Assembly (NCBI GenBank): GCA_008923285.1
Contig: WBSG01000011.1
Location: forward strand, 1 to 64,000
Direction: 5' to 3'
Source: Betaproteobacteria bacterium SCN2
GTDB lineage: Bacteria > Pseudomonadota > Gammaproteobacteria > Burkholderiales > Thiobacillaceae
DNA length: 64,000 bases
Shown here: one piece after another, positions 1-64,000 of the stretch
How the letters are laid out: each line of letters starts with the position of its first letter
How positions within the stretch are numbered: position 1 is the first letter of the stretch
Program-made: the position numbers and the translations under genes
Notes under the pieces: generated by a model
Seen by the model: only the letters and a program-made list of their open reading frames with translations
What the model was told of the DNA's origin: nothing
Database searches by the model: none

Positions 1-65
1 TACGTGGGTCAAATTTGCGTGCAAACTTTTATGTCAGGTGGGTCAGTTTTAAGTGCAAATCAACA
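1..65. mobile_element. End of an IS21-type insertion sequence
   Basis: Two copies of a GTGGGTCA...TGCAAA unit lie at 4-25 and 38-60, 34 bases apart, followed by CAACA at 61-65. Repeated GTGGGTCA/TGCAAA units near the tip, with a TGT...ACA terminus, are the arrangement I know from IS21-family ends. No istA or istB coding sequence is in view because the element continues off the left edge. The boundary at 65 is inferred from the terminal ACA and from the point where the TnsA-like reading frame starts to make sense. Confidence 0.55.
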
Positions 66-248
66 TACGCCGCCATTGAATTCTGCACGCACCAGGAAGT
101 CGCGTTCCAGCGTGGATTCATAGGGAATAGAGTGCTGGCCACGGAATGAAAAAATGCCCGAAACGCTCAGTCGAGTGGGCCGGATCTTACGAGTCTGAGA
201 CGGAGTTTTAACCGCGTTGCAGTTATTTCTATTCAAACCAGACCCCAT
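66..248 (-). pseudogene. tnsA: Truncated TnsA-like transposon endonuclease (N-terminus only)
   Basis: The minus-strand frame contains IPYESTLERDFLVRAEF, which matches the conserved ESLLERDF region at the N-terminus of TnsA endonucleases of Tn7-type heteromeric transposases; FSFRG before it fits the usual basic segment. About 60 codons survive out of roughly 200-270. The frame runs into the IS21-like end near base 66 and stops at 60-62. It starts at or near ATG 248 inside the terminal repeats and reads away from comM, as tnsA does from the right end of Tn7. TnsA normally makes the 5' cuts at the element ends; this copy lacks the catalytic core, so unless the sequence resumes beyond the IS it is dead. 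The family call rests on a short match. Confidence 0.6.
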
Positions 249-349
249 TGCAGTTATTTCTATGAAATTGTTTGCAATTATTTCTAGAATCTCTGAGCTA
301 ACTCATTGTTTCTTTATACACGTTTTTGCAATTAATTCTAGAAGTCACA
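217..349. mobile_element. tnsA-proximal end of a Tn7/Tn6022-like transposon, with four repeats
   Basis: Four direct copies of TTGCARTTAWTTCTAK lie at 217-232, 248-263, 272-287 and 326-341 (steps of 31, 24 and 54). Spaced direct repeats of this kind are the TnsB-binding sites at Tn7-type ends. The last copy is followed by GTCACA, ending at 349, and TGT...ACA termini are the Tn7-type rule. The comM coding sequence starts at base 350. Tn6022/AbaR-type elements are known to use comM (yifB) as an attachment gene, which fits. A 5-bp target duplication would be GCGGC (350-354), but the other end is outside the window. Confidence 0.7.
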
Positions 350-1002
350 GCGGCGGCAATCCGCGCCCGGGCGAGATTTCACTCGCGCACCATGGCGTGC
401 TGTTCCTCGACGAACTGCCGGAATTCGACAGAAAGGTGCTGGAGGTGCTGCGCGAGCCGCTGGAAACCGGCCACATCACCATTTCGCGCGCCGCGCGCCA
501 GGCCGAATTTCCCGCGCGCTTCCAGCTCGTCGCCGCGATGAACCCCTGCCCCTGCGGCTACCTCGGCCACCACAACGGCAAGTGCCGCTGCACGCCCGAC
601 CAGGTCGCGCGCTATCGCGGCAGGATTTCCGGCCCGCTGCTGGACCGCATCGACATCCAGATCGAAGTGCCGGCCCTGCCGGAAAGCGAGCTGCTGGCCA
701 GGGGCGCGGCCGAGCCCAGCGCGGCCGTGCGCGAGCGCGTCGCCCGCGCCCGCGAGTTGCAGCAGGCACGCCAGGGAAAACCCAACGCCGCGCTGGCGCC
801 GCAGGAAATCGAGCTGCACTGCCGGCTCGACGCGGCAGGCGAAGCGCTGGTGAGACAGGCCATCGCCCGGCTCGATCTTTCCGCGCGCGCCTATCACCGC
901 ATTCTCAAGCTCGCGCTGACCCTGGCCGACCTGGCCGGAGCGCACCGCATCGAGGCCGCGCACCTGGCCGAGAGCATCCAGTACCGGCGCGCATTCAACT
1001 GA
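350..1002 (+). pseudogene. comM: 3' fragment of comM/yifB (Mg-chelatase-like AAA+ ATPase), interrupted by transposon
   Basis: From GGNPRPGEISLAHHGVLF onward this is the second half of ComM. It has the Walker B-type stretch VLFLDELPEF, then LVAAMNPCPCGY, a Cys-containing GKCRCTPDQ segment, SGPLLDRIDIQIEVP, and the C-terminal helical Mg_chelatase_C domain ending YRRAFN. The family is about 500 residues; only about 217 remain, and the Lon-like N-terminus and Walker A are missing. ComM is a hexameric helicase that promotes branch migration during natural transformation. Upstream frame residues come from the transposon end, so any product would be a chimera. Whether the 5' half survives on the far side of the element cannot be seen. 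Confidence 0.85.
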
Positions 1003-1017
1003 TAACGGAACATCGCC

Positions 1018-2064
1018 ATGACAAGCAAACTCGACAACGCGCTGGAAGGCTGGCAAGAGGAAAAACGCTCGGCCTATCTCTATCGCGCCGTGGCGCTGGC
1101 CGAGGCCGGCTCGGCGCGCCAGGCCCTGTTCGAGGAACTGGCGCGCGCAGCCGAAGCGCAATCCGGCATCTGGGCCGGCGTCGTCGAGGCGGAAGGCGGT
1201 CAGGTGCCCGCCCGCTTCCGGCCGGATTTGCGCGCGCGCGTGGTGTCGCGGCTGACCCGTCATTTCAGGCCGCGCACCCTGCGTCCCATCCTCACCGCCA
1301 TGAAAGTGCGCGGCATGTCGCTGTACACCTCGCCGCAACCGCACCAGATGCCGGTCAATGTCGAGGAGATCGGTCGCAGGCACCAGAGTTCCGGCACCGG
1401 CAACACCCTGCGCGCGGCGGTGTTCGGCGTGAACGACGGCCTCGTATCCAACGCCGCGCTGATCCTCGGCGTCGCCGGCGCCGCTGCCGACAATGGCGTC
1501 ATCCTGCTCACCGGCACGGCAGGCCTGCTGGCCGGCGCGCTGTCGATGGCCGCGGGCGAATACATTTCCGTGCGCTCGCAGCGCGAAATGTTCGAATACC
1601 AGATCGGCCTGGAGCGAGAGGAGCTGGAACAGTACCCCGACGAAGAAGCCGCGGAACTGGCATTGATCTACGCCGCCAAGGGCATTCCCAGGGAGGAAGC
1701 GGAAAGTCTCACACGCCGCCTGTTCCAGGATCCCGAGCGGGCGCTGGACACCCTCGCGCGCGAAGAGCTGGGGCTGAACCCCGACGAACTCGGCTCGCCA
1801 CTCAAGGCGGCAGTCGCCTCGTTCCTCGCATTTGCCGCCGGCGCGATCATTCCGCTGTTTCCCTTTGCGGTGCCAGTCGCCAGCCAGCCGCTCGCCCTCA
1901 GCATTGCGCTGACCGGGGCCTCGCTGTTCGGCGTGGGGGCGGTGCTGAGCCTGTTCACCGGCCGCCAGGCCTTGTTCGGCGGGCTGCGCATGCTCGCCAT
2001 TGGCGGCACGGCCGGCGCGGCTACTTACTTCATCGGCAAGGCGCTGGGCGTCAGCCTGGGTTGA
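1018..2064 (+). CDS. mbfA: Ferritin-like/VIT1 membrane iron exporter, MbfA type
   Basis: The 348-residue protein has two parts. Residues 10-100 are helical with Glu-rich positions (EEKRSAYLYRAVALAE) like the ferritin/erythrin-like domain of MbfA. Residues 130-348 are a VIT1/CCC1 transporter domain, starting AAVFGVNDGLVSNAAL, with about five hydrophobic segments and a Glu-rich cytoplasmic insert (EREELEQYPDEEAAELAL). The family exports Fe2+ (or Mn2+) across the inner membrane, with the N-terminal domain sensing or delivering the metal. ATG follows the comM remnant by 15 bases and may once have been cotranscribed with it. The specific substrate and the gene name are inferred from architecture. 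Confidence 0.75.
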   Translation: MTSKLDNALEGWQEEKRSAYLYRAVALAEAGSARQALFEELARAAEAQSGIWAGVVEAEGGQVPARFRPDLRARVVSRLTRHFRPRTLRPILTAMKVRGMSLYTSPQPHQMPVNVEEIGRRHQSSGTGNTLRAAVFGVNDGLVSNAALILGVAGAAADNGVILLTGTAGLLAGALSMAAGEYISVRSQREMFEYQIGLEREELEQYPDEEAAELALIYAAKGIPREEAESLTRRLFQDPERALDTLAREELGLNPDELGSPLKAAVASFLAFAAGAIIPLFPFAVPVASQPLALSIALTGASLFGVGAVLSLFTGRQALFGGLRMLAIGGTAGAATYFIGKALGVSLG

Positions 2065-2089
2065 GGCCTGCCGCCGCAGCGGCCGCGTC

Positions 2090-2524
2090 CTAGCGGCGCG
2101 CCTGCGACCCCAGGATCATGTCCTCCATTTCGCGCTGCATGGCCAGCACGGCCTGGCGCTGCTGTTCTGCCCGCTCCGCACGCTGCAGCGCTTCGCGCCT
2201 GGCCTTTTCCTGTGCGGCCTTGAGTTCGCGGGCCTTCTGCTCGCTTTCCTTTTGCGCCGCGGCCAGGGCGATGGCGTCCTTCCTGTCCTGTGCCGCGCGT
2301 TCTGCCGCTTCGCGCCGGCGCTCTTCGCCGTGCTGGGCCTGGGTGCGCGCGCGTTCCGCGCGGATGCGCTGAAGTTCGGTGCGAAACTCTGCGGCGCTTG
2401 CCTTCACTCGCTCGGCAGCCGCTTCCATCGCCTTCATGTTTTCCTCATCCGTACTGGCCCAGGCCTGCATCGGGCCGGCCCAGAGCAGCCCCGCCATCAT
2501 CAACGTCACATTGCGAACGTACAT
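2090..2524 (-). CDS. Small periplasmic coiled-coil protein, unknown function
   Basis: A 144-residue protein with an apparent Sec signal peptide (hydrophobic MMAGLLWAGPMQAWA, cleavage after AWA), followed by an almost continuous Glu/Arg/Ala/Gln-rich helix from about residue 25 to 135, predicted coiled coil. There is no recognisable catalytic motif and no Cys. It converges on mbfA with a 25-base gap. I do not recognise the family; resemblance to TolA-like or periplasmic chaperone helices is compositional only. Confidence 0.6.
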   Translation of the reverse strand: MYVRNVTLMMAGLLWAGPMQAWASTDEENMKAMEAAAERVKASAAEFRTELQRIRAERARTQAQHGEERRREAAERAAQDRKDAIALAAAQKESEQKARELKAAQEKARREALQRAERAEQQRQAVLAMQREMEDMILGSQARR

Positions 2525-2604
2525 GCTTATCCCTCATTGGTTGGTTACAACAGCCAAAATCTTTATTGTTATCGTGCGTCCTCAAGGATTGACCAGCTCA
2601 GCGA

Positions 2605-2624
2605 GTAAGTCAGTGCACACTTAC
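2605..2624. promoter_or_regulatory. Operator-like inverted repeat GTAAGT-N8-ACTTAC
   Basis: Perfect 6-bp arms flank an 8-bp centre. Its size and symmetry resemble a TetR-type operator, but no regulator gene adjoins it, so function is unknown. A TTGACC hexamer begins at 2589. Confidence 0.25.
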
Positions 2625-2800
2625 GTGCAGCCGGTTTTATATGGGCAAATCGGCGCATGCGCAAGCGCCAAGATTCGGCACCAGCCACCCGGGCCGGGTT
2701 CACCCCGCCAGCTGCAGTCCAAATGTACTAGTACTTCTACGGATATTTCGCGCCAATCTTCAATGGCATCACCCTTGCAGCGAGCCATCGCGCTCAGCAT
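2621..2800 (-). pseudogene. Possible RNase HI N-terminal relic
   Basis: On the minus strand the peptide LDCSWRGEPGPGGWCRIL (about 2690-2740) lines up with the active-site opening of RNase HI, TDGSCxGNPGPGGxGxIL. It keeps the first catalytic Asp and the GxPGPGG turn but has Trp for the conserved Cys and Glu for Asn. The frame ends at a TAA (2621-2623) after about 30 further residues, far short of the family's 145-160. Upstream it can start at ATG 2800 or 2788. The short, GC-rich match could be chance, so this is a tentative relic. Confidence 0.35.
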
Positions 2801-2855
2801 GCCCCGGCCAAGGGCGCAGGCGCGCGCAGACCGGCGACGTGAGGTCAGGAAGGAG

Positions 2856-3242
2856 TCAGGTCTGCTCCCAGGGCAGGCCTTCGAAGCGCCAGCCGTTGAC
2901 CACGCTGCGCCGGCGCTGGGCGTCGAGATCGCCCTCGAAGCCGTGCAGCACGTTGTAGACCTCGGGAAAACCGTGCTTTTCGAGGAACTCGCCGGCAATC
3001 TTCGAGCGGTTGCCGGAACGGCAGATCAGCACCACCGGACGGTTGAGGCTGGAGGCCTTGCGCACATGGCCGAGAAAATCCGGATTGAGATCGAAATACT
3101 CGCCATCCTGCCAGGGGATCAGCAGCGCGTCCTTGGGATGGCCGACGAACAGGTATTCCATCTCCGAACGCACGTCGATCAGCACGGCATTGGGGTTGGA
3201 CTGGAGGAATTCGTAGGCTTGGCTGGGGGCGAGATGCTTCAT
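2856..3242 (-). CDS. Single-domain rhodanese-like sulfurtransferase
   Basis: A 128-residue cytoplasmic protein with one rhodanese domain. It has VLIDVRSEMEY near the N-terminus and the active-site loop VVLICRSGNRSKIAG with the catalytic Cys, followed by GFPEVYNVLHGFEGD. The CRSGNR loop is typical of GlpE/PspE-like persulfide carriers. It is divergent from metH with a 63-base gap holding the metH -10 box. The physiological sulfur acceptor cannot be told from sequence. Confidence 0.85.
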   Translation of the reverse strand: MKHLAPSQAYEFLQSNPNAVLIDVRSEMEYLFVGHPKDALLIPWQDGEYFDLNPDFLGHVRKASSLNRPVVLICRSGNRSKIAGEFLEKHGFPEVYNVLHGFEGDLDAQRRRSVVNGWRFEGLPWEQT

Positions 3243-3270
3243 GGCGGAGGCTGCAAGGGGTCCGGGACCT

Positions 3271-3276
3271 TATAAT
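3271..3276 (+). promoter_or_regulatory. -10 box (TATAAT) for metH
   Basis: A perfect TATAAT lies 29 bases before the metH ATG. No good -35 is visible at the expected distance. The short leader leaves no room for a cobalamin riboswitch. Confidence 0.5.
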
Positions 3277-3305
3277 AGACGGCCTGATTTCACTTTTCTT
3301 CAGCC

Positions 3306-6977
<3,672 letters not shown>

Positions 6978-6990
6978 GTGTCGTGCTGTT

Positions 6991-7055
6991 TTAACCGCGG
7001 AGTTCGCGGAGAGAGCGTTGCCTTAACTCTGCATGCTCTGCGAACTCTGCGGTCA
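6991..7055. repeat. Long imperfect inverted repeat (metH/NUDIX gap)
   Basis: The left arm 6991-7011 and right arm 7035-7055 are complementary at 18 of 21 positions, built on ACCGCRGAGTTCGCRGAG. It lies between the convergent ends of metH and the NUDIX gene, so it may act as a bidirectional terminator, though no U-tract follows. It belongs to the same type of element as those at 25085, 32275 and 43759. Confidence 0.7.
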
Positions 7056-7081
7056 ATGAAGCTGCTGCTGCCCGCAGGCGC

Positions 7082-7642
7082 CTAAACCTGCCACGCCCCG
7101 CTGCGCACCTTGTCCCACCAGAACAGCGCGGTGGTGGTCTTGGTCTCGCAGATTTCGCCGCGGCGGATCATGTGCATGGCCTCGTCGAAGGGCACGCGCA
7201 GGATTTCGAGGAATTCGTCGTCGTCGCGCTCGTGGCCGACGTGCTCGAGATCCTGCGCGAGGAAGAAGAACATCTTCTCGTCGCAATAGCCGATGGCCGG
7301 ATAGAACTCGAACAGGAACTGCATTTTGCCGGCGCGATAGCCGGTTTCCTCGATCAGTTCCCGCTGGGCGCAGAATGCCGGGGTTTCGTCCGGGTCCAGC
7401 TTGCCGGCCGGCACTTCGATGAAATCGCGCCCGCAGGGATAGCGGTGCTGGCGCTCGAGCAGCACGTCGCCGTTTTCGAACACCGGCAGGATCACTGCCG
7501 CGCCGGGGTGGACGAGGAACTCTCGCGTCGAGGTATGGCCGTTGGGCAGGCGCACGGTATCGCAGCGCGCCTTGAGCAGCCGGCCCTGGCACATCCATTC
7601 GGAGGCCAGCATGGTTTCGGTCAAATCAGGCTTGTCGTTCAT
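7082..7642 (-). CDS. nudF: NUDIX hydrolase, ADP-ribose pyrophosphatase type
   Basis: A 186-residue protein with an exact Nudix box at residues 80-102 (G-x5-E-x7-REL-x-EE-x-GY), preceded by EVPAGKLDPDE as in NudF/ADP-ribose diphosphatases. Such enzymes hydrolyse ADP-ribose or related nucleoside diphosphate sugars. I chose ATG 7642 (MNDKPDL), preceded by a purine-rich AGAAAGATCGAGA, rather than the longer frame, whose N-terminus is Cys-rich and unlike the family. The gene symbol rests on resemblance and the substrate is not proven. Confidence 0.85.
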   Translation of the reverse strand: MNDKPDLTETMLASEWMCQGRLLKARCDTVRLPNGHTSTREFLVHPGAAVILPVFENGDVLLERQHRYPCGRDFIEVPAGKLDPDETPAFCAQRELIEETGYRAGKMQFLFEFYPAIGYCDEKMFFFLAQDLEHVGHERDDDEFLEILRVPFDEAMHMIRRGEICETKTTTALFWWDKVRSGAWQV

Positions 7643-7758
7643 TCTCGATCTTTCTTCTCGCGCAGTCTTTTCCCGGCAAGACACGCAGGCCGCGGCCGGC
7701 ACGAATGCGGCCAAAAAGGCATGATAATGGAGACATGTGCCGTCTGCGGGCAAAAAGA

Positions 7759-7782
7759 AGCCGGGCGGAGAACCACCCGGCT
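7759..7782. repeat. GC-rich hairpin upstream of the NarL-type regulator
   Basis: The arms AGCCGGGCGG (7759-7768) and CCACCCGGCT (7773-7782) pair at nine of ten positions around an AGAA loop. On the plus strand it is followed at 7788 by GGAGG and a TTG-initiated 30-codon frame (7800-7892). On the minus strand it lies upstream of the NUDIX gene. It is not followed by a U-tract, so I do not call it a terminator. Confidence 0.5.
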
Positions 7783-7887
7783 AAACTGGAGGAAACGGCT
7801 TGCGTTACCTCGCTGCGGAGAACCATTGGGCGGTCCGACAAGGCCAGCCCACGAATTCATCATACGGGGGCGTTCCGGGTTTGCATA

Positions 7888-7903
7888 TATAACTAAAGTT
7901 ATA
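7888..7903. promoter_or_regulatory. Operator-like palindrome TATAACT-AA-AGTTATA
   Basis: Seven-bp perfect arms surround a 2-bp centre, 133 bases before the response-regulator start. The AT-rich palindrome stands out in high-GC surroundings and is a candidate binding site for the NarL-type regulator itself or for an upstream factor. Confidence 0.4.
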
Positions 7904-8035
7904 GTCGTCCCGTTTTTTTGCCGCTTGCGCGCACGCACCGGATGCGGGGATTTTTCAAGACATCGCTGACAAGGTAGACTCTGGAAGCCTTGAATCCAAG
8001 CCTTTCCGGCCAACCGGAAAGCTCCGCACAAGCCG

Positions 8036-8683
8036 ATGAAAATTTTGCTGGCCGACGACCATCCGCTGTTTCGCGAAGGCGTCAAGCACGTCTTGATGCT
8101 GCTGGGCGAGGATGTCCGCATCGTCGATGCGCACGACTACCCCTCGCTGTTCGCCGAGGCAGCCGCCCATCCCGACCTCGACCTGGTGCTCGCTGATCTG
8201 TACATGCCCGGCATGGGCGGGCACGAGGGCATCGCCGAGTTCAGGAACCAGTTTCCGGACACGCCGCTGGTCATCATGACCGCCTCGGAATCGCGCGCCG
8301 ACGCGCGCCGCGCCCTCGCCTCCGGCGCGCTCGGCTACGTGCTGAAATCCTCGCCCAGCCAGGAAATGCTCGATGCCCTGATCCGGGTCCTCGATGGCGG
8401 CATCTACGTCCCGCCCATCCTCGACGGCGACGAGCATCCCGATGACCGCGTCAGCCTGATGCCGCTTTCCAGGCAGGGCATCCGCCTGACTCACCGCCAG
8501 CTGGAAGTGCTGAAACTGCTGCTGCAGGGCAAGACCAACAAGATCATCGCGCGCGAACTCGATCTCTCGGAGGGCACGGTGAAAATCCACGTGGCGGCGA
8601 TCTTCAAGGCCCTCGGCGTGACCAACCGCACCGAAGCCGCGGTCGCCGCCCAGCGTTTCGGCCTCAACATGGCCGGCGTCTGA
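8036..8683 (+). CDS. NarL/LuxR-family response regulator
   Basis: 215 residues: a receiver domain (DD at 7-8, phospho-acceptor Asp54 in LADLYMPGM, Lys in VLKSS), then a C-terminal LuxR-type helix-turn-helix (LTHRQLEVLKLLLQGKTN through LSEGTVKIHVAAIFKALG). It is followed after 11 bases by the hybrid kinase gene, so the pair is almost certainly one two-component system. Targets are unknown; no effector gene is adjacent. Confidence 0.9.
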   Translation: MKILLADDHPLFREGVKHVLMLLGEDVRIVDAHDYPSLFAEAAAHPDLDLVLADLYMPGMGGHEGIAEFRNQFPDTPLVIMTASESRADARRALASGALGYVLKSSPSQEMLDALIRVLDGGIYVPPILDGDEHPDDRVSLMPLSRQGIRLTHRQLEVLKLLLQGKTNKIIARELDLSEGTVKIHVAAIFKALGVTNRTEAAVAAQRFGLNMAGV

Positions 8684-8694
8684 ACGGCCCGCCC

Positions 8695-10710
8695 ATGCTG
8701 CAGCACACGCTCGAACGCTCCGCCCGGACCGCGCGCGACGCCGGAGGGCTGGGCTCGCTGTTCTGGCGGCAGAGCATTCGCACCCGCATCCTCGTCATCG
8801 CCCTGGTTCCCTCGCTGCTGACGGCGGGCGTTCTGACCATGCTGCTGCTCCAGCAGACACTGGCCGCGGCCGAAGACAATGCACGCGCCGACTTGCTGAG
8901 CGCCGCCCGTCACATGGCGGCAGCCAGCCAGTACGCCCTGATCAGCGGCGATGCCGGCCTGCTGCAGCGAACCGCCGAGCAGGAGCGCGTGCAGCAAAAT
9001 CTCCTGTTCACCTGCATCCAGAACGCCGAGGGTTCCGCCCGCCATTGCGCCGGCACTGCCGACCTCCGGTCGATGCCGGCCGTGCCGGCTGCCGGCGCCA
9101 TCGCCGAAATTCCTGGCGCCTGGATGGCCGCGCATCCGATCCTGATGCCGCGCACCCACGGCAACAGCGACATGTCGGCCATCGCCCCGGCTGCGCCCGC
9201 CCTCATCATCGGCTACGCCATCGCCGCCACCAGCACGGAACCCCTGCAGACCACCCAGCGTCGGGCGCTGCTGACGGCGGCAAGCCTGATCATTATTTCC
9301 GCGCTGCTCACGGCCTTTCTCGCCTGGCGCCTGTCCACCCGACTGACGCGCCGCATCCAGCATGTTTCGCAGGCGGTCGACCGCATCGCCGGCGGCAACC
9401 TGCAGATCCGCGTCGAGGCCGACCCCTCCACCGAACTGGGCGTGCTCGAGGACGGCATCAACCGCATGGCCGAATCGCTGCAGGCGCATGAGGACGAACT
9501 GCAGGTGCGCATCATTCACGCCACCTCCGACCTCGCCGCCAAGAAGGAGGAAGCCGAGCGCGCCAACACGGCGAAATCGCGCTTCTTCGCTTCGGCCAGT
9601 CACGATCTGCGCCAGCCGCTGCACGCACTGGGCCTGTTCGGCGAGGCGCTCAAGCAGCGCGTGAACAGCAGCGAGCTGAAAACCCTGGCCGCGCAGATCT
9701 CCAGTTCGATTTCATCGCTGGAAACCCTGCTCAACGCCCTGCTCGACGTTTCGCGCCTGGATGCGGGCACCATCGAAGTGCGCAAGCGGCACTTTCCTGC
9801 CAGCCAGCTGTTCGACCACATCCGCCAGCAGTTCGAAGGGCCGGCCGCGGCCAAGGGGCTGAAGCTCAGCGTCAGGCCGACCAGCTGGATACTTCACACC
9901 GACCCGGTGCTGCTCGAACGCATCCTCATCAACCTCGTCTCCAACGCGCTGCGCTACACACCAGACGGCCGCGTCGTCGTCGCCGGCCGCAAGCGCGGCA
10001 GCAGCCTGCTGATCCAGGTCTGGGACACGGGCATCGGCATTCCAGAAAGCGCGCTCGAAAACATTTTCGAGGAGTTCGTGCAACTCAACAATCCGGAGCG
10101 CGACCGCGAAAAAGGCCTCGGGCTCGGCCTTGCCATCGTCTCGCGCACGGCCAGCCTGCTCGGCCTGCGCATCGGGGTGCGCTCGCGCGTGGGCCATGGC
10201 TCGGTATTCGAACTGGAGGTTCCGCTCGGCTCCACCCAGCATATCTCGCAAGCGGAAGCGCCCGCGCTGGCGGTTGCGGCCAGTCTGCAGCAGCGGCTCG
10301 CCGTGGTGGTGGACGACGAAGCCTCGATCCTGCGCGCCATGGAAAGCCTGTTCAAGACCTGGGGCGTGGGCATCGTCGCCGGGCACAGCGCAGAGGACGC
10401 GCTCGCGCAGCTCGGCGAGATCGGCGCCGCACCGGATTTCCTCATCACCGACTACAGCCTCGCCGACAACGTCGACGGCATCGAAGTGGCGCGCCGCTTC
10501 CGCGCGGCCTACGGCGCCGACCTGCCGGTGCTGATACTGACCGGCGACACTGCGCCGGACACCATGCAGCGCATCGGCGACGCCGGCTACAAGATCATGC
10601 ACAAGCCGGTGCGGCCCGCACGCCTGCGCGCCGCTCTCGCGCACCTGCTGGACAAGGATGCCCACGGCCCCGGCTGGCAGGACAGCAGCTTCGGGCCCGT
10701 CTCCGGCTGA
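8695..10710 (+). CDS. Hybrid sensor histidine kinase with C-terminal receiver
   Basis: 671 residues. Transmembrane segments at about 31-53 and 187-210 bracket a roughly 130-residue periplasmic sensor of no recognised family. A HAMP region (about 210-262) and short coiled coil follow. The HisKA motif is SHDLRQPLHALGLF with His303, then an HATPase domain (NLVSNALRYTP, DTGIGIP, GLGLGLAIV). A receiver domain sits near 535-655 with Asp586 in LITDYSL. The DLRQPLHALGLF variant is typical of hybrid kinases that partner NarL-type regulators, as here. The periplasmic domain has Cys residues in the FTCIQNAEGSARHCAG stretch. The input signal cannot be deduced. Confidence 0.9.
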   Translation: MLQHTLERSARTARDAGGLGSLFWRQSIRTRILVIALVPSLLTAGVLTMLLLQQTLAAAEDNARADLLSAARHMAAASQYALISGDAGLLQRTAEQERVQQNLLFTCIQNAEGSARHCAGTADLRSMPAVPAAGAIAEIPGAWMAAHPILMPRTHGNSDMSAIAPAAPALIIGYAIAATSTEPLQTTQRRALLTAASLIIISALLTAFLAWRLSTRLTRRIQHVSQAVDRIAGGNLQIRVEADPSTELGVLEDGINRMAESLQAHEDELQVRIIHATSDLAAKKEEAERANTAKSRFFASASHDLRQPLHALGLFGEALKQRVNSSELKTLAAQISSSISSLETLLNALLDVSRLDAGTIEVRKRHFPASQLFDHIRQQFEGPAAAKGLKLSVRPTSWILHTDPVLLERILINLVSNALRYTPDGRVVVAGRKRGSSLLIQVWDTGIGIPESALENIFEEFVQLNNPERDREKGLGLGLAIVSRTASLLGLRIGVRSRVGHGSVFELEVPLGSTQHISQAEAPALAVAASLQQRLAVVVDDEASILRAMESLFKTWGVGIVAGHSAEDALAQLGEIGAAPDFLITDYSLADNVDGIEVARRFRAAYGADLPVLILTGDTAPDTMQRIGDAGYKIMHKPVRPARLRAALAHLLDKDAHGPGWQDSSFGPVSG

Positions 10711-10786
10711 CCCGCAAACCAGCGGCGTTTTGTCGCACCCGCCCCTTGCCGAACCGGTGCGGCCCAAGCCCAAGTAAAATGCCGGC

Positions 10787-12058
10787 ATGACCGCACAAGC
10801 CGCCGCCCCCCGGATGCACGCCAGCCCGCTGGGCCGGCTGTTCTGGCTGAGGAATTTCATGCTCGCCGGATTGCTGCTGCTGATGCTGTGGTCCGAGTGG
10901 TCCATCGGCGTCAGGCTGCCGTGGCTGGCCATGGGCGCCACCCTGCTGCTGCTGGCGGCGCTGAACGCCTTCACCGCCCTGCGCCTGCGCCAGCCTGCGC
11001 CGGCGCGCGCGCCGGAAATCCTCATGCACCTGCTGGCCGACCTGGCCGGCCTCACCGTGCTGCTGCTGTATACCGGCGGCTGGGCCAATCCCTTCGTCTC
11101 GCTCTTGCTGCTGCCGGTGGTGATGGCCGCGCTGCTGCTGCCGGCGGCGACGGCCTGGCTCGCCGGCGCGCTCTCCATCGGCGCCTACAGCCTGGTCGCC
11201 TACGTCAACGTGCCGCTCAACATCCCACCGGAAAAGGCCTTCTACCTGCACGTTTCCGGCATGTGGTTCACCTTCGCCGCCAGTGTGATCGTCGTGGTGT
11301 TCATGGTGCTCAAGCTGCGCACCCAGATCGCCGAGCGCGAGCGCGAGCTCGCCGCCTTCCGCGAGGAAAACCTGCGCAACGAGCAGGTGGTGGCGGTGGC
11401 GCTCACCGCTGCCGGCGCCGCGCACGAACTCGGCACGCCGCTCAACACCCTGGCCCTGCTGAACGAAAGCCTGCTCGCCGGCGCCGACGACAAGAACCGC
11501 GAAGACCTGGCGCTGATGCGCACGCAGATCGAACGCTGCCGCACCCTGCTGCACGAGCTTTCACGCAGCGCGCAGTCCGCCGCCGGCGAGGCTGTCGCCG
11601 CCGACACCTACCTCATGCGCCTGGCCGAGGAATGGCGCCTGCTGCGCCCCGCCGTCGAAGTCGAAGCCGTGTGGACCGATGAGAAAAGCGCGCCGTCCAT
11701 CCAGCCGCCGGCGAGCCTCAGCCAGTCGCTCATCAACCTCTTGAACAACGCCGCCGACGCCGCGCCCGGCACCGTGCGTATCGAAGGCAGGATCGCTGAC
11801 GGTGGCCTGCAGATCGACATTCTCGACAACGGCCCCGGCCCCGCGCCGGCCCTGCGCGCCATGGCCGAGCCCGGCCGCTCCAGCAAGGGTGGGCTCGGCC
11901 TCGGCCTGTTCCTCAGCAACGCCAGCATCGAAAACCTCGGCGGCCACGTCACGCTGTCCGAGCGCGAACGCGGCGGCGCCTGCGTGTCGGTGTGGCTGCC
12001 GCTGCGCGGCCTGCAGGCAGCGCCGAGCCGTCCAGCACAGCCGGAGTTGAACAAATGA
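10787..12058 (+). CDS. regB: RegB/PrrB-type redox sensor histidine kinase
   Basis: 423 residues with six predicted membrane spans in the first about 180, including the GGWANPF segment (97-103) that matches the quinone-sensing GGxxNPF motif of RegB. The H-box is AHELGTPLNTL with His213. Cys251 in QIERCRTLL lies 38 residues later, close to the 40-residue spacing of His225 and redox Cys265 in Rhodobacter RegB. The HATPase domain ends with GGLGLGLFLS. Such kinases sense quinone/redox state and control respiration or energy genes. TAAAAT at 10775-10780 lies six bases before the ATG, with no Shine-Dalgarno. The frame overlaps regA by four bases. Confidence 0.9.
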   Translation: MTAQAAAPRMHASPLGRLFWLRNFMLAGLLLLMLWSEWSIGVRLPWLAMGATLLLLAALNAFTALRLRQPAPARAPEILMHLLADLAGLTVLLLYTGGWANPFVSLLLLPVVMAALLLPAATAWLAGALSIGAYSLVAYVNVPLNIPPEKAFYLHVSGMWFTFAASVIVVVFMVLKLRTQIAERERELAAFREENLRNEQVVAVALTAAGAAHELGTPLNTLALLNESLLAGADDKNREDLALMRTQIERCRTLLHELSRSAQSAAGEAVAADTYLMRLAEEWRLLRPAVEVEAVWTDEKSAPSIQPPASLSQSLINLLNNAADAAPGTVRIEGRIADGGLQIDILDNGPGPAPALRAMAEPGRSSKGGLGLGLFLSNASIENLGGHVTLSERERGGACVSVWLPLRGLQAAPSRPAQPELNK

Positions 12059-12597
12059 TGAGCGTGGCGCTTTCCCCGCTATTGATCGTGGAAGACGACG
12101 AAGTCTTCGCCCGCGTGCTGGCCAGGTCGCTGGCCGCGCACAAGCTCGACGTGCACGTCGCCCGCAACGGCGCAGACGCGCTCGCGCTGGCCAAGGATCA
12201 ACGCTTCGCCGCCGCCGTGCTGGATTTGAAACTGGAAGGCGAAACCAGCCTCGCGCTGATTCCGCAACTGCAGGCGATCAACCCCACCATGCGCATTCTC
12301 ATGCTCACCGGCTACGCCAGCATCCAGACCGCCGTCGAAGCCACCAAGCTCGGCGCCACCAACTACCTGCCCAAGCCCGCCGGCGTCGCCGAAATCCTCT
12401 CCGCCCTGCAAAGCGACCAGCCCAACCCCGACCTCCCCGTCGCGGAACAGCCGCTATCGGTCGACCGCCTGGAATGGGAACACATCCAGCGCGTGCTCGC
12501 CGAGTACGATGGCAACATCTCCGCCACCGCAAGGGCGTTGAACATGCATCGCAGGACGTTGCAGAGGAAGTTGGGGAAGAAGCCGGTTAAACACTAA
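12055..12597 (+). CDS. regA: RegA/PrrA/ActR-type response regulator
   Basis: 180 residues: a receiver domain (EDDE at 13-16, Asp57 in VLDLKLEG), then a short linker and a Fis-type helix-turn-helix, NISATARALNMHRRTLQRKL. This small receiver-plus-Fis layout defines the RegA/PrrA/ActR family. The ATG at 12055 overlaps the regB stop (ATGA), showing translational coupling. The family regulates respiratory and redox functions globally; targets here are not visible. Confidence 0.92.
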   Translation: MMSVALSPLLIVEDDEVFARVLARSLAAHKLDVHVARNGADALALAKDQRFAAAVLDLKLEGETSLALIPQLQAINPTMRILMLTGYASIQTAVEATKLGATNYLPKPAGVAEILSALQSDQPNPDLPVAEQPLSVDRLEWEHIQRVLAEYDGNISATARALNMHRRTLQRKLGKKPVKH

Positions 12598-12746
12598 AGC
12601 GGCTTTAATCAGTCAGAAGCGGACCTATAGGAAGACCAGCTTATATGCCCAGTCTTAGATGGAAAGCAGCTATTCGACCAAACTAAAAAACATATCGAAC
12701 CTGCCCCCTTTAACTCGTCTCATGCAAGCTAAATTTGGACTGCCAC

Positions 12747-13712
12747 ATGCAAGAACAGCAAAAGTTCCAGCTATCTTTATCCAGCATATTTTTCCCAACA
12801 CATGAGAAAAAGCTGAAGAAGTTTAAAGACGCCAATCGTCAGCTTGCGTACTACACAAGTTCGGATACCGCCGTCAAAGTAATAGAGTCACAAACTTTGT
12901 GGCTCAGAAATACTGGTGTGATGAACGATCGAAGTGAGGTCATACACGGAGCAAAACTATTATTTGGCGCCCTAAAAAGAGAGCCCAGGAACGAATTCTT
13001 GAAGGCTCTAGAAGAATGCTTTCCGGGGATATCGACTGAATTCATGGAAATGGCTCAGAATTGGCTACCATTGATTCTCGGCGATACATTCATAGCATCA
13101 TTTTCTGAGCACCCAGCAACTCAGAAGGAAAATGATTATGGTCGCTTGTCTATGTGGCGAGCGTATGGAGCCCCAAATGGGGTTGCCCTAATTTTGAATC
13201 CAGACGCCATTTTCCAGGATTATGGGAATACTGGTGCCTACATTAGCTCGGTTGAGTACATGGATGACACCGAGGTAGACCAAGCTTTCCTTGAAATCGC
13301 GAACAACATCCGGAAAAACAAGAAACTCCTTCAGTCCTTTGATCGAGATGAAATACGCGAGTTTAGTTTTAGAGCTTTGCGATATGCTGCCGTCTGCCTG
13401 AAGCACCCGGCTTTCCATGAAGAATTAGAGTGGCGTTTGGTGGCATCAACGTCTCTTTATACTGGCAATCTTGTCACCCAAAGTATTGAGTCAATAGGCG
13501 GAGTTCCTCAACTTGTACTCAAATTGTCGTTGCAGGCAGCGAACTCAGATTTAAATCTGAAGAATCTTGTCAAAGAAGTATTGCTAGGCCCATGCGCCTA
13601 TCCAGAAGTTATTGAGCGAGCTTTGTGGGAAGCCATGACCAAGGCTGGTTTCGAGAATCCACAAGCAATGACCAGACGGACTAACATCCCACTTCGTCCA
13701 AACCAGCGATAG
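12747..13712 (+). CDS. DUF2971-family protein on low-GC DNA
   Basis: 321 residues from ATG 12747 (a TTG at 12735 would add four). It contains LRNTGVMNDRSEVIHGA, FIASFSEHP, DYGRLSMWRAYG and EELEWRLVAS, the pattern I associate with DUF2971, a family of unknown biochemistry often seen in accessory and defence-like regions. Base composition drops sharply here (AT-rich codons, around 45% GC by eye) compared with the roughly 65% around it, and the preceding 140 bases are also AT-rich, so it looks horizontally acquired. No mobility gene, tRNA or direct repeat was found beside it, and there is no good Shine-Dalgarno. Confidence 0.65.
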   Translation: MQEQQKFQLSLSSIFFPTHEKKLKKFKDANRQLAYYTSSDTAVKVIESQTLWLRNTGVMNDRSEVIHGAKLLFGALKREPRNEFLKALEECFPGISTEFMEMAQNWLPLILGDTFIASFSEHPATQKENDYGRLSMWRAYGAPNGVALILNPDAIFQDYGNTGAYISSVEYMDDTEVDQAFLEIANNIRKNKKLLQSFDRDEIREFSFRALRYAAVCLKHPAFHEELEWRLVASTSLYTGNLVTQSIESIGGVPQLVLKLSLQAANSDLNLKNLVKEVLLGPCAYPEVIERALWEAMTKAGFENPQAMTRRTNIPLRPNQR

Positions 13713-13751
13713 CTGGAGTTAATTATTTGGATGGGGAAACCAAGCAGTAGG

Positions 13752-16028
13752 TCAGAACTTCACATTCACCCCCACATATACCGACCGCCCCATGCCCGGC
13801 ACGGCCGTACCCCATTGCGGGTAGTTGCCGACCGGCGGGTTGATGGCCATGGTCGTGCCCTGGCCGAGGTAGGCGCCGCCGAGCGGCAGGGAATAGAACC
13901 TGTCGAACAGGTTTTCGACGCCGATGTCCAGCCGCACCTGTTTCCATTCGTAGCTGCTACGCAGGTTGAACAGGCTGTAGCCGTCGGTTTCAATTTCGTT
14001 GCGCACTTCCGACACGTCGTCCTTGGCGGCGACGAACTGGCCTTCGACGGTGTTGCTCCAGCGCCCCCATTTTTGCGTGAGCGCGAGTTTGGCGTTGAGC
14101 GGCATGATGTTGTAGAGGTCGTCGCCGGTGTCGCGGTTTTCGCCGCGGACGTAGTTCAAGACACCACTCAAGCTGAAATCGCCGTAGCCTTGCGTGCGGG
14201 CGACGAGCGCCTTGCCGGAGACGTCGACGCCGTAGAGCCGGGCCGACTGGTTGACGTACTGCAGCACGTTGAACTTGTCGGGCGTGCAGGTGGTGCCCGG
14301 CAGGCAGCGCGCGTCGATGAAGTCGCGGACGTGGCTGTAGAACGGCGATACACGCAGGTTCCAGGTCTTGGCGCCGGCGTCGTGCCAGTCGGCGGCAAGG
14401 CTCAGGGTATGGGCGACTTCGGGCTTGAGGTCGATGTCGCCGACATAGCCGTTGCCGTCGCCGACGTAGTTGTTCATCACCGCAGCCATGGACCAGGTGG
14501 ACCAGGTGTAGCGCTCGTAGAGGCTGGGCGAGCGGGTCTTTTGCGCAATGCCGGCTTCAAAGGTCTGCGTGGCGTCCGGGGTATAGCGCGCCAGCGCGCT
14601 CATGTCCCAGTTGCGGTCGGTCTTGTCATGGCTTTGCCCATTGAAGGCGGCGGCATCGGCGAGCTGGTTGCCCATGCACATGCCGCCGGTGCAGTAGCCG
14701 TTCACGTCGCCGGCGTCCATCTTCACGGTTTCGTGGCGCAGGCCCAGCACGCTGGTCCACTGCGCGCTGTGGCGCGCTTCCCATTCGCCGAACACGGCGT
14801 AGCGGTCGCGCTCGCCGTCCCGGATGTTCCAGAAGGTGTTGGGCCACATGCCTGCGCCGGAGGGCGGCCACCAGTCGTCGAGGCGGTAGGCCTGGAATTC
14901 TGCGCCGACCTTGAGCAGGTCGCGCGCGTTGAGCACGATGTCGGCGCCGAGCGAAACCCCGGTGTTCTTGCCGTCGGTGTACATGGGCATGCCTTCGGCG
15001 CAACTTGCACTGATGGGCGAACAGGACGCGCCGTTCTGCGCGCCCGACCCGCCGGAAGCGCTGCCGTACCAGAAGCGCTTGTCCTCGCCGAAGTCCATTT
15101 CGTGCCGGGTGTGCTCGTAATACGCGCGCGCCTTTAGCGTGCCCCACGCTTCCTTGCCGGTGTATGCCAGGCTGAACTGGTCGCTGACGTTGTCGGTCAT
15201 GTCCATGCGCTGGTTGGGATAGTTTTCAAACGGGATGTGCTGGCGGCCGTACTTGAATTCGACGAGATCAGTATCGCCCTTCCACGCCAGGGTGACGGAC
15301 TGGTTGACGGCCTTGTAGGCGGTGGAACCGACTTCGTCTCGATCCAGCGTATGCCCGGCGCGCCCGGTGAAGGCGTAGGTCTTGAAGTCGTCGCCCGCAG
15401 TGTAGTTGTCCGACTGCGCGCTGGAGCCGGTGTAGTTGAAGCTGAACTGCTCGCTCGCCACGGTGGCGGAAAGATGGCCGCCGAAGGCGTTGCCGTTGCT
15501 GCGGTAAAACAGGCCGGCCTCGCCTTTCAGCAGCGAACCCTGGCCGGATCTGGCGAACTCGGGCTCGGCCGATTCCACCACGATGCTGCCGCCGATGCTG
15601 TCGCCGCCGACGCTGACCGGGCTCGCGCCGCTGTAGACCTTGGCGCTCGCTACAGCGCCGGGGTCGATGTAGGAAAGCGGCGAGTTCATGTGGTTGGGGC
15701 AGGCGGCGATGAGGTCCATGCCGTCGACCTTGATGCGCAGGCGGTCGTCGGCCAGGCCGCGGATCGAGGGCAGGCTGGACACGCCGCCGGCACCGTACAG
15801 GCTCACGCCCGGCACGTCGCGCAGCAGGCTGGCGGTGTCGCTGGTGGCGGAGCGCAGGTCTTGCAGCGCAGCGGCATCCAGCTTCGATTCGCTCGGCGAC
15901 ACCGGCGCGGCGCCGGACTTCGCCGCCTTGACGACGACTTCCGGCAGGACCACCGCATCTTCTGCAGCGAGAACGGAAAAAGGCAGCGCGGCGATCGCCG
16001 CCGACAGCGTGGCGAGTTTGAAAAACAC
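13752..16028 (-). CDS. oprC: TonB-dependent copper receptor, NosA/OprC type
   Basis: 758 residues from GTG 16028, chosen because GGAG lies upstream and a signal peptide follows directly (KLATLSAAIAALPFSVLAA). It has a plug domain (LPEVVVKAA, DVPGVSLYGAGGVSSLPSIRGL) and a 22-strand-type barrel ending in aromatic VGVNVKF. The segment IAACPNHMNSPLSYID carries Cys110 and Met114, matching the CxxxM copper site of OprC. His309-x-Met311 (RHEMDFG) fits its second ligand pair. It likely imports copper across the outer membrane, perhaps for copper enzymes. It is a single gene; the residue equivalence is from memory of the family. Confidence 0.82.
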   Translation of the reverse strand: MFFKLATLSAAIAALPFSVLAAEDAVVLPEVVVKAAKSGAAPVSPSESKLDAAALQDLRSATSDTASLLRDVPGVSLYGAGGVSSLPSIRGLADDRLRIKVDGMDLIAACPNHMNSPLSYIDPGAVASAKVYSGASPVSVGGDSIGGSIVVESAEPEFARSGQGSLLKGEAGLFYRSNGNAFGGHLSATVASEQFSFNYTGSSAQSDNYTAGDDFKTYAFTGRAGHTLDRDEVGSTAYKAVNQSVTLAWKGDTDLVEFKYGRQHIPFENYPNQRMDMTDNVSDQFSLAYTGKEAWGTLKARAYYEHTRHEMDFGEDKRFWYGSASGGSGAQNGASCSPISASCAEGMPMYTDGKNTGVSLGADIVLNARDLLKVGAEFQAYRLDDWWPPSGAGMWPNTFWNIRDGERDRYAVFGEWEARHSAQWTSVLGLRHETVKMDAGDVNGYCTGGMCMGNQLADAAAFNGQSHDKTDRNWDMSALARYTPDATQTFEAGIAQKTRSPSLYERYTWSTWSMAAVMNNYVGDGNGYVGDIDLKPEVAHTLSLAADWHDAGAKTWNLRVSPFYSHVRDFIDARCLPGTTCTPDKFNVLQYVNQSARLYGVDVSGKALVARTQGYGDFSLSGVLNYVRGENRDTGDDLYNIMPLNAKLALTQKWGRWSNTVEGQFVAAKDDVSEVRNEIETDGYSLFNLRSSYEWKQVRLDIGVENLFDRFYSLPLGGAYLGQGTTMAINPPVGNYPQWGTAVPGMGRSVYVGVNVKF

Positions 16029-16216
16029 GGGAGGCTCCGCAAGATTTTTGATGCAGGGGATTCTACGAAGAAGCGCACAGCGCAAGCTGCGACAAGATGT
16101 CGCGCCATTCGCGGGGCCGCGTTTGCGGAAACGTTCGGCGCTGCCGGCATGCACGATGGCGCCATGATTGATTAATATAGCCAGCGTAAAGGATCGATAA
16201 TCGCGAGCGCTCCCAG

Positions 16217-17080
16217 GTGGAGAACAACAAACAAACCAAAGTGACGGCCCTGGTGCCTGCCTACCAGGCTGCGGAATTCATCCAGCCCACGCTGGACTCG
16301 CTGTCTGCGCAGACGCGCGGCAATTTCGACGTCATCATCTCCGTCGACCTGTGCGAGGACGACACCCATGCCATCTGCCAGGCCCACGCCAGGCGCGACC
16401 CGCGCTTCCGGGTCATCTGCCAGGACCGGCGCATGGGCTATGTGGGCAACTGCAACTTCCTGCTCGGCGAGGCCGATGCGGACTATGTGCTGTTCGCCTT
16501 CCACGACGACCTCCTGGCGCCGGCCTATGTCGAAAAGCTGTGCGACGTGCTGGACAATCGCCCCGAGGCGATCCTGAGTTTCTCCGACCTGCTGCTGACG
16601 GATGTCGATGGCACCCGCAAAAACCTGGCTTTCACCGAGCTGGAGGGCATCCGCGACCCGGTGCTTCGCGGCCTGACCATGCTGAGAAAGGGCGTGCACT
16701 GGTGGATACCGAATCGGGGTGTTTTCCGCCTGCAGGAGTCGAGGAAAATCCGGGGCATAAAAACCCACGGCGCCGGGGAATTCTCCGCGGACAAGCCATG
16801 GCTGTTCCACATGAGCCTGCTCGGGGAATTCGCGCGCGTCCCGGAGACGCTGTGCCACAAGTTCTTCAAGCCCGGCAGCATCACTAAAGGCTGGTCCTTT
16901 ACCCGGGAGCAGCAATACGAGGTGGCGGCGGCCTGCATGCGCGAACTGTGGAACTCGCCGCTGTCGACCGACCAGAAGATCCGGCTGGCTTCGCCCCTGA
17001 TCGAGCGCATGGAAAGCCTCGGGCGCAAGATCCATGGCCAGCCCGTCCCGCTCATCGAACGGCTGTTGAAGCGATGGTAG
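16217..17080 (+). CDS. Family 2 glycosyltransferase
   Basis: 287 residues starting at GTG (AGGTGG context). The N-terminus VTALVPAYQAAEFIQPTLDSL is the GT-A nucleotide-sugar fold, with SVDLCEDDT and FAFHDDLLAPAYV supplying the acidic metal/nucleotide-binding positions. No membrane span is seen. It is the first of three overlapping genes (GT2, cupin, FAD oxidoreductase), suggesting synthesis or decoration of a surface glycan. The donor sugar is not predictable. The next gene overlaps its stop by seven bases. Confidence 0.85.
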   Translation: MENNKQTKVTALVPAYQAAEFIQPTLDSLSAQTRGNFDVIISVDLCEDDTHAICQAHARRDPRFRVICQDRRMGYVGNCNFLLGEADADYVLFAFHDDLLAPAYVEKLCDVLDNRPEAILSFSDLLLTDVDGTRKNLAFTELEGIRDPVLRGLTMLRKGVHWWIPNRGVFRLQESRKIRGIKTHGAGEFSADKPWLFHMSLLGEFARVPETLCHKFFKPGSITKGWSFTREQQYEVAAACMRELWNSPLSTDQKIRLASPLIERMESLGRKIHGQPVPLIERLLKRW

Positions 17081-17484
17081 GCAAGCAGGAACATTCCAGG
17101 GAGTTCTTCGGCGGCCACGCCCGGCTGGTCGCCTGCCCCGGCCACGCCGACGAGCGCGGCATGCTGACGCCTTTCGCCTTCGACCAGCTGCCGTTCGCAC
17201 CCTGCCGCGCCTTCACCGTCAGCGGCACGCCGGCCGGCGGCGTGCGCGGCGGCCATGGACACCGTGCCGGCATGCAGCTGCTGGTCTGCCTGCACGGCCG
17301 CATCGAGGTGCTGATGCGCCATCAGGGCGAGGAAGCCGCATTGACGCTGGAATCCGCTGCGCACGGCCTGCTGGTCGGCGCCAACGTCTGGTGCCAGCAA
17401 CGCTATGTGACGGCAGGGTCGGTCCTGCTGGTCTTCGCCAGCGAGCCGTACGATCCCGCGTCCTACATCCGGGAGCCGGCATGA
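17074..17484 (+). CDS. FdtA/QdtA-like cupin (sugar ketoisomerase family)
   Basis: 136 residues. It contains GMLTPFAFDQLPFAPCRAF, the metal-site-like GGHGHRAGMQLLVCLHG, GLLVGANVWCQQ, and a C-terminal VFASEPYDPASYI. This is the WxcM/FdtA cupin pattern, whose members isomerise dTDP-4-keto-6-deoxyhexoses between 3- and 4-keto forms. The ATG lies inside the end of the GT2 gene and its stop overlaps the next ATG (ATGA). No rmlA/rmlB or aminotransferase is present, so the usual sugar pathway must be encoded elsewhere or the role differs. Confidence 0.75.
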   Translation: MVGKQEHSREFFGGHARLVACPGHADERGMLTPFAFDQLPFAPCRAFTVSGTPAGGVRGGHGHRAGMQLLVCLHGRIEVLMRHQGEEAALTLESAAHGLLVGANVWCQQRYVTAGSVLLVFASEPYDPASYIREPA

Positions 17485-18695
17485 AGGCTCGCCGCATCGC
17501 CGTGCTCGGCGCCGGCATCATGGGCAGTTCGGCGGCGCTGTTGCTGGCGCGGCGCGGCCATCAGGTGGACCTGTTCGACGCCGCGGCTGAACCCTTCTCT
17601 GCCGCCAGCCGCTGGAACGAGGGCAAGATCCATCTCGGCTTCATCTACAGCGCCGACCCTTCGCTGCAGACCGCCCGCCGGGTGCTGCCGGGCGGCCTCG
17701 CCTTCAGGCCGCTGCTGGAAAACCTCATCGGCTGCCGGATCGGCGACTGCACCACGCCGACGGATGACCTCTTTCTCTGCCACCGGCATTCGGTGGTCGA
17801 CGCGGATGCGATGCACGGCTACCTGCAGGCAGTGGCTGCGCTGGTGCGCCAGCATCCCGATGCCGGCCAGTATCTGGCGGACGCTTCCGCCTGCCGCGTG
17901 GAACGCCTGACTGCGCGCGAACTCGCCGCCGTCACCGATTCGCCGGACATCCTTGCCGGCTTCCGCGTGCCTGAACGCTCGGTGGCGACGAACTGGGTCG
18001 CCGATCGCTACGTCGAGGCCCTGGCGGCCGAACCGCGCATTGCCCGGCACCTGGGCGTCCATATCGCCTCGGTGGCGCGCGACGATGCCGTCCGCAGCGG
18101 CGAAAGCTGGCACGTCGAATCCAGCCATGGCAGGCACGGCCGCTACGACTACATCATCAACGCGTTGTGGAACGGCAGGATGGCGGTGGATGCCACGGCC
18201 GGATTGCCGCCAGCGGGCAAATGGTCGAACCGCTACCGGCTTTCGCTTTTCGCGAGGACGACGACGGCCGTGGCCGCGCCCAGCGCGATCATCGCCACCG
18301 GCCCCTTCGGCGACATCAAGAACTACAACGGCCGCGACTTCTACCTGTCGTGGTATCCCAGCGGATTGATGATGGACAGCTCGCTGGTGTCGCCGCCCGA
18401 GCCGCCGGTTCTGGACGAAGCCGCGGTGCGGGAAAAAACGCATTCCATTTTTCAGCGGCTGACCGAGCTGCTGCCGCAAGTCGGCGACATCCGCCAGCAT
18501 ATCGAGCAAGTGTCGCTGCGCGGCGGCTGGGTGTTCGCGGCCGGCCAGGGGCAGCTGTCCGACCCCCGTTCCACCCTGCATCGGCGCAGTGATTACGGCA
18601 TCACCGCAAAGGGCAGCTTCATCTCGGTGGACACGGGCAAATACGCCCACGCACCCTTGCTCGCGCACGCCCTCGTCGAGGACTTCGGCCTCTGA
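17481..18695 (+). CDS. FAD-dependent oxidoreductase (DAO/amine-oxidase-like)
   Basis: 404 residues. The N-terminal RIAVLGAGIMGSSAALLLA is a GxGxxG dinucleotide fold with Asp at the end of strand two (VDLFDAA). FSAASRWNEGKIHLGFIY follows, then a DAO-like body and a C-terminal GSFISVDTGKYAHAPLLA. The substrate is unknown. Tight coupling to a glycosyltransferase and a sugar-isomerase-like cupin suggests oxidation of a sugar or glycan component, but that is inference. Confidence 0.7.
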   Translation: MKARRIAVLGAGIMGSSAALLLARRGHQVDLFDAAAEPFSAASRWNEGKIHLGFIYSADPSLQTARRVLPGGLAFRPLLENLIGCRIGDCTTPTDDLFLCHRHSVVDADAMHGYLQAVAALVRQHPDAGQYLADASACRVERLTARELAAVTDSPDILAGFRVPERSVATNWVADRYVEALAAEPRIARHLGVHIASVARDDAVRSGESWHVESSHGRHGRYDYIINALWNGRMAVDATAGLPPAGKWSNRYRLSLFARTTTAVAAPSAIIATGPFGDIKNYNGRDFYLSWYPSGLMMDSSLVSPPEPPVLDEAAVREKTHSIFQRLTELLPQVGDIRQHIEQVSLRGGWVFAAGQGQLSDPRSTLHRRSDYGITAKGSFISVDTGKYAHAPLLAHALVEDFGL

Positions 18696-18716
18696 CCGGG
18701 CCGCTGCGGCTGCCCG

Positions 18717-18722
18717 TATAAT
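18717..18722 (+). promoter_or_regulatory. -10 box (TATAAT) for mpl
   Basis: TATAAT lies 28 bases before the mpl ATG in the gap after the oxidoreductase gene. No clear -35 is seen. Confidence 0.45.
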
Positions 18723-18750
18723 TGCGCTTTTCCAAGCCTTTGCGCATGTC

Positions 18751-20127
18751 ATGCACATCCACATTCTGGGCATTTGCGGCACCTTCATGGGCGGCATCGC
18801 CGCCATCGCCAGAGAAGCCGGCCACACCGTCACCGGCTGCGACGCCAACGTCTACCCGCCCATGTCCGACCAGCTGCGCGCGCTGGGCATCGACCTCATC
18901 GAAGGCTTCGACGCCGACCAGGTCAAGCTGAATCCTGACATCTACGTCGTCGGCAACATGGTGTCGCGCGGCAAGCAGCCGCTGATGGAGGAAATCCTCA
19001 ACCGCGGCCTGCCCTACACTTCCGGCCCGCAGTGGCTGGCGGACAACGTCCTGCGCGACAAGTGGGTGCTGGCGGCCGCCGGCACCCACGGCAAGACCAC
19101 CACTTCGTCGATGCTGGCCTGGATCCTGGAACACGCCGGCATGCAGCCGGGCTTCCTCATCGGCGGCGTGCCGGCCAATTTCGATTTCTCCGCGCGCCTG
19201 GGCGAAACGCCCTTCTTCGTGATCGAAGCCGACGAGTACGACACCGCCTTCTTCGACAAGCGCTCCAAGTTCGTGCATTACCGGCCGCGCACGGCCATCC
19301 TCAACAACCTCGAATTCGACCACGCCGACATCTTCGCCGACCTCGCCGCCATCGAGACCCAGTTCCACCACCTGGTGCGCACCGTGCCGGGCAACGGCCT
19401 CGTCATCGCCAACAGCGGCGAGGAAAGCCTTGACCGCGTATTGAACAGAGGCTGCTGGTCGCCGGTGGAAAAATTCGGTGCTTCAGGCTGGACGTCAAAA
19501 GGCAGCGACAGCGATTTCGAGGTGCTGCTCGACGGCAAGAAGCAGGGCCGCGTGCAATGGGCGCTGCTCGGCGAGCACAACCGCATGAACGCGCTCGCCG
19601 CCATCGCCGCCGCGCGCCATGCCGGCGTGGCGCCTGCCGTTGCCTGCGAGGCGCTGGGTGAATTCAAGAACGTCAAGCGGCGCATGGAAGTTAAGGGCGT
19701 GGTCAACGGCGTCACCGTCTACGACGACTTCGCCCACCACCCCACCGCCATCGCCACCACCGTCGCCGGACTGCGCGCCAAGGTCGGCACGCAGGCGCGC
19801 ATCCTCGCCGTGCTGGAGCCGCGTTCCAACACCATGAAGATGGGCACGCTGAAGAACCAGCTGCCCGGGAGCCTCAAGGGCGTGGAGGAGATTTTCGTCT
19901 ACACCCATGATCTGGGATGGGATGCGCAGGCCGTGTTCAGCCGGCAGCAGGTGGCTGCGCACCTGCACGAGGACCTCGCAAGCCTGGTTCAGGCGGTGGC
20001 GCACGCCGCCCGCCCGGGCGACTACATCCTGGCCATGAGCAACGGCGCCTTCGGCGGCATTCATCAAAAACTGCTGGATGCGCTGGCATCACCGCAGACG
20101 TCCTCGCCCGGCGGCGAGCGGCACTAG
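18751..20127 (+). CDS. mpl: Murein peptide ligase Mpl
   Basis: 458 residues, a Mur-ligase family member starting MHIHILGICGTFMGG, with the ATP loop GTHGKTTTSSMLAW, EADEYDTAFFDKRSKFVHY and DDFAHHPTAIATT. This pattern distinguishes Mpl from MurC. Mpl joins the recycled tripeptide L-Ala-gamma-D-Glu-meso-DAP to UDP-MurNAc in the cytoplasm, returning it to peptidoglycan synthesis. Length matches the family. The ATG at 18751 is preceded by another possible in-frame region that lacks Mur homology, so I start here. Confidence 0.93.
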   Translation: MHIHILGICGTFMGGIAAIAREAGHTVTGCDANVYPPMSDQLRALGIDLIEGFDADQVKLNPDIYVVGNMVSRGKQPLMEEILNRGLPYTSGPQWLADNVLRDKWVLAAAGTHGKTTTSSMLAWILEHAGMQPGFLIGGVPANFDFSARLGETPFFVIEADEYDTAFFDKRSKFVHYRPRTAILNNLEFDHADIFADLAAIETQFHHLVRTVPGNGLVIANSGEESLDRVLNRGCWSPVEKFGASGWTSKGSDSDFEVLLDGKKQGRVQWALLGEHNRMNALAAIAAARHAGVAPAVACEALGEFKNVKRRMEVKGVVNGVTVYDDFAHHPTAIATTVAGLRAKVGTQARILAVLEPRSNTMKMGTLKNQLPGSLKGVEEIFVYTHDLGWDAQAVFSRQQVAAHLHEDLASLVQAVAHAARPGDYILAMSNGAFGGIHQKLLDALASPQTSSPGGERH

Positions 20128-20152
20128 GCAGTCGCCGAGAAAACAGCGCTTT

Positions 20153-20193
20153 CGTCATTGCGCGGCAGCGCAGCTGCGAGCCTCGCGATGACG
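20153..20193. repeat. REP-like palindromic repeat
   Basis: The arms CGTCATTGCGCGG (20153-20165) and CCTCGCGATGACG (20181-20193) are complementary at 11 of 13 positions. CGTCATTGCGAGG-type palindromes are common dispersed extragenic elements. It lies between the convergent mpl and cynS genes. Confidence 0.55.
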
Positions 20194-20212
20194 ATCGCCC
20201 TTTCTGCCGGAC

Positions 20213-20656
20213 TCAATAGGTCTTGTACGGCAAGAACTTCCCGTTCAGCACGATCCTGACGCGGTCGCCCTTGGGATCGGGCACGCGCGAGATGTCCATG
20301 GAAAAGTCGATCGCGCTCATGATGCCGTCGCCGAATTCCTCGTGGATCAGCGACTTGATCGTGGTGCCGTAGACCTGGACGAGTTCGTAAAAGCGGTAGA
20401 TCAGCGGGTCGCTCGGCACGGCCGACGGCAGGCTGCCCTTGCAGGGCACTTCCTGCAACTGGGCGACGGCCTCGGGCGGCAGGCCGAGCAGCTTGCCGAC
20501 GGCCGTGGCCTGTTTCTTGTCCAGAGTCATCTGGCCGAGCATGGCAGCGGTCGTCCACTCCTTGCTGAGCCCGATCTTCCTGGCGATGTCGGCCCACTTC
20601 AGGCCTTTTTTCTGCCTGGCGGCAAGAATGAGTTCGGTAACTTCGTTGCGGGTCAT
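20213..20656 (-). CDS. cynS: Cyanate hydratase (cyanase)
   Basis: 147 residues, the normal cyanase length. An N-terminal helix-turn-helix-like domain (WADIARKIGLSKEWTTAAML) is followed by the catalytic domain with Arg88, Glu91 and Ser114 (YRFYELVQVYG ... IMSAIDF), spaced as in E. coli Arg96/Glu99/Ser122. The enzyme turns cyanate and bicarbonate into ammonia and CO2. ATG 20656 follows the ABC ATPase stop by seven bases, so it is the last gene of a four-gene operon and identifies cyanate as the likely transported substrate. A longer frame upstream overlaps the ATPase and is not needed. Confidence 0.95.
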   Translation of the reverse strand: MTRNEVTELILAARQKKGLKWADIARKIGLSKEWTTAAMLGQMTLDKKQATAVGKLLGLPPEAVAQLQEVPCKGSLPSAVPSDPLIYRFYELVQVYGTTIKSLIHEEFGDGIMSAIDFSMDISRVPDPKGDRVRIVLNGKFLPYKTY

Positions 20657-20663
20657 GGTTTTT

Positions 20664-21599
20664 TCAGGCGTTGACAAGGTGGATATGGGATTTTCCGGCA
20701 CACGGCTTCGTGGCGGGCGCTTGCTCGCGTGCCTGCAGGGCAGACGCCTCGAACACGCTCGGCGTACTGGGCGCGTCGGGCGCTTCACGCAAGCTTCCGT
20801 ACCGCTTCGAGCGGCTCACCAGGAAATCGACCATGTGGTTGCGGATCGGGTAGTAGTGCGGGTGCTTGTGGATGGTGCTGCGCTCGCGCGGCCGCGGCAG
20901 GGTGTTGCCGACGATCTCGGCGATGCGCGCATGCGGCCCGTTCGACATCAGCATGATGCGGTCGGAAAGCAGGATGGCTTCGTCGACGTCGTGCGTGATC
21001 ATGAACACGGTCTGCTGCGTCTCGGCGCAGATCTTCAGCAGCTCGTCCTGGATCACGCCGCGCGTCAGCGCATCGAGCGCGCCGAAGGGCTCGTCCATCA
21101 GCAGCATCTTCGGCTCGATGGAGAAGGCGCGCGCGATGCCGACGCGCTGCTTCATGCCGCCGGAGAGCTGCGCCGGTTTCTTGTGCTCCGCGCCCTTGAG
21201 GCCGACCAGCTCGATGTAGTACATGGCATGGTCGCGCACCTTCTGCCGGCTCCAGCCGGGCCAGCGCGACTTCACGGCGAAGGAAACGTTCTCCAGTACC
21301 GTCAGCCAGGGCATCAGCGCATGGCTCTGGAAAATCACGCCGCGGTCGAGACTCGGACCCGACACCTCGCGGCCGTCCATGAACACGTTGCCGCTGCTGG
21401 CGGCATCGAGTCCGGCCAGGATGTTGAGGATGGTGGATTTGCCGCAGCCGGAGTGGCCGGTGATGCAGATGAACTCGCCCTTGTCGATGTGGAAATTGAC
21501 ATGGTCGAACACGGTGACGTCGACGCCGCCGGTCGGGCTCGGGTAGTCCCGCGACAGGTTTTCGACCGCGAGAAACGGATGTGGCTTGGAATCGCTCAT
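20664..21599 (-). CDS. cynD: ABC transporter ATP-binding protein (nitrate/cyanate type)
   Basis: 311 residues: Walker A GHSGCGKST (48-56), Q-loop IFQSHALMPWLTV, signature QLSGGMKQRVGIARA, Walker B MLLMDEPFGALDA and switch His in ITHDVDEA. The VFDHVNFHIDKGEF and SHALMPWLTV details are those of NrtD/CynD/TauB-like ATPases. The C-terminal about 45 residues are a variable tail. It sits four bases after the permease gene. The symbol is inferred from linkage to cynS. Confidence 0.88.
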   Translation of the reverse strand: MSDSKPHPFLAVENLSRDYPSPTGGVDVTVFDHVNFHIDKGEFICITGHSGCGKSTILNILAGLDAASSGNVFMDGREVSGPSLDRGVIFQSHALMPWLTVLENVSFAVKSRWPGWSRQKVRDHAMYYIELVGLKGAEHKKPAQLSGGMKQRVGIARAFSIEPKMLLMDEPFGALDALTRGVIQDELLKICAETQQTVFMITHDVDEAILLSDRIMLMSNGPHARIAEIVGNTLPRPRERSTIHKHPHYYPIRNHMVDFLVSRSKRYGSLREAPDAPSTPSVFEASALQAREQAPATKPCAGKSHIHLVNA

Positions 21600-21603
21600 G
21601 GCT

Positions 21604-22455
21604 TTACTCCTGATAGGCGACGCGCTTCTCGAGCACGCCGAAGATGCTGTCCAGCGCGAGGCCGACGATGCCGATCATGAAGATGGCGAACAGCACGTTG
21701 GTGATGGACAGGTTGTTCCACTCGTTCCACACGAAGTAGCCGATACCGGTGCCGCCGACCAGCATTTCGGCGGCGACGATGACCAGCCAGGCAATGCCCA
21801 TGGAGATGCGCATGCCGGTGAGGATGGTCGGCGCGGCGGCCGGCAGGATCACGCGAAAGGCCTTCCTCAGCGGATTCACTTCCAGCGTGCGCGAAACGTC
21901 GAGCCAGTCGCGGCGCACGCCGGCCACGCCGTGCGCCGTGTTGATCAGCATCGGCCACAGCGAGCAGATGAAGATGACGAAGATGGCCGACAGCGACGCG
22001 TCCTTGATGGTGTAGAGCGCGAGCGGCATCCACGCCAGCGGCGAGATCGGCTTCAGCACCTGCACGTAGGGGTTGAGCGCCTGGTAGAACACGCGCGAGT
22101 TGCCGATGGCGAAGCCGAGCGGGATCGCCACCGCCGCGGCCATCAGGAAGCCGGCAAGCACGCGCGCCAGCGAATAGGCCAACTGGATGCCGATGCCCTT
22201 GTCGTTGGGACCGTTGTCGTAGAACGGGTCCGACAGCTTGTCCCACAAGGTCTGCGCCATCGCGAGCGGACCGGGGAAGCTCGACGCCGAACCGGCCGAA
22301 CCGCCGCCCATGAGGGCGGCGTACTCGGGATCGACATCGGCGGCCACTGCCTTGGCTTCCGGCAGGGTGGCAAGCTGCCACACCAGCAGGATCACCCCGA
22401 ACAGCAGCAGGGACAGCAGCGCGGCTTTTTGAGTAAGGCTGAGTTTCGTTTTCAT
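21604..22455 (-). CDS. cynB: ABC transporter permease (nitrate/cyanate type)
   Basis: 283 residues with an N-terminal membrane anchor (LLSLLLFGVILLVWQLATL), a periplasmic loop of about 60, and five or so further spans. The cytoplasmic EAA-like loop is SRTLEVNPLRKAFRVILPAAAPTILTG, typical of the NrtB/SsuC family. Its ATG overlaps the stop of the upstream binding-protein gene (ATGA at 22452-22455), so translation is coupled. Confidence 0.88.
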   Translation of the reverse strand: MKTKLSLTQKAALLSLLLFGVILLVWQLATLPEAKAVAADVDPEYAALMGGGSAGSASSFPGPLAMAQTLWDKLSDPFYDNGPNDKGIGIQLAYSLARVLAGFLMAAAVAIPLGFAIGNSRVFYQALNPYVQVLKPISPLAWMPLALYTIKDASLSAIFVIFICSLWPMLINTAHGVAGVRRDWLDVSRTLEVNPLRKAFRVILPAAAPTILTGMRISMGIAWLVIVAAEMLVGGTGIGYFVWNEWNNLSITNVLFAIFMIGIVGLALDSIFGVLEKRVAYQE

Positions 22456-23825
22456 GTGCGTTTGATGGCAAAGGAGTTGAGGTATTCGGCAGGCCTCGCG
22501 GGATCGAAGACCTTGCCCATGATGGTGTGCCGGGCGTAATTCGCGGCCGGCGCCTTGATGCCGATTTCCGCCATGCGCGCCCTCGCGTCGGTGGCGCGGA
22601 ATACTTCCTCGGCGATGGCCTTGTAGTTGACCTCGCCCTTGATGTAGCCCCAGCGCTTCAACTGCGTGAGGATCCACACCGCCATCGACTGCCAGGGGAA
22701 GGGGTCGAAATCGACGCGGTCGGGCACGTTCCTGACCTTGCCGAGGCCGTCGGCGAAGCGGCCGGTCATGACCTGCTCCAGCACCGGGATCGGCTGGTTG
22801 AGGTAGTTGGCCGGCGCAATGGCTTCAATGATCGCCTTGCGGTTCTCCGGCTTGTGCGCGTAGTCGGTGGCGCTGGCGATGGCGCGGAACAGTGCGGCAT
22901 AGGTGTTGGGATACTGCTTGTAGAAGCCTTCCTGCACGCCGAAGGTGCAGCAGGGATGGCCGTCCCACAGGTCGCGCGACAGGGTGTGAATGAAGCCGAC
23001 CTCCTCGTACACGGCGCGCTGGTTGAACGGTTCGGGTCCGAGGAAGCCGTCGATGTTGCCGGCGCGCAGGTTGGCCACCATGTCGGGCGGCGGCATCATG
23101 CGCAGTTCGACGTCCTTGTCCGGATCGAGGCCAGCCTCGGCCAGGTAGTAGCGCAACAGCAGGTTGTGGATGGAATAGTCGAAGGGCAGGCCGAACTTGA
23201 ACCCCTTCCACGACTTGGGATCGAGCTTGCCCTTGTGCTTGAGATGGAGGGTGATGGCCTGGCCGTTGATGTTCTGGATCGAGGCGACGTCCACCGCCTG
23301 CCTGGCGGAGCCGAGGCCCAGCGACATCGCCAGCGGCATCGGCGACAGCATGTGCGAAGCGTCGTATTCCTTGTTCTGCACCTTGTCGCGAATTACCGCC
23401 CAGCCGGCGGTTTTCTGCAGGCTGACGTTGAGGCCTTCGCGCGCATAGAAGCCCATCGGGCCGGCCATGATGATGGGCGTGGCGCAGGTGATGGGAATGA
23501 AGCCGATTTTCAGATCAGTTTTTTCCGGCTTGCCGGCCTCGGCCGCCAGCGCCTTGGCCGTGCCCAGCGGGAAGAATGTGGAGATGGCCGCCAGTGCGGT
23601 GCCGGCGCCGACCGCGCGCAGGAAATTGCGCCGCGCTTCGTCTTCCGGAAACAGCGCGCGCACCACGGCGGACTCGACCACGCGCGAAATGCGCGCATCC
23701 TCGTTTTTCATGTCGGCCTCATGCCGCGCTTCATCATGCGCTGCCTGGCTGTGGTGGCGGCCGCAGCTGCAACCTGCGCGGTGCAATTTGGTATCAGGGT
23801 CAAACGGGTCATCGAAGCCGGACAT
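22452..23825 (-). CDS. cynA: Tat-type substrate-binding protein, NrtA/CmpA/CynA family
   Basis: 457 residues from ATG 23825, chosen because GGAG lies seven bases upstream. The binding-protein core begins LKIGFIPITCATPIIMAGPMGFY and includes GLPFDYSIHNLLLRYYL, LGPEPFNQRAV and DGHPCCTFGVQE, the NrtA/CmpA pattern. Unusually, a 64-residue extension precedes the twin-arginine motif (Arg65-Arg66 in EARRNFLRAVGAG) and carries a Cys/His-rich CSCGRHHSQAAH segment. It is the first gene of the operon ending in cynS, so it probably captures cyanate in the periplasm. Nitrate or bicarbonate are alternatives for the family. Confidence 0.85.
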   Translation of the reverse strand: MSGFDDPFDPDTKLHRAGCSCGRHHSQAAHDEARHEADMKNEDARISRVVESAVVRALFPEDEARRNFLRAVGAGTALAAISTFFPLGTAKALAAEAGKPEKTDLKIGFIPITCATPIIMAGPMGFYAREGLNVSLQKTAGWAVIRDKVQNKEYDASHMLSPMPLAMSLGLGSARQAVDVASIQNINGQAITLHLKHKGKLDPKSWKGFKFGLPFDYSIHNLLLRYYLAEAGLDPDKDVELRMMPPPDMVANLRAGNIDGFLGPEPFNQRAVYEEVGFIHTLSRDLWDGHPCCTFGVQEGFYKQYPNTYAALFRAIASATDYAHKPENRKAIIEAIAPANYLNQPIPVLEQVMTGRFADGLGKVRNVPDRVDFDPFPWQSMAVWILTQLKRWGYIKGEVNYKAIAEEVFRATDARARMAEIGIKAPAANYARHTIMGKVFDPARPAEYLNSFAIKRT

Positions 23826-24082
23826 AGGGTTCTCCATCAGATTGAAAAATGTTGCTTCTGACGACGCCGCGCACTGCTTTGAACGCTTCGTGCAAGCTTG
23901 TGGTGCACCTTGCGCCATTCCTTATCGCTTTCCGCTTCAGGCCCTGACTATGCGATTCAGCGCGTATCCGGGCCTGGGGCATGGTGTGATGCGGCGTCTT
24001 CGCTGATGACTCATTCACAAAGCGTGCCAGCTATCTGATAGATTCGTGGGCATTCGTCATGAATGGATGATCCGGAGCAGAC

Positions 24083-24475
24083 ATGATCCGTTTTGCCGTA
24101 TCGCTCGGTGTCGACGACGCCGCGCAAAAACTCATTGCCGCCATCGCGGCCTTCCCCATGGGCCTCACCGCGCACATCAACGGCCAGTCCAACTGCCTGA
24201 AGAAAGGCATGGACGCGCCGGCCGACCAGATCCTGGAAGTGTTCCGGCCGGACTACGCCATGAAGGTGTGGGCGGCCGAGAAGGCCGCCGGCATCGACAT
24301 CCCCCTGCGCATCCATCTATATGAACAGGATGGCCGCACCTGGATCGCGCACCGTTCCGCTTCGGAAACCTTCCGGCCTTACGCCAACCCCAGGCTCGAC
24401 GCCCTGGGGGGAGAACTGGATGCCGTCTTCAGCGGCATACTGGCTGCGCTCGATCCCTGGCGCCTGCCGGGCTGA
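24083..24475 (+). CDS. Small DUF302-like protein
   Basis: 130 residues, cytoplasmic, no signal peptide. The stretch ILEVFRPDYAMKVWAAEKAAGIDIPLRIHLYEQDG resembles the core of DUF302 (fold of unknown function, PLxxxVYxxDG-like), where members act on small or heme-like ligands in a few studied cases. It is divergent from the cyanate operon with a 257-base gap that shows no clear palindromic operator. The family assignment is tentative. Confidence 0.55.
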   Translation: MIRFAVSLGVDDAAQKLIAAIAAFPMGLTAHINGQSNCLKKGMDAPADQILEVFRPDYAMKVWAAEKAAGIDIPLRIHLYEQDGRTWIAHRSASETFRPYANPRLDALGGELDAVFSGILAALDPWRLPG

Positions 24476-24517
24476 GCGGAATTTCGGGAATCCCTGCCGC
24501 CCCGGTAAAATGCGGCG

Positions 24518-25072
24518 ATGATTCTCTATATCCACGGTTTCAATTCCACTTCCGGTTCCGGCAAGGCGCAGGAACTCAAGAAATGGCTCGAAGCGCAGGG
24601 ACGCGGCGACGAGTGGGCCTGCCCCGACCTGCCGCACCAGCCGGCGGCAGCCATTGCCGAACTGGCGCGCGTCATCGAGTCGGCGAAAACCCCGGTCAAG
24701 CTGATCGGCTCCTCGCTGGGCGGCTTCTACGCCACGGTGCTGGCGGGCCGCTACGGCCTCAGGGCGGTGCTGATCAATCCGGCGGTGCATCCGCAATTGC
24801 TGCTGCGCGACGCGCTCGGCCCGCAGAAGAACTGGCATACCGGCGAGGAATACGAGTTCACCCAGTCGCACCTGAACGCGCTGGCGGCCATGGACGAGGC
24901 CTCGCCCAGCCAGCCCAGCAATCTGCTGCTGCTGGTGGAAACGGGCGACGAGGTGATCGACTACCGGGATGCGGTGGCCCATTACCGCGAGGCTCATCAG
25001 ATCATCCTGCAGGGCGGCGACCACGGCTTCACCCGCTTCGTCGACCTATTGCCGTTTATTGATAGTTTTTAA
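24518..25072 (+). CDS. yqiA: YqiA/YcfP-family alpha/beta-hydrolase (esterase)
   Basis: 184 residues beginning MILYIHGFNSTSGSGKAQEL, with the nucleophile elbow GSSLGGFYAT (Ser in GSSLGG), an acid residue in LLVETGDEVIDYRDA and the catalytic His in LQGGDHGFTRF. This is the UPF0227 esterase fold. TAAAAT at 24506-24511 lies six bases before the ATG and no Shine-Dalgarno is visible, so the mRNA may be leaderless. A natural substrate is not known. Confidence 0.85.
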   Translation: MILYIHGFNSTSGSGKAQELKKWLEAQGRGDEWACPDLPHQPAAAIAELARVIESAKTPVKLIGSSLGGFYATVLAGRYGLRAVLINPAVHPQLLLRDALGPQKNWHTGEEYEFTQSHLNALAAMDEASPSQPSNLLLLVETGDEVIDYRDAVAHYREAHQIILQGGDHGFTRFVDLLPFIDSF

Positions 25073-25084
25073 GAACCCAAAATT

Positions 25085-25154
25085 AACAGGGAGGTTAAGA
25101 GAGGCAAGAGAGTAAAAACTTTCTATACCTCCCTTACCTCCCCTTCCTCCCTGT
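25085..25154. repeat. Long imperfect inverted repeat before the RNase II-like gene
   Basis: A purine-rich left arm (about 25085-25112, AACAGGGAGGTTAAGAGAGG) pairs with a pyrimidine-rich right arm (25128-25154) at about three quarters of positions. The right arm ends six bases before the ATG at 25161, so the start codon has CCTCC-type sequence where a Shine-Dalgarno should be, while the AGGGAGG lies in the distal arm. Confidence 0.65.
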
Positions 25155-25160
25155 AAATAT

Positions 25161-27029
25161 ATGTTTGTTTTTTACGAAGAAGACGGCCAGTTCAAGGCCG
25201 GCCGCGTCATGGCCGACAACGACGCCTCGCTGCAGGTGGAGACGGCCTCGGGCAAGCGCTCCAAGATCAAGGCCGACCGCGTGTTCCAGCGCTTTTCCGC
25301 GCCCGAGCCCGCCGCTTTCATGGACGCCGCGCACGCCGTGCGCGACGAGGCCGACCCCGATTTCCTGTGGGAAGCGGCCGGCACCGAGGAATTCGATTAC
25401 CAGCAGCTGGCCGAGGAATATTTCGGCCACTCGCCGCAACCGCATGAAGCGGCCGGCATCCTCATGCGCCTGCACGAGGCGCCGATGCACTTCTACAAGA
25501 AGGGCCGCGGCCGCTACAAGCCGGCGCCGGCTGAAAACCTCGCGGCCGCCAAAGCCAGCGTGGAAAGAAAGGCGCGCGAAGCCATGCAGGTCGACGAGTG
25601 GAAGGCGAGCCTCGTCAGCGGCGCGCTGCCCGCATGGGACGCCGACATCCATCGCCTCCTGTTCAAGCCGGACAAGAACACGCTGGCCTGGAAGGCGCTC
25701 GACGCCGCCTGCAGCCAGACCGGCGAATCCGCGCTGCATCTTTTGAACCGCTGCGGCGCCATCGCCGACATCGAGGCGCTGCACAAGGCGCAGTTCCTGC
25801 TCGAGTATTTCCCCAAGGGCACCGGCTTTCCCGACATCGCCGAACCCTTCGATCCGCCCGGCCTGCCCGAGGCCGAGGTCGCCGCCTTCAGCATCGACGA
25901 CGCCGCCACCACCGAAATCGACGATGCGATCTCGCTGCAGTTCAGCCCCGATGGCGGCGCACGCGTGGGCATCCACATCGCCTGCCCGGCGCTCGGCATC
26001 CCGCCGGGCTCGCGGCTCGACGACATTGCGCGGGCGCGGCTGTCCACGGTGTACTTCCCCGGCGACAAGATCACCATGCTGCCCGAGGCGGTAATCGACC
26101 ATTACACCCTGATCGAGGGCCAGCACTGCCCGGCGCTGTCCATGTATGTCGATGTCGCGGCGGATTTCTCCATCCGCAACATCGAAAGCCGGCTCGAGGC
26201 CGTGCACATCGCCGCCAATCTGCGCCACGACACCCTGGACCAGCGCTTCAGCGAAGAGACCATCGGCGCCGGCCCGGACTACCCCTACAAGCGCGAGCTC
26301 GAATGGCTGTGGGGCTTTACCTCCACCCTGGAGGCGTCGCGCGGCGCCGTCAACCAGATCAACCGCCAGGACTACAACTTCAGCATCGAGCGCGACGGGC
26401 AGGGCAACAGCCGGGTGGACATCGTGCCGCGCAAGCGCGGCAGCCCCATCGACAAGGTGGTGGCCGAACTCATGATCCTGGCCAACAGCCGCTGGGGCAC
26501 CTGGCTCAAGGAAAAGGGCGTGCCCGGCATCTTCCGCAACCAGAGCATGGGCAAGACGCGCATGGCCACCCAGCCCGGCATCCACCAGGGCCTGGGCGTG
26601 GAGAACTACGCCTGGTCGAGCTCGCCCCTGCGGCGCTATGTCGACCTCGTCAACCAGCGCCAGCTCCTCAGCCTGGTGCAGGACGTGGCGCCCACCTACG
26701 GCCCGCGCAACGACTACCTGTTTGCCGCCGTGCGCGACTTCGAACTCACCTACGATGGCTATGCCGACTTCCAGCGCCGGCTGGAACGCTACTGGTGCCT
26801 GCGCTGGCTGCTGCAGGAGAACGTGAGCGAGATCACCGCCAACGTCATACGCGACGATCTCGCGCGCCTCAACGGCCTGCCCATGGTGGTGAAGGCGCCC
26901 TCGCTGCCGCCCGGCCTGGCAGCCGATACGGTCGTGCGCTTCAAGCTGTCCGGCATCGACCTGCTGGGGATCGAGCTGCATGCGGAATATGCTGGCACTG
27001 TGGAGGCGGCTTCCGTAGAATCGGCCTGA
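25161..27029 (+). CDS. RNase II/R-family exoribonuclease
   Basis: 622 residues. An N-terminal beta-barrel-like region (VFYEEDGQFKAGRVMADN) and a long helical linker precede the RNB catalytic domain, whose signature is FSIDDAATTEIDDAISL with the metal-binding acidic residues at 246-255. Later motifs are MTLPEAVIDHYTLI-like (MLPEAVIDHYTL), VVAELMILANSRWGTWL and SSSPLRRYVDLVNQRQL, where the Arg pair and Asp are typical. These enzymes degrade single-stranded RNA 3' to 5'. It is shorter than RNase R and without a clear S1 domain at the C-terminus. Confidence 0.85.
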   Translation: MFVFYEEDGQFKAGRVMADNDASLQVETASGKRSKIKADRVFQRFSAPEPAAFMDAAHAVRDEADPDFLWEAAGTEEFDYQQLAEEYFGHSPQPHEAAGILMRLHEAPMHFYKKGRGRYKPAPAENLAAAKASVERKAREAMQVDEWKASLVSGALPAWDADIHRLLFKPDKNTLAWKALDAACSQTGESALHLLNRCGAIADIEALHKAQFLLEYFPKGTGFPDIAEPFDPPGLPEAEVAAFSIDDAATTEIDDAISLQFSPDGGARVGIHIACPALGIPPGSRLDDIARARLSTVYFPGDKITMLPEAVIDHYTLIEGQHCPALSMYVDVAADFSIRNIESRLEAVHIAANLRHDTLDQRFSEETIGAGPDYPYKRELEWLWGFTSTLEASRGAVNQINRQDYNFSIERDGQGNSRVDIVPRKRGSPIDKVVAELMILANSRWGTWLKEKGVPGIFRNQSMGKTRMATQPGIHQGLGVENYAWSSSPLRRYVDLVNQRQLLSLVQDVAPTYGPRNDYLFAAVRDFELTYDGYADFQRRLERYWCLRWLLQENVSEITANVIRDDLARLNGLPMVVKAPSLPPGLAADTVVRFKLSGIDLLGIELHAEYAGTVEAASVESA

Positions 27030-27034
27030 CCGAT

Positions 27035-27964
27035 ATGCAGACAGCCGTCCAGCCTCAGCTTGCCGCCCCCAGCCAGCGCGACATGCGCATCGCCCTGGCC
27101 TTGATGGCGTCCTTCGCGCTGCACGGCATCGTGCTCTCCACGCAGTTCACCCTGGTCAATCCCCGGCACTTCGAGGACCTCACCCCGCCCATGGAGGTGG
27201 TGCTGGTCAACGCCAGGACAAGCGAGGCCCCGCTCAATCCCGACGTGCTGGCGCAGGTCGACCTCGCTGGTGGCGGCAATGTCGACGACGACCGGCAGGC
27301 CAAAAGCCCGCTGCCCTACAAGGCGCAACCCGCCGAACAAAGCGAGGCCGCCACCCTGGCCCGGGTCAGACAGCTTGAAGAGCAGGCGCGCCAGTTGCTG
27401 ACCCAACTGAAAAGCCAGGCAGCCGTCGACAGTTCGCCCGAGAGCGCCCCCCGCCGCGAAGTCAACAGCGCGGAACTGATGCTGCAAGCTTCGGAAGCCG
27501 CCAAGCTGCAGGCTCAGATCTCGCGCAACTGGGACGAGTACCAGAAGCGTCCGCGGCGTGATTTTGTCGGCGCCAATGCCAAAAGCTACACCTACGCACG
27601 CTATATAGAAGATTGGGTAAGCAAAGCCGAGCGCATCGGCAACCTTAACTACCCCGAGGAAGCTCGCCGCCAGCGCATTTATGGCAGCCTCCGCATGACT
27701 GTTTCCCTTTACGCGGACGGCACGGTTGAAAGTATTGATATCGACAAGTCTTCTGGCTCGAAAATCCTGGACCAAGCCGCTATCAACGTCGTCAATCTAG
27801 GAGCACCTTACGCGCCGTTCCCACGTGAAATGCGGGAAGCCATCTGGAAAGCCAGTGGAGCACCGAGCGCTTTTGCCAACCAAGGTGGGCGCGAAATTGC
27901 CATTTCCATCACTCGCACCTGGACTTTCACCCGTTCCGACCAGCTCGGAGTCGCCACCGAATAA
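27035..27964 (+). CDS. TonB-family energy-transducer-like protein
   Basis: 309 residues. One membrane anchor near residues 18-36 (IALALMASFALHGIVLS) is followed by a charged periplasmic linker with a coiled coil (ATLARVRQLEEQARQLLTQL) instead of the usual Pro-rich spacer, then a C-terminal TonB domain (NLNYPEEARRQRIYGSLRMTV, DGTVESIDIDKSSGSKILD). It would couple proton motive force to outer-membrane receptors such as the OprC-type gene, but no exbB/exbD is nearby. TAGAAT at 27016-27021 lies 13 bases before the ATG; the ATG follows the nuclease stop by five bases. Confidence 0.8.
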   Translation: MQTAVQPQLAAPSQRDMRIALALMASFALHGIVLSTQFTLVNPRHFEDLTPPMEVVLVNARTSEAPLNPDVLAQVDLAGGGNVDDDRQAKSPLPYKAQPAEQSEAATLARVRQLEEQARQLLTQLKSQAAVDSSPESAPRREVNSAELMLQASEAAKLQAQISRNWDEYQKRPRRDFVGANAKSYTYARYIEDWVSKAERIGNLNYPEEARRQRIYGSLRMTVSLYADGTVESIDIDKSSGSKILDQAAINVVNLGAPYAPFPREMREAIWKASGAPSAFANQGGREIAISITRTWTFTRSDQLGVATE

Positions 27965-28006
27965 ACTTCTTTAATCAGATCATTCGATCTATTTTTGCTC
28001 CGGTGA

Positions 28007-28012
28007 TAGAAT
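28007..28012 (+). promoter_or_regulatory. -10-like box (TAGAAT) for fbp
   Basis: TAGAAT lies 40 bases before the fbp ATG, with a weak TTCGAT at 27983-27988 (18-base spacer). Confidence 0.35.
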
Positions 28013-28052
28013 ATGCGGCTTTGCTGATATTCTGATCTTTCTGGAGCGCACC

Positions 28053-29075
28053 ATGCATCTCGGAACCACCCTCACCCAATTCATCATTGAAGAGCAGCGC
28101 CACATTCCCGGCGCCACCGGCGAATTCACCGGCCTCTTGAACGACGTCGCCACCGCCTGCAAGATGATTTCCAACGGCGTCAACCACGGCGGCCTGCTGG
28201 GCGTGCTGGGCGCGGCCGGCACCGAGAACGTGCAGGGCGAAGACCAGAAGAAGATGGACGTCATCTCCAACGAGATCTTCCTCAAGCGCAACGAGTGGGC
28301 CGGGCATCTGGCCGCCATGGCATCCGAGGAAATGGACGAGATCTACCAGATCCCCGAAGGCAACCCGCGCGGCAAATACCTGCTGCTGTTCGACCCGCTC
28401 GACGGCTCTTCCAACATCGACGTCAACGTATCCGTCGGCTCCATCTTCTCCATCCTGCGCTGCCCCGGCAACGAGAACGTGAGCGGTCCCACCCCGGTGG
28501 AAGCCTTCATGCAGCCCGGTGTGAAGCAGGTCTGCGCCGGCTACGCCCTGTACGGCCCCTCCACCATGCTGGTGATCACCACCGGCCGCGGCGTCAATGG
28601 CTTCACGCTGGACCCCAACGTCGGCGAGTTCGTGCTCACCCACGAGAACATGACCATCCCCGAAGACACCAGGGAATTCGCCATCAACATGTCGAACTAC
28701 CGCTTCTGGGAACAGCCGGTGCGCCGCTATGTCGACGAATGCCTGGCCGGCCAGACCGGCCCGCGCGGCAAGGATTTCAACATGCGCTGGGTCGCTTCCA
28801 TGGTCGCCGAGGTGCACCGCATCCTCACCCGCGGCGGCGTGTTCATGTACCCGATGGATGAAAAGCTGCGCGAAAAGGGCGGCAAGCTGCGCCTGATGTA
28901 CGAAGCCAACCCGATGGCCTTCATCGTCGAGCAGGCCGGCGGCGCCGCCACCACCGGCAGCGAGCGCATCCTCGAACTACAGCCCACCAGCATCCACCAG
29001 CGCGTACCCGTGGTGCTCGGCTCCAGGAACGAAGTGGACGTCATCACCGGCTACCATCACGCGCAGGCCGCCTGA
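28053..29075 (+). CDS. fbp: Class I fructose-1,6-bisphosphatase
   Basis: 340 residues with the metal/substrate loop [12 protein letters not shown] (Asp114, Asp117), [15 protein letters not shown] and the C-terminal [15 protein letters not shown]. It removes the 1-phosphate of fructose 1,6-bisphosphate in gluconeogenesis (or the Calvin cycle in autotrophs). Length and motifs are complete. It ends 19 bases before a strong terminator, so it is probably a single-gene unit. No Calvin-cycle gene adjoins it. Confidence 0.96.
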
Positions 29076-29094
29076 GGCAGCCTTCCGCCCCAGC

Positions 29095-29122
29095 AAAAAA
29101 CCGGGCCGACGCCCGGTTTTTT
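29095..29122. terminator. Rho-independent terminator after fbp
   Basis: A perfect 12-bp stem (AAAAAACCGGGC / GCCCGGTTTTTT) with a CGAC loop ends in a U-run on the plus strand and an A-run before it. It would also work in reverse. Confidence 0.9.
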
Positions 29123-29272
29123 ATTGCCGCCGGCTGGCGAAAGATTCGCCTGCGCTTGCCCGCTGCGCATCGGCCATTCCCGCCTGCGCCGGAAATCCGC
29201 CTGAACTTTCCAGTTTGCCTGCTGACTAGCTTTGAGCAGCTTGTTCTTTGAATTCAGACAGGGGGACAACAA

Positions 29273-30175
29273 ATGGAAACACTGCTCGCTTCATTCGGCC
29301 TCGACGACGCAACCCGGCTTGGCGCCATCAGCCGCAGCGCCATCCACATCGCCATCATCCTGGCCGGCGCCTGGCTTCTGAAGCTGTTCGCCAACAAGGG
29401 CATCCGCAGCTTCCGCATCTACATGACGGAACGCAAGGCCAATGCGCATGAAAGACAGCGCCTGGAAACTCTCGGCCGGGTATTCCGCTACGTGGCCAAT
29501 GTGCTCATCACCGCGCTCGCCGGCATGCTCGTCTTCACCGAGCTCGGCATTTCCATCGCCCCCATCCTCGCCACCGCCGGCGTGCTCGGTCTGGCCATCG
29601 GCTTCGGCGCGCAAAGCCTGGTAAAGGATTATTTCAGCGGGCTGTTTCTGCTGCTGGAGGATCAGATCCGCCACGGCGACGTGATCGAGGCCGGCGGCAA
29701 GGCCGGACTGGTGGAAGAAGTCACCCTGCGCTACGTGCGGCTGCGCAGCTATGACGGCAACGTGCACTACGTGCCGAACGGCCAGATCGACACCGTCACC
29801 AACATGACACGCGATTTCTCCTTCGCCGTGATCGATGTCGGCGTGGCCTACCGGGAAGACATTGACGAAGTAATTGCCATCATCCGCGAGGTGGGCTCAG
29901 CGCTTCGCGCCGACGAAAAATTCCGGAGCATCATCCTGGGTGATGCCGACATTGCCGGCGTCGACAACTGGGCGGACTCCGCAGTGGTGATCCGCCTGCG
30001 CTTCAAGGTCGTGCCCATCGAGCAATGGGGCGTCAGGCGCGAGTTTCTGCGCCGGCTGAAAATAGCGTTCGACGCGCGCGGCATCGAGATTCCATTCCCC
30101 CATCTCACCGTGTACGCCGGCCAGCGCAAGGATGGCTCCGCGCCGCCGCTGCGCATGGTCAGCCAGAGCGCCTAG
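29273..30175 (+). CDS. MscS-family mechanosensitive channel
   Basis: 300 residues with three predicted spans (about 20-38, 65-88 and 92-115), the pore helix region GVLGLAIGFGAQSLVKDYFSG, then the beta domain LLEDQIRHGDVIEAGG and YVPNGQIDTVTNMTRDFS, and the alpha/beta C-terminus. It lies in the inner membrane and releases solutes on hypo-osmotic shock. AGGGGGACAAC gives a good ribosome site before ATG 29273. Its stop (TAG) overlaps the stop of the convergent photolyase gene through a shared CTAG. Confidence 0.9.
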   Translation: METLLASFGLDDATRLGAISRSAIHIAIILAGAWLLKLFANKGIRSFRIYMTERKANAHERQRLETLGRVFRYVANVLITALAGMLVFTELGISIAPILATAGVLGLAIGFGAQSLVKDYFSGLFLLLEDQIRHGDVIEAGGKAGLVEEVTLRYVRLRSYDGNVHYVPNGQIDTVTNMTRDFSFAVIDVGVAYREDIDEVIAIIREVGSALRADEKFRSIILGDADIAGVDNWADSAVVIRLRFKVVPIEQWGVRREFLRRLKIAFDARGIEIPFPHLTVYAGQRKDGSAPPLRMVSQSA

Positions 30176-31617
30176 GCCTGGCGCGCTTTGCCGGCGCTGG
30201 CGGCCTTATACAGCGCCAGCGCCCGCTCGCGCTGCAGCTTGTGCTCCACGACCGGCGCCGGGTAGTCGCGGCCGATTGTCACGCCGCATTCGGCCTGCAC
30301 GCCTTGCGGCATGGTCCAGGGCGCATGGATATACTTGTCCGGCACCTTCGACAGTTCCGGCAAATAGCGGCGGATGAACCTGCCCTGCGGGTCGAACTTC
30401 TCCGATTGGGTGACGGGATTGAAGATGCGGAACCAGGGCTGCGCATCGCAGCCCACCGAGGCCGCCCACTGCCAGCCGCCGGAGTTCGAAGCCAGGTCGA
30501 AATCGATCAGCTTCTCGGCGAAATGGCGTTCGCCGAGCCGCCAGTCCACCAGCAGGTCCTTGGCCAGGAAACTCGCCGTCACCATGCGCAGTCGGTTGTG
30601 CATGTAGCCGCTCCGGTCAAGCTGGCGCATGGCGGCATCGACCAGCGGGTAACCGGTGCGCGCTTCGCGCCAGGCCTCGAAATGCCCCGCGGGATTGGGC
30701 CAGCGAATCGCATCGAATTCCGGCTTGAAGCAGCGCCCTTCCGCCAGGTCCGGGCGATGCCACAGGGTTTGCTGGTAGAACTCGCGCCAGATCAGTTCTG
30801 AGAGCCAGGTTTCCGCGCCGGCACCGCCGATAGCCTGCGCCGTGGCAACGAGTTCGCGGATGGAAAGGGTGCCGAAGCGCAAGTGCACCGACAAATAGGA
30901 CGGCCCCCTTACCGCCGGGTAGTCGCGCGCGGCCTTGTACTGGCCTATGCGCGCAAGAAAATCCTCGAACAGCGCCCTGGCGCCCGCTTCGCCCGGCCGC
31001 ACGCCCAGTTCTGCCAGATTGGTACGCACGAAGCCGAGCGATTCCAGCGGCGGCAGCGGGACCGGCGGCTCCTGGGCCAGGCGCTCCAGGCGTTCGCCGG
31101 GCGCATGGTGCGCGAGGCCGGCGGACCGGAGCTTCCTCAGCCAGGCATTCTTGTAGGGCGTGAACACGGTGTATGGCCTGCCGCTCTGCGTCAGCACTTC
31201 ATCCCGCTCGAAGACCACCTGGTCCTTGCCGTCATGGAAGGCGATGTCATGCCCGGCCAGCGCCTCCTGCACCGCCGCATCGCGCCGGATCGCCGCCGGC
31301 TCGTAGTCGCGGCTGCAGAATACCGCCTGCGCCCCGGCCGCCCGTGCGAACTCGGGCACCCGTTGCGGGGCCGCTCCATGCAGCACGTGGAGGGTGGCGC
31401 CCAACGCCTCCAGGTCCGCCTTGAGCGCCGCCACGCTGCCGTGTATGAACTCCACCCGCCGGTCCCGGCGCGACGGCAAGGCGTCGAGGATGTCCGTGTC
31501 GAACACGAACAGCACGCGCACCTGCCGGCTTGCCTGCAGGGCATTGTCGAGGGCCGCATGGTCATGCAGGCGCAGGTCGCGCCGCAGCCAGACGATGGAA
31601 TTGTCGTATCTAATCAT
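30172..31617 (-). CDS. phrB: Deoxyribodipyrimidine photolyase (class I)
   Basis: 481 residues. The N-terminal antenna domain (IVWLRRDLRLHDHAALDNA) is followed by the FAD domain with WLSELIWREFYQQTLWHRPDL, YPLVDAAMRQL, GYMHNRLRMVTASFLAKDLL and SNSGGWQWAASVGCDAQPWFRIFNP. These are the CPD photolyase motifs, including the Trp residues of the electron chain. It uses blue light to split cyclobutane pyrimidine dimers. It is a single gene, convergent with and overlapping mscS by four bases. Confidence 0.93.
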   Translation of the reverse strand: MIRYDNSIVWLRRDLRLHDHAALDNALQASRQVRVLFVFDTDILDALPSRRDRRVEFIHGSVAALKADLEALGATLHVLHGAAPQRVPEFARAAGAQAVFCSRDYEPAAIRRDAAVQEALAGHDIAFHDGKDQVVFERDEVLTQSGRPYTVFTPYKNAWLRKLRSAGLAHHAPGERLERLAQEPPVPLPPLESLGFVRTNLAELGVRPGEAGARALFEDFLARIGQYKAARDYPAVRGPSYLSVHLRFGTLSIRELVATAQAIGGAGAETWLSELIWREFYQQTLWHRPDLAEGRCFKPEFDAIRWPNPAGHFEAWREARTGYPLVDAAMRQLDRSGYMHNRLRMVTASFLAKDLLVDWRLGERHFAEKLIDFDLASNSGGWQWAASVGCDAQPWFRIFNPVTQSEKFDPQGRFIRRYLPELSKVPDKYIHAPWTMPQGVQAECGVTIGRDYPAPVVEHKLQRERALALYKAASAGKARQA

Positions 31618-31709
31618 GCAATTGGGCCACGGCCATAAAACGAACCAATTTCACTTTCCAGGTTCTCAGCACACAGTATGAAGTGTGGGGTTAAAATGCA
31701 TTCAGCACC

Positions 31710-32267
31710 ATGGATACCATCAACCTGACCAACCATTTTCTGATCGCCATGCCCAACATGGCCGACCCCAATTTTTCGGGGACGCTGACCTACATCGCCG
31801 ACCACAATGAACAGGGCGCGCTGGGGGTGGTGGTGAACCGGCCCATCGATCTCGACCTGTCGGCGCTGTTCGAGCAGATCGGCCTGTCCCTTCCCGAAGG
31901 CCTGCGCGGCCAGATCGTATACCTCGGTGGCCCGGTGCAGCAGGAGCGTGGTTTCGTGCTGCACACGCCTTCGCAGCCCTATTCCTCCACCCTCAACGTC
32001 ACCGACGCAGTCAGCCTGACCACGTCCAAGGACATCCTGGAAGCTGTGGCGCAGGGCAGCGGCCCCGCCAAGTTCTTGGTCTCGCTGGGTTATTCGGGCT
32101 GGTCGGCCGGCCAGCTGGAGCAGGAGATGGCGCAGAACGCCTGGCTGTCGGTGGAAGCCGACCCGCACGTGATTTTCGACCTGCCGCCGGACGAGCGCCT
32201 GCCCGCTGCGATGAAGCTTTTGGGCATTGATTTCTCCAATTTGTCCGATGAAGCAGGTCACGCCTGA
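31710..32267 (+). CDS. yqgE: YqgE/AlgH-family protein (UPF0301)
   Basis: 185 residues with [53 protein letters not shown] and [15 protein letters not shown], the full UPF0301 pattern. The molecular role is unknown; it usually sits next to yqgF (ruvX), as here. TAAAAT at 31692-31697 lies 12 bases before the ATG. Confidence 0.92.
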
Positions 32268-32274
32268 TTTGCCA

Positions 32275-32343
32275 AACGAACAAAGAGGACAGGAGGGAAG
32301 CGGCCATTGTGTTTTTCCTCCTGTCCTCTTGCCCTCTTTGTTC
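32275..32343. repeat. Long imperfect inverted repeat between yqgE and ruvX
   Basis: The left arm GAACAAAGAGGACAGGAGG (about 32278-32296) is mirrored by a longer right arm (32316-32343) that contains an extra eight-base GGCAAGAG-equivalent. The stem is strong and purine/pyrimidine biased, like the repeats at 25085 and 43759. It lies between cotranscribed genes and could act as an intercistronic stabiliser or attenuator. Confidence 0.7.
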
Positions 32344-32370
32344 AACGCGGTTTTTGCCTGAAAGGCCGGC

Positions 32371-32808
32371 ATGAGTTTGGGCACGGTGCTCGCCTTCGAC
32401 TACGGCGTAAAGCGCACCGGGGTAGCATCGGGCGAACTCGAAATCGGCGTGGCCCACCCTCTCGTCACCCTCCACGCCGAAACGCGCGCCGCGCGCCTTG
32501 CCGCCATCGACCGGCTGGTGGCGGAATGGCAGCCCGGCCTGCTGGTGGTCGGCCTGCCGCTGCATCCGGACGGCGTCGAGCACGAACTGACTCGCGCCGC
32601 GCGCAACTTTGCCGCCGAGCTGGAAGATCGCTACAAATTGCCGGTTTTCCTGCACGATGAGCGCTATTCAAGCACATCTGCGGCAGAAGCATGCCGCAGT
32701 GCACAACACGGCGGTAACCGGAACGTGGCAAAATCACGCACTTCCCTCGACGCACTCGCTGCGCAAATCATTCTGCAAGGGTTTTTCGATGAACGCGCCA
32801 CTGCTTGA
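32371..32808 (+). CDS. ruvX: RuvX/YqgF, pre-16S rRNA nuclease or Holliday-junction resolvase-like
   Basis: 145 residues with an RNase H-like fold: VLAFDYGVKRTGVASGE (first acidic residue), LLVVGLPLHPDGVEHE, FLHDERYSSTSAAEA and the C-terminal SRTSLDALAAQIILQGFF with the last Asp. YqgF is required for 5'-end maturation of 16S rRNA in E. coli. GAAAGG lies before the ATG. It overlaps pyrR by 20 bases, so the pyrimidine genes may share its transcript. Confidence 0.92.
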   Translation: MSLGTVLAFDYGVKRTGVASGELEIGVAHPLVTLHAETRAARLAAIDRLVAEWQPGLLVVGLPLHPDGVEHELTRAARNFAAELEDRYKLPVFLHDERYSSTSAAEACRSAQHGGNRNVAKSRTSLDALAAQIILQGFFDERATA

Positions 32809-33283
32809 CGTTGCCGCCCTGCTCGACCGACTGGCCGAACAGATCCGCCCCACCCTCACCCCCGACACCGCACTCGTCGGCATCCACACCGGCGGCGCCT
32901 GGGTGGCCGAGGAGTTGCACCGGCGGCTCAAGCCGGTGCTGCCGCTGGGCACCCTGGACATTTCCTTCTATCGCGACGACTTCTCGCGCATCGGCCTGCA
33001 CCCCGAGGTCAAGCCTTCCGCCATCCCCTTCGTGGTCGAGGACCAGTCCATCCTGCTGATCGACGACGTGCTGCACACCGGCCGCACCGTGCGCGCGGCC
33101 ATGAACGAGTTGTTCGACTACGGCCGCCCCAGTTCCATCCGCCTTGCCGTGCTGGTCGACCGCGGCGGCCACGAACTGCCGGTCCGCCCGGATTTTTGCG
33201 GCATGACACTGGCAATCGAGCCGCAACAGAACGTACAATTGCGTCGCAATGAACAAGGCCTCCTCACGCTGACCGTCGTCTGA
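32789..33283 (+). CDS. pyrR: PyrR-like uracil phosphoribosyltransferase/regulator
   Basis: 164 residues, a type I phosphoribosyltransferase with the PRPP loop [37 protein letters not shown] and the PyrR-like [11 protein letters not shown]. In Pseudomonas a homologous pyrR precedes pyrB-pyrC'. In Bacillus PyrR is an RNA-binding attenuator; in proteobacteria its regulatory role is less clear. The start overlaps ruvX, and its stop overlaps the pyrB ATG by one base (TGATG). Confidence 0.88.
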
Positions 33284-34239
33284 TGCCGGACAACCCGCAA
33301 CTCACTCCCGACGGCAAACTCAAGCACCTGCTGACGCTGGACGGCCTGCCTGCCGGCATTCTCACCCAGATCCTCGACACCGCCGAAACCTTCATGGGCG
33401 TCGGCGAGCGCGACGTCAAGAAGGTGCCGCTGCTGCGCGGCAAGGCCATCTTCAACCTGTTCTTCGAACCGTCCACGCGCACCCGCACCACCTTCGACAT
33501 CGCCGCCAAGCGCCTGTCGGCCGACGTCGTCACCCTGAATATCGCCGCCTCTTCGCAGTCCAAGGGCGAGACCGTGCTCGACACCGTGGCCAACCTCACC
33601 GCCATGCACGCCGACATGTTCATCGTGCGCCATTCGCAGTCGGGTGCCGCGCATTTCATCGCGCGCCACGTCGCGCCGCACATCGCCGTGGTCAACGCCG
33701 GCGACGGCCGCCACGCCCACCCCACCCAGGGCCTGCTCGACGTCTTCACCATCCGCCGTTACAAGGGCGCGTTCCACAACCTGCGCGTGGCCATCGTCGG
33801 CGATGTCCTGCATTCGCGCGTGGCGCGCTCGCAGATCCACGCGCTCACCACCCTGGGCGTGCCGGAAGTGCGCGTGATCGCACCGCGCACCCTGCTGCCC
33901 AGCCACGTCGAGCAGATGGGCGTGCACGTATTCCACGACATGAAGGCCGGCCTGAAGGACGTCGACGTGGTCATCATGCTGCGCCTGCAGAACGAGCGCA
34001 TGAAAGGCGCCCTGCTGCCCTCGGCGCAGGAATACTTCAAGCAGTTCGGACTCACCCCCGAAAAGCTTGCGCAGGCGAAACCGGATGCCATCGTCATGCA
34101 CCCCGGGCCGATGAACCGCGGGGTGGAAATCGACTCCGAAGTGGCCGACGGCGCACAGTCGGTGATCCTGCCGCAGGTCACCTACGGCATCGCCGTGCGC
34201 ATGGCGGTCATGTCGATGCTGATGGGGTCGACGACATGA
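33283..34239 (+). CDS. pyrB: Aspartate carbamoyltransferase catalytic chain
   Basis: 318 residues with the carbamoyl-phosphate motif [17 protein letters not shown] (Ser64-Thr70), a second-subunit loop [16 protein letters not shown], and [14 protein letters not shown] and [14 protein letters not shown]. It makes carbamoyl aspartate in pyrimidine synthesis. The N-terminus is slightly extended, as in class A enzymes that bind PyrC'. No pyrI is present, consistent with a PyrB-PyrC' dodecamer. Confidence 0.95.
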
Positions 34240-35513
34240 AGATCCATATCAGGAACGGCCGCCTCATCGATCCCGCCAACGGCATCGACCAGCCGGCCGA
34301 TGTGTTCGTCGTCGCCGGCAAGATCGCCGCCATCGGCGCCGCACCGGCGGGCTTCCACGCCAACAAGACCATCGATGCCAAGAATTGCATCGTGTGTCCC
34401 GGCCTAGTAGACCTCTCCGTGCGCCTGCGCGAGCCCGGCCTGGAATACAAGGCCACCCTGGAATCGGAGATGCTCGCCGCGGCAAGCGGCGGCGTTACCT
34501 CGCTCGCCCTGCCGCCCGATACCGATCCGCCGCTCGACGAGCCGGGCCTGGTGGAAATGCTCAAGTTCCGCGCCAGGAACCTGCCCGGCCCGCGCGTCTA
34601 TCCGGTCGGCGCGCTCACGCAGAAACTCAAGGGCGAAGCCCTTACTGAAATGGCCGAACTGGCCGAAGCCGGCTGCATCGCCTTCTCGCACGCCGACGCG
34701 CCGTTTGCCGACACCAAGATCCTGCTGCATGCGCTCGACTATGCCGCCACCTTCGATTTCCCGGTGTGGCTGCGCCCGCAGGATGCCTGGCTGGCTGGCG
34801 GCGGCGTCGCGCACGACGGCCCGGTCGCTTCGCGCCTGGGCCTGCCGGGCATACCCGCGCTGGCCGAAACCGTGGCCCTCGCCACCATCCTGGCGCTGGC
34901 GCGCGAGTCCGGCGTGCGCCTGCACCTTGCCCGACTGTCCACGCGCGAAGGCGTGGAGATGGTGCGGCAGGCCAAGGCACAGGGCATCAAGGTGACCTGC
35001 GACGTGTCCGCCAACCACCTGCACCTGTCGGAAATGGACCTCACCCGCTTCGACAGCAACCTGCACTTCCTGCCGCCGGCCAGAAGCCAGCGCGACCGGG
35101 AGGCACTGGTCGCCGGCCTCAAGGACGGCACCATCGATGCCATCTGCTCCGACCACGCGCCGGTGGACGACAACGAAAAGCAGCTGCCCTTCGGCGAGGC
35201 CTCGCCCGGCGCTTCCGGTGTCGAGCTGCTGCTGCCGCTGACGCTGAAGTGGGCCGCCGAGAATCAGGTGCCGCTCGCCCAGGCGCTGGCCTGCGTCACA
35301 CGCAAGCCCGCGCAAATCCTCGGCGTCGCCCATGGCCATCTTGGCGTCGGGGCCAATGCGGACCTCTGCGTGTTCGACCCCGAAGCACGCTTCACCGTCA
35401 CGACGAAATCGCTCAAGAGCCAGGGCAACAACACGCCCTTCCTCGGCTATGAACTGCCCGGTGTGGTAAAAACCACCATCATCGACGGCCATCTGGACTT
35501 CGAACGCCCATAG
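34236..35513 (+). CDS. pyrC': Inactive dihydroorotase homologue PyrC' (ATCase partner)
   Basis: 425 residues with a dihydroorotase fold, but the metal-binding HxH of active enzymes (GLIDxHVHLREPG) is replaced by [13 protein letters not shown], with Ser61 and Arg63. Other amidohydrolase signatures are kept only in part ([15 protein letters not shown]). This is the state of Pseudomonas PyrC', which has no dihydroorotase activity but is needed to assemble active PyrB. It overlaps pyrB by four bases (ATGA). A working pyrC must lie elsewhere in the genome. Confidence 0.9.
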
Positions 35514-35580
35514 GCCGCGCCGTCCCGCTGCGAGGCGTGGCGGAATCGCGTAAAATGCGGTTTTGCAAGCAGTTTTTGCC

Positions 35581-38500
35581 ATGCCCCGCCTGCGCGAGAT
35601 CCCTTACAACTACACCTCCTTCTCCGACCGCGAGATCGTCATCCGCCTGCTGGGCGAAGAAGCGTGGGCGACGCTCAATACCCTCAGAAGCGAACGCAAG
35701 ACCGGGCGCTCGGCGCGCATGCTGTTCGAGGTGCTGGGCGACATCTGGGTGGTGGAGCGCAACCCGTACCTGCAGGACGACCTGCTCGACAACCCGCGCC
35801 GGCGCACGGCGCTGATCGAGGCGCTGAACCACCGTCTGAACGAGATCGAGAGCCGCCGCCAGGGCAACGAGCCGGTGGCCAGCCTGCTTGCCGCCGCGCA
35901 CAAGGCGGTCGGCAAATTCGCCAGCCAGTTCGAGCGTATCGCCGAGCTGCGCCGCCATACCCTGCGCGCGCTGTCGCGCGTCACGCGCAAGGACAACATC
36001 CGCTTCGACGGCCTCTCGCGCGTATCGCACGTCACCGACGCCACCGACTGGCGCGTCGAATATCCCTTCGTGGTGCTGACCCCCGACACCGAAGCCGAGA
36101 TCGCCGACCTCGTCGCCGGCTGCATCGAACTGGGCCTCACCGTGATCCCGCGCGGCGGCGGCACCGGCTACACCGGCGGCGCAATTCCGCTCACGCCGCA
36201 CTCCGCGGTGATCAACACCGAAAAGCTGGAGAACCTGTCCGGCATCGAGATGCTGCGCCTGCCGGGCATGGACAGGGAAGTCGCCACCATCCACTGCGGC
36301 GCCGGCGTGGTCACCCGCCGCGTGATGGATGCCGCGGAAAACGCCGGCCTCGCCTTCGCCGTCGACCCGACCTCGGCCGACGCCTCCACCATCGGCGGCA
36401 ACGTCGCCATGAACGCCGGCGGCAAGAAGGCGGTGCTGTGGGGCACGGCGCTGGATAATCTCGTCTCCTGGAAAATGGTGACGCCGGACGCCAACTGGCT
36501 GGAAGTCACGCGACTCGACCACAATCTCGGCAAGATTCACGATGCCGAACTGGCGCGTTTCGAGATCCGCCGCTACAGCCGCGAGTCCGGGCGCGAGATC
36601 GGCACCCAGCGGATTCTGGAAATCCCCGGCGAGCATTTCCGCAAGGTCGGCCTCGGCAAGGACGTCACCGACAAGTTCCTCTCCGGCCTGCCCGGCATCC
36701 AGAAGGAAGGCTGCGACGGCCTCATCACCTCGGCGCGCTTCGTGCTGCACCGCCTGCCCGCGCACACCCGCACCGTGTGCCTGGAATTCTTCGGCCAGGT
36801 GCGCGAGGCGGTGCCGGCCATCGTCGAGGTCAAGGATTTTCTCGACGCGCACCCCGCCGCCATCCTGGCCGGGCTGGAGCACCTCGATGCGCGCTACCTC
36901 AAGGCCGTCGGCTACGCCACCAAGGCAAGTCGCAACCAGCGGCCGACCATGGTGCTGCTCGCCGACATCGTGTCCGACGACGAGAATGCGGCCATGGAGG
37001 CCGCCTCGCACATCGTGCGCCTGGCCAATGCGCGCCACGGTGAAGGCTTCATTGCGGTGACGCCCGAAACGCGCAAGAAATTCTGGCTCGACCGCGCCCG
37101 TACCGCCGCCATCGCCGCGCACACCAACGCCTTCAAGATCAACGAGGACGTCGTCATCCCGCTGCCGCGCCTGGCCGATTATTCCGACGGCGTCGAGCGC
37201 ATCAACATCGAACTGTCGATTTCGAACAAGCTCGCCCTACTGGACCGCCTGAACGAATTCTTCCAGGGCAATCTGCCGCTGTTCGAGGACGAGGACACGG
37301 TGGCCGATGCCGCCATGACCGAAGACCGCCGCGAGCGCGCCTTCGTCCTGCTGGACAAGGTACGCGCCCGCTGGCAGTGGCTGCTCGACAACCTCGACGC
37401 GCCGCCCTCGAGCGCGGAACTGGCCATCGCCAGCACCGACCTGGTGTCCGCCAGCGCCCACGGCAGCGTGTTCCACGCCCTGCAGGACCACACCCTGCGC
37501 GTGTCCTGGAAGCGTGAAGTGCGCAAGCCGCTGCAGGAAATCTTCGTCGGCCGCGAATACCAGCATGTGCTCACCGAGTGCGAGAAAATCCACAAGGCCG
37601 TGCTGAAGTCGCGCGTGTTCGTGGCCCTCCACATGCACGCCGGCGACGGCAACGTGCACACCAACATTCCGGTCAACTCCGACGACTACGCCATGCTGCA
37701 GGCCGCCAACGCCGCGGTCGCGCGCATCATGCGCCTGGCCGAGGATCTCGGCGGCGTGATTTCCGGCGAGCACGGCATCGGCCTCACCAAGCTGGAGTTC
37801 CTCTCGCCCGACGCCATCGAGACCTTTGCCGCCTACAAGCGCCAGGTCGATCCGGAAGGCCATTTCAACCGTGGCAAGCTGCTCGAGGGCGCCGACCTGC
37901 GCAATGCCTACACGCCGTCGTTCTCGCTGCTGGAGACCGAATCTCTGATCATGGAGCAGTCGGAAATCGGCGCCATCGCCGATTCCATTGCCGACTGCCT
38001 GCGCTGCGGCAAATGCAAGCCGGTGTGCAACACCCACATCCCGCGCGCCAACCTGTTGTACAGCCCGCGCAACAAGATCCTCGCCACCTCGCTGCTGATC
38101 GAGGCCTTCCTCTACGAGGAACAGACGCGGCGCGGAGTGTCGCTCGCGCACTTCGACGAGTTCAACGACGTGGCCGACCACTGCACGGTATGCCACAAGT
38201 GCCTCAACCCCTGCCCGGTCGACATCGATTTCGGCGACGTATCCATCGCCATGCGCAACTTTCTGCGCAAGCAGGGCCAGAAGAAATTCAACCCGGGCTC
38301 GGCCGCCTCGATGTTCTTCTTGAACAGCAAGGATGCCAGCGTCATCAAGATCGTGCGCAAAACCATGATCGAATGGGGCTATGCCGGCCAGCGCGTCGGC
38401 CACGCACTGGGCAAGCGACTCGGGCTCATCCAGCGCCAGACCCGGCAGCCGCCCGCCACCACCGGCAAGGCCTCGATTCCGGCGCAGGTCATCCATTTCA

Positions 38501-39399
38501 TCAACAAGCCCATGCCGGGCGGCCTGCCGAAGAAGACCTCGCGCGCACTGCTGGGCCTGGAAGACCCGCGCATCGTGCCGGTGATCCGCGACCCCGCCAA
38601 GCTCTCCGAAGACTCCGACGCGGTGTTCTATTTCCCCGGCTGCGGCTCCGAGCGCCTGTTCTCGCAAGTGGGCCTTGCCACCCAGGCCATGCTGTTCGAA
38701 CTCGGCGTGCAGACCGTGCTGCCGCCCGGCTACCTGTGCTGCGGCTATCCGCAGACCTCGGCCGGGCGCGCCGACCTCGGCGATGCCATCACCACCGACA
38801 ACCGCGTGCTGTTCCACCGCGTGGCCAATACGCTCAACTACCTCGACATCAGAACCGTGATCGTGTCCTGCGGCACCTGCATGGATCAGCTGCTGAAGTA
38901 CCAGTTCGACAAGATCTTCCCCGGCTGCCGCCTGCTCGACATCCACGAATACCTGATGGAAAAGGGCGTCAAGCTGGACGGCGTGGAGGGCGTCAAGTAC
39001 ATGTACCACGATCCCTGCCACACGCCGATGAAGACGCACAACCCGATCAAGGTGGCGAACGCGCTCATGGGCCAGGACGTGAAACTGTCCGATCGCTGCT
39101 GCGGCGAGTCCGGCACCCTCGCCGTCACCCGCCCCGACATTTCCACCCAGATACGCTTCCGCAAGCAGGAGGAAATCGAACGCGACAAGGCCGAGTTGCT
39201 CGACAACGGCGCAGTCGAAGTGAAGATGCTGACTTCCTGCCCTTCGTGCCTGCAGGGGCTATCCCGCTATGGCCAGGATACCGGTGTCGAACCGGATTAC
39301 ATCGTGGTCGAAATGGCGCGGAAACTTCTGGGCGAGGACTGGATGGCCGATTATGTCGCCCGGGCCAACAACGGCGGCATCGAGCGAGTCTTGCTTTGA
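35581..39399 (+). CDS. Large FAD-linked oxidase fused to Fe-S and CCG domains
   Basis: About 1272 residues from ATG 35581 (a TTG at 35563 would add six). An N-terminal about 150-residue segment precedes a GlcD-type FAD domain ([38 protein letters not shown]), the FAD-oxidase C-domain with [14 protein letters not shown] and GEHGIGLTK, two 4Fe-4S cysteine clusters ([25 protein letters not shown]), and two CCG domains ([28 protein letters not shown]). It resembles YdiJ/D-2-hydroxyglutarate or D-lactate dehydrogenases but is longer at the N-terminus. It probably oxidises a 2-hydroxyacid at the membrane. TAAAAT at 35551-35556. Confidence 0.85.
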
Positions 39400-39803
39400 G
39401 CTGCCCCCTCTGCGACGCGCCGGGCGGTGAAGTGCTCTGGCAGGACGAGTTCTGCCGCATCGTGCTGGCGGAGGACACGCCCGGATACCCAGGATTCTGT
39501 CGCGTCATTCTCAACCGCCACGCAAGGGAGATGACCGATCTCGACCGGCATGAGTGCGACCGCCTGATGGCTGCAGTGTGGAAAGCCGAACAGGCGGTGC
39601 GCGACGTTCTGCACCCGGACAAGATCAATCTCGCCTCGCTCGGCAATGTCGTGCCGCACCTGCACTGGCACGTGGTGCCGCGTTTCCTGCACGACCCGCA
39701 TTTCCCCAATCCCATTTGGGGCGAAGCCAGGCGCGCGGCGGCGCCGGCACAACATCCGCATCCGGGCGAGGCCCTGCGCAAGGCATTGGGGCAGGCCGCA
39801 TGA
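39396..39803 (+). CDS. HIT-family nucleotide hydrolase
   Basis: 135 residues, starting at TTG 39396 that overlaps the preceding stop (TTGA). [10 protein letters not shown] opens the domain, followed by [14 protein letters not shown] and the HIT triad [11 protein letters not shown]. Such proteins hydrolyse nucleotide-phosphoramidates or dinucleotides. The TTG start is inferred from the first homologous residue; no ATG or GTG is available in frame nearby. Confidence 0.85.
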
Positions 39804-39849
39804 ATCCCCTGTCGCCCGCACTGCAGTCAAACGCTCGGCCACGGCTGGC

Positions 39850-41850
39850 ATGAGGCAGAACCAGCAACTCCCCCGCATCAGCATCAGCATCGTCGCGGGC
39901 TTCCTGATCGTGCTCGCCCTCATGATCAGCCTTGCCGTCGTCGGCCTGCGTTACATTTCCGAGGCCAATGCGCGGCTCAAGGACATCGTCGAGAACAACA
40001 ATCTCAAGACGGCGCTCGCCACGGACATGCAGTCTGCACTGCGGGAGCGCGCCCTGAGCATGCATGCCATGTCGATACTGACCGACCCCTTCGACAAGGA
40101 GGCGGAGATGGAGCGTTTCTATGGCTATGGGTCGGTCTACCTGAGCGCTCGCGAACGCCTCGAACAGCTGCCCCTGAGCCGACAGGAGCGCGAGACGCTT
40201 TCGCGCATCAGTGCGTTGATGGGCGAATCCAACCCCGAAGTCCTGGCGGTGATGGAAATGGGCCTGGCGGGAAACGACCAGGAAATCTTCGACCGCATAC
40301 GCAACAAGGCCTTGCCGAAGCAGCGAAAAATCGCCGATGAGGTCAGCGCCCTCATCCGCCTGCAACATGAGTTGACGGATGCCGCAATCAGGCGTGCGGA
40401 TTCCTCTTATGCCGAAGTGCGCAGCCTGATGATCGCGCTCGGCTCAAGCGCGGTGCTGGTCGGCCTGCTGGTCACCTTCTACGTCAGCCGCCGCGCCGGC
40501 CTGCAGGCGAAGCAACTGACCACGCAGGCTCTGTACGACTCGCTGACCGGGCTCCCCAACCGCAGCCTGCTGCGTGACCGCATCGAACAGGCCATCGCCC
40601 ATGCCCGCCGCAGCAATCGGCCTTTTTGCATTGCCATGATGGATCTCAACCGCTTCAAGGAAGTCAACGACACGCTGGGGCACAATGTCGGCGACGAATT
40701 GCTGCGCGAGGTCAGCCGTCGCCTGAGGAAGATCATGCGCGCGGAGGACACCGTCGCCCGCATGGGGGGCGACGAATTCGTCCTCGTGCTGCAGGGGCTG
40801 GGGAAGGACGGCATTCCCGCCTTCGCCCGCAAGCTGCACTCCGCGCTGGAAACAGCCTTCTTCTGGGGCAGCCAGCGCATCGATATCAGCGCCAGTACCG
40901 GCATCGCGCTTTTCCCGAGCCACGCCGAGGACGCCAGCTCGCTCATCCGCTATGCCGACATCGCCATGTACATGGCCAAGCGCTCCGGCCGGGATTACGC
41001 ACTCTACTCACCCGACCAGGAGCAGGTGAACCGCGACCGACTGTCGCTGAAAAGCCAGCTGCGCGAAGCGATCCAGTCCGGCCAGCTGACCCTGCACTAT
41101 CAGCCCAAGATCGACCATCGCACCTGCCAGGTCACTGGCGTGGAGGCGCTCGCGCGCTGGAACCATCCGGAAAAGGGCATGCTGGCGCCGGACAGCTTCA
41201 TTCCCCTGGCGGAAGAAGCCGGGCTGATCGAAGAAGTCACGCACTGGGTGCTCAAGACCGCCATCGCGCAGCTGGCCGCGTTGCATGCCGGCGGCCACCG
41301 CCTCACCATGGGCGTCAATCTTTCCGCGCGCAACCTGCACGAAATCGAACTGCCTGGAACCGTCGCGACCCTGCTCGCGGCAAATGGCGTCGCGCCGCAA
41401 TATCTGACGCTTGAAATCACCGAGAGCGCAGTCATGTTCAATCCGGCTGACGCCGTTTCCATCCTGGGCAAGCTCGACCGCATGGGCGTCATTCTCGCGA
41501 TCGATGATTTCGGTACCGGCTACTCCTCGCTGGCCCACCTCAGGCAGTTGCCGGTCGACGAGATCAAAATCGACAAGTCGTTCGTCATCGACATGGAACA
41601 AAACGAAAACGATGCCGTGATCGTGCGCTCGATCATCGATCTCGCCCACAACCTCGGGCTCAAGGCTGTCGCGGAAGGCGTGGACACCAGGGACGCCTGG
41701 GACACTCTCACCATTCTCGGTTGCGACTGCTCGCAGGGCTATTACCTCTGCAAGCCGCTTCCGCAAGAAAGCCTGCTGTCGTGGCTCGATGACTCTGCCG
41801 CCTTGTCCATGGCCGCCCTGCAGCCTGCCCGTGGCGCGGCGAGTTCCTGA
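39850..41850 (+). CDS. Membrane GGDEF-EAL cyclic-di-GMP protein
   Basis: 666 residues. Two membrane segments (about 10-33 and 197-216) flank a helical periplasmic sensor resembling a four-helix-bundle/chemoreceptor-like domain. The GGDEF domain is MGGDEFVLVLQG (306-310 intact) and the EAL domain begins HYQPKIDHRTCQVTGVEALARW (Glu432-Leu434 intact), with LEITESAVM and DDFGTGYSSLAHLRQLPVDE. Both synthase and phosphodiesterase motifs look active. It would set local c-di-GMP levels; no dedicated effector is next to it. ATG 39850 lies 46 bases after the HIT gene. Confidence 0.9.
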   Translation: MRQNQQLPRISISIVAGFLIVLALMISLAVVGLRYISEANARLKDIVENNNLKTALATDMQSALRERALSMHAMSILTDPFDKEAEMERFYGYGSVYLSARERLEQLPLSRQERETLSRISALMGESNPEVLAVMEMGLAGNDQEIFDRIRNKALPKQRKIADEVSALIRLQHELTDAAIRRADSSYAEVRSLMIALGSSAVLVGLLVTFYVSRRAGLQAKQLTTQALYDSLTGLPNRSLLRDRIEQAIAHARRSNRPFCIAMMDLNRFKEVNDTLGHNVGDELLREVSRRLRKIMRAEDTVARMGGDEFVLVLQGLGKDGIPAFARKLHSALETAFFWGSQRIDISASTGIALFPSHAEDASSLIRYADIAMYMAKRSGRDYALYSPDQEQVNRDRLSLKSQLREAIQSGQLTLHYQPKIDHRTCQVTGVEALARWNHPEKGMLAPDSFIPLAEEAGLIEEVTHWVLKTAIAQLAALHAGGHRLTMGVNLSARNLHEIELPGTVATLLAANGVAPQYLTLEITESAVMFNPADAVSILGKLDRMGVILAIDDFGTGYSSLAHLRQLPVDEIKIDKSFVIDMEQNENDAVIVRSIIDLAHNLGLKAVAEGVDTRDAWDTLTILGCDCSQGYYLCKPLPQESLLSWLDDSAALSMAALQPARGAASS

Positions 41851-41865
41851 GTCGGCAACGGCGCC

Positions 41866-43752
41866 TCAGGCGCCTTGTTCCAGCGCTTCCCAGCGCTCCA
41901 GCAGTTCCAGCAGCTCCAGCTCGATCTCTTCCATCCGCGCGTTCATGGCAGTGACATCGTTGCCCGCCTGCTGATAGGTAGCAGGCTCGGCCAGCGTTGC
42001 CTGGAGCTGCGCCTGTTCCTGCTCAAGCCTGCGGATCTTTTCCGGGATGGCCTCCAGCTCGCGCTGCTCCTTGTAGCCGAGCTTGCGCTTCTCCCTGCGC
42101 ACGCCTGTCGGCGGGGCCTTGGCTGCGGGCCTCGCTGCGGCCGCTTGCGGCCTGGCGCGCACCGCACGCTCACGCTTCCAGTCTTCGTAGCCGCCCGCGA
42201 CATAGGCCAGCAGGCCGTCGCCCTCGAAGGCGATGGATGCCGTGACGACGTTGTCGAGAAAGGCGCGGTCGTGCGAGACCAGGATCACCGTGCCGGAGTA
42301 GTCCTGCAGCAGCTGCTCCAGCAGTTCCAGAGTATCGATGTCGAGGTCGTTGGTCGGCTCGTCCAGCACCAGCACGTTGGCAGGGCGCGCGAACAGGCGC
42401 GCCAGCAATAGCCGATTGCGTTCGCCGCCGGACAGCGCTGACACCCTGGCGCGCGCGCGCTCCGGCGGAAACAGGAACTGTTCGAGGTAGCCGATGACAT
42501 GGGTTTTCTGGCCGGCGATTTCGACGTAATCCGAGCCCGGCGAGATGGTATCGACCAGCGTGGCGTCGTCATCGAGCACGTTGCGAAACTGGTCGAAGTA
42601 GGCCACCTGCAAATTGGTGCCGCGCTTGATGCGGCCGCTGTCGGGCTGCAGATCGCCGAGGATGAGCTTGATGAGCGTGGTCTTGCCTGCGCCGTTCGGG
42701 CCCAGCAGGCCGATCTTGTCGCCGCGCAGGACGGTGACGGAGAAATCGCGGATGAGGTCGCGGCCGGGAATGGCATAGCTGACGTGCTCCAGCTCGGCCA
42801 CCACCTTGCCCGAGCGCTCGCCGGCATCGAGCTGCAGGCCGACCTGGCCCAGCTGCTCGCGACGCGCTGCACGCTGGCGGCGCAGATCCTCGAGCCTGCG
42901 CACGCGTCCTTCGTTGCGCGTGCGGCGCGCCTCGATGCCCTTGCGGATCCAGGCCTCTTCCTGCTTCCAGAACTTGTCGAACTTGCGGCTCTGCGCCGTC
43001 TCGACTTCCAGTTGCTCGGCCTTTTTCACCTGGTAGTCGCTGAAGTTGCCCTTGTACTCGCGCAACTGCCCGCGATCGAGTTCGACGATGCGGTTGGCCA
43101 CGGCATCAAGAAAGCGCCGGTCATGGGTAATGAAAAACAGCGCACCGGCAAAGCCCTTGAGCAGTTCTTCCAGCCATTCGATGGCGGCAAAGTCGAGGTG
43201 GTTGGTAGGCTCGTCCAGCAGCAGCAATTCAGGATCGCCGGCCAGCGCGCGCGCCAGCGCCACGCGCTTCTTCTGCCCGCCGGACAAGGTTTCCACCAGG
43301 GTATCGGCCGGCAGGTCGAGGCGCGCCAGCACTTCCTCGACTTTTTGATTCAGCCGCCAGGCATCCTGCGCCTCCAGCTCGTGGGTGAGTTCGGCCAGTT
43401 CGTCATGCGCGGATTCGTCCCCTTCGGCCAGGCGATGCACCACCGCATGGTAGGCGGACAACAATGCCTGCGCTTCGCCCACGCCCTCCGCCACCGCCTC
43501 GAACACGCTGTGCCCGGGCGCAAATTGCGGTTCCTGGGGCACATGTGCGAGACGCAGCCCGGGTTTCTTCCACACCTCGCCGGCGTCGGGCCTGACGTCG
43601 CCCGCCAGCACCTTCATCAGGCTGGACTTGCCGGTGCCGTTGCGGCCGATGAGCCCGATGCGCTCGCCCGTATCGATGACCAGCGAAGCGCCGTCGAGCA
43701 GCGGCCAGTGCCCGTAGGCGAGTTCAAGTTTGTCGAGGATGGCTAAAGGCAT
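41866..43752 (-). CDS. uup: Uup-like ABC-F ATPase
   Basis: 628 residues, two ABC domains on one chain: GRNGTGKSSLMKV/LSGGQKKRVALARAL/LLDEPTNHLD, then GPNGAGKTTLIKL/LSGGERNRLLLARLF/LDEPTNDLD, joined by a basic helical linker (KAEQLEVETAQSRKFDKFWKQ) and ending in a coiled-coil C-terminal domain (IPEKIRRLEQEQAQLQATL). Uup acts on ribosomes and affects precise transposon excision. I start at ATG 43752. It has no Shine-Dalgarno and the long inverted repeat begins seven bases upstream. Confidence 0.93.
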   Translation of the reverse strand: MPLAILDKLELAYGHWPLLDGASLVIDTGERIGLIGRNGTGKSSLMKVLAGDVRPDAGEVWKKPGLRLAHVPQEPQFAPGHSVFEAVAEGVGEAQALLSAYHAVVHRLAEGDESAHDELAELTHELEAQDAWRLNQKVEEVLARLDLPADTLVETLSGGQKKRVALARALAGDPELLLLDEPTNHLDFAAIEWLEELLKGFAGALFFITHDRRFLDAVANRIVELDRGQLREYKGNFSDYQVKKAEQLEVETAQSRKFDKFWKQEEAWIRKGIEARRTRNEGRVRRLEDLRRQRAARREQLGQVGLQLDAGERSGKVVAELEHVSYAIPGRDLIRDFSVTVLRGDKIGLLGPNGAGKTTLIKLILGDLQPDSGRIKRGTNLQVAYFDQFRNVLDDDATLVDTISPGSDYVEIAGQKTHVIGYLEQFLFPPERARARVSALSGGERNRLLLARLFARPANVLVLDEPTNDLDIDTLELLEQLLQDYSGTVILVSHDRAFLDNVVTASIAFEGDGLLAYVAGGYEDWKRERAVRARPQAAAARPAAKAPPTGVRREKRKLGYKEQRELEAIPEKIRRLEQEQAQLQATLAEPATYQQAGNDVTAMNARMEEIELELLELLERWEALEQGA

Positions 43753-43758
43753 GGATGA

Positions 43759-43846
43759 ATTACACAGAGGTAACAGAGGCATCAGAGTAGAGTAAGGCAA
43801 ACCGATATAAGGTTTCCTCTGCTCCCTCTGCTGCCTCTGTGTGAAT
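43759..43846. repeat. Long imperfect inverted repeat in the uup leader
   Basis: The left arm (43759-43788, ACACAGAGGTAACAGAGGC) is mirrored by the right arm (43816-43846, GCTGCCTCTGTGTGAAT), with internal CAGAGG periodicity of about 10 bases. It lies between the uup start and the phoR stop, both on the minus strand, so it would be in the uup leader or the phoR-uup intercistronic RNA. Confidence 0.7.
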
Positions 43847-43863
43847 GAGGTTCTGAAGACCCG

Positions 43864-45198
43864 CTATTTTACGAGACTCAGGCGCGGTTGCTGTTCTTCG
43901 CCCTGCGCAGGGATGAGGCGTTCCGGCGGAAAAATGGCGGAAAACGTGCTGCCCTTGCCGGGCGTGCTCTGGATGTCGAGGCGGGCCCTGTGGCGGGTGA
44001 GGATGTGCTTGACGATGGCGAGCCCGAGGCCGGTGCCGCCGGTTTCGCGCGAGCGCGAGCGATCGATGCGGTAGAAGCGCTCGGTAAGGCGCGGCAGGTG
44101 CTCGGAGGGAATGCCTTCGCCGGTGTCGACCACCGAGAAGACCGGCTGGCCGTTCAGCACGGCCCAGCGCAGGGCGATCTCGCCGCCTTCCGGCGTATAG
44201 CGCACGGCATTGGAAACCAGGTTGGAGAAGGCGCTTTGCAGCTCCTGCAGGCTGCCGGACAGCCAGTCGTTGGAATCGATGGCCAGGCGGACGACATGGC
44301 GGCCGCGGCTCAGGGATTCCGCCTCGCGCACCAATTCACGCATCAGTTCGGGCATGTGCACCTGCTCCTCGGCCACGGTATTGGGTGACGATTCGAGCCT
44401 GGAGAGAGTCAAGAGGTCGTCGAGCAGGCGCTGCATGCGCCGGGTGTGGTTGAGCATGATGCCGAAATAGTGCTTGAGGTCGGCATCCGTAGGCTTGTCC
44501 AGATCGTTCAGGGTTTCGACGAAGCCGCCGACCACGGTCAACGGCGTACGCAGTTCATGCGAAACGTTGGCGACGAAGTCGCGGCGCATGGCATCGACCC
44601 GCTCTAGTTCGGTGATGTCGCGCACCATCAGCAGCTTCTGTTCGGCGCCGAAAGGCACCAGTTGCAAAAGCAGCTTGATGTCGCGATGGGCCGGTGAATT
44701 GATAGTCAGCTGCTGCGAAAAGTCGCGCGCCTCGAGGAAGTCGACGAAATCCGACTGCCGCATCAGATAATGGATGAACTGGCCGCGGTCGCGCTCCGCA
44801 TCGAGTCCGAGCAGTTGGCGGGAGGCCGGATTGCACCACTCGATGCGGTCCTGCTCGTTGAGGATGACGATGCCGTCCGGCACCGCTTCGGCGGCATGCT
44901 GAAAACGGCCCAGCGCGGTGGCCAGTTCAGACTGGCTCTGGCTTTGGCGTTTCTGCAGCTTTTCCAGGCGATAGAAGATGTCGCCCCACACACCGATGTC
45001 GCTCGGCGCAGGCTTGTCGCCGCCCTGTTCCAGCCAGCGCGCCAGGCGTCCTTCCTGCCACAGCTGGCGCAACAGATACGCCAGCAGTGCGGCAGCGGCG
45101 AACTGGAACGCGAGCGCCTCGCCGCCCCCGGCCCACAACACCAGGGCAATCAGCGTGATGACAGAGAGCGTTATGAGAGGACGCCACCAGAAACCCAT
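43864..45198 (-). CDS. phoR: Phosphate-regulon sensor kinase PhoR
   Basis: 444 residues from ATG 45198 (GGTGAAAAA before it). Two hydrophobic segments lie near the N-terminus (about 7-45), then a PAS domain (AAEAVPDGIVILNEQDRIEWCNPAS), the H-box FVANVSHELRTPLTVV with His214, NLVSNAVRYTPEGG, DTGEGIP and GGTGLGLAIVKH. Downstream of phoB with a 35-base gap on the same strand. No pst or phoU genes are nearby. Confidence 0.93.
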   Translation of the reverse strand: MGFWWRPLITLSVITLIALVLWAGGGEALAFQFAAAALLAYLLRQLWQEGRLARWLEQGGDKPAPSDIGVWGDIFYRLEKLQKRQSQSQSELATALGRFQHAAEAVPDGIVILNEQDRIEWCNPASRQLLGLDAERDRGQFIHYLMRQSDFVDFLEARDFSQQLTINSPAHRDIKLLLQLVPFGAEQKLLMVRDITELERVDAMRRDFVANVSHELRTPLTVVGGFVETLNDLDKPTDADLKHYFGIMLNHTRRMQRLLDDLLTLSRLESSPNTVAEEQVHMPELMRELVREAESLSRGRHVVRLAIDSNDWLSGSLQELQSAFSNLVSNAVRYTPEGGEIALRWAVLNGQPVFSVVDTGEGIPSEHLPRLTERFYRIDRSRSRETGGTGLGLAIVKHILTRHRARLDIQSTPGKGSTFSAIFPPERLIPAQGEEQQPRLSLVK

Positions 45199-45233
45199 TT
45201 TTTCACCTGCGTAGTGGGCGCTGGTGGGATTAT

Positions 45234-45923
45234 CTACTGTTGCGCAGAAAAACGGTAGCCTGCGCCGCGCACCGTCTGCACCAGCCCGTCGTGGCCGCTC
45301 ACTTCCAGGGCAAGCCGCAGCCTGCGGATATGCACATCGACGGTGCGTTCCTCGACGAAAACGTCGTCGCCCCACACCTGGTCCAGCAGTTGGGAGCGGC
45401 TGTAGACCCTTTCAGGATGCGTCATGAAGAAATGCAGCAGGCGAAACTCGGTCGGCCCCAGTTCCAGCGCCTTGCCGTTGCCGGTCACGCGGTGGCTGGC
45501 CGGATCCAGCCTGAGGCCGCTGATTTCTGCCGGCTCTTCGGTCATCTGCGGCGCGCGACGGCGCAGCACGGCGCGAATGCGCGACACCAGCTCGCGCGGC
45601 GAAAACGGCTTGGTGATGTAGTCGTCGGCGCCGGTGTCGAGGCCGGCCACCCGGTCCTGTTCCTCGCCGCGCGCGGTCAGCATGATGATGGGCACCGGCT
45701 GGTAGCGCTTGTCAGCGCGCAGGCGGCGGCAGAGGTCGATGCCGGACATGCCCGGCAGCATCCAGTCCAGCAGGATCACGTCCGGCAAGGTGGTTCTCAG
45801 GTACTGCAGCGCGCCCTCGGCATCGTCCGTGGCGGTGACCGTGTGGCCGGCCTGGCCGAGGTTCAGTTTCAGCAGCTCCTGTATGCCTGGCTCGTCTTCC
45901 ACCAGGAGGATGTTTGCAGCCAT
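45234..45923 (-). CDS. phoB: Phosphate-regulon response regulator PhoB
   Basis: 229 residues: receiver domain with Asp53 ([13 protein letters not shown]) and KPFSPREL, then an OmpR/PhoB winged helix ([46 protein letters not shown]). A strong Pho box and -10 lie directly upstream, so the operon is self-activated under phosphate starvation. Confidence 0.95.
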
Positions 45924-45953
45924 TTCAGGCTCCTGTTCGTTTAATCCTCGGGC

Positions 45954-45987
45954 ATAGTATGACGCCTAAATGACAGCTTTGTGACAG
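45954..45987 (-). promoter_or_regulatory. Pho box and -10 of phoBR
   Basis: On the minus strand CTGTCACAAAGCTGTCAT (45987-45970) is an almost ideal Pho box: two CTGTCAY repeats separated by four A/T-rich bases. Ten bases on is TACTAT (45959-45954), a -10 at the position expected for a PhoB-dependent promoter. It also lies only 34 bases before ubiE on the other strand. Confidence 0.88.
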
Positions 45988-46021
45988 GGCGACTAAGGCT
46001 TCCCGTCAGGTAAAATGGCGC

Positions 46022-46762
46022 ATGGACGAAAAAAACACCACCCATTTCGGCTTCAAGACCGTGGCCGAGTCGGAAAAGGCCGCCAAGGTCGCCGAGGTCT
46101 TCCACTCCGTGGCGCGCCGCTACGACCTCATGAACGACCTCATGTCGGGCGGCCTGCACCGGATATGGAAACGTTTCACAGTGAGCCAGGCAGGCCTGCG
46201 ACCCGGCCAGAAGGTGCTCGACATCGCCGGCGGCACCGGCGACATGACCCGGTTGTTTTTGAAGGAAGTCGGCAGAACCGGCGAAGTGGTGCTCACCGAC
46301 ATCAACTATTCCATGCTCAACGAAGGCAGGAACCGTCTGCTCAACGAGGGCACGATCACTCCGGTGGCGCAGTGCGACGCGGAAAAGCTGCCCTTCCCCG
46401 ACAATCATTTCGACTGCGTGTGCGTGTCCTTCGGCCTGCGCAACATGACTCACAAGGACCAGGCGCTGGCGGAGATGTACCGCGTGCTGAAGCCGGGCGG
46501 GCGCCTGCTGGTGCTGGAATTCTCCAAGGTATGGAAGCCGCTGGAGCCTCTCTACGATACCTATTCCTTCAAGGTGCTGCCGAAGATGGGCCAACTCATC
46601 ACCCAGGACGCCGACAGCTACCAGTATCTGGCCGAGTCCATCCGCATGCATCCCGGACAGGAAGAGCTGAAAGCCATGATGGAGGGCGTAGGCTTCGAGC
46701 GCGTGACCTACCACAACCTCACCGCCGGCGTGGTGGCCTTGCACAGGGGCTACAAGTTTTGA
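46022..46762 (+). CDS. ubiE: Ubiquinone/menaquinone C-methyltransferase UbiE
   Basis: 246 residues with [18 protein letters not shown], the SAM site [15 protein letters not shown] and [20 protein letters not shown]. It methylates the quinone ring in ubiquinone (and menaquinone) synthesis. TAAAAT at 46011-46016 lies five bases before the ATG, and the phoB Pho box is just upstream. First gene of ubiE-ubiJ-ubiB. Confidence 0.96.
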
Positions 46763-47334
46763 TCGCCGAGCAGCTCATCGCCAGCGGCCTTGACCGCCTG
46801 TTCGCCCAGACCCCGGGCGCGCGCGATGCGCTGGCCAGGCATGCCGGCCGCACCCTGGCGCTGGACCTGGCGCTGTTCCGCGCCAGGCTGATGATCGACG
46901 AAGGCGGCAGCCTGCGCGCCGCGCCGATGGACGAGCCGGAAGCCGTGATTTTCCTCACCCCCGAGGTGCTCCTGCGCCTGCCCGCGAAAGGCAAGGCCGC
47001 GTTCCGCGAGCTGCGCACCGAGGGCGACGCGGAACTGCTGTCCGCCTTCAACGATGCTTTCCAGCAGCTTGATCTCGACGCCGAAGCCGAATTGTCGCGC
47101 CTGTTCGGCCCCATCGCCGGTTTCCGCCTGGCCGAGGCCGGCCGCGCCTTCTCCGGCTGGGTGAAACAGGCGGCGGAAGACACTGCCCGCACCGTCGCCG
47201 AGTACGCCGTGGAAGAGTCGCCCATGCTGGCAGGCCGCGCCGACATCGACCGCTTCAATCGCGAGGTCGATGCGCTGCGTGACGAGGCCGCACGCCTGGA
47301 AGCACGCCTTTCCCGACTGGAAAAGGCCGAATGA
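46759..47334 (+). CDS. ubiJ: UbiJ, SCP2-domain ubiquinone accessory factor
   Basis: 191 residues from TTG 46759, overlapping the ubiE stop (TTGA). The N-terminal half is an SCP2-like lipid-binding domain ([30 protein letters not shown]) and the C-terminal half is a coiled coil ([22 protein letters not shown]). UbiJ is part of the soluble Ubi complex that holds the hydrophobic intermediates. Sequence is poorly conserved in this family, so position between ubiE and ubiB is a large part of the evidence. Confidence 0.88.
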
Positions 47335-48860
47335 AATTCCTTCGCCTGCTCACGATCATGCGCGTGGGCATCCGTTACGGTCTCGACGATTTCCTGCTCG
47401 GCCATGCGCGCACCCGCTGGCTGCGGCCGCTGGTGCGTGGCCTGTTCTTCTGGCGCAATCTGTCGCGCCCGCGCGGCGAACGCCTGCGCCTCGCGCTGGA
47501 GTCGCTGGGTCCGCTGTTCGTCAAGTTCGGACAGATGCTGTCAACGCGCCGCGACCTTTTGCCCGACGACATCGCCGACGAACTGGCGCTCTTGCAGGAC
47601 CGCGTACCGCCCTACCCCTTCGCCCAGGTCGAGCGCGAGCTCAATGCCGCCTACGGCAAACCCTGGCAACAGGTGTTCACCGAACTTGATCCGACCCCGG
47701 TGGCCTCGGCTTCGGTGGCGCAGGTGCATTTCGCCGTGCTGCACGACGGCCGCGAGGTCGCCGTCAAGGTCCTGCGTCCCGGCATTGCGCGCATCATCGA
47801 GCACGACCTCGGCCTGCTCGATGCCGGCGCGCTGCTGATCGAGAAAATTTTTTCCGACGGCAAGCGCCTGCGTCCGCGCGAAGTGGTGGATGAATTCCGC
47901 AAGACCCTGGCCGACGAACTGGATTTGATGCGCGAGGCGTCCAACGCCGCGCTCTTGAAGCGCAACTTCGAACATTCGCCGCTGATGCGCGTGCCGGAAG
48001 TGCATTTCGACTACTGCCGCGAATCGGTGCTGGTCATGGAACGCATCCACGGCCTGCCCATCAGCCAGGTCGCCGCCCTGCGCACGGCCGGGGTCGACAT
48101 CCCCAGTCTGGCCAGAAGCGGCGTGGAAATCTTCTTCACCCAGGTATTTCGCGACGGCTTCTTCCATGCCGACATGCACCCGGGCAACATCTTCGTCGGC
48201 GTGGACGGCGCGGACAGGGGCCGCTACCTGGCGGTGGACTTCGGCATCTGCGGCACGCTGTCGGAAGTCGACAAGAACTACCTTGCCATCAACTTCCTCG
48301 CCGCCTTCCGCCGCGACTACAAGCGCTTTGCCGAGGCTCACATCGAGTCGGGCTGGGTACCGGCGAATACGCGGGTGGAAGAACTGGAGGCTGCAGTGCG
48401 CGCCTGCTGCGAGCCCTACTTCGACAAGCCGATCAAGGACATCTCCTTCGGCCACCTGCTGATGCGCCTGTTTGCCATGTCGCGCCGCTTCAATGTCGAG
48501 ATCCAGCCGCAGCTGGTGCTGCTGCAGAAGACCCTGCTGCAGATCGAGGGCCTGGGCCGCCAGCTCGATCCGGACCTGGACCTGTGGAAGACCGGCAAGC
48601 CTTATCTGGAGCGCTGGATGAGCGAGCAGCTCGGCTGGCGCGGCTTCGTGCGCCGCATGAAGGAGGAGGCGCCGGAATGGGCGCGCGTGCTGCCGCAGCT
48701 GCCGCGCCTCACTCACGCCTTCCTGTCGCGCCCGGCGAGGGACAGTGAACTGCAGGTCCGGATCGCGGCGCTGGAGGCGCGCCAGCGCCGCGCCGAGCGC
48801 ATGGCCCTGGCCGTGATCGTGGTGGTGGCGACTTTCGCCCTGGCGGGCTGGATCAGATGA
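47331..48860 (+). CDS. ubiB: UbiB, atypical kinase/ATPase for ubiquinone synthesis
   Basis: 509 residues with the ABC1/ADCK signature [20 protein letters not shown] (KxGQ), [34 protein letters not shown] and AVDFGICG, and two C-terminal hydrophobic helices ([15 protein letters not shown] at the end). It helps extract or deliver ubiquinone intermediates at the membrane. The ATG overlaps the ubiJ stop (ATGA). Confidence 0.96.
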
Positions 48861-49471
48861 CGCAGCGGTCAACCTGGTTGACCGCCCTGCTGCTGGCCAC
48901 GCTGGCCGCCCTCGCGGTTTCCGGCATTGAACCTTACGATCGCCTCACCTGGTGGATGGAAGTCATGCCGGTGCTGATCGCGCTGCCGGTGCTGTATTTC
49001 ACCCGCAAAATTTTCCCGCTCACGCCGCTCCTGTACGGCCTGCTGTTCTTCCACGGCCTGGTGCTGATGCTGGGTGCGCATTACAGCTATTCGCGCGTGC
49101 CGCTGGGCTTCTGGCTGCAGGACTGGCTCGATCTCGCGCGCAATCATTACGACCGCATCGGCCATCTGGCCCAGGGTTTCGTGCCGGCGATTTTGGCGCG
49201 CGAAATCCTTGTCCGGCTCTCGCCGCTCAAGCCCGGCGGCTGGCTGTTCTTCCTGGTGTGCTGCGTGGCGCTGTCGGTGTCCGCCACCTACGAGTTCGTC
49301 GAATGGTGGGCCTCGCTGCTCTACGGCGCCGAGGCGGACGAGTTCCTCGCCACCCAGGGCGACATCTGGGACACGCAGTGGGACATGCTGCTGGCGCTGA
49401 TCGGCTGCCTGGTCTCGCAATTGCTGCTGTCAGGCTGGCACGACCGCCAGCTCAGTCGATATCTGAAATAA
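48857..49471 (+). CDS. yjdF: YjdF-like membrane protein (DUF2238)
   Basis: 204 residues with about five to six membrane spans and the conserved core [34 protein letters not shown] and [16 protein letters not shown]. It belongs to DUF2238/YjdF, unknown function. It overlaps ubiB by four bases and its 3' end overlaps the convergent nadA gene by 20 bases. Confidence 0.85.
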
Positions 49472-50507
49472 CCCCGGCCTTCATCTTGGCGGCGAAATCG
49501 AGCATGCGCTCGATCGGCACCACGGCCTTTTTGCGGATGGTTTCGTCGATGTGGATTTCGTTGGCGCCGGTTTCCAGCACCCGCTTCAAATTGCGCAGGC
49601 CGTTCATCGCCATCCACGGGCAGTGCGCGCAGGACAGGCAGGTGGCGCCGTGGCCGCCGGTAGGCGCCTCGATCAGCACCTTGCCCGGGGCTTCCTCGCG
49701 CATCTTGTGGAAAATGCCGTTGTCGGTGGCGACGATGAACTCGCGATTGGGCAGGTTCTTCGCCGCCTCGATGATCTGGGTGGTCGAGCCCACCACGTCG
49801 GCCAGCGCGATCACGTCTGCCGGCGATTCGGGATGCACCAGCACCGCGGCTTCGGGATGCAGCGCCTTCATCCGGATCAGCGCGTCGGCCTGGAAGGCCT
49901 CGTGCACCACGCAGCTGCCTTCCCACAGCACCATGTCGGCGCCGCTCACCTGCTGCACGTAGCGACCGAGGTGGCGGTCCGGCGCCCACAAAAGTTTCTC
50001 GCCGCGCGCATGCAGGTACCTGGCGAGCCTGACCGCGATGCTGGAGGTCACCACCCAGTCGGCGCGCGCCTTCACCGCGGCGCTGGTGTTGGAATACACC
50101 ACCACGGTGCGGTCGGGGTGCTGGTCGCAGAATTCGGCAAACTCCTTGGCCGGGCAGGACAGGTCGAGCGAGCACTCCGCTTCCAGCGTCGGCATCAGCA
50201 CGCGCTTTTCCGGGTTGAGTATCTTCGCGGTCTCGCCCATGAAGCGCACGCCGGCGACGATGATGGTCCTGGCCGGATGGGCGTGGCCGAAGCGCGCCAT
50301 TTCCAGCGAGTCCGACACCTTGCCGCCGGTTTCCTCGGCCAGGTCCTGCAGGTCGGCATTGGTGTAGTAATGCGCCACCAGCACCGCATCCTGCGCCTTC
50401 ATCAGCGCCGTGATCTCGGCCTTGAGCGTCGCGCGCTCGACCTCATCCAGCTGCTCTTCCACGATGGGCGGCACGCTGATCTGTTTCATGAACTGTAAAG
50501 CCTGCAT
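49452..50507 (-). CDS. nadA: Quinolinate synthase A
   Basis: 351 residues with [16 protein letters not shown], the first cluster Cys in [35 protein letters not shown] and the C-terminal [15 protein letters not shown]. The Cys residues hold one 4Fe-4S cluster. The enzyme condenses iminoaspartate and dihydroxyacetone phosphate to quinolinate for NAD synthesis. Start at ATG 50507; ATG 50489 is possible. It is a lone nad gene here. Confidence 0.95.
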
Positions 50508-50717
50508 ATGAGCCTGTTTCAGTAGATTTTATATCCCGCGTTGCGCTCGATACCGATGGGTGCGCAAAGCGAGGCGAAGTCAATGGCGATCCCCTCGGCT
50601 AGCCGAGCGACAAGGCTGCCGCGCTTTTTGGGCACATCCCGGATGGGCTGTGGGATCAGCGAATTTAAGCCGCCTTGCCCCGCCCTGTAAACCGCTATTT
50701 TCGGGATAATGTCGGCC

Positions 50718-51356
50718 ATGCAACAGTTGCTGCTCGACATCCGGCCCGCCGCCCGGCCCACCCTGGACAATTTCATTCCCGGCCCCAACCGCGAACTGCT
50801 CGGCCACCTGAACAACTGGCTGGCCAGCGAAACCGCCGAAACTGCCTTGTATATATGGGGCCCGCCCGGCAGCGGCAAGACCCACCTGCTGAATGCGCTG
50901 GCCGCCGAAGCCGGCGGCCAGCTCTGGAATGGAGCCGGTGAAATCGCTGCCGAGCTGCCGCTGATTGCCGTCGACGACGTGGAAAGCCTTGCCGAGTCGG
51001 CCCAGATCGCCGTCTTCGACGCCTACAACCGCGCCAGGGCTGCCGGCCGCCGCTTCGTCGCCGCCGGCGAAAACGCGCCAGCGGGCTTGAGCTTGCGCGA
51101 AGACCTGCGCACCCGCCTCGGCTGGGGGCTGGTCTACCGGCTATATCCCTTGAGCGATGCCGACATGCAGGCTGCGCTCGCCAGGCACGCGCAAGCCCTC
51201 GGCTTCGAACTCGACCCCGCCATCGCCAACTGGCTGCTGACCCGCGCCAGCCGCAACCTCGGCTACCTGCTGCAGATCGTCGAGGCGCTCGACCGCTACA
51301 GCCTGCAGACCAGACGCCGCATCACCCTGCCGCTGTTGAAGGAAATCCTGCCTTAG
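50718..51356 (+). CDS. hda: Hda-like regulator of DnaA (AAA+)
   Basis: 212 residues from ATG 50718, beginning MQQLLLDIRP; the QLLLDI hexapeptide is a beta-clamp-binding motif as in Hda. P-loop GPPGSGKTH (48-56), ALPLIAVDDVESL-like Walker B (LPLIAVDDVE), LREDLRTRLGWGLVYRLYPL and ASRNLGYLLQIVEAL follow the DnaA/Hda layout. It promotes DnaA-ATP hydrolysis on the clamp. GATAAT (50705-50710) lies seven bases before this ATG, which argues against the in-frame ATG at 50709. Confidence 0.9.
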   Translation: MQQLLLDIRPAARPTLDNFIPGPNRELLGHLNNWLASETAETALYIWGPPGSGKTHLLNALAAEAGGQLWNGAGEIAAELPLIAVDDVESLAESAQIAVFDAYNRARAAGRRFVAAGENAPAGLSLREDLRTRLGWGLVYRLYPLSDADMQAALARHAQALGFELDPAIANWLLTRASRNLGYLLQIVEALDRYSLQTRRRITLPLLKEILP

Positions 51357-51428
51357 GGCTTTTCACGCTTGCCTGGCCCTGCGCGACTGGTTAGATTGGA
51401 AGCTGTCCTCAGCTGAAAAGCATCGCCC

Positions 51429-51896
51429 ATGACCGAGCCCGTTTCCTGCCGCGTCGCCACCCAGGCCGATCTTGCCGACATCCTCAGGCTGTACGCGCAG
51501 CCCGACCTCGACGGCAAGGCGCTGGCGCTGTCGCAGGCGGAGCATTTGTTCGCGCACATGGCGCAATACCCCGACTACAAGCTCTACGTCGCTGAGCGCG
51601 GGGGGAGAATCGTCGGCACTTTCGCCCTGCTCGTCATGGCCAACCTCGGCCACTGGGGCACACCCTCGGGCGTGATCGAGGACGTGGCAGTCGATCCCGC
51701 CTGCCAGGGCCAGGGCATCGGCAGGATCATGCTGAACCATGCACTCAAGCTTTGCGGCGAAAAGGGCTGCTACAAGGCGGTGCTGTCTTCCAACCTCAGG
51801 CGCGAACGGGCGCACGCCTTTTACGAATCGCTCGGTTTCGAGCGGCACGGTTACAGCTACCGCGTACAGTTCGACCCATCCCTGCAAAATACCTGA
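51429..51896 (+). CDS. GNAT-family acetyltransferase
   Basis: 155 residues with a GNAT core: VIEDVAVDPACQGQGIGRIML is the acetyl-CoA pyrophosphate loop (Q-x2-G-x-G/A), then KLCGEKGCYKAVLSS and a C-terminal HAFYESLGFERHGYSYR. The substrate is unknown. It is the first of five tightly packed genes. Confidence 0.88.
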   Translation: MTEPVSCRVATQADLADILRLYAQPDLDGKALALSQAEHLFAHMAQYPDYKLYVAERGGRIVGTFALLVMANLGHWGTPSGVIEDVAVDPACQGQGIGRIMLNHALKLCGEKGCYKAVLSSNLRRERAHAFYESLGFERHGYSYRVQFDPSLQNT

Positions 51897-51904
51897 GGCA
51901 AGCC

Positions 51905-52456
51905 ATGGCCAAGCGTTTCGACTCCCTCACCGAGCAGCACATCCGCTTCATCGGCGAGCAAAAGATTTTCTTCGTCGGCACCGCCGCGCAAGACAGCCGC
52001 GTCAATCTCTCGCCAAAGGGCATGGATACGCTGCGCGTGCTCGACGACAGGCGCTTGGTCTGGCTCAACGTGACCGGCAGCGGCAACGAAACCGCCGCCC
52101 ACGTGGAAATCGACCCGCGCATGACCCTCATGTTCTGTGCCTTCGAAGGCCCGCCGCTGATCCTGCGCCTGTACGGCCGCGCCCGCGCCATCCACCTCAA
52201 GGACCCTGAGTGGGAAGAACTGTATACGCTGTTCAATCCCCTGCCCGGCGCGCGCCAGCTCTTCGAGCTTGCCATCGACCTGGTGCAGACCTCGTGTGGC
52301 GCCGGCGTGCCGCTCTACCAGTACCAGGGCGACCGCGAGGAACTCAGCGAATGGTCGCGCAAGAAGGGCGAGGAGGGCGTACGCCAGTACTGGCTGGAAA
52401 AGAACCAGCTCAGCATAGACGGCCTGCCCACGCACATCGCCGAGAAGAACACCTGA
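51905..52456 (+). CDS. Pyridoxamine 5'-phosphate oxidase-fold protein
   Basis: 183 residues starting MAKRFDSLTEQHIRFIGEQ, with VGTAAQDSRVNLSPKGMDTLRV, VWLNVTGSGNETAAHV and MTLMFCAFEGPPLILRLYG. This is the split-barrel flavin-binding fold (PNPOx-like), in a subgroup of unknown substrate. Eight bases follow the GNAT stop, so it belongs to the same operon. Confidence 0.8.
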   Translation: MAKRFDSLTEQHIRFIGEQKIFFVGTAAQDSRVNLSPKGMDTLRVLDDRRLVWLNVTGSGNETAAHVEIDPRMTLMFCAFEGPPLILRLYGRARAIHLKDPEWEELYTLFNPLPGARQLFELAIDLVQTSCGAGVPLYQYQGDREELSEWSRKKGEEGVRQYWLEKNQLSIDGLPTHIAEKNT

Positions 52457-52476
52457 CTGCGAACCGGGAGCAAACA

Positions 52477-52905
52477 GTGAAGGAATCGCTCAGACCCGGC
52501 ATCCGTTTCGAACACAAGTTCGTGGTGCCATCGTCGAAAACCGTGCCTGCGCTCTACCCCGAAGCCGAGGAATTCGTGGCCATGCCCGAGGTCTTCGCCA
52601 CCGGCTTTCTGGTCGGCTTCCTGGAATGGGCCTGCATCAAGTGCGTCAACCCGCACCTCGACTGGCCGCGCGAGCAGACCGTCGGCACCCACATCGACGT
52701 CAGCCACGAGGCCGCCACGCCGCCCGGGCTTGAAGTCACTGCCACGGTGGAGTTGCTGGCGATCGATGGCCGCAAACTCGTTTTCGCGGTGCAGGCGCAC
52801 GACGGCCTGGAACTGATTTCCCGGGGGCGGCACGAACGCTTCATCATCGACCGCACCCGCTTCGATGCCAGGGTGGGCCAGAAAAAGCCCGGCGCCTCCG
52901 CGTAA
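52477..52905 (+). CDS. FlK-like hot-dog thioesterase
   Basis: 142 residues from GTG 52477, which has a good GGGAG ribosome site. KTVPALYPEAEEFVAMP, FATGFLVGFLEWACIK, VGTHIDVSHEAATPPGLEV and ISRGRHERFIIDR match the fluoroacetyl-CoA thioesterase-like family (hot-dog fold, Glu/His/Thr active-site pattern). It probably hydrolyses an acyl-CoA, with no reason to assume fluoroacetyl-CoA. Twenty bases after the PNPOx-like stop. Confidence 0.78.
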   Translation: MKESLRPGIRFEHKFVVPSSKTVPALYPEAEEFVAMPEVFATGFLVGFLEWACIKCVNPHLDWPREQTVGTHIDVSHEAATPPGLEVTATVELLAIDGRKLVFAVQAHDGLELISRGRHERFIIDRTRFDARVGQKKPGASA

Positions 52906-53148
52906 ATGCAAAGCGGACGCAGCCACGACAAGCAGGAACCGGTCATCGGCCCTGCACCCCTGAAACGCCGCCTGTTCTGGTTTCTGGCCTGCTTCATGCT
53001 CGGCCTTGCGATCGGGCTGGTAGGCAAGCACCTCACCGCCGATCCGCGCTGGCTTCTCGCCGTGCCTGCCATGCTGGCACTGGGCTGGCTGTTTTTTACC
53101 AATCCCGAAGCCTGCCTGACGGGCTGCCGCAAGGACGATGCCCCATAA
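52906..53148 (+). CDS. Small two-span membrane protein, unknown
   Basis: 80 residues. The ATG directly follows the thioesterase stop. Two hydrophobic helices (about 23-43 and 49-67), a short polar tail and EACLTGCRKD at the end with two Cys. I do not recognise a family. Its position in a tight operon and the overlap of 11 bases with the next gene support translation. Confidence 0.6.
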   Translation: MQSGRSHDKQEPVIGPAPLKRRLFWFLACFMLGLAIGLVGKHLTADPRWLLAVPAMLALGWLFFTNPEACLTGCRKDDAP

Positions 53149-53977
53149 GCCACGCGAGCCCGCCCTGACCGTCTATTGCGCGCGCACCGGCGACCACAAC
53201 GACCGCGCAATGGCCGGTGCACGCCTGCTCGGCGATGCGCTGTCGAAAAAGCTCGGCCAGCCTGCCGACAGCATCGGCCAGCCCGCGCCGGTGTTCTATC
53301 AAGGCTGGCGGCAGGATCTCGCGGACGCGATGCCGGCGCTCGCGGAACTGGCCGCACGCCTTGACCGGCTATTCGAATGCGACCGGTTGCCGCTGCTGGT
53401 CCTGAGCCGCTGCGCGGCCTCGCTCGCCACGCTGCCCGTGCTCATGCGGCACCGGCCGGATGCCTGCGTGGTGTGGCTCGATGCGCATGGCGACCTGAAC
53501 ACCCCGCAGACCAGCCTTTCCGGTTATCTTGGCGGCATGGCGCTGGCAGGTCCCGCAGGCCTGTGGGATAGCGGCCTCGGCAAGGGCTTGCCGCTGGCCA
53601 ACATCATTCTGGTCGGCGCGCGCGATCTCGACCCGGCGGAACAGGCGCTGGTCGATGCCGGCGCAGTCGGTCTGGTTCCGGCCAGTGCGGATTGCGCGGC
53701 CAGGCTCCGCACGGCGCTGGCTGGTCGCCCCGCCTACGTCCACATCGATTGCGACGTGCTCGCGCCCGGCATCGTGCCCACCGATTACCGCGTGCCGGGC
53801 GGCTTCACGCCGGCAACCCTGCATGCCGTGTGCGAGGTGCTGGCAGCATCGGCGCCGGTCGGCATCGAGATCGCGGAGTTCGAGAACGCCTGGCCGGAAA
53901 ATGGCGAGCCGGCGTCGCCCGACGCGCTGCTCGACGCGCTCGATCCCTTGCTCGCGCGGCTGCGAACTCCCGCCTAG
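53138..53977 (+). CDS. Arginase-fold protein with altered metal site
   Basis: 279 residues of the ureohydrolase fold: VVWLDAHGDLNTPQTS (DAHxD metal motif) and YVHIDCDVLAPGIVPTDY (DxDxxxP-like), and C-terminal GIEIAEFENAWPE. The first metal ligand motif, GGDHS in arginases, is replaced by VLSRCAASLAT, so one His ligand is missing; members of this kind may bind one metal or act on other guanidino/amide substrates. It overlaps the preceding gene by 11 bases and shares CTAG with the convergent lpxR stop. Confidence 0.75.
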   Translation: MPHKPREPALTVYCARTGDHNDRAMAGARLLGDALSKKLGQPADSIGQPAPVFYQGWRQDLADAMPALAELAARLDRLFECDRLPLLVLSRCAASLATLPVLMRHRPDACVVWLDAHGDLNTPQTSLSGYLGGMALAGPAGLWDSGLGKGLPLANIILVGARDLDPAEQALVDAGAVGLVPASADCAARLRTALAGRPAYVHIDCDVLAPGIVPTDYRVPGGFTPATLHAVCEVLAASAPVGIEIAEFENAWPENGEPASPDALLDALDPLLARLRTPA

Positions 53978-54981
53978 AACCTCGCCGAAATGCTGACTGC
54001 GCCGAAACTGTCGCCCAGCTTCTGACCTTCGAATTCCCGCGTGCGGTAGATATGCGTGTAGGCAAGCCGCAACGTGCTGAAGGTCAGCACCAGTCCCATT
54101 TGCAAATCACCGACCCAGGTCTTGCTGTCCACGCTGTGGCTGTCCTTGAATGTATTGCCGTCAAGGAAGATGTTGTGCGCCATCGCCCGTCCATCCACGC
54201 CGGCATAGACATACCAGCCCATGCCATCCTGCGGCAGGAAGAATCCGGAGCCCGGCAGGCTGGGGCGTATGCGCGGTGGACCGTAATCGCGCGCAAGCCC
54301 CTGGCCCACGCGCACCGTCGCACCAAGATTCAGATAAGTGGCAAGATTGCCCAGGCTGCCGCCGACATGCGGCGTGAAATCGAGCCCCAGCCCATAGGCG
54401 GGGTGGCGCCACAGATGGCGCCATTTGCGCTCGTGGGTGAGGGAAACGACGGGCTCGTCCTCAAGCTGGTTCTCCCAACCTTGCGCCTGCGGGGAGCCGA
54501 TCAGGCGGTGGAAATTGTTCTGCACCTCTTTGCCGAGCGCGGAAGGGCCGACAATGCCGATATCCAGCTCCCAGGTATCCAGGATATTGCCGGAGCGGCT
54601 GTCGCTTTCCGCCACCACTGCCATGCCGGCATAGAGATAGCCGGCATAGGGCCGCTCGTCCGCAACCAGGCCGCGGGCCTTGGTATTGTTGGGCGTGTAG
54701 ATGTTGTGGCCCAGCGCATAGCCCGCCCGCAGCCTGGCGCCCAGTTCCACGAAGGGCATGGCGGCGGCGAACGCGCGGATGTAATCCGGCACGTCGTCCT
54801 GTCGCGACAGATAGGAAAGGCGCAAGCCGTTGGTATAGTGCTGGTCGCTGCCGGTGAAGACATCGTTTTCCACCAGCAGGGTATACGAGCCGCCCAGATC
54901 GGCCGCCTGGGCGGCCGTCGCCGCCAACAGCAGCAGGGCGCCTGCAAGCCGTCGATCAGGCCTGCTGGTTCTGCTCGGCAA
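53974..54981 (-). CDS. lpxR: LpxR-like lipid A 3'-O-deacylase (outer membrane)
   Basis: 335 residues with a signal peptide (RRLAGALLLLAATAAQA) and a beta-barrel ending FGAVSISARF. The N-terminal motif LLVENDVFTGSDQHYTNGL is the conserved Ca/active-site region of LpxR (DUF2219), followed by ADERPYAGYLYAG. It removes the 3'-acyloxyacyl group from lipid A. Its ATG lies inside the 3' end of the thioredoxin gene (26-base overlap), so the two are coupled. Confidence 0.85.
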   Translation of the reverse strand: MPSRTSRPDRRLAGALLLLAATAAQAADLGGSYTLLVENDVFTGSDQHYTNGLRLSYLSRQDDVPDYIRAFAAAMPFVELGARLRAGYALGHNIYTPNNTKARGLVADERPYAGYLYAGMAVVAESDSRSGNILDTWELDIGIVGPSALGKEVQNNFHRLIGSPQAQGWENQLEDEPVVSLTHERKWRHLWRHPAYGLGLDFTPHVGGSLGNLATYLNLGATVRVGQGLARDYGPPRIRPSLPGSGFFLPQDGMGWYVYAGVDGRAMAHNIFLDGNTFKDSHSVDSKTWVGDLQMGLVLTFSTLRLAYTHIYRTREFEGQKLGDSFGAVSISARF

Positions 54982-55324
54982 TTTCCTTGCGCACCTGTTC
55001 CATGTCGAGAGCGAGCACCTGGCCCAGCAACTGCTCCAGCGCCGAGGCTGGCAGGGAGCCCGCCTGCGAGAACAGGATGATCTGTTCGCGGAACACCATC
55101 AGTGTGGGAATGGAACGAATGTTGAAGGAAGCAGCCAGGCCCTGCTCGGCCTCCGTGTTGACCTTGGCGAACACCACCCCGGGATGCTTTTCCGAAGCCT
55201 CCTCGTAAATGGGAGCAAATGCCCGGCATGGGCCGCACCAGGGGGCCCAGAAATCGACGATGACGACGTCATTGCCGGTAATGGTTTGCTCGAAATTCTC
55301 TTGGGTGAGTTCAATTGTTGCCAT
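54956..55324 (-). CDS. Thioredoxin-like protein
   Basis: 122 residues, cytoplasmic, with VIVDFWAPWCGPCRAFAPI (Cys30-Cys33) and the cis-Pro segment IRSIPTLMVFREQ. The C-terminal tail (about 14 residues longer than thioredoxin 1) is charged. It lies upstream of and overlaps lpxR, an odd partner, and is divergent from msrP. Confidence 0.9.
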   Translation of the reverse strand: MATIELTQENFEQTITGNDVVIVDFWAPWCGPCRAFAPIYEEASEKHPGVVFAKVNTEAEQGLAASFNIRSIPTLMVFREQIILFSQAGSLPASALEQLLGQVLALDMEQVRKEIAEQNQQA

Positions 55325-55586
55325 GGGTGCTCCGCAGGGGGTTCAAAAAGTCGCATGCAGCATATTCTCGGCTGCACGCCATTTATGCAGATTGGGCGCC
55401 TCTGTCTTATATCAAGACACGGACTGACATAGTCCTGCTTCCGGCGAATCGCCGCCGCGCGGCGCTCGTGCGCCATGTGCGGCACGATTGCTGCAACTAA
55501 TGGCGCCCAGTCCAATCCTAGCAAGGAATGCAGGACGGGTTGCAAGTTTTTCGCCGCCGCAGCCGTCAGATGCCAAGGAGAATGCC

Positions 55587-56525
55587 ATGCGGATCATCGG
55601 ACAAGACGATATTCCCGCCTCGGAAATCACGCCGCGCGAGGTCTACCTCAAGCGCCGCCAATTCATGGCCGGAATCGCGGCCCTGGCGGTCTCGCCCGCA
55701 TTCGCCGCAGCGGCGCCGCCCGTTCGCGGCGCCAGGCTGGCCGGGGTCAAGCCGGGGCGCTTCTCGACCCGCGAAGCCCAGACGCCCTATGAATCCGTCA
55801 CGACCTACAACAACTTCTACGAGTTCGGCACGGGCAAATTCGATCCCGCCGAAAACGCCCACACTCTTAAAACCCGGCCCTGGACGGTATCGGTAGAAGG
55901 AGAAATCAAGCGCCCCAGGCTTTACGACATCGACGAACTGCTCAAGCTCGCGCCGCTGGAGGAGCGCGTTTACCGACTGCGCTGCGTCGAGGGCTGGTCC
56001 ATGGTCATCCCGTGGGTAGGATTTCCGCTTGCCGAACTGATCAGACGGGTAGAGCCCAGCGGCAATGCCCGGTTCGTCGAGTTTCACACCCTGCACGACC
56101 CGGCCCAGATGCCCTTCCAGCGTTCCTCGGTGCTCGACTGGCCTTATGTCGAAGGCTTGCGCATCGACGAGGCGAATCACCCGCTCACCCTGCTGGCAGT
56201 CGGCCTGTATGGCGAAGTGCTGCCCAGGCAGAATGGCGCGCCAGTCCGCCTGGTGGTGCCCTGGAAATACGGATTCAAGAGCGCCAAGTCCATCGTGAAA
56301 ATTCGCTTCGTCGAAAAACCGCCCTTGACCGCCTGGATGCGGGCCGCGCCGAATGAATACGGATTTTTCTCCAACGTGAACCCCAAAGTCGATCACCCGC
56401 GCTGGAGCCAGGCCAAGGAACGCCGCATCGGGGAATTTTTCAAGCGCGATACCTTGATGTTCAACGGCTATGCCGATCAGGTCGCCCACCTCTATCGCGG
56501 CCTGGACTTGCGCAAATTCTTTTGA
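55587..56525 (+). CDS. msrP: MsrP, periplasmic methionine-sulfoxide reductase (molybdoenzyme)
   Basis: 312 residues from ATG 55587, with AAGGAG at its ribosome site. A Tat signal ([20 protein letters not shown]) is followed by the SUOX-fold: Cys133 in [14 protein letters not shown] is the molybdenum ligand, with [16 protein letters not shown]. It repairs oxidised periplasmic proteins with electrons from MsrQ. Paired with the next gene, one base apart. Confidence 0.95.
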
Positions 56526-57185
56526 ATGCCGCTCACGGCCCGCCTGACACCCCGGCAGATCATCTGGAGCAAGGCCCTGCTCTGGGCGATTTGCCTGGCG
56601 CCGTTGCTGCGGCTCGTGGTGCTCGGGCTGAACGGCGGACTGGGCGCCAATCCGATCGAGTTCATCACCCGTTCCACCGGCACCTGGACTCTGGTTGGCC
56701 TGCTGGCGACACTTGCCGTCACCCCCTTGCGCAACCTGAGCGGGCTGAACTGGCTGATCCGTTTTCGCAGGCTGTTAGGCCTGTTCGCCTTTTTCTACGC
56801 CTGCCTGCACTTCACGACTTATCTCTGGCTGGATCAGTTCTTTGACCCGTCCAGCATCGCCAGGGACATCATCAAGCGGCCATTCATCACGGTCGGCTTT
56901 GCCGCCTTCATCCTGCTCATCCCGCTCGCCGCCACCTCCCGCCAGCACATGATGAAGAAGCTTGGACGCAACTGGCAACGCCTGCACCGGCTTGTCTACG
57001 TCATAGCCGGTCTGGGCATCGTGCATTACTGGTGGCTGGTAAAAAAGGACATCAGCCAGCCGCTGCTCTACGCATGCGTGCTCGCCGTTCTATTGGTCAT
57101 GCGGCTGCCCAGGCTTCAGCACAGCCTGCTGGCTCGTGCACGGGATGCCGCCCCGCGAAGCTGCAAGCCAGGTTGCAGGGAATAA
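56526..57185 (+). CDS. msrQ: MsrQ, heme membrane partner of MsrP
   Basis: 219 residues with about six membrane spans of the ferric-reductase-like fold: RRLLGLFAFFYACLHFTTYLWL, RLHRLVYVIAGLGIVHYWWLVKKD hold the conserved His ligands for heme b. It passes electrons from the quinone pool to MsrP. The ATG begins right after the msrP stop. Confidence 0.95.
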   Translation: MPLTARLTPRQIIWSKALLWAICLAPLLRLVVLGLNGGLGANPIEFITRSTGTWTLVGLLATLAVTPLRNLSGLNWLIRFRRLLGLFAFFYACLHFTTYLWLDQFFDPSSIARDIIKRPFITVGFAAFILLIPLAATSRQHMMKKLGRNWQRLHRLVYVIAGLGIVHYWWLVKKDISQPLLYACVLAVLLVMRLPRLQHSLLARARDAAPRSCKPGCRE

Positions 57186-57188
57186 ATA

Positions 57189-57213
57189 AAAAAGGGGGCC
57201 GAAGCCCCCCTTG
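57189..57213. terminator. Bidirectional terminator between msrQ and the histone-like gene
   Basis: AAGGGGGC-CGAA-GCCCCCTT hairpin flanked by A-rich on the left and TTGTCTT on the right. It lies between two convergent genes and could serve both. Confidence 0.75.
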
Positions 57214-57235
57214 TCTTGCCGAATCCGGCTTGACC

Positions 57236-57919
57236 TTAGAGCCCGAAGGGCTTGATGACCGGCACGGGGGCCGGGGAAGCGGGAGCAGCCGGTGCCGCTG
57301 CAGGAGCAGGAGCAGGCTTGGGAGCCGCTTTTTTGGGAGCCGCTTTTTTGGCTGCAGGTTTTTTAGCCACGGGCTTTTTTACAGCGGGCTTCTTCGCCGG
57401 TGCTGCCTTCTTGACGGCAGGCTTCTTGGCAGCGGGCTTCTTCGCCGCGGGCTTCCTGGCCGGTGCCGCCTTCTTGGCGACAGGCTTCTTCGCCGCGGGC
57501 TTCCTGGCCGGTGCCGCCTTCTTCGCCGCAGGCTTCTTGGCGGCGACCTTCTTGGCAGCAGGCTTTTTCGCTGCAACTTTCTTCACTGCGGGTTTTTTGG
57601 CGGCGACCTTCTTGGCGGCAGGCTTTTTCGCTGCAACTTTCTTCACTGCGGGTTTTTTGGCGGCGACCTTCTTCGCTACTGGCTTCTTGGCCGCCGGTTT
57701 TTTGGCCGGCGCCGCCTTCTTGGCAGCAGGTTTCTTGGCAGCGGGCTTCTTCACTGCAGGCTTCTTAGCAGCCACCTTCTTGGCCGCCGGTTTCTTGGCA
57801 ACAGGCTTCTTGGCCGGCGCCGCTTTCTTGGCCGCCGGTTTCTTGGCGGCAGGCTTCTTGGCCGGCGCCGCCTTCTTGGCCGCCGGTTTCTTGGCGGCAG
57901 GTTTCTTGGCAGTAGCCAT
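57236..57919 (-). CDS. Histone H1-like Lys/Ala/Pro-rich DNA-binding protein
   Basis: 227 residues made mostly of AAKKPAAKK and [10 protein letters not shown] units, followed by an Ala/Pro tail ending [10 protein letters not shown]. It resembles AlgP/HctB/H1-like proteins of proteobacteria, which bind DNA and may affect compaction or transcription. AAGGAGTGTGATGT before the ATG is a strong ribosome site. The repeat number is likely variable. A 60-base tandem duplication is described separately. Confidence 0.88.
57541..57660. repeat. 60-bp tandem duplication inside the histone-like gene
   Basis: 57541-57600 and 57601-57660 are identical except for one base (position 17 of the unit, GCAGCAGG versus GCGGCAGG). 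Each unit adds exactly 20 codons, so the reading frame is kept. Such near-identity points to a recent slippage or recombination event. Confidence 0.85.
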
Positions 57920-58219
57920 ACATCACACTCCTTCTGAAGTTGGACAAGTCACTACAACTACAAACTTAAAGCGTGCAGTGGTTGGAAATGCACTTCCAAA
58001 GCGTGGCATCCACAACGGCCCCCTGTTCCGAAACCCCCATGGAATGGGCGACACCAAAGCTCCGCTTGGTGACGCTCATTCTAGATACTTTTCCCAGCAG
58101 TTCAACAAACTGTCAAGTTTTTTGCGGATTTTTCGGTCAAAAATGTAGCGGCCCAACAAAAAATATCGATTCGATACTATTTTTGCCAACTTTTCAGAAA
58201 CCGACATGCCGCTTGAAAG
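57920..58219. other. Intergenic region upstream of the histone-like gene
   Basis: 300 bases, AT-richer than the surroundings, with no gene. On the minus strand TTGAAC (58105-58100), a 16-base spacer and TAGAAT (58083-58078) form a fair promoter for the histone-like gene, giving a roughly 160-base leader. A 13-bp palindrome TATCGA-T-TCGATA lies at 58164-58176, flanked by A- and T-runs, beside the 3' end of lysA; it could be an operator or a weak terminator. Confidence 0.45.
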
Positions 58220-59464
58220 CTAGTAAATAAGCCGTTCTCCGGCCATCATCCCGCTCACGGTTTCCCGCTCATGGACAAGATGAATTTCATTTCCGTTCAC
58301 AATGACTTCGGCCGCCCGAGGTCTGCTGTTGTAGTTGGAGCTCATGCTCATACCGTACGCGCCCGCCGCAAGAACTGCGAGCAGCGCCCCCTCCTCTACC
58401 GCCAGATGCCTGCCAAGGCCAATGAAATCGCCGGTTTCACAGACCGGGCCCACCACGTCGCAAGCGACGGGCACAGCCTGCGACTCGCTTACCGGAACAA
58501 TGTCGTGGAAGGCATCGTACAGCGCCGGGCGCATGAGATCGTTCATCGCCGCATCGACGATGACGAAATTCCTGTCTTCTCCGGCCTTGATGTATTCGAC
58601 TCGCGTCAGCAGTATCCCCGCCGCGCCGACCAGCGAGCGCCCGGGCTCCACGATAATCGCCTCATCGCGCCCCTTGAAACGGTCTTGCAGTATCTTCCGG
58701 TATGTCGCCATGTCCGGCGGGGGCTCGTCCTGGTAGCGGATGCCGACTCCGCCGCCGATATCGACATGTCTGAGCCTGATACCGGCGGACCTCAGTTCGT
58801 CGACCAGAACCAGCACCCGGTCAATGGCATCCGCTATGGGCGACAGATCGGTCAGCTGGGAACCGATATGGCAGTCCACTCCATGGATTTCGACGTTCGG
58901 CATGGCGGCCGCGCGGCGATAAAGCGCCGAAGCCTGGCCGATGGCAACCCCGAACTTGTTCTGCTTGAGGCCGGTGGAAATATAGGGATGGGTCTTGGGG
59001 TCAACATCCGGATTGACCCGAAAGGAAACCGGCGCCCGCACGCCCAACTCCGCTGCAATCCGATTCAGCCGTTCGAGCTCGCTTTCCGACTCGACATTGA
59101 AGCAGCGGATATCGGCCTCGAGCGCCATGCGCATTTCCTCCGCCGTCTTGCCCACGCCGGAAAAAACGACCTTGCCGGCCGAGCCGCCGGCGGCGAGCAC
59201 GCGCGCGAGTTCGCCGCCGGAAACGATGTCGAAGCCGGCCCCAAGTCGGGCGAAATGCTGCAGGATGGCGAGGCTGCTGTTGGCCTTGACGGCGTAGCAG
59301 ATCAAGTGAGGCAAGCCTGCGAGCGCCTGCTCGTAGGCCTGATAGGCCTCGTCAAGCGCGGCGCGCGAATACACATATAGCGGCGTACCGTACCGGCGCG
59401 CCAAGTCCTCAAGCGACGCCCCTTCAAGGAAAAGGCGGCCGTCTCTGCGGTGCAAATGGTTCAT
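58220..59464 (-). CDS. lysA: Diaminopimelate decarboxylase
   Basis: 414 residues from ATG 59464 (overlaps the lptM stop, ATGA). PLP-barrel enzyme with the PLP Lys60 in CYAVKANSSLAIL, HIGSQLTDLSPI, DIGGGVGIRYQDE, EPGRSLVG and GPVCETGDF. It makes lysine from meso-DAP. The lptM-lysA order with divergent cyaY is the standard gammaproteo/betaproteobacterial arrangement. Confidence 0.96.
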   Translation of the reverse strand: MNHLHRRDGRLFLEGASLEDLARRYGTPLYVYSRAALDEAYQAYEQALAGLPHLICYAVKANSSLAILQHFARLGAGFDIVSGGELARVLAAGGSAGKVVFSGVGKTAEEMRMALEADIRCFNVESESELERLNRIAAELGVRAPVSFRVNPDVDPKTHPYISTGLKQNKFGVAIGQASALYRRAAAMPNVEIHGVDCHIGSQLTDLSPIADAIDRVLVLVDELRSAGIRLRHVDIGGGVGIRYQDEPPPDMATYRKILQDRFKGRDEAIIVEPGRSLVGAAGILLTRVEYIKAGEDRNFVIVDAAMNDLMRPALYDAFHDIVPVSESQAVPVACDVVGPVCETGDFIGLGRHLAVEEGALLAVLAAGAYGMSMSSNYNSRPRAAEVIVNGNEIHLVHERETVSGMMAGERLIY

Positions 59465-59586
59465 TTGGAGATTTTCTGGGTATCGGCCGGCTTCTGTTCC
59501 GGCAGGGTCAGCGGCCCCTTGGAGCCGCATGCGGCCAGCTGCGCCAGCAGCAGCGTCAGGGCAAGCAAGGTAGCGAGCGATTTCAT
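59461..59586 (-). CDS. lptM: LptM small outer-membrane lipoprotein
   Basis: 41 residues, MKSLATLLALTLLLAQ followed by the lipobox LAAC and the conserved CGSKGPLTLPE. This CGxKGPLxLP motif right after the lipidated Cys defines LptM (YifL), which assists LptDE disulfide formation for LPS export. Its TGA overlaps the lysA ATG. It is too short for ordinary gene callers but the motif, context and overlap make it solid. Confidence 0.88.
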   Translation of the reverse strand: MKSLATLLALTLLLAQLAACGSKGPLTLPEQKPADTQKISK

Positions 59587-59669
59587 GGCGCGATGTTAAC
59601 ACGCGCCGAATTGCAGGAAAGCCCCGCGGCCGGCAGAATTGAGGCCTTCGAATCCATCCGGGCCACATC

Positions 59670-59981
59670 ATGAACGACAGCGAATTCATCCAACTGACCG
59701 ACGGCGTCTTCGCCCGCCTGCAGCAAGGCCTGGAAGAGGCCGAACTGGACTTCGAACTGCCGGCGGACGGCATTATCGAGGTCGAATTCGACGATGGCAG
59801 CAAGCTGGTCGTCAACCGCCACAGCGCCGCACGCGAGGTCTGGGTTGCGGCCCGCACCGGCGGCTTCCATTTCCGCCATGACGGCGACTCCTGGAAGGAC
59901 ACGCGCGACGGTGCCGAGCTGTTTGCCAAGCTTGCCGCCCTGATCGAATCCCAGGGCGGCACGGCCGTCAGCTTCGGCTGA
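59670..59981 (+). CDS. cyaY: Frataxin-like iron protein CyaY
   Basis: 103 residues, the usual length: an acidic N-terminal helix (QLTDGVFARLQQGLEEAELDFE), then GIIEVEFDDGSKLVVNRH and VWVAARTGGFHFRHDGDSW, the frataxin beta-sheet. It regulates Fe-S cluster assembly. Divergent from lptM-lysA. Confidence 0.95.
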   Translation: MNDSEFIQLTDGVFARLQQGLEEAELDFELPADGIIEVEFDDGSKLVVNRHSAAREVWVAARTGGFHFRHDGDSWKDTRDGAELFAKLAALIESQGGTAVSFG

Positions 59982-59987
59982 GCCGCC

Positions 59988-60464
59988 TCAGTCCCTCAGG
60001 CTGGAAAACAGATAATTGTTGGCTTTCTGGGGGGCATGGCACTGGAAGCAGGCCTTGGCGGCATCGCCGCCGACAACCGGCCTTTTGGCATCGCCGCCGG
60101 CGAAAGCCTCGAAGCCCCAACCGCCGGTCGACGCATACCTGCGTGCATCGCGCACCATCACCCCCAGCACCTTGCGTTCCCCTTCAATCATGGCGTTGCC
60201 CTCGGTTTTCGCCTCCAGCAGATCGAACACGATCACCGCCCCGTCCCTGAACTGGCCGGTTCGATAGCCCCTGACCGCCTTGGGGTTGGCGTACAAGTGA
60301 TGGATGCCGCCGAACGTGGCATACAGGGCGTGGCCCGGCTTCAGTTCCATCGACTTCACATGCCGCCAGTCCCGATAGTCCTGCGGATAGGGGACACTCG
60401 CCGGTTCGGCAGCCTGGGCGACACAGGCCAGGCCTCCCAGACACGCAAACATCAGTCTCTTCAT
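59988..60464 (-). CDS. Cytochrome P460-family periplasmic protein
   Basis: 158 residues from ATG 60464, with a strong GGAGGG site before it. Signal peptide (LMFACLGGLACVAQA), then HHLYANPKAVRGYRTGQFRDG, YASTGGWGFEAFAGG and the heme c motif CFQCH (139-143) followed by PQKANNYLFS, as in P460/cytochrome c'-beta proteins. Members oxidise hydroxylamine or bind NO in the periplasm. Whether the extra Lys-heme crosslink of true P460 forms cannot be judged. It is divergent from a MarR regulator gene. Confidence 0.82.
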   Translation of the reverse strand: MKRLMFACLGGLACVAQAAEPASVPYPQDYRDWRHVKSMELKPGHALYATFGGIHHLYANPKAVRGYRTGQFRDGAVIVFDLLEAKTEGNAMIEGERKVLGVMVRDARRYASTGGWGFEAFAGGDAKRPVVGGDAAKACFQCHAPQKANNYLFSSLRD

Positions 60465-60486
60465 GACACCCTCCTGAATAAAGTTT

Positions 60487-60508
60487 CGACACGATACGTT
60501 TCGTGTCG
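60487..60508. promoter_or_regulatory. Palindromic operator between P460 gene and MarR regulator
   Basis: CGACACGA (60487-60494), six-base centre, TCGTGTCG (60501-60508): perfect 8-bp arms. It lies 23 bases upstream of the P460 start and 62 before the regulator start, the expected place for a MarR-type operator controlling both divergent genes. Confidence 0.75.
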
Positions 60509-60569
60509 ATACCAGTTTAGGGGAGGGCGTGCTATTGTCAAGGGCACGGCCAGGAACTAGGATGAACCC

Positions 60570-61154
60570 ATGAAAAACCAGGCATTGATCCTGCTGGACA
60601 CGGTGGAACGGCTGGGCAACCTGCTGCGGGTGGGGCTGCGCCAGGCCGGTGTCGCCCAGGGCCTGCAGCCAATCCACCTGCAGGCTCTGCTCTATCTGAA
60701 CGAGGCCAACCGCTACAGCAATACCCCACAGGCACTGGCCGAATACCTGGGCCTGACCAAGGGCACGGTATCGCAAAGCCTGCTGCTGCTTGCCCGGCGC
60801 CGGCTGATCGCACGCCATGCCGACGACAAGGACGGCCGCGTCGTACGGCTGACGCTGACGGACAAGGGCAAGGAAGTATTGAAGGAACTGGGGCTGACGA
60901 ATGCCTGGCGCGACGCGCTGCAGTCCGCCAGCCCCGCCCGCCTGAGTTCGGCCACCAAGGTTTTGAAGGAAGCGCTGGCCACGCTCCAGGCCAGGAACGG
61001 CTACCGCAGCTTCGGCGTATGCGTGACCTGCCGCCATAACCTGCATATCGGCCCGCGCAGTTACGTGTGTGGGCTGACCAAGGAAAAGCTTTCCAGCCGC
61101 GAAGTCAGCAAGATCTGCCGGGAGCACAGCCCGGTCGAAGAAAACGCCGCCTGA
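60570..61154 (+). CDS. MarR-family regulator with C-terminal Cys cluster
   Basis: 194 residues. A MarR winged helix (LHLQALLYLNEA-like IHLQALLYLNEA, LAEYLGLTKGTVSQSLLLLARR, KDGRVVRLTLTDKGKEVL) fills residues 1-140. A C-terminal extension holds Cys151, Cys154, Cys167 and Cys183 with His156 and His186 (GVCVTCRHNLHIGPRSYVC ... KICREH). Four Cys plus His suggest a Zn or Fe-S site, perhaps the redox or NO sensor. It probably represses the adjacent P460 gene. AGGAACTAGG precedes the ATG. Confidence 0.82.
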   Translation: MKNQALILLDTVERLGNLLRVGLRQAGVAQGLQPIHLQALLYLNEANRYSNTPQALAEYLGLTKGTVSQSLLLLARRRLIARHADDKDGRVVRLTLTDKGKEVLKELGLTNAWRDALQSASPARLSSATKVLKEALATLQARNGYRSFGVCVTCRHNLHIGPRSYVCGLTKEKLSSREVSKICREHSPVEENAA

Positions 61155-62543
61155 CTATTTGCTCGAAATCGTCGCGCGCGCCCGCACGATAGCCGCTTTG
61201 ACCTGCTCGGGCGCAGTGCCGCCGACATGGTTGCGGGCGGCAAGCGAGCCTTCCAGTGTCAGCACCGCAAAAACATCCCCCCCCACCAGGGGGCTGAAGG
61301 CCTGCAGGTCGGCCAAGGGCAGGTCGGCCAGGTCGCAGCCCTTGCCCTCGGCTGCGCGCACGGCACGCGCCACCGCCTCGTGGGCATCACGAAAAGGCAG
61401 GCCTTTCTTGACCAGGTAGTCGGCAAAATCGGTCGCGGTCGAGAAGCCCTCGGCGGCCGCGCGGCGCATCGCCTCCGGCCGCACTCGCACCCCCTTGAGC
61501 ATATCGGCGTAGATGGTCAGGGTATCCAGCAGGGTGTCCACGGTATCGAACAGCGGCTCCTTGTCTTCCTGGTTGTCCTTGTTGTAGGCCAGCGGCTGGC
61601 CTTTCATCAGGGTCAACAACCCCATCAGGTGGCCAAAAACCCGCCCTGTCTTGCCGCGCACCAGTTCCGGCACGTCTGGGTTCTTCTTCTGCGGCATGAT
61701 GGAGGAGCCGGTACAGAAGCGGTCAGCCAGGTCGATGAAGCCGAAGCGCGGGCTCATCCACAGGATCAACTCTTCCGACAGGCGCGACAGATGAACCATG
61801 ACGAGCGAGGCCGCGGCGGAAAATTCGATGGCGAAGTCGCGGTCCGACACGGCATCCAGGGAATTTCCGCACACCTCGTCGAAGCCCAGTTCGCGCGCCA
61901 CGAACTCCCGGTCGATCGGGTAGCTGGTGCCGGCCAGCGCCGCCGCCCCCAGCGGCAGGCGATTGATGCGGCGACGGCAGTCCGCCATGCGCGCGTGGTC
62001 GCGTGCGAGCATTTCGAAGTAGGCCAGCATGTGGTGGCCAAATGTCACCGGCTGCGCCACCTGCATGTGGGTGAAACCGGGCATGACGGTGGCCGCGTGC
62101 TCTTCGGCCAGGTCGAGCAGGGAGTTCTGGCAGGCACGGAGGCCGGACTGGATGCGGTCGACGGCATCGCGCAGGTAGAGGCGCACGTCGGTCGCCACCT
62201 GGTCATTGCGCGAGCGCCCGGTGTGCAGGCGCTTGCCGGCATCGCCGATCCTGGCGGTCAGCGCCTTTTCTATATTGAGGTGCACGTCCTCCAGGTCGAG
62301 CGACCACTCGAAACGGCCGGCGCGAATCTCCTGCAGGATGTCGGTCAGGCCGCGCTCGATGGCGGCCATATCCTCCGCCGTCAGCACGCCGACATGGCGC
62401 AACATGCGGGCATGGGCAAGCGAGCCCTTTATATCGAACTCGGCCAGCCGATAATCAAAGGGAATCGAAGCCGTGTAGCGCTTGACCAGTTCGTCGACCG
62501 GTTCGGAGAAACGGCCCGACCAGGCCCCGGAAGTCTTTTCCAT
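61155..62543 (-). CDS. argH: Argininosuccinate lyase
   Basis: 462 residues with [53 protein letters not shown] and the signature loop [16 protein letters not shown] with the catalytic Ser. Last step of arginine synthesis. Its 3' end meets that of the MarR gene (stop codons adjoin). Divergent from the AlgZ-like kinase, an order also seen in Pseudomonas. Confidence 0.96.
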
Positions 62544-62554
62544 GAAGGTTTTCA

Positions 62555-63607
62555 GTGAAGCAAAGTAAAAATCATAACAACCCCCCGGGGGTTTTGCCGA
62601 ATTTCTGCCAGCTTGGCACCAGCCTGCGCGCCATTCTCGCCGTCGAGGCGGGCGCCCTGTTCGCCGCGCTGGCAGCGAGCGCGGACATCGCCAACGGGCT
62701 GCGCCTGTTCGCCGAGCGTTCGGTGCTGATCCAGCCGGCTCTGTTGCTGACCCTGCTGATCCTGTGCCTGGCCAGCCCGCTCAGCAAAAGGCTGAGCTAC
62801 GCCGCGGGCATGGCGCTGACATTTCTGCTCGCCGCCAGCATCCCCTGCCTCGCCGCCATGTCGCTGGCGTGGCTGTTGCCAGGATCGGCCATGCTGTCGC
62901 CGCTGCAAACCGGCGCCTTCGGCGCATCGCTGGCCGCGCTGCTGCTGGTGTATTTCCATTTGCGCGGCAAGGCCCTGTCCCCCGCCGTCACCGAAGCCAG
63001 ACTGCAGGCGCTGCAGGCCCGCATCCGTCCGCACTTCCTGTTCAATAGCCTGAACGCGGTGCTCTCGCTGGTGCGCTCGGACCCGCGCCGCGCCGAGCGC
63101 GCCCTGGAAGACCTGTCAGAACTGTTCCGCGCGCTGATGCGCGAAAATCGCGAGCTGACCACCCTGCAGGACGAAATCGAGTTGACCCGTGCCTACCTGG
63201 GGCTCGAGCAGTTGCGGCTGGGCGAGCGGCTCTCCGTGGCCTGGCATATCGACAAGATGCCGCATGACGCCCTGATCCCGCCGCTGGTCATCCAGCCGCT
63301 GGTGGAAAATGCCATTTACCACGGTATCGAGCCGAGTCGCGAGCCCGGGGAGGTCAGCCTCAACATCTACCGCAGCGGCGACAAGGTGCACATCCTCATC
63401 CGCAACCCCTACACGGAAAACGCGGCGCATCACAACGGCAACAAGATCGCGCTGGCCAACATCCGCGAACGCCTGGCGCTGCACTTCGATCTCGACGCCA
63501 CGCTCAAGTCCCAGCCCATGGGCGCCGTATACCAGGTACATATAAGCTTGCCGTATGCTCGTGCCCCCGAACCTTCCCGCTCCCCTGCGCCTGCTGATCG
63601 TCGATGA
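62555..63607 (+). CDS. algZ: LytS/AlgZ-type sensor histidine kinase
   Basis: 350 residues: four membrane spans in the first about 135, no extracellular sensor, then the His_kinase domain [20 protein letters not shown] with His160 and an HATPase ([30 protein letters not shown]). This is the AlgZ/FimS layout. It overlaps the regulator gene by 53 bases. In Pseudomonas this pair controls alginate and twitching; here the targets are unknown. Confidence 0.88.
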
Positions 63608-64000
63608 CGAGGCGCCTGCACGCCGGCGCCTGCGCGAGGTGCTGGAGGACTGCGGCCAGGAACTGGCACTGGAGGTCGTGGGCGAAGCCGACAACGGCAT
63701 GGACGCCCTGGAGCACGCCCAGCGCGAACTGCCTGACGCCGTGCTGCTGGACATCCGCATGCCGGGCATGGATGGCATCGAGGTCGCCCAGCACCTGCAG
63801 AAGCTGGCGCGCACGCCGGCGGTGATCTTCACCACGGCCTACGATCACTATGCCTGCCAGGCCTTCGAGGTCAACGCCGTGGACTATCTGATGAAGCCGG
63901 TGCGTGCGGAACGCCTGGCCGCCGCGCTGACCAAGGCCCGCCACCTCAACCTGGCCATGCTGGATGCGCTGCGCGAGGCCCACCCCAAGGCACGCACCCA
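63555..64000 (+). CDS. algR: LytTR-type response regulator AlgR-like (3' end beyond window)
   Basis: 148 codons visible: the receiver domain [20 protein letters not shown], Asp66 in AVLLDIRMPGMDGIEVA, and VDYLMKPVRAERLAAAL. The LytTR DNA-binding half is expected beyond base 64000. Starts inside the kinase gene. Its order after the AlgZ-like kinase and argH supports the AlgR name; hemC often follows. Confidence 0.85.
   Translation, partial: MLVPPNLPAPLRLLIVDDEAPARRRLREVLEDCGQELALEVVGEADNGMDALEHAQRELPDAVLLDIRMPGMDGIEVAQHLQKLARTPAVIFTTAYDHYACQAFEVNAVDYLMKPVRAERLAAALTKARHLNLAMLDALREAHPKART

Follow-up and report, generated by a model that had tools for sequence, protein, structure and literature searches.

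The Pfam family PF16694, 'Cytochrome_P460', spans two kinds of protein, P460 and cytochrome c'-beta. According to the review PMC11928373, the diagnostic positions are the cross-link Lys, the proton-accepting carboxylate and the capping residue, the c'-beta proteins of its Table 2 do not oxidise NH2OH, and peroxidase-like activity is reported for NeCP-beta. Structures of c'-beta have been solved, yet a term search of this review returned no description of regulation and no discussion of an operon, gene cluster or regulator. Among regulators, ArnR is NO-responsive and represses hmp, the gene of an NO-detoxifying haem protein (PMC12343034). The accessory subunits of glycyl-radical enzymes have a HiPIP-like fold and bind a [4Fe-4S] cluster via CX2CXnCXnC (PMC12358834). 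In a stretch of 64,000 nucleotides from Betaproteobacteria bacterium SCN2 (contig WBSG01000011.1, positions 1 to 64,000; hereafter the window), a c'-beta gene stands back to back with the gene of a MarR-family regulator that ends in a Cys cluster. We propose that this MarR is an autoregulated, probably Fe-S repressor of an NO-binding c'-beta, which would be released by NO and would also act at a linked HC2 gene; for this reading as a whole our belief and doubt are evenly balanced.

A divergent pair of cytochrome c'-beta and MarR genes

An earlier note on this DNA had placed a divergent cytochrome/MarR gene pair at 59988-61154, and both ORFs were found there, with an intergenic gap of 105 bp between them. 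The locus and its surroundings hold the following features.

57236..57919, minus strand: histone H1-like (HC2) nucleoid protein gene, Lys/Ala-rich (PF07382, E 4.2e-27); proposed target
58078..58083, minus strand: putative -10 (TAGAAT) for the H1-like gene, some 87 bp away from the centre of the third site
58163..58177, no strand: third operator-like site (ATATCGATTCGATAC), 5' of the histone H1-like gene
58220..59464, minus strand: lysA, syntenic neighbour
59670..59981, plus strand: cyaY (frataxin; PF01491, E 2.6e-21), syntenic neighbour
59988..60464, minus strand: cytochrome c'-beta gene, 158 aa, one CFQCH haem motif, Pfam PF16694
60483..60512, no strand: shared candidate operator, two abutting 15-bp GTATCG-N3-CGATAC-type sites
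60514..60541, minus strand: predicted c'-beta promoter TTGACA-16-TAAACT, sigma-70-like, from a pattern scan; similar layout in relatives
60535..60563, plus strand: predicted MarR promoter TTGTCA-17-TAGGAT, from a pattern scan, matching the consensus at 9/12 positions only
60570..61154, plus strand: MarR-family regulator with Cys tail, 194 aa (PF12802, E 7.2e-13, above cut-off)
61020..61118, plus strand: Cys-cluster codons (Cys151..Cys183), predicted HiPIP-like or zinc-ribbon-like tail
61155..62543, minus strand: argH, syntenic neighbour

Past the H1-like gene, at 55488-57185, Pfam domains mark a molybdopterin-domain oxidoreductase gene and a ferric-reductase-like membrane gene, a pair that we take to be MsrP/MsrQ-like. 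A scan of NCBIfam gave no family above cut-off.

The cytochrome, whose N-terminus was judged by eye to be signal-peptide-like, matches PF16694 at E 2.6e-32 and carries the CXXCH motif as CFQCH. Its best PDB sequence match was the c'-beta structure 6hih (E 4.3e-48), with 7ead also matching (E 2.9e-45), while chains named cytochrome P460 matched far less (E 4.8e-16 to 3.8e-9). By alignment, Phe80 stands at the position of the cross-link Lys, Gly101 at that of the distal Glu/Asp carboxylate and Phe51 at that of the cap, all three being hydrophobic or small residues. The counterparts in McCP-beta, in a numbering matched in this analysis, are Phe61, Gly82 and Phe32, and the deposited variants 7zs4 and 7zqz alter two Phe residues that we take to be 32 and 61. 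A c'-beta profile scan of named genomes gave 349 confirmed places, of which the best 80, nearest to the window's protein, were kept, so this sample leans to close relatives. In these best 80 of 349 c'-beta loci each Phe was present in 80/80, and the Gly in 79/80 with Ala in the remaining one (1/80). By these residues the window's cytochrome is a cytochrome c'-beta and not a true P460.

This result divides what the earlier note had called a P460 cytochrome: membership of PF16694 held, and the identity as a true P460 fell, since both the diagnostic residues and the best PDB match are those of c'-beta. Binding of a gas (NO) is expected of the protein, and hydroxylamine oxidation is not expected because the three diagnostic residues are of the c'-beta type. 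The earlier suggestion of a hydroxylamine-responsive, detoxifying role, with a catalytic P460 as the working enzyme, has family membership on its side; compared with Table 2 of PMC11928373, however, Phe and Gly occupy the positions where a Lys and a proton-relay carboxylate belong. We rejected it on these diagnostic residues and regard it as extremely improbable.

The Cys tail of the regulator

The C-terminal extension described in the earlier note, C-x2-C-x12-C-x15-C, was exact in the translated MarR (Cys151-x2-Cys154-x12-Cys167-x15-Cys183), which is the sole match to itself in the host genome at E values up to 0.001. All four Cys residues are invariant across an alignment of named sequences that contains the window's (31/31). 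The full-length model had a mean pLDDT of 85.3, with blocks of residues 151-180 at 90-91, and in a fold search with it the 50 matches listed were ordinary MarR proteins. No Rrf2 domain matched the window's MarR in Pfam at E values up to 1.

Modelled alone, the tail reached a pLDDT of 78, and a structure search with this isolated model gave no significant match. Its top structural match, which is weak (Foldseek E 0.4, probability 0.89), was the glycyl-radical-enzyme chain 2y8n_B, superposed with a Z of 3.3 and an rmsd of 2.3 over 44. Four chains reached Z 2 or more (range 2.0-3.3), namely 2y8n_B, chain B of 9pzj and of 4pkf (benzylsuccinate synthase) and the HiPIP 1hip; ribosomal and zinc proteins appear further down the Foldseek list, and matches of this strength do not suffice to assign the fold. 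The spacing of the tail agrees in 31/31 sequences with the CX2CXnCXnC motif of HiPIP-like [4Fe-4S] domains. A tail profile found no match among solved (PDB) sequences, and a further PDB sequence search returned a single zinc-finger chain at E 0.43. The earlier view that the extension suits a metal or Fe-S site is supported by four invariant Cys residues, a confidently predicted fold and a weak HiPIP-like match. The tail probably holds a metal, and we give Fe-S a modest lead over zinc.

The same tail could instead form a structural or sensory zinc site, through which the MarR would sense metal or thiol redox state (oxidants, thiol depletion) and place c'-beta, which might then work as a weak peroxidase, in a general redox response. 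We consider this possible, though on the unlikely side. Pfam scans lean weakly to zinc ribbons (DZR_2 in 11/31 tails, best E 0.001; no zinc-ribbon match in the window's own tail), but the tail has one CxxC knuckle, not two, and its four matches at Z 2 or more, weak as they are, are all Fe-S protein chains. The surroundings of the genes also speak for such redox sensing: an ORF with an FQMLCPGC-type thioredoxin-fold motif accompanies c'-beta in 21 of the best 80 of 349 loci (the AhpC/TSA label for these ORFs comes from two other such proteins), stray MarR copies have an AhpC-type gene alongside (L191) or 1.5 kb away (L187), and the activity reported for NeCP-beta (PMC11928373) is peroxidase-like. 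We retain as the preferred reading a metal centre that is most likely a HiPIP-like [4Fe-4S] cluster.

The shared candidate operator and the recurrence of the pair

The earlier note had seen a perfect palindrome between the two genes. Its 9-bp arms are indeed perfect, around a 6-bp spacer (60486-60509), while the whole element at 60483-60512 reaches 87% complementarity. Nothing else in the window matched the palindrome when up to 3 mismatches were allowed (a mean of 0.01 matches in shuffled sequence). Genome-wide, two further places matched with 3 mismatches and a reversed control pattern gave as many hits (3 vs 3), which leaves the zero-mismatch place as the one that stands out. The operator is best read as two abutting 15-bp sites, 60483-60497 and 60498-60512, each of the form GTATCG-N3-CGATAC with one mismatch. 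These 30 bp start at the second base past the predicted c'-beta -10, and the predicted MarR promoter shares bases with the c'-beta -35. Between the predicted MarR -10 and the ATG there are 6 nt (60558-60572), and the MarR transcript would be leaderless if both start codon and promoter are right.

In the c'-beta/MarR intergenic regions of 26 named pairs and the window, the core ATCG-N3-CGAT was exact in 24/27 (shuffle mean 0.23 exact) and had one mismatch in the other 3/27. A promoter was found, by a lax criterion, in 24/27 regions; in these a site centre lies 4-24 nt past the -10, at 12-16 nt in 16 of the 24. Two abutting sites are present in the window and its five Thiobacillus-type relatives. 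The shared operator of the earlier note becomes a candidate operator with a conserved core, and the conserved palindrome fits the MarR habit of binding a palindromic operator by the regulator's own gene. Its placement is the layout of a repressor site, from which we infer repression. A scan had flagged the palindrome as a terminator, which we rejected in view of its place at the promoter and the conservation of its core from pair to pair.

The search for the same pair in other genomes, proposed in the earlier note, showed that the pair recurs, and its uniqueness to this genome was rejected: a MarR of the Cys-tail type adjoins c'-beta in 31 of the best 80 of 349 loci. Divergent MarRs of the window's family account for 26 of these, 25 with the Cys tail visible and one cut by a contig end. 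In the other five (L094, L118, L136, L140, L141) a second, remote Cys-tail MarR, of the CVTCRHF... type, is encoded immediately upstream of c'-beta and in the same direction. A divergent HxlR-type regulator, found with a profile built from two such proteins (one member Pfam-checked), lies within 1.5 kb in 40 of the best 80 of 349 loci (within L065-L144), and since this is half of them, c'-beta does not need this MarR. HxlR and Cys-tail MarR never occurred at one locus (0 of the best 80 of 349); neither type was found at 9 of these 80, two of them cut, and L129 and L132 offered under 300 bp of upstream sequence in this census. A small thioredoxin-like gene with a CPVC-type motif stands between operator and c'-beta in L078, L085 and L130, and by eye in L095 (Pfam-checked for L078 only).

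Starting from the regulator gave a complementary picture. A MarR relative (E 1e-12 or better) was present in 30/300 genomes of the order; within 1.5-kb flanks, lysA neighbours it in 24/30, cyaY in 18/30 and c'-beta in 4/30 including the window, and in a fifth c'-beta pair the partner is a second copy of the MarR. Thiobacillus, Hydrogenophilaceae and a single unplaced proteobacterial genome supply the nearest named MarRs. A tree was built from 57 MarR sequences, leaving out L020, L026, L030 and L139, which are incomplete or remote, as well as the second copies of L190-L192. In it the lysA-linked rows, the window's MarR among them, formed one clade of 28 rows, clade A, with support of 93/96, just under the tool's star. 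Twenty c'-beta-paired MarRs formed a separate clade (97/81). In many relatives cyaY precedes MarR with no c'-beta between them; the Thiobacillus-type subclade (6 rows, 100/97) is the only group in clade A with c'-beta between the two, and its next relative, L002, lacks c'-beta there. A c'-beta tree grouped the same six rows (100/99) and did not resolve the source of the Thiobacillus c'-beta. The older signal of this MarR need not be NO, because 22/28 clade A rows have no c'-beta next door. Stray copies of the regulator have other neighbours: at L191 (4917-6653) a Cys-tail MarR is divergent from an AhpC-like gene that is followed by a truncated-globin gene, a neighbourhood that points to haem, gas and redox chemistry, and at L187 the gene 1.5 kb away is of the FQMLCPGC/AhpC type.

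The linked histone H1-like gene and the proposed switch

With up to 1 mismatch, the host genome holds only three GTATCG-N3-CGATAC sites (reversed control 1), two in the shared operator and the third at 58163-58177, between lysA and the H1-like gene. The third site lies 2.3 kb from the shared operator and about 250 bp upstream of the start of the H1-like gene, and it is kept in relatives. At the clade A MarR loci the HC2-lysA spacer carried a site with at most 2 mismatches in 25/25, the best site having 0, 1 and 2 mismatches in 4, 11 and 10 loci, respectively; shuffled spacers gave a mean of 0.14 loci with up to 2 mismatches. Descent shared among loci is uncorrected in this control, as in the shuffles of the intergenic regions. 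L170, L178 and L185, counted outside the 25 since a contig or gene is cut, all had sites with up to 2 mismatches. For comparison we picked 28 genomes without a MarR match at 1e-12, of which one gave no lysA. An H1-like gene follows lysA in 8/27 of those with lysA, and 1/8 spacers has a site, with 2 mismatches (in L214 no sequence extends beyond lysA, and G006, 68% complete, was left out).

Exact 15-bp sites numbered 17 in 24 MarR genomes (reversed control 1; the genomes behind L020 and L026 were left out) versus 9 in 24 of the 28 MarR-less genomes, where a single genome supplied 17 of the 18 reversed-control hits. Before H1-like genes lie 6/17 of the exact sites with MarR and 0/9 of those without, and 4/17 lie before MarR itself. 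Place, not count (about twofold), separates the exact sites of the two sets. In G280, the ends of contigs C61 and C126 overlap by 141 identical bases, so that of its three exact sites two probably represent a single site that is counted twice among the 17; this doubled site belongs to the usual lysA-HC2 spacer, and only the copy on C107 is unlinked. Among the unlinked H1-like copies read in MarR genomes, 1/6 has a site, the exact one on C107 of G280. The five others, which came from a search of 22 genomes (11 of its 26 loci read, a recognisable Lys/Ala-rich start being required) and include three counterparts from the genus of G280, have none within 2 mismatches. The conservation of the spacer site and its absence without MarR make control of the linked HC2 gene by the MarR likely, while most unlinked H1-like copies have no site, so such control is not general among H1-like genes.

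A TCACC element close to the likely H1-like start lies 71-72, 83, 91-92 or 98-101 bp from the nearest site centre in 23/25 loci, the exceptions being L167 (174) and L181, which has no TCACC element. Helical phasing was considered; as just three of the four distance classes agree with a 10.5-bp period, we claim only an upstream position for the site. This position, 71-101 bp upstream in 23/25 loci, suits an activator or modulator better than a blocker.

These data also bear on a reading in which the MarR primarily serves its own locus. The far site, 2 kb away past lysA, would then be an auxiliary operator (e.g. in DNA looping) or serve HC2, and the Thiobacillus c'-beta would be a late insertion reading from the MarR control region under a signal other than NO. 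The lysA (24/30) and cyaY (18/30) neighbours, the 22/28 clade A rows without adjacent c'-beta, the far site kept across clade A loci and the unlinked H1-like copies that mostly lack a site are all consistent with it. Yet other MarR clades pair with c'-beta using the same operator core, the doubled operator is kept in five Thiobacillus-type relatives, and the far site keeps a narrow distance range to the putative H1-like start. We think this reading doubtful, and continue with the NO-released repressor.

The host encodes a cd1 nitrite reductase (NirS) and NorB and therefore should make NO. The idea of a switch in a detoxifying context survives in part, carried by the recurrent divergent pair, the conserved operator and the denitrifying host, while hydroxylamine drops out. 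Genes, residues, operator conservation, recurrence of the pair and the co-occurrence of the linked HC2 site with MarR are read from the sequence, which makes a recurrent regulatory pair with a conserved operator real at that level. As to DNA binding, repression, the identity of the metal, NO as the signal, and HC2 control with its sign, we infer the following course. In a Thiobacillus-like denitrifier, the cluster would sit in the C-terminal Cys domain of the MarR, and a MarR dimer on the two abutting GTATCG-N3-CGATAC sites past the c'-beta -10 would block c'-beta and also regulate the MarR gene itself. A response to NO is plausible: NO, or damage to the cluster, would destroy it and make the repressor release the DNA, whereupon the periplasmic, NO-binding c'-beta would be made. 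The MarR would also bind before the linked HC2 gene, where the position of the site suggests activation or modulation rather than blocking.

The wider claim is of a MarR family whose winged helix is joined to a HiPIP-like [4Fe-4S] domain serving as a sensor of NO or Fe-S status and, in one lineage, of a three-gene regulon (the MarR itself, an NO sink and a histone H1-like protein) through which nitrosative stress would affect the packing of the nucleoid, with one promoter blocked and another acted on from upstream; we put it forward tentatively, as unlikely to hold in full. With a third copy of the switch before the nearby histone-like gene, defence against nitric oxide may be tied to DNA packing through this regulator; the link to that gene is the less expected part of the finding. 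The conserved site there raises the question whether the DNA of these bacteria is packed differently under nitrosative stress. Through the pair and its operator the signal for c'-beta becomes testable, and a tail that proved to be a HiPIP-like Fe-S domain would represent one more design for an NO or Fe-S sensor. The earlier note did not recognise the pair as a described one, and likewise we recognised no paper describing the pair or regulon, or MarR control of H1-like (HC2) proteins, in the open-access literature, represented mostly by titles and abstract starts and with subscription journals largely outside it.

Among known systems, McCP-beta of Methylococcus capsulatus (6hih) shares with the window's c'-beta the fold family, the Phe cap, the Phe at the Lys position and the Gly at the carboxylate position, whereas the window's gene is divergently paired with a Cys-tail MarR. 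The HiPIP-like accessory subunits (2y8n_B; chain B of 4pkf and 9pzj) and HiPIPs have CX2CXnCXnC in common with the tail and are its best, though weak, structural matches; they are separate enzyme subunits or electron carriers, while here the motif forms the tail of a DNA-binding protein with no sequence match to them. The proposed second target belongs to the HC2-type bacterial histone H1-like proteins (PF07382). NsrR, an Fe-S repressor of NO-detoxifying genes (PMC12343034), resembles the proposed MarR in role but is of the Rrf2 family. The nearest functional analogue that we found is ArnR of Corynebacterium glutamicum, a winged-helix protein with a C-terminal Cys-bound [4Fe-4S] cluster (PMC12343034), likened here by description alone: it has three conserved Cys residues against four in the window's MarR, occurs almost exclusively in Actinobacteria and acts on other targets.
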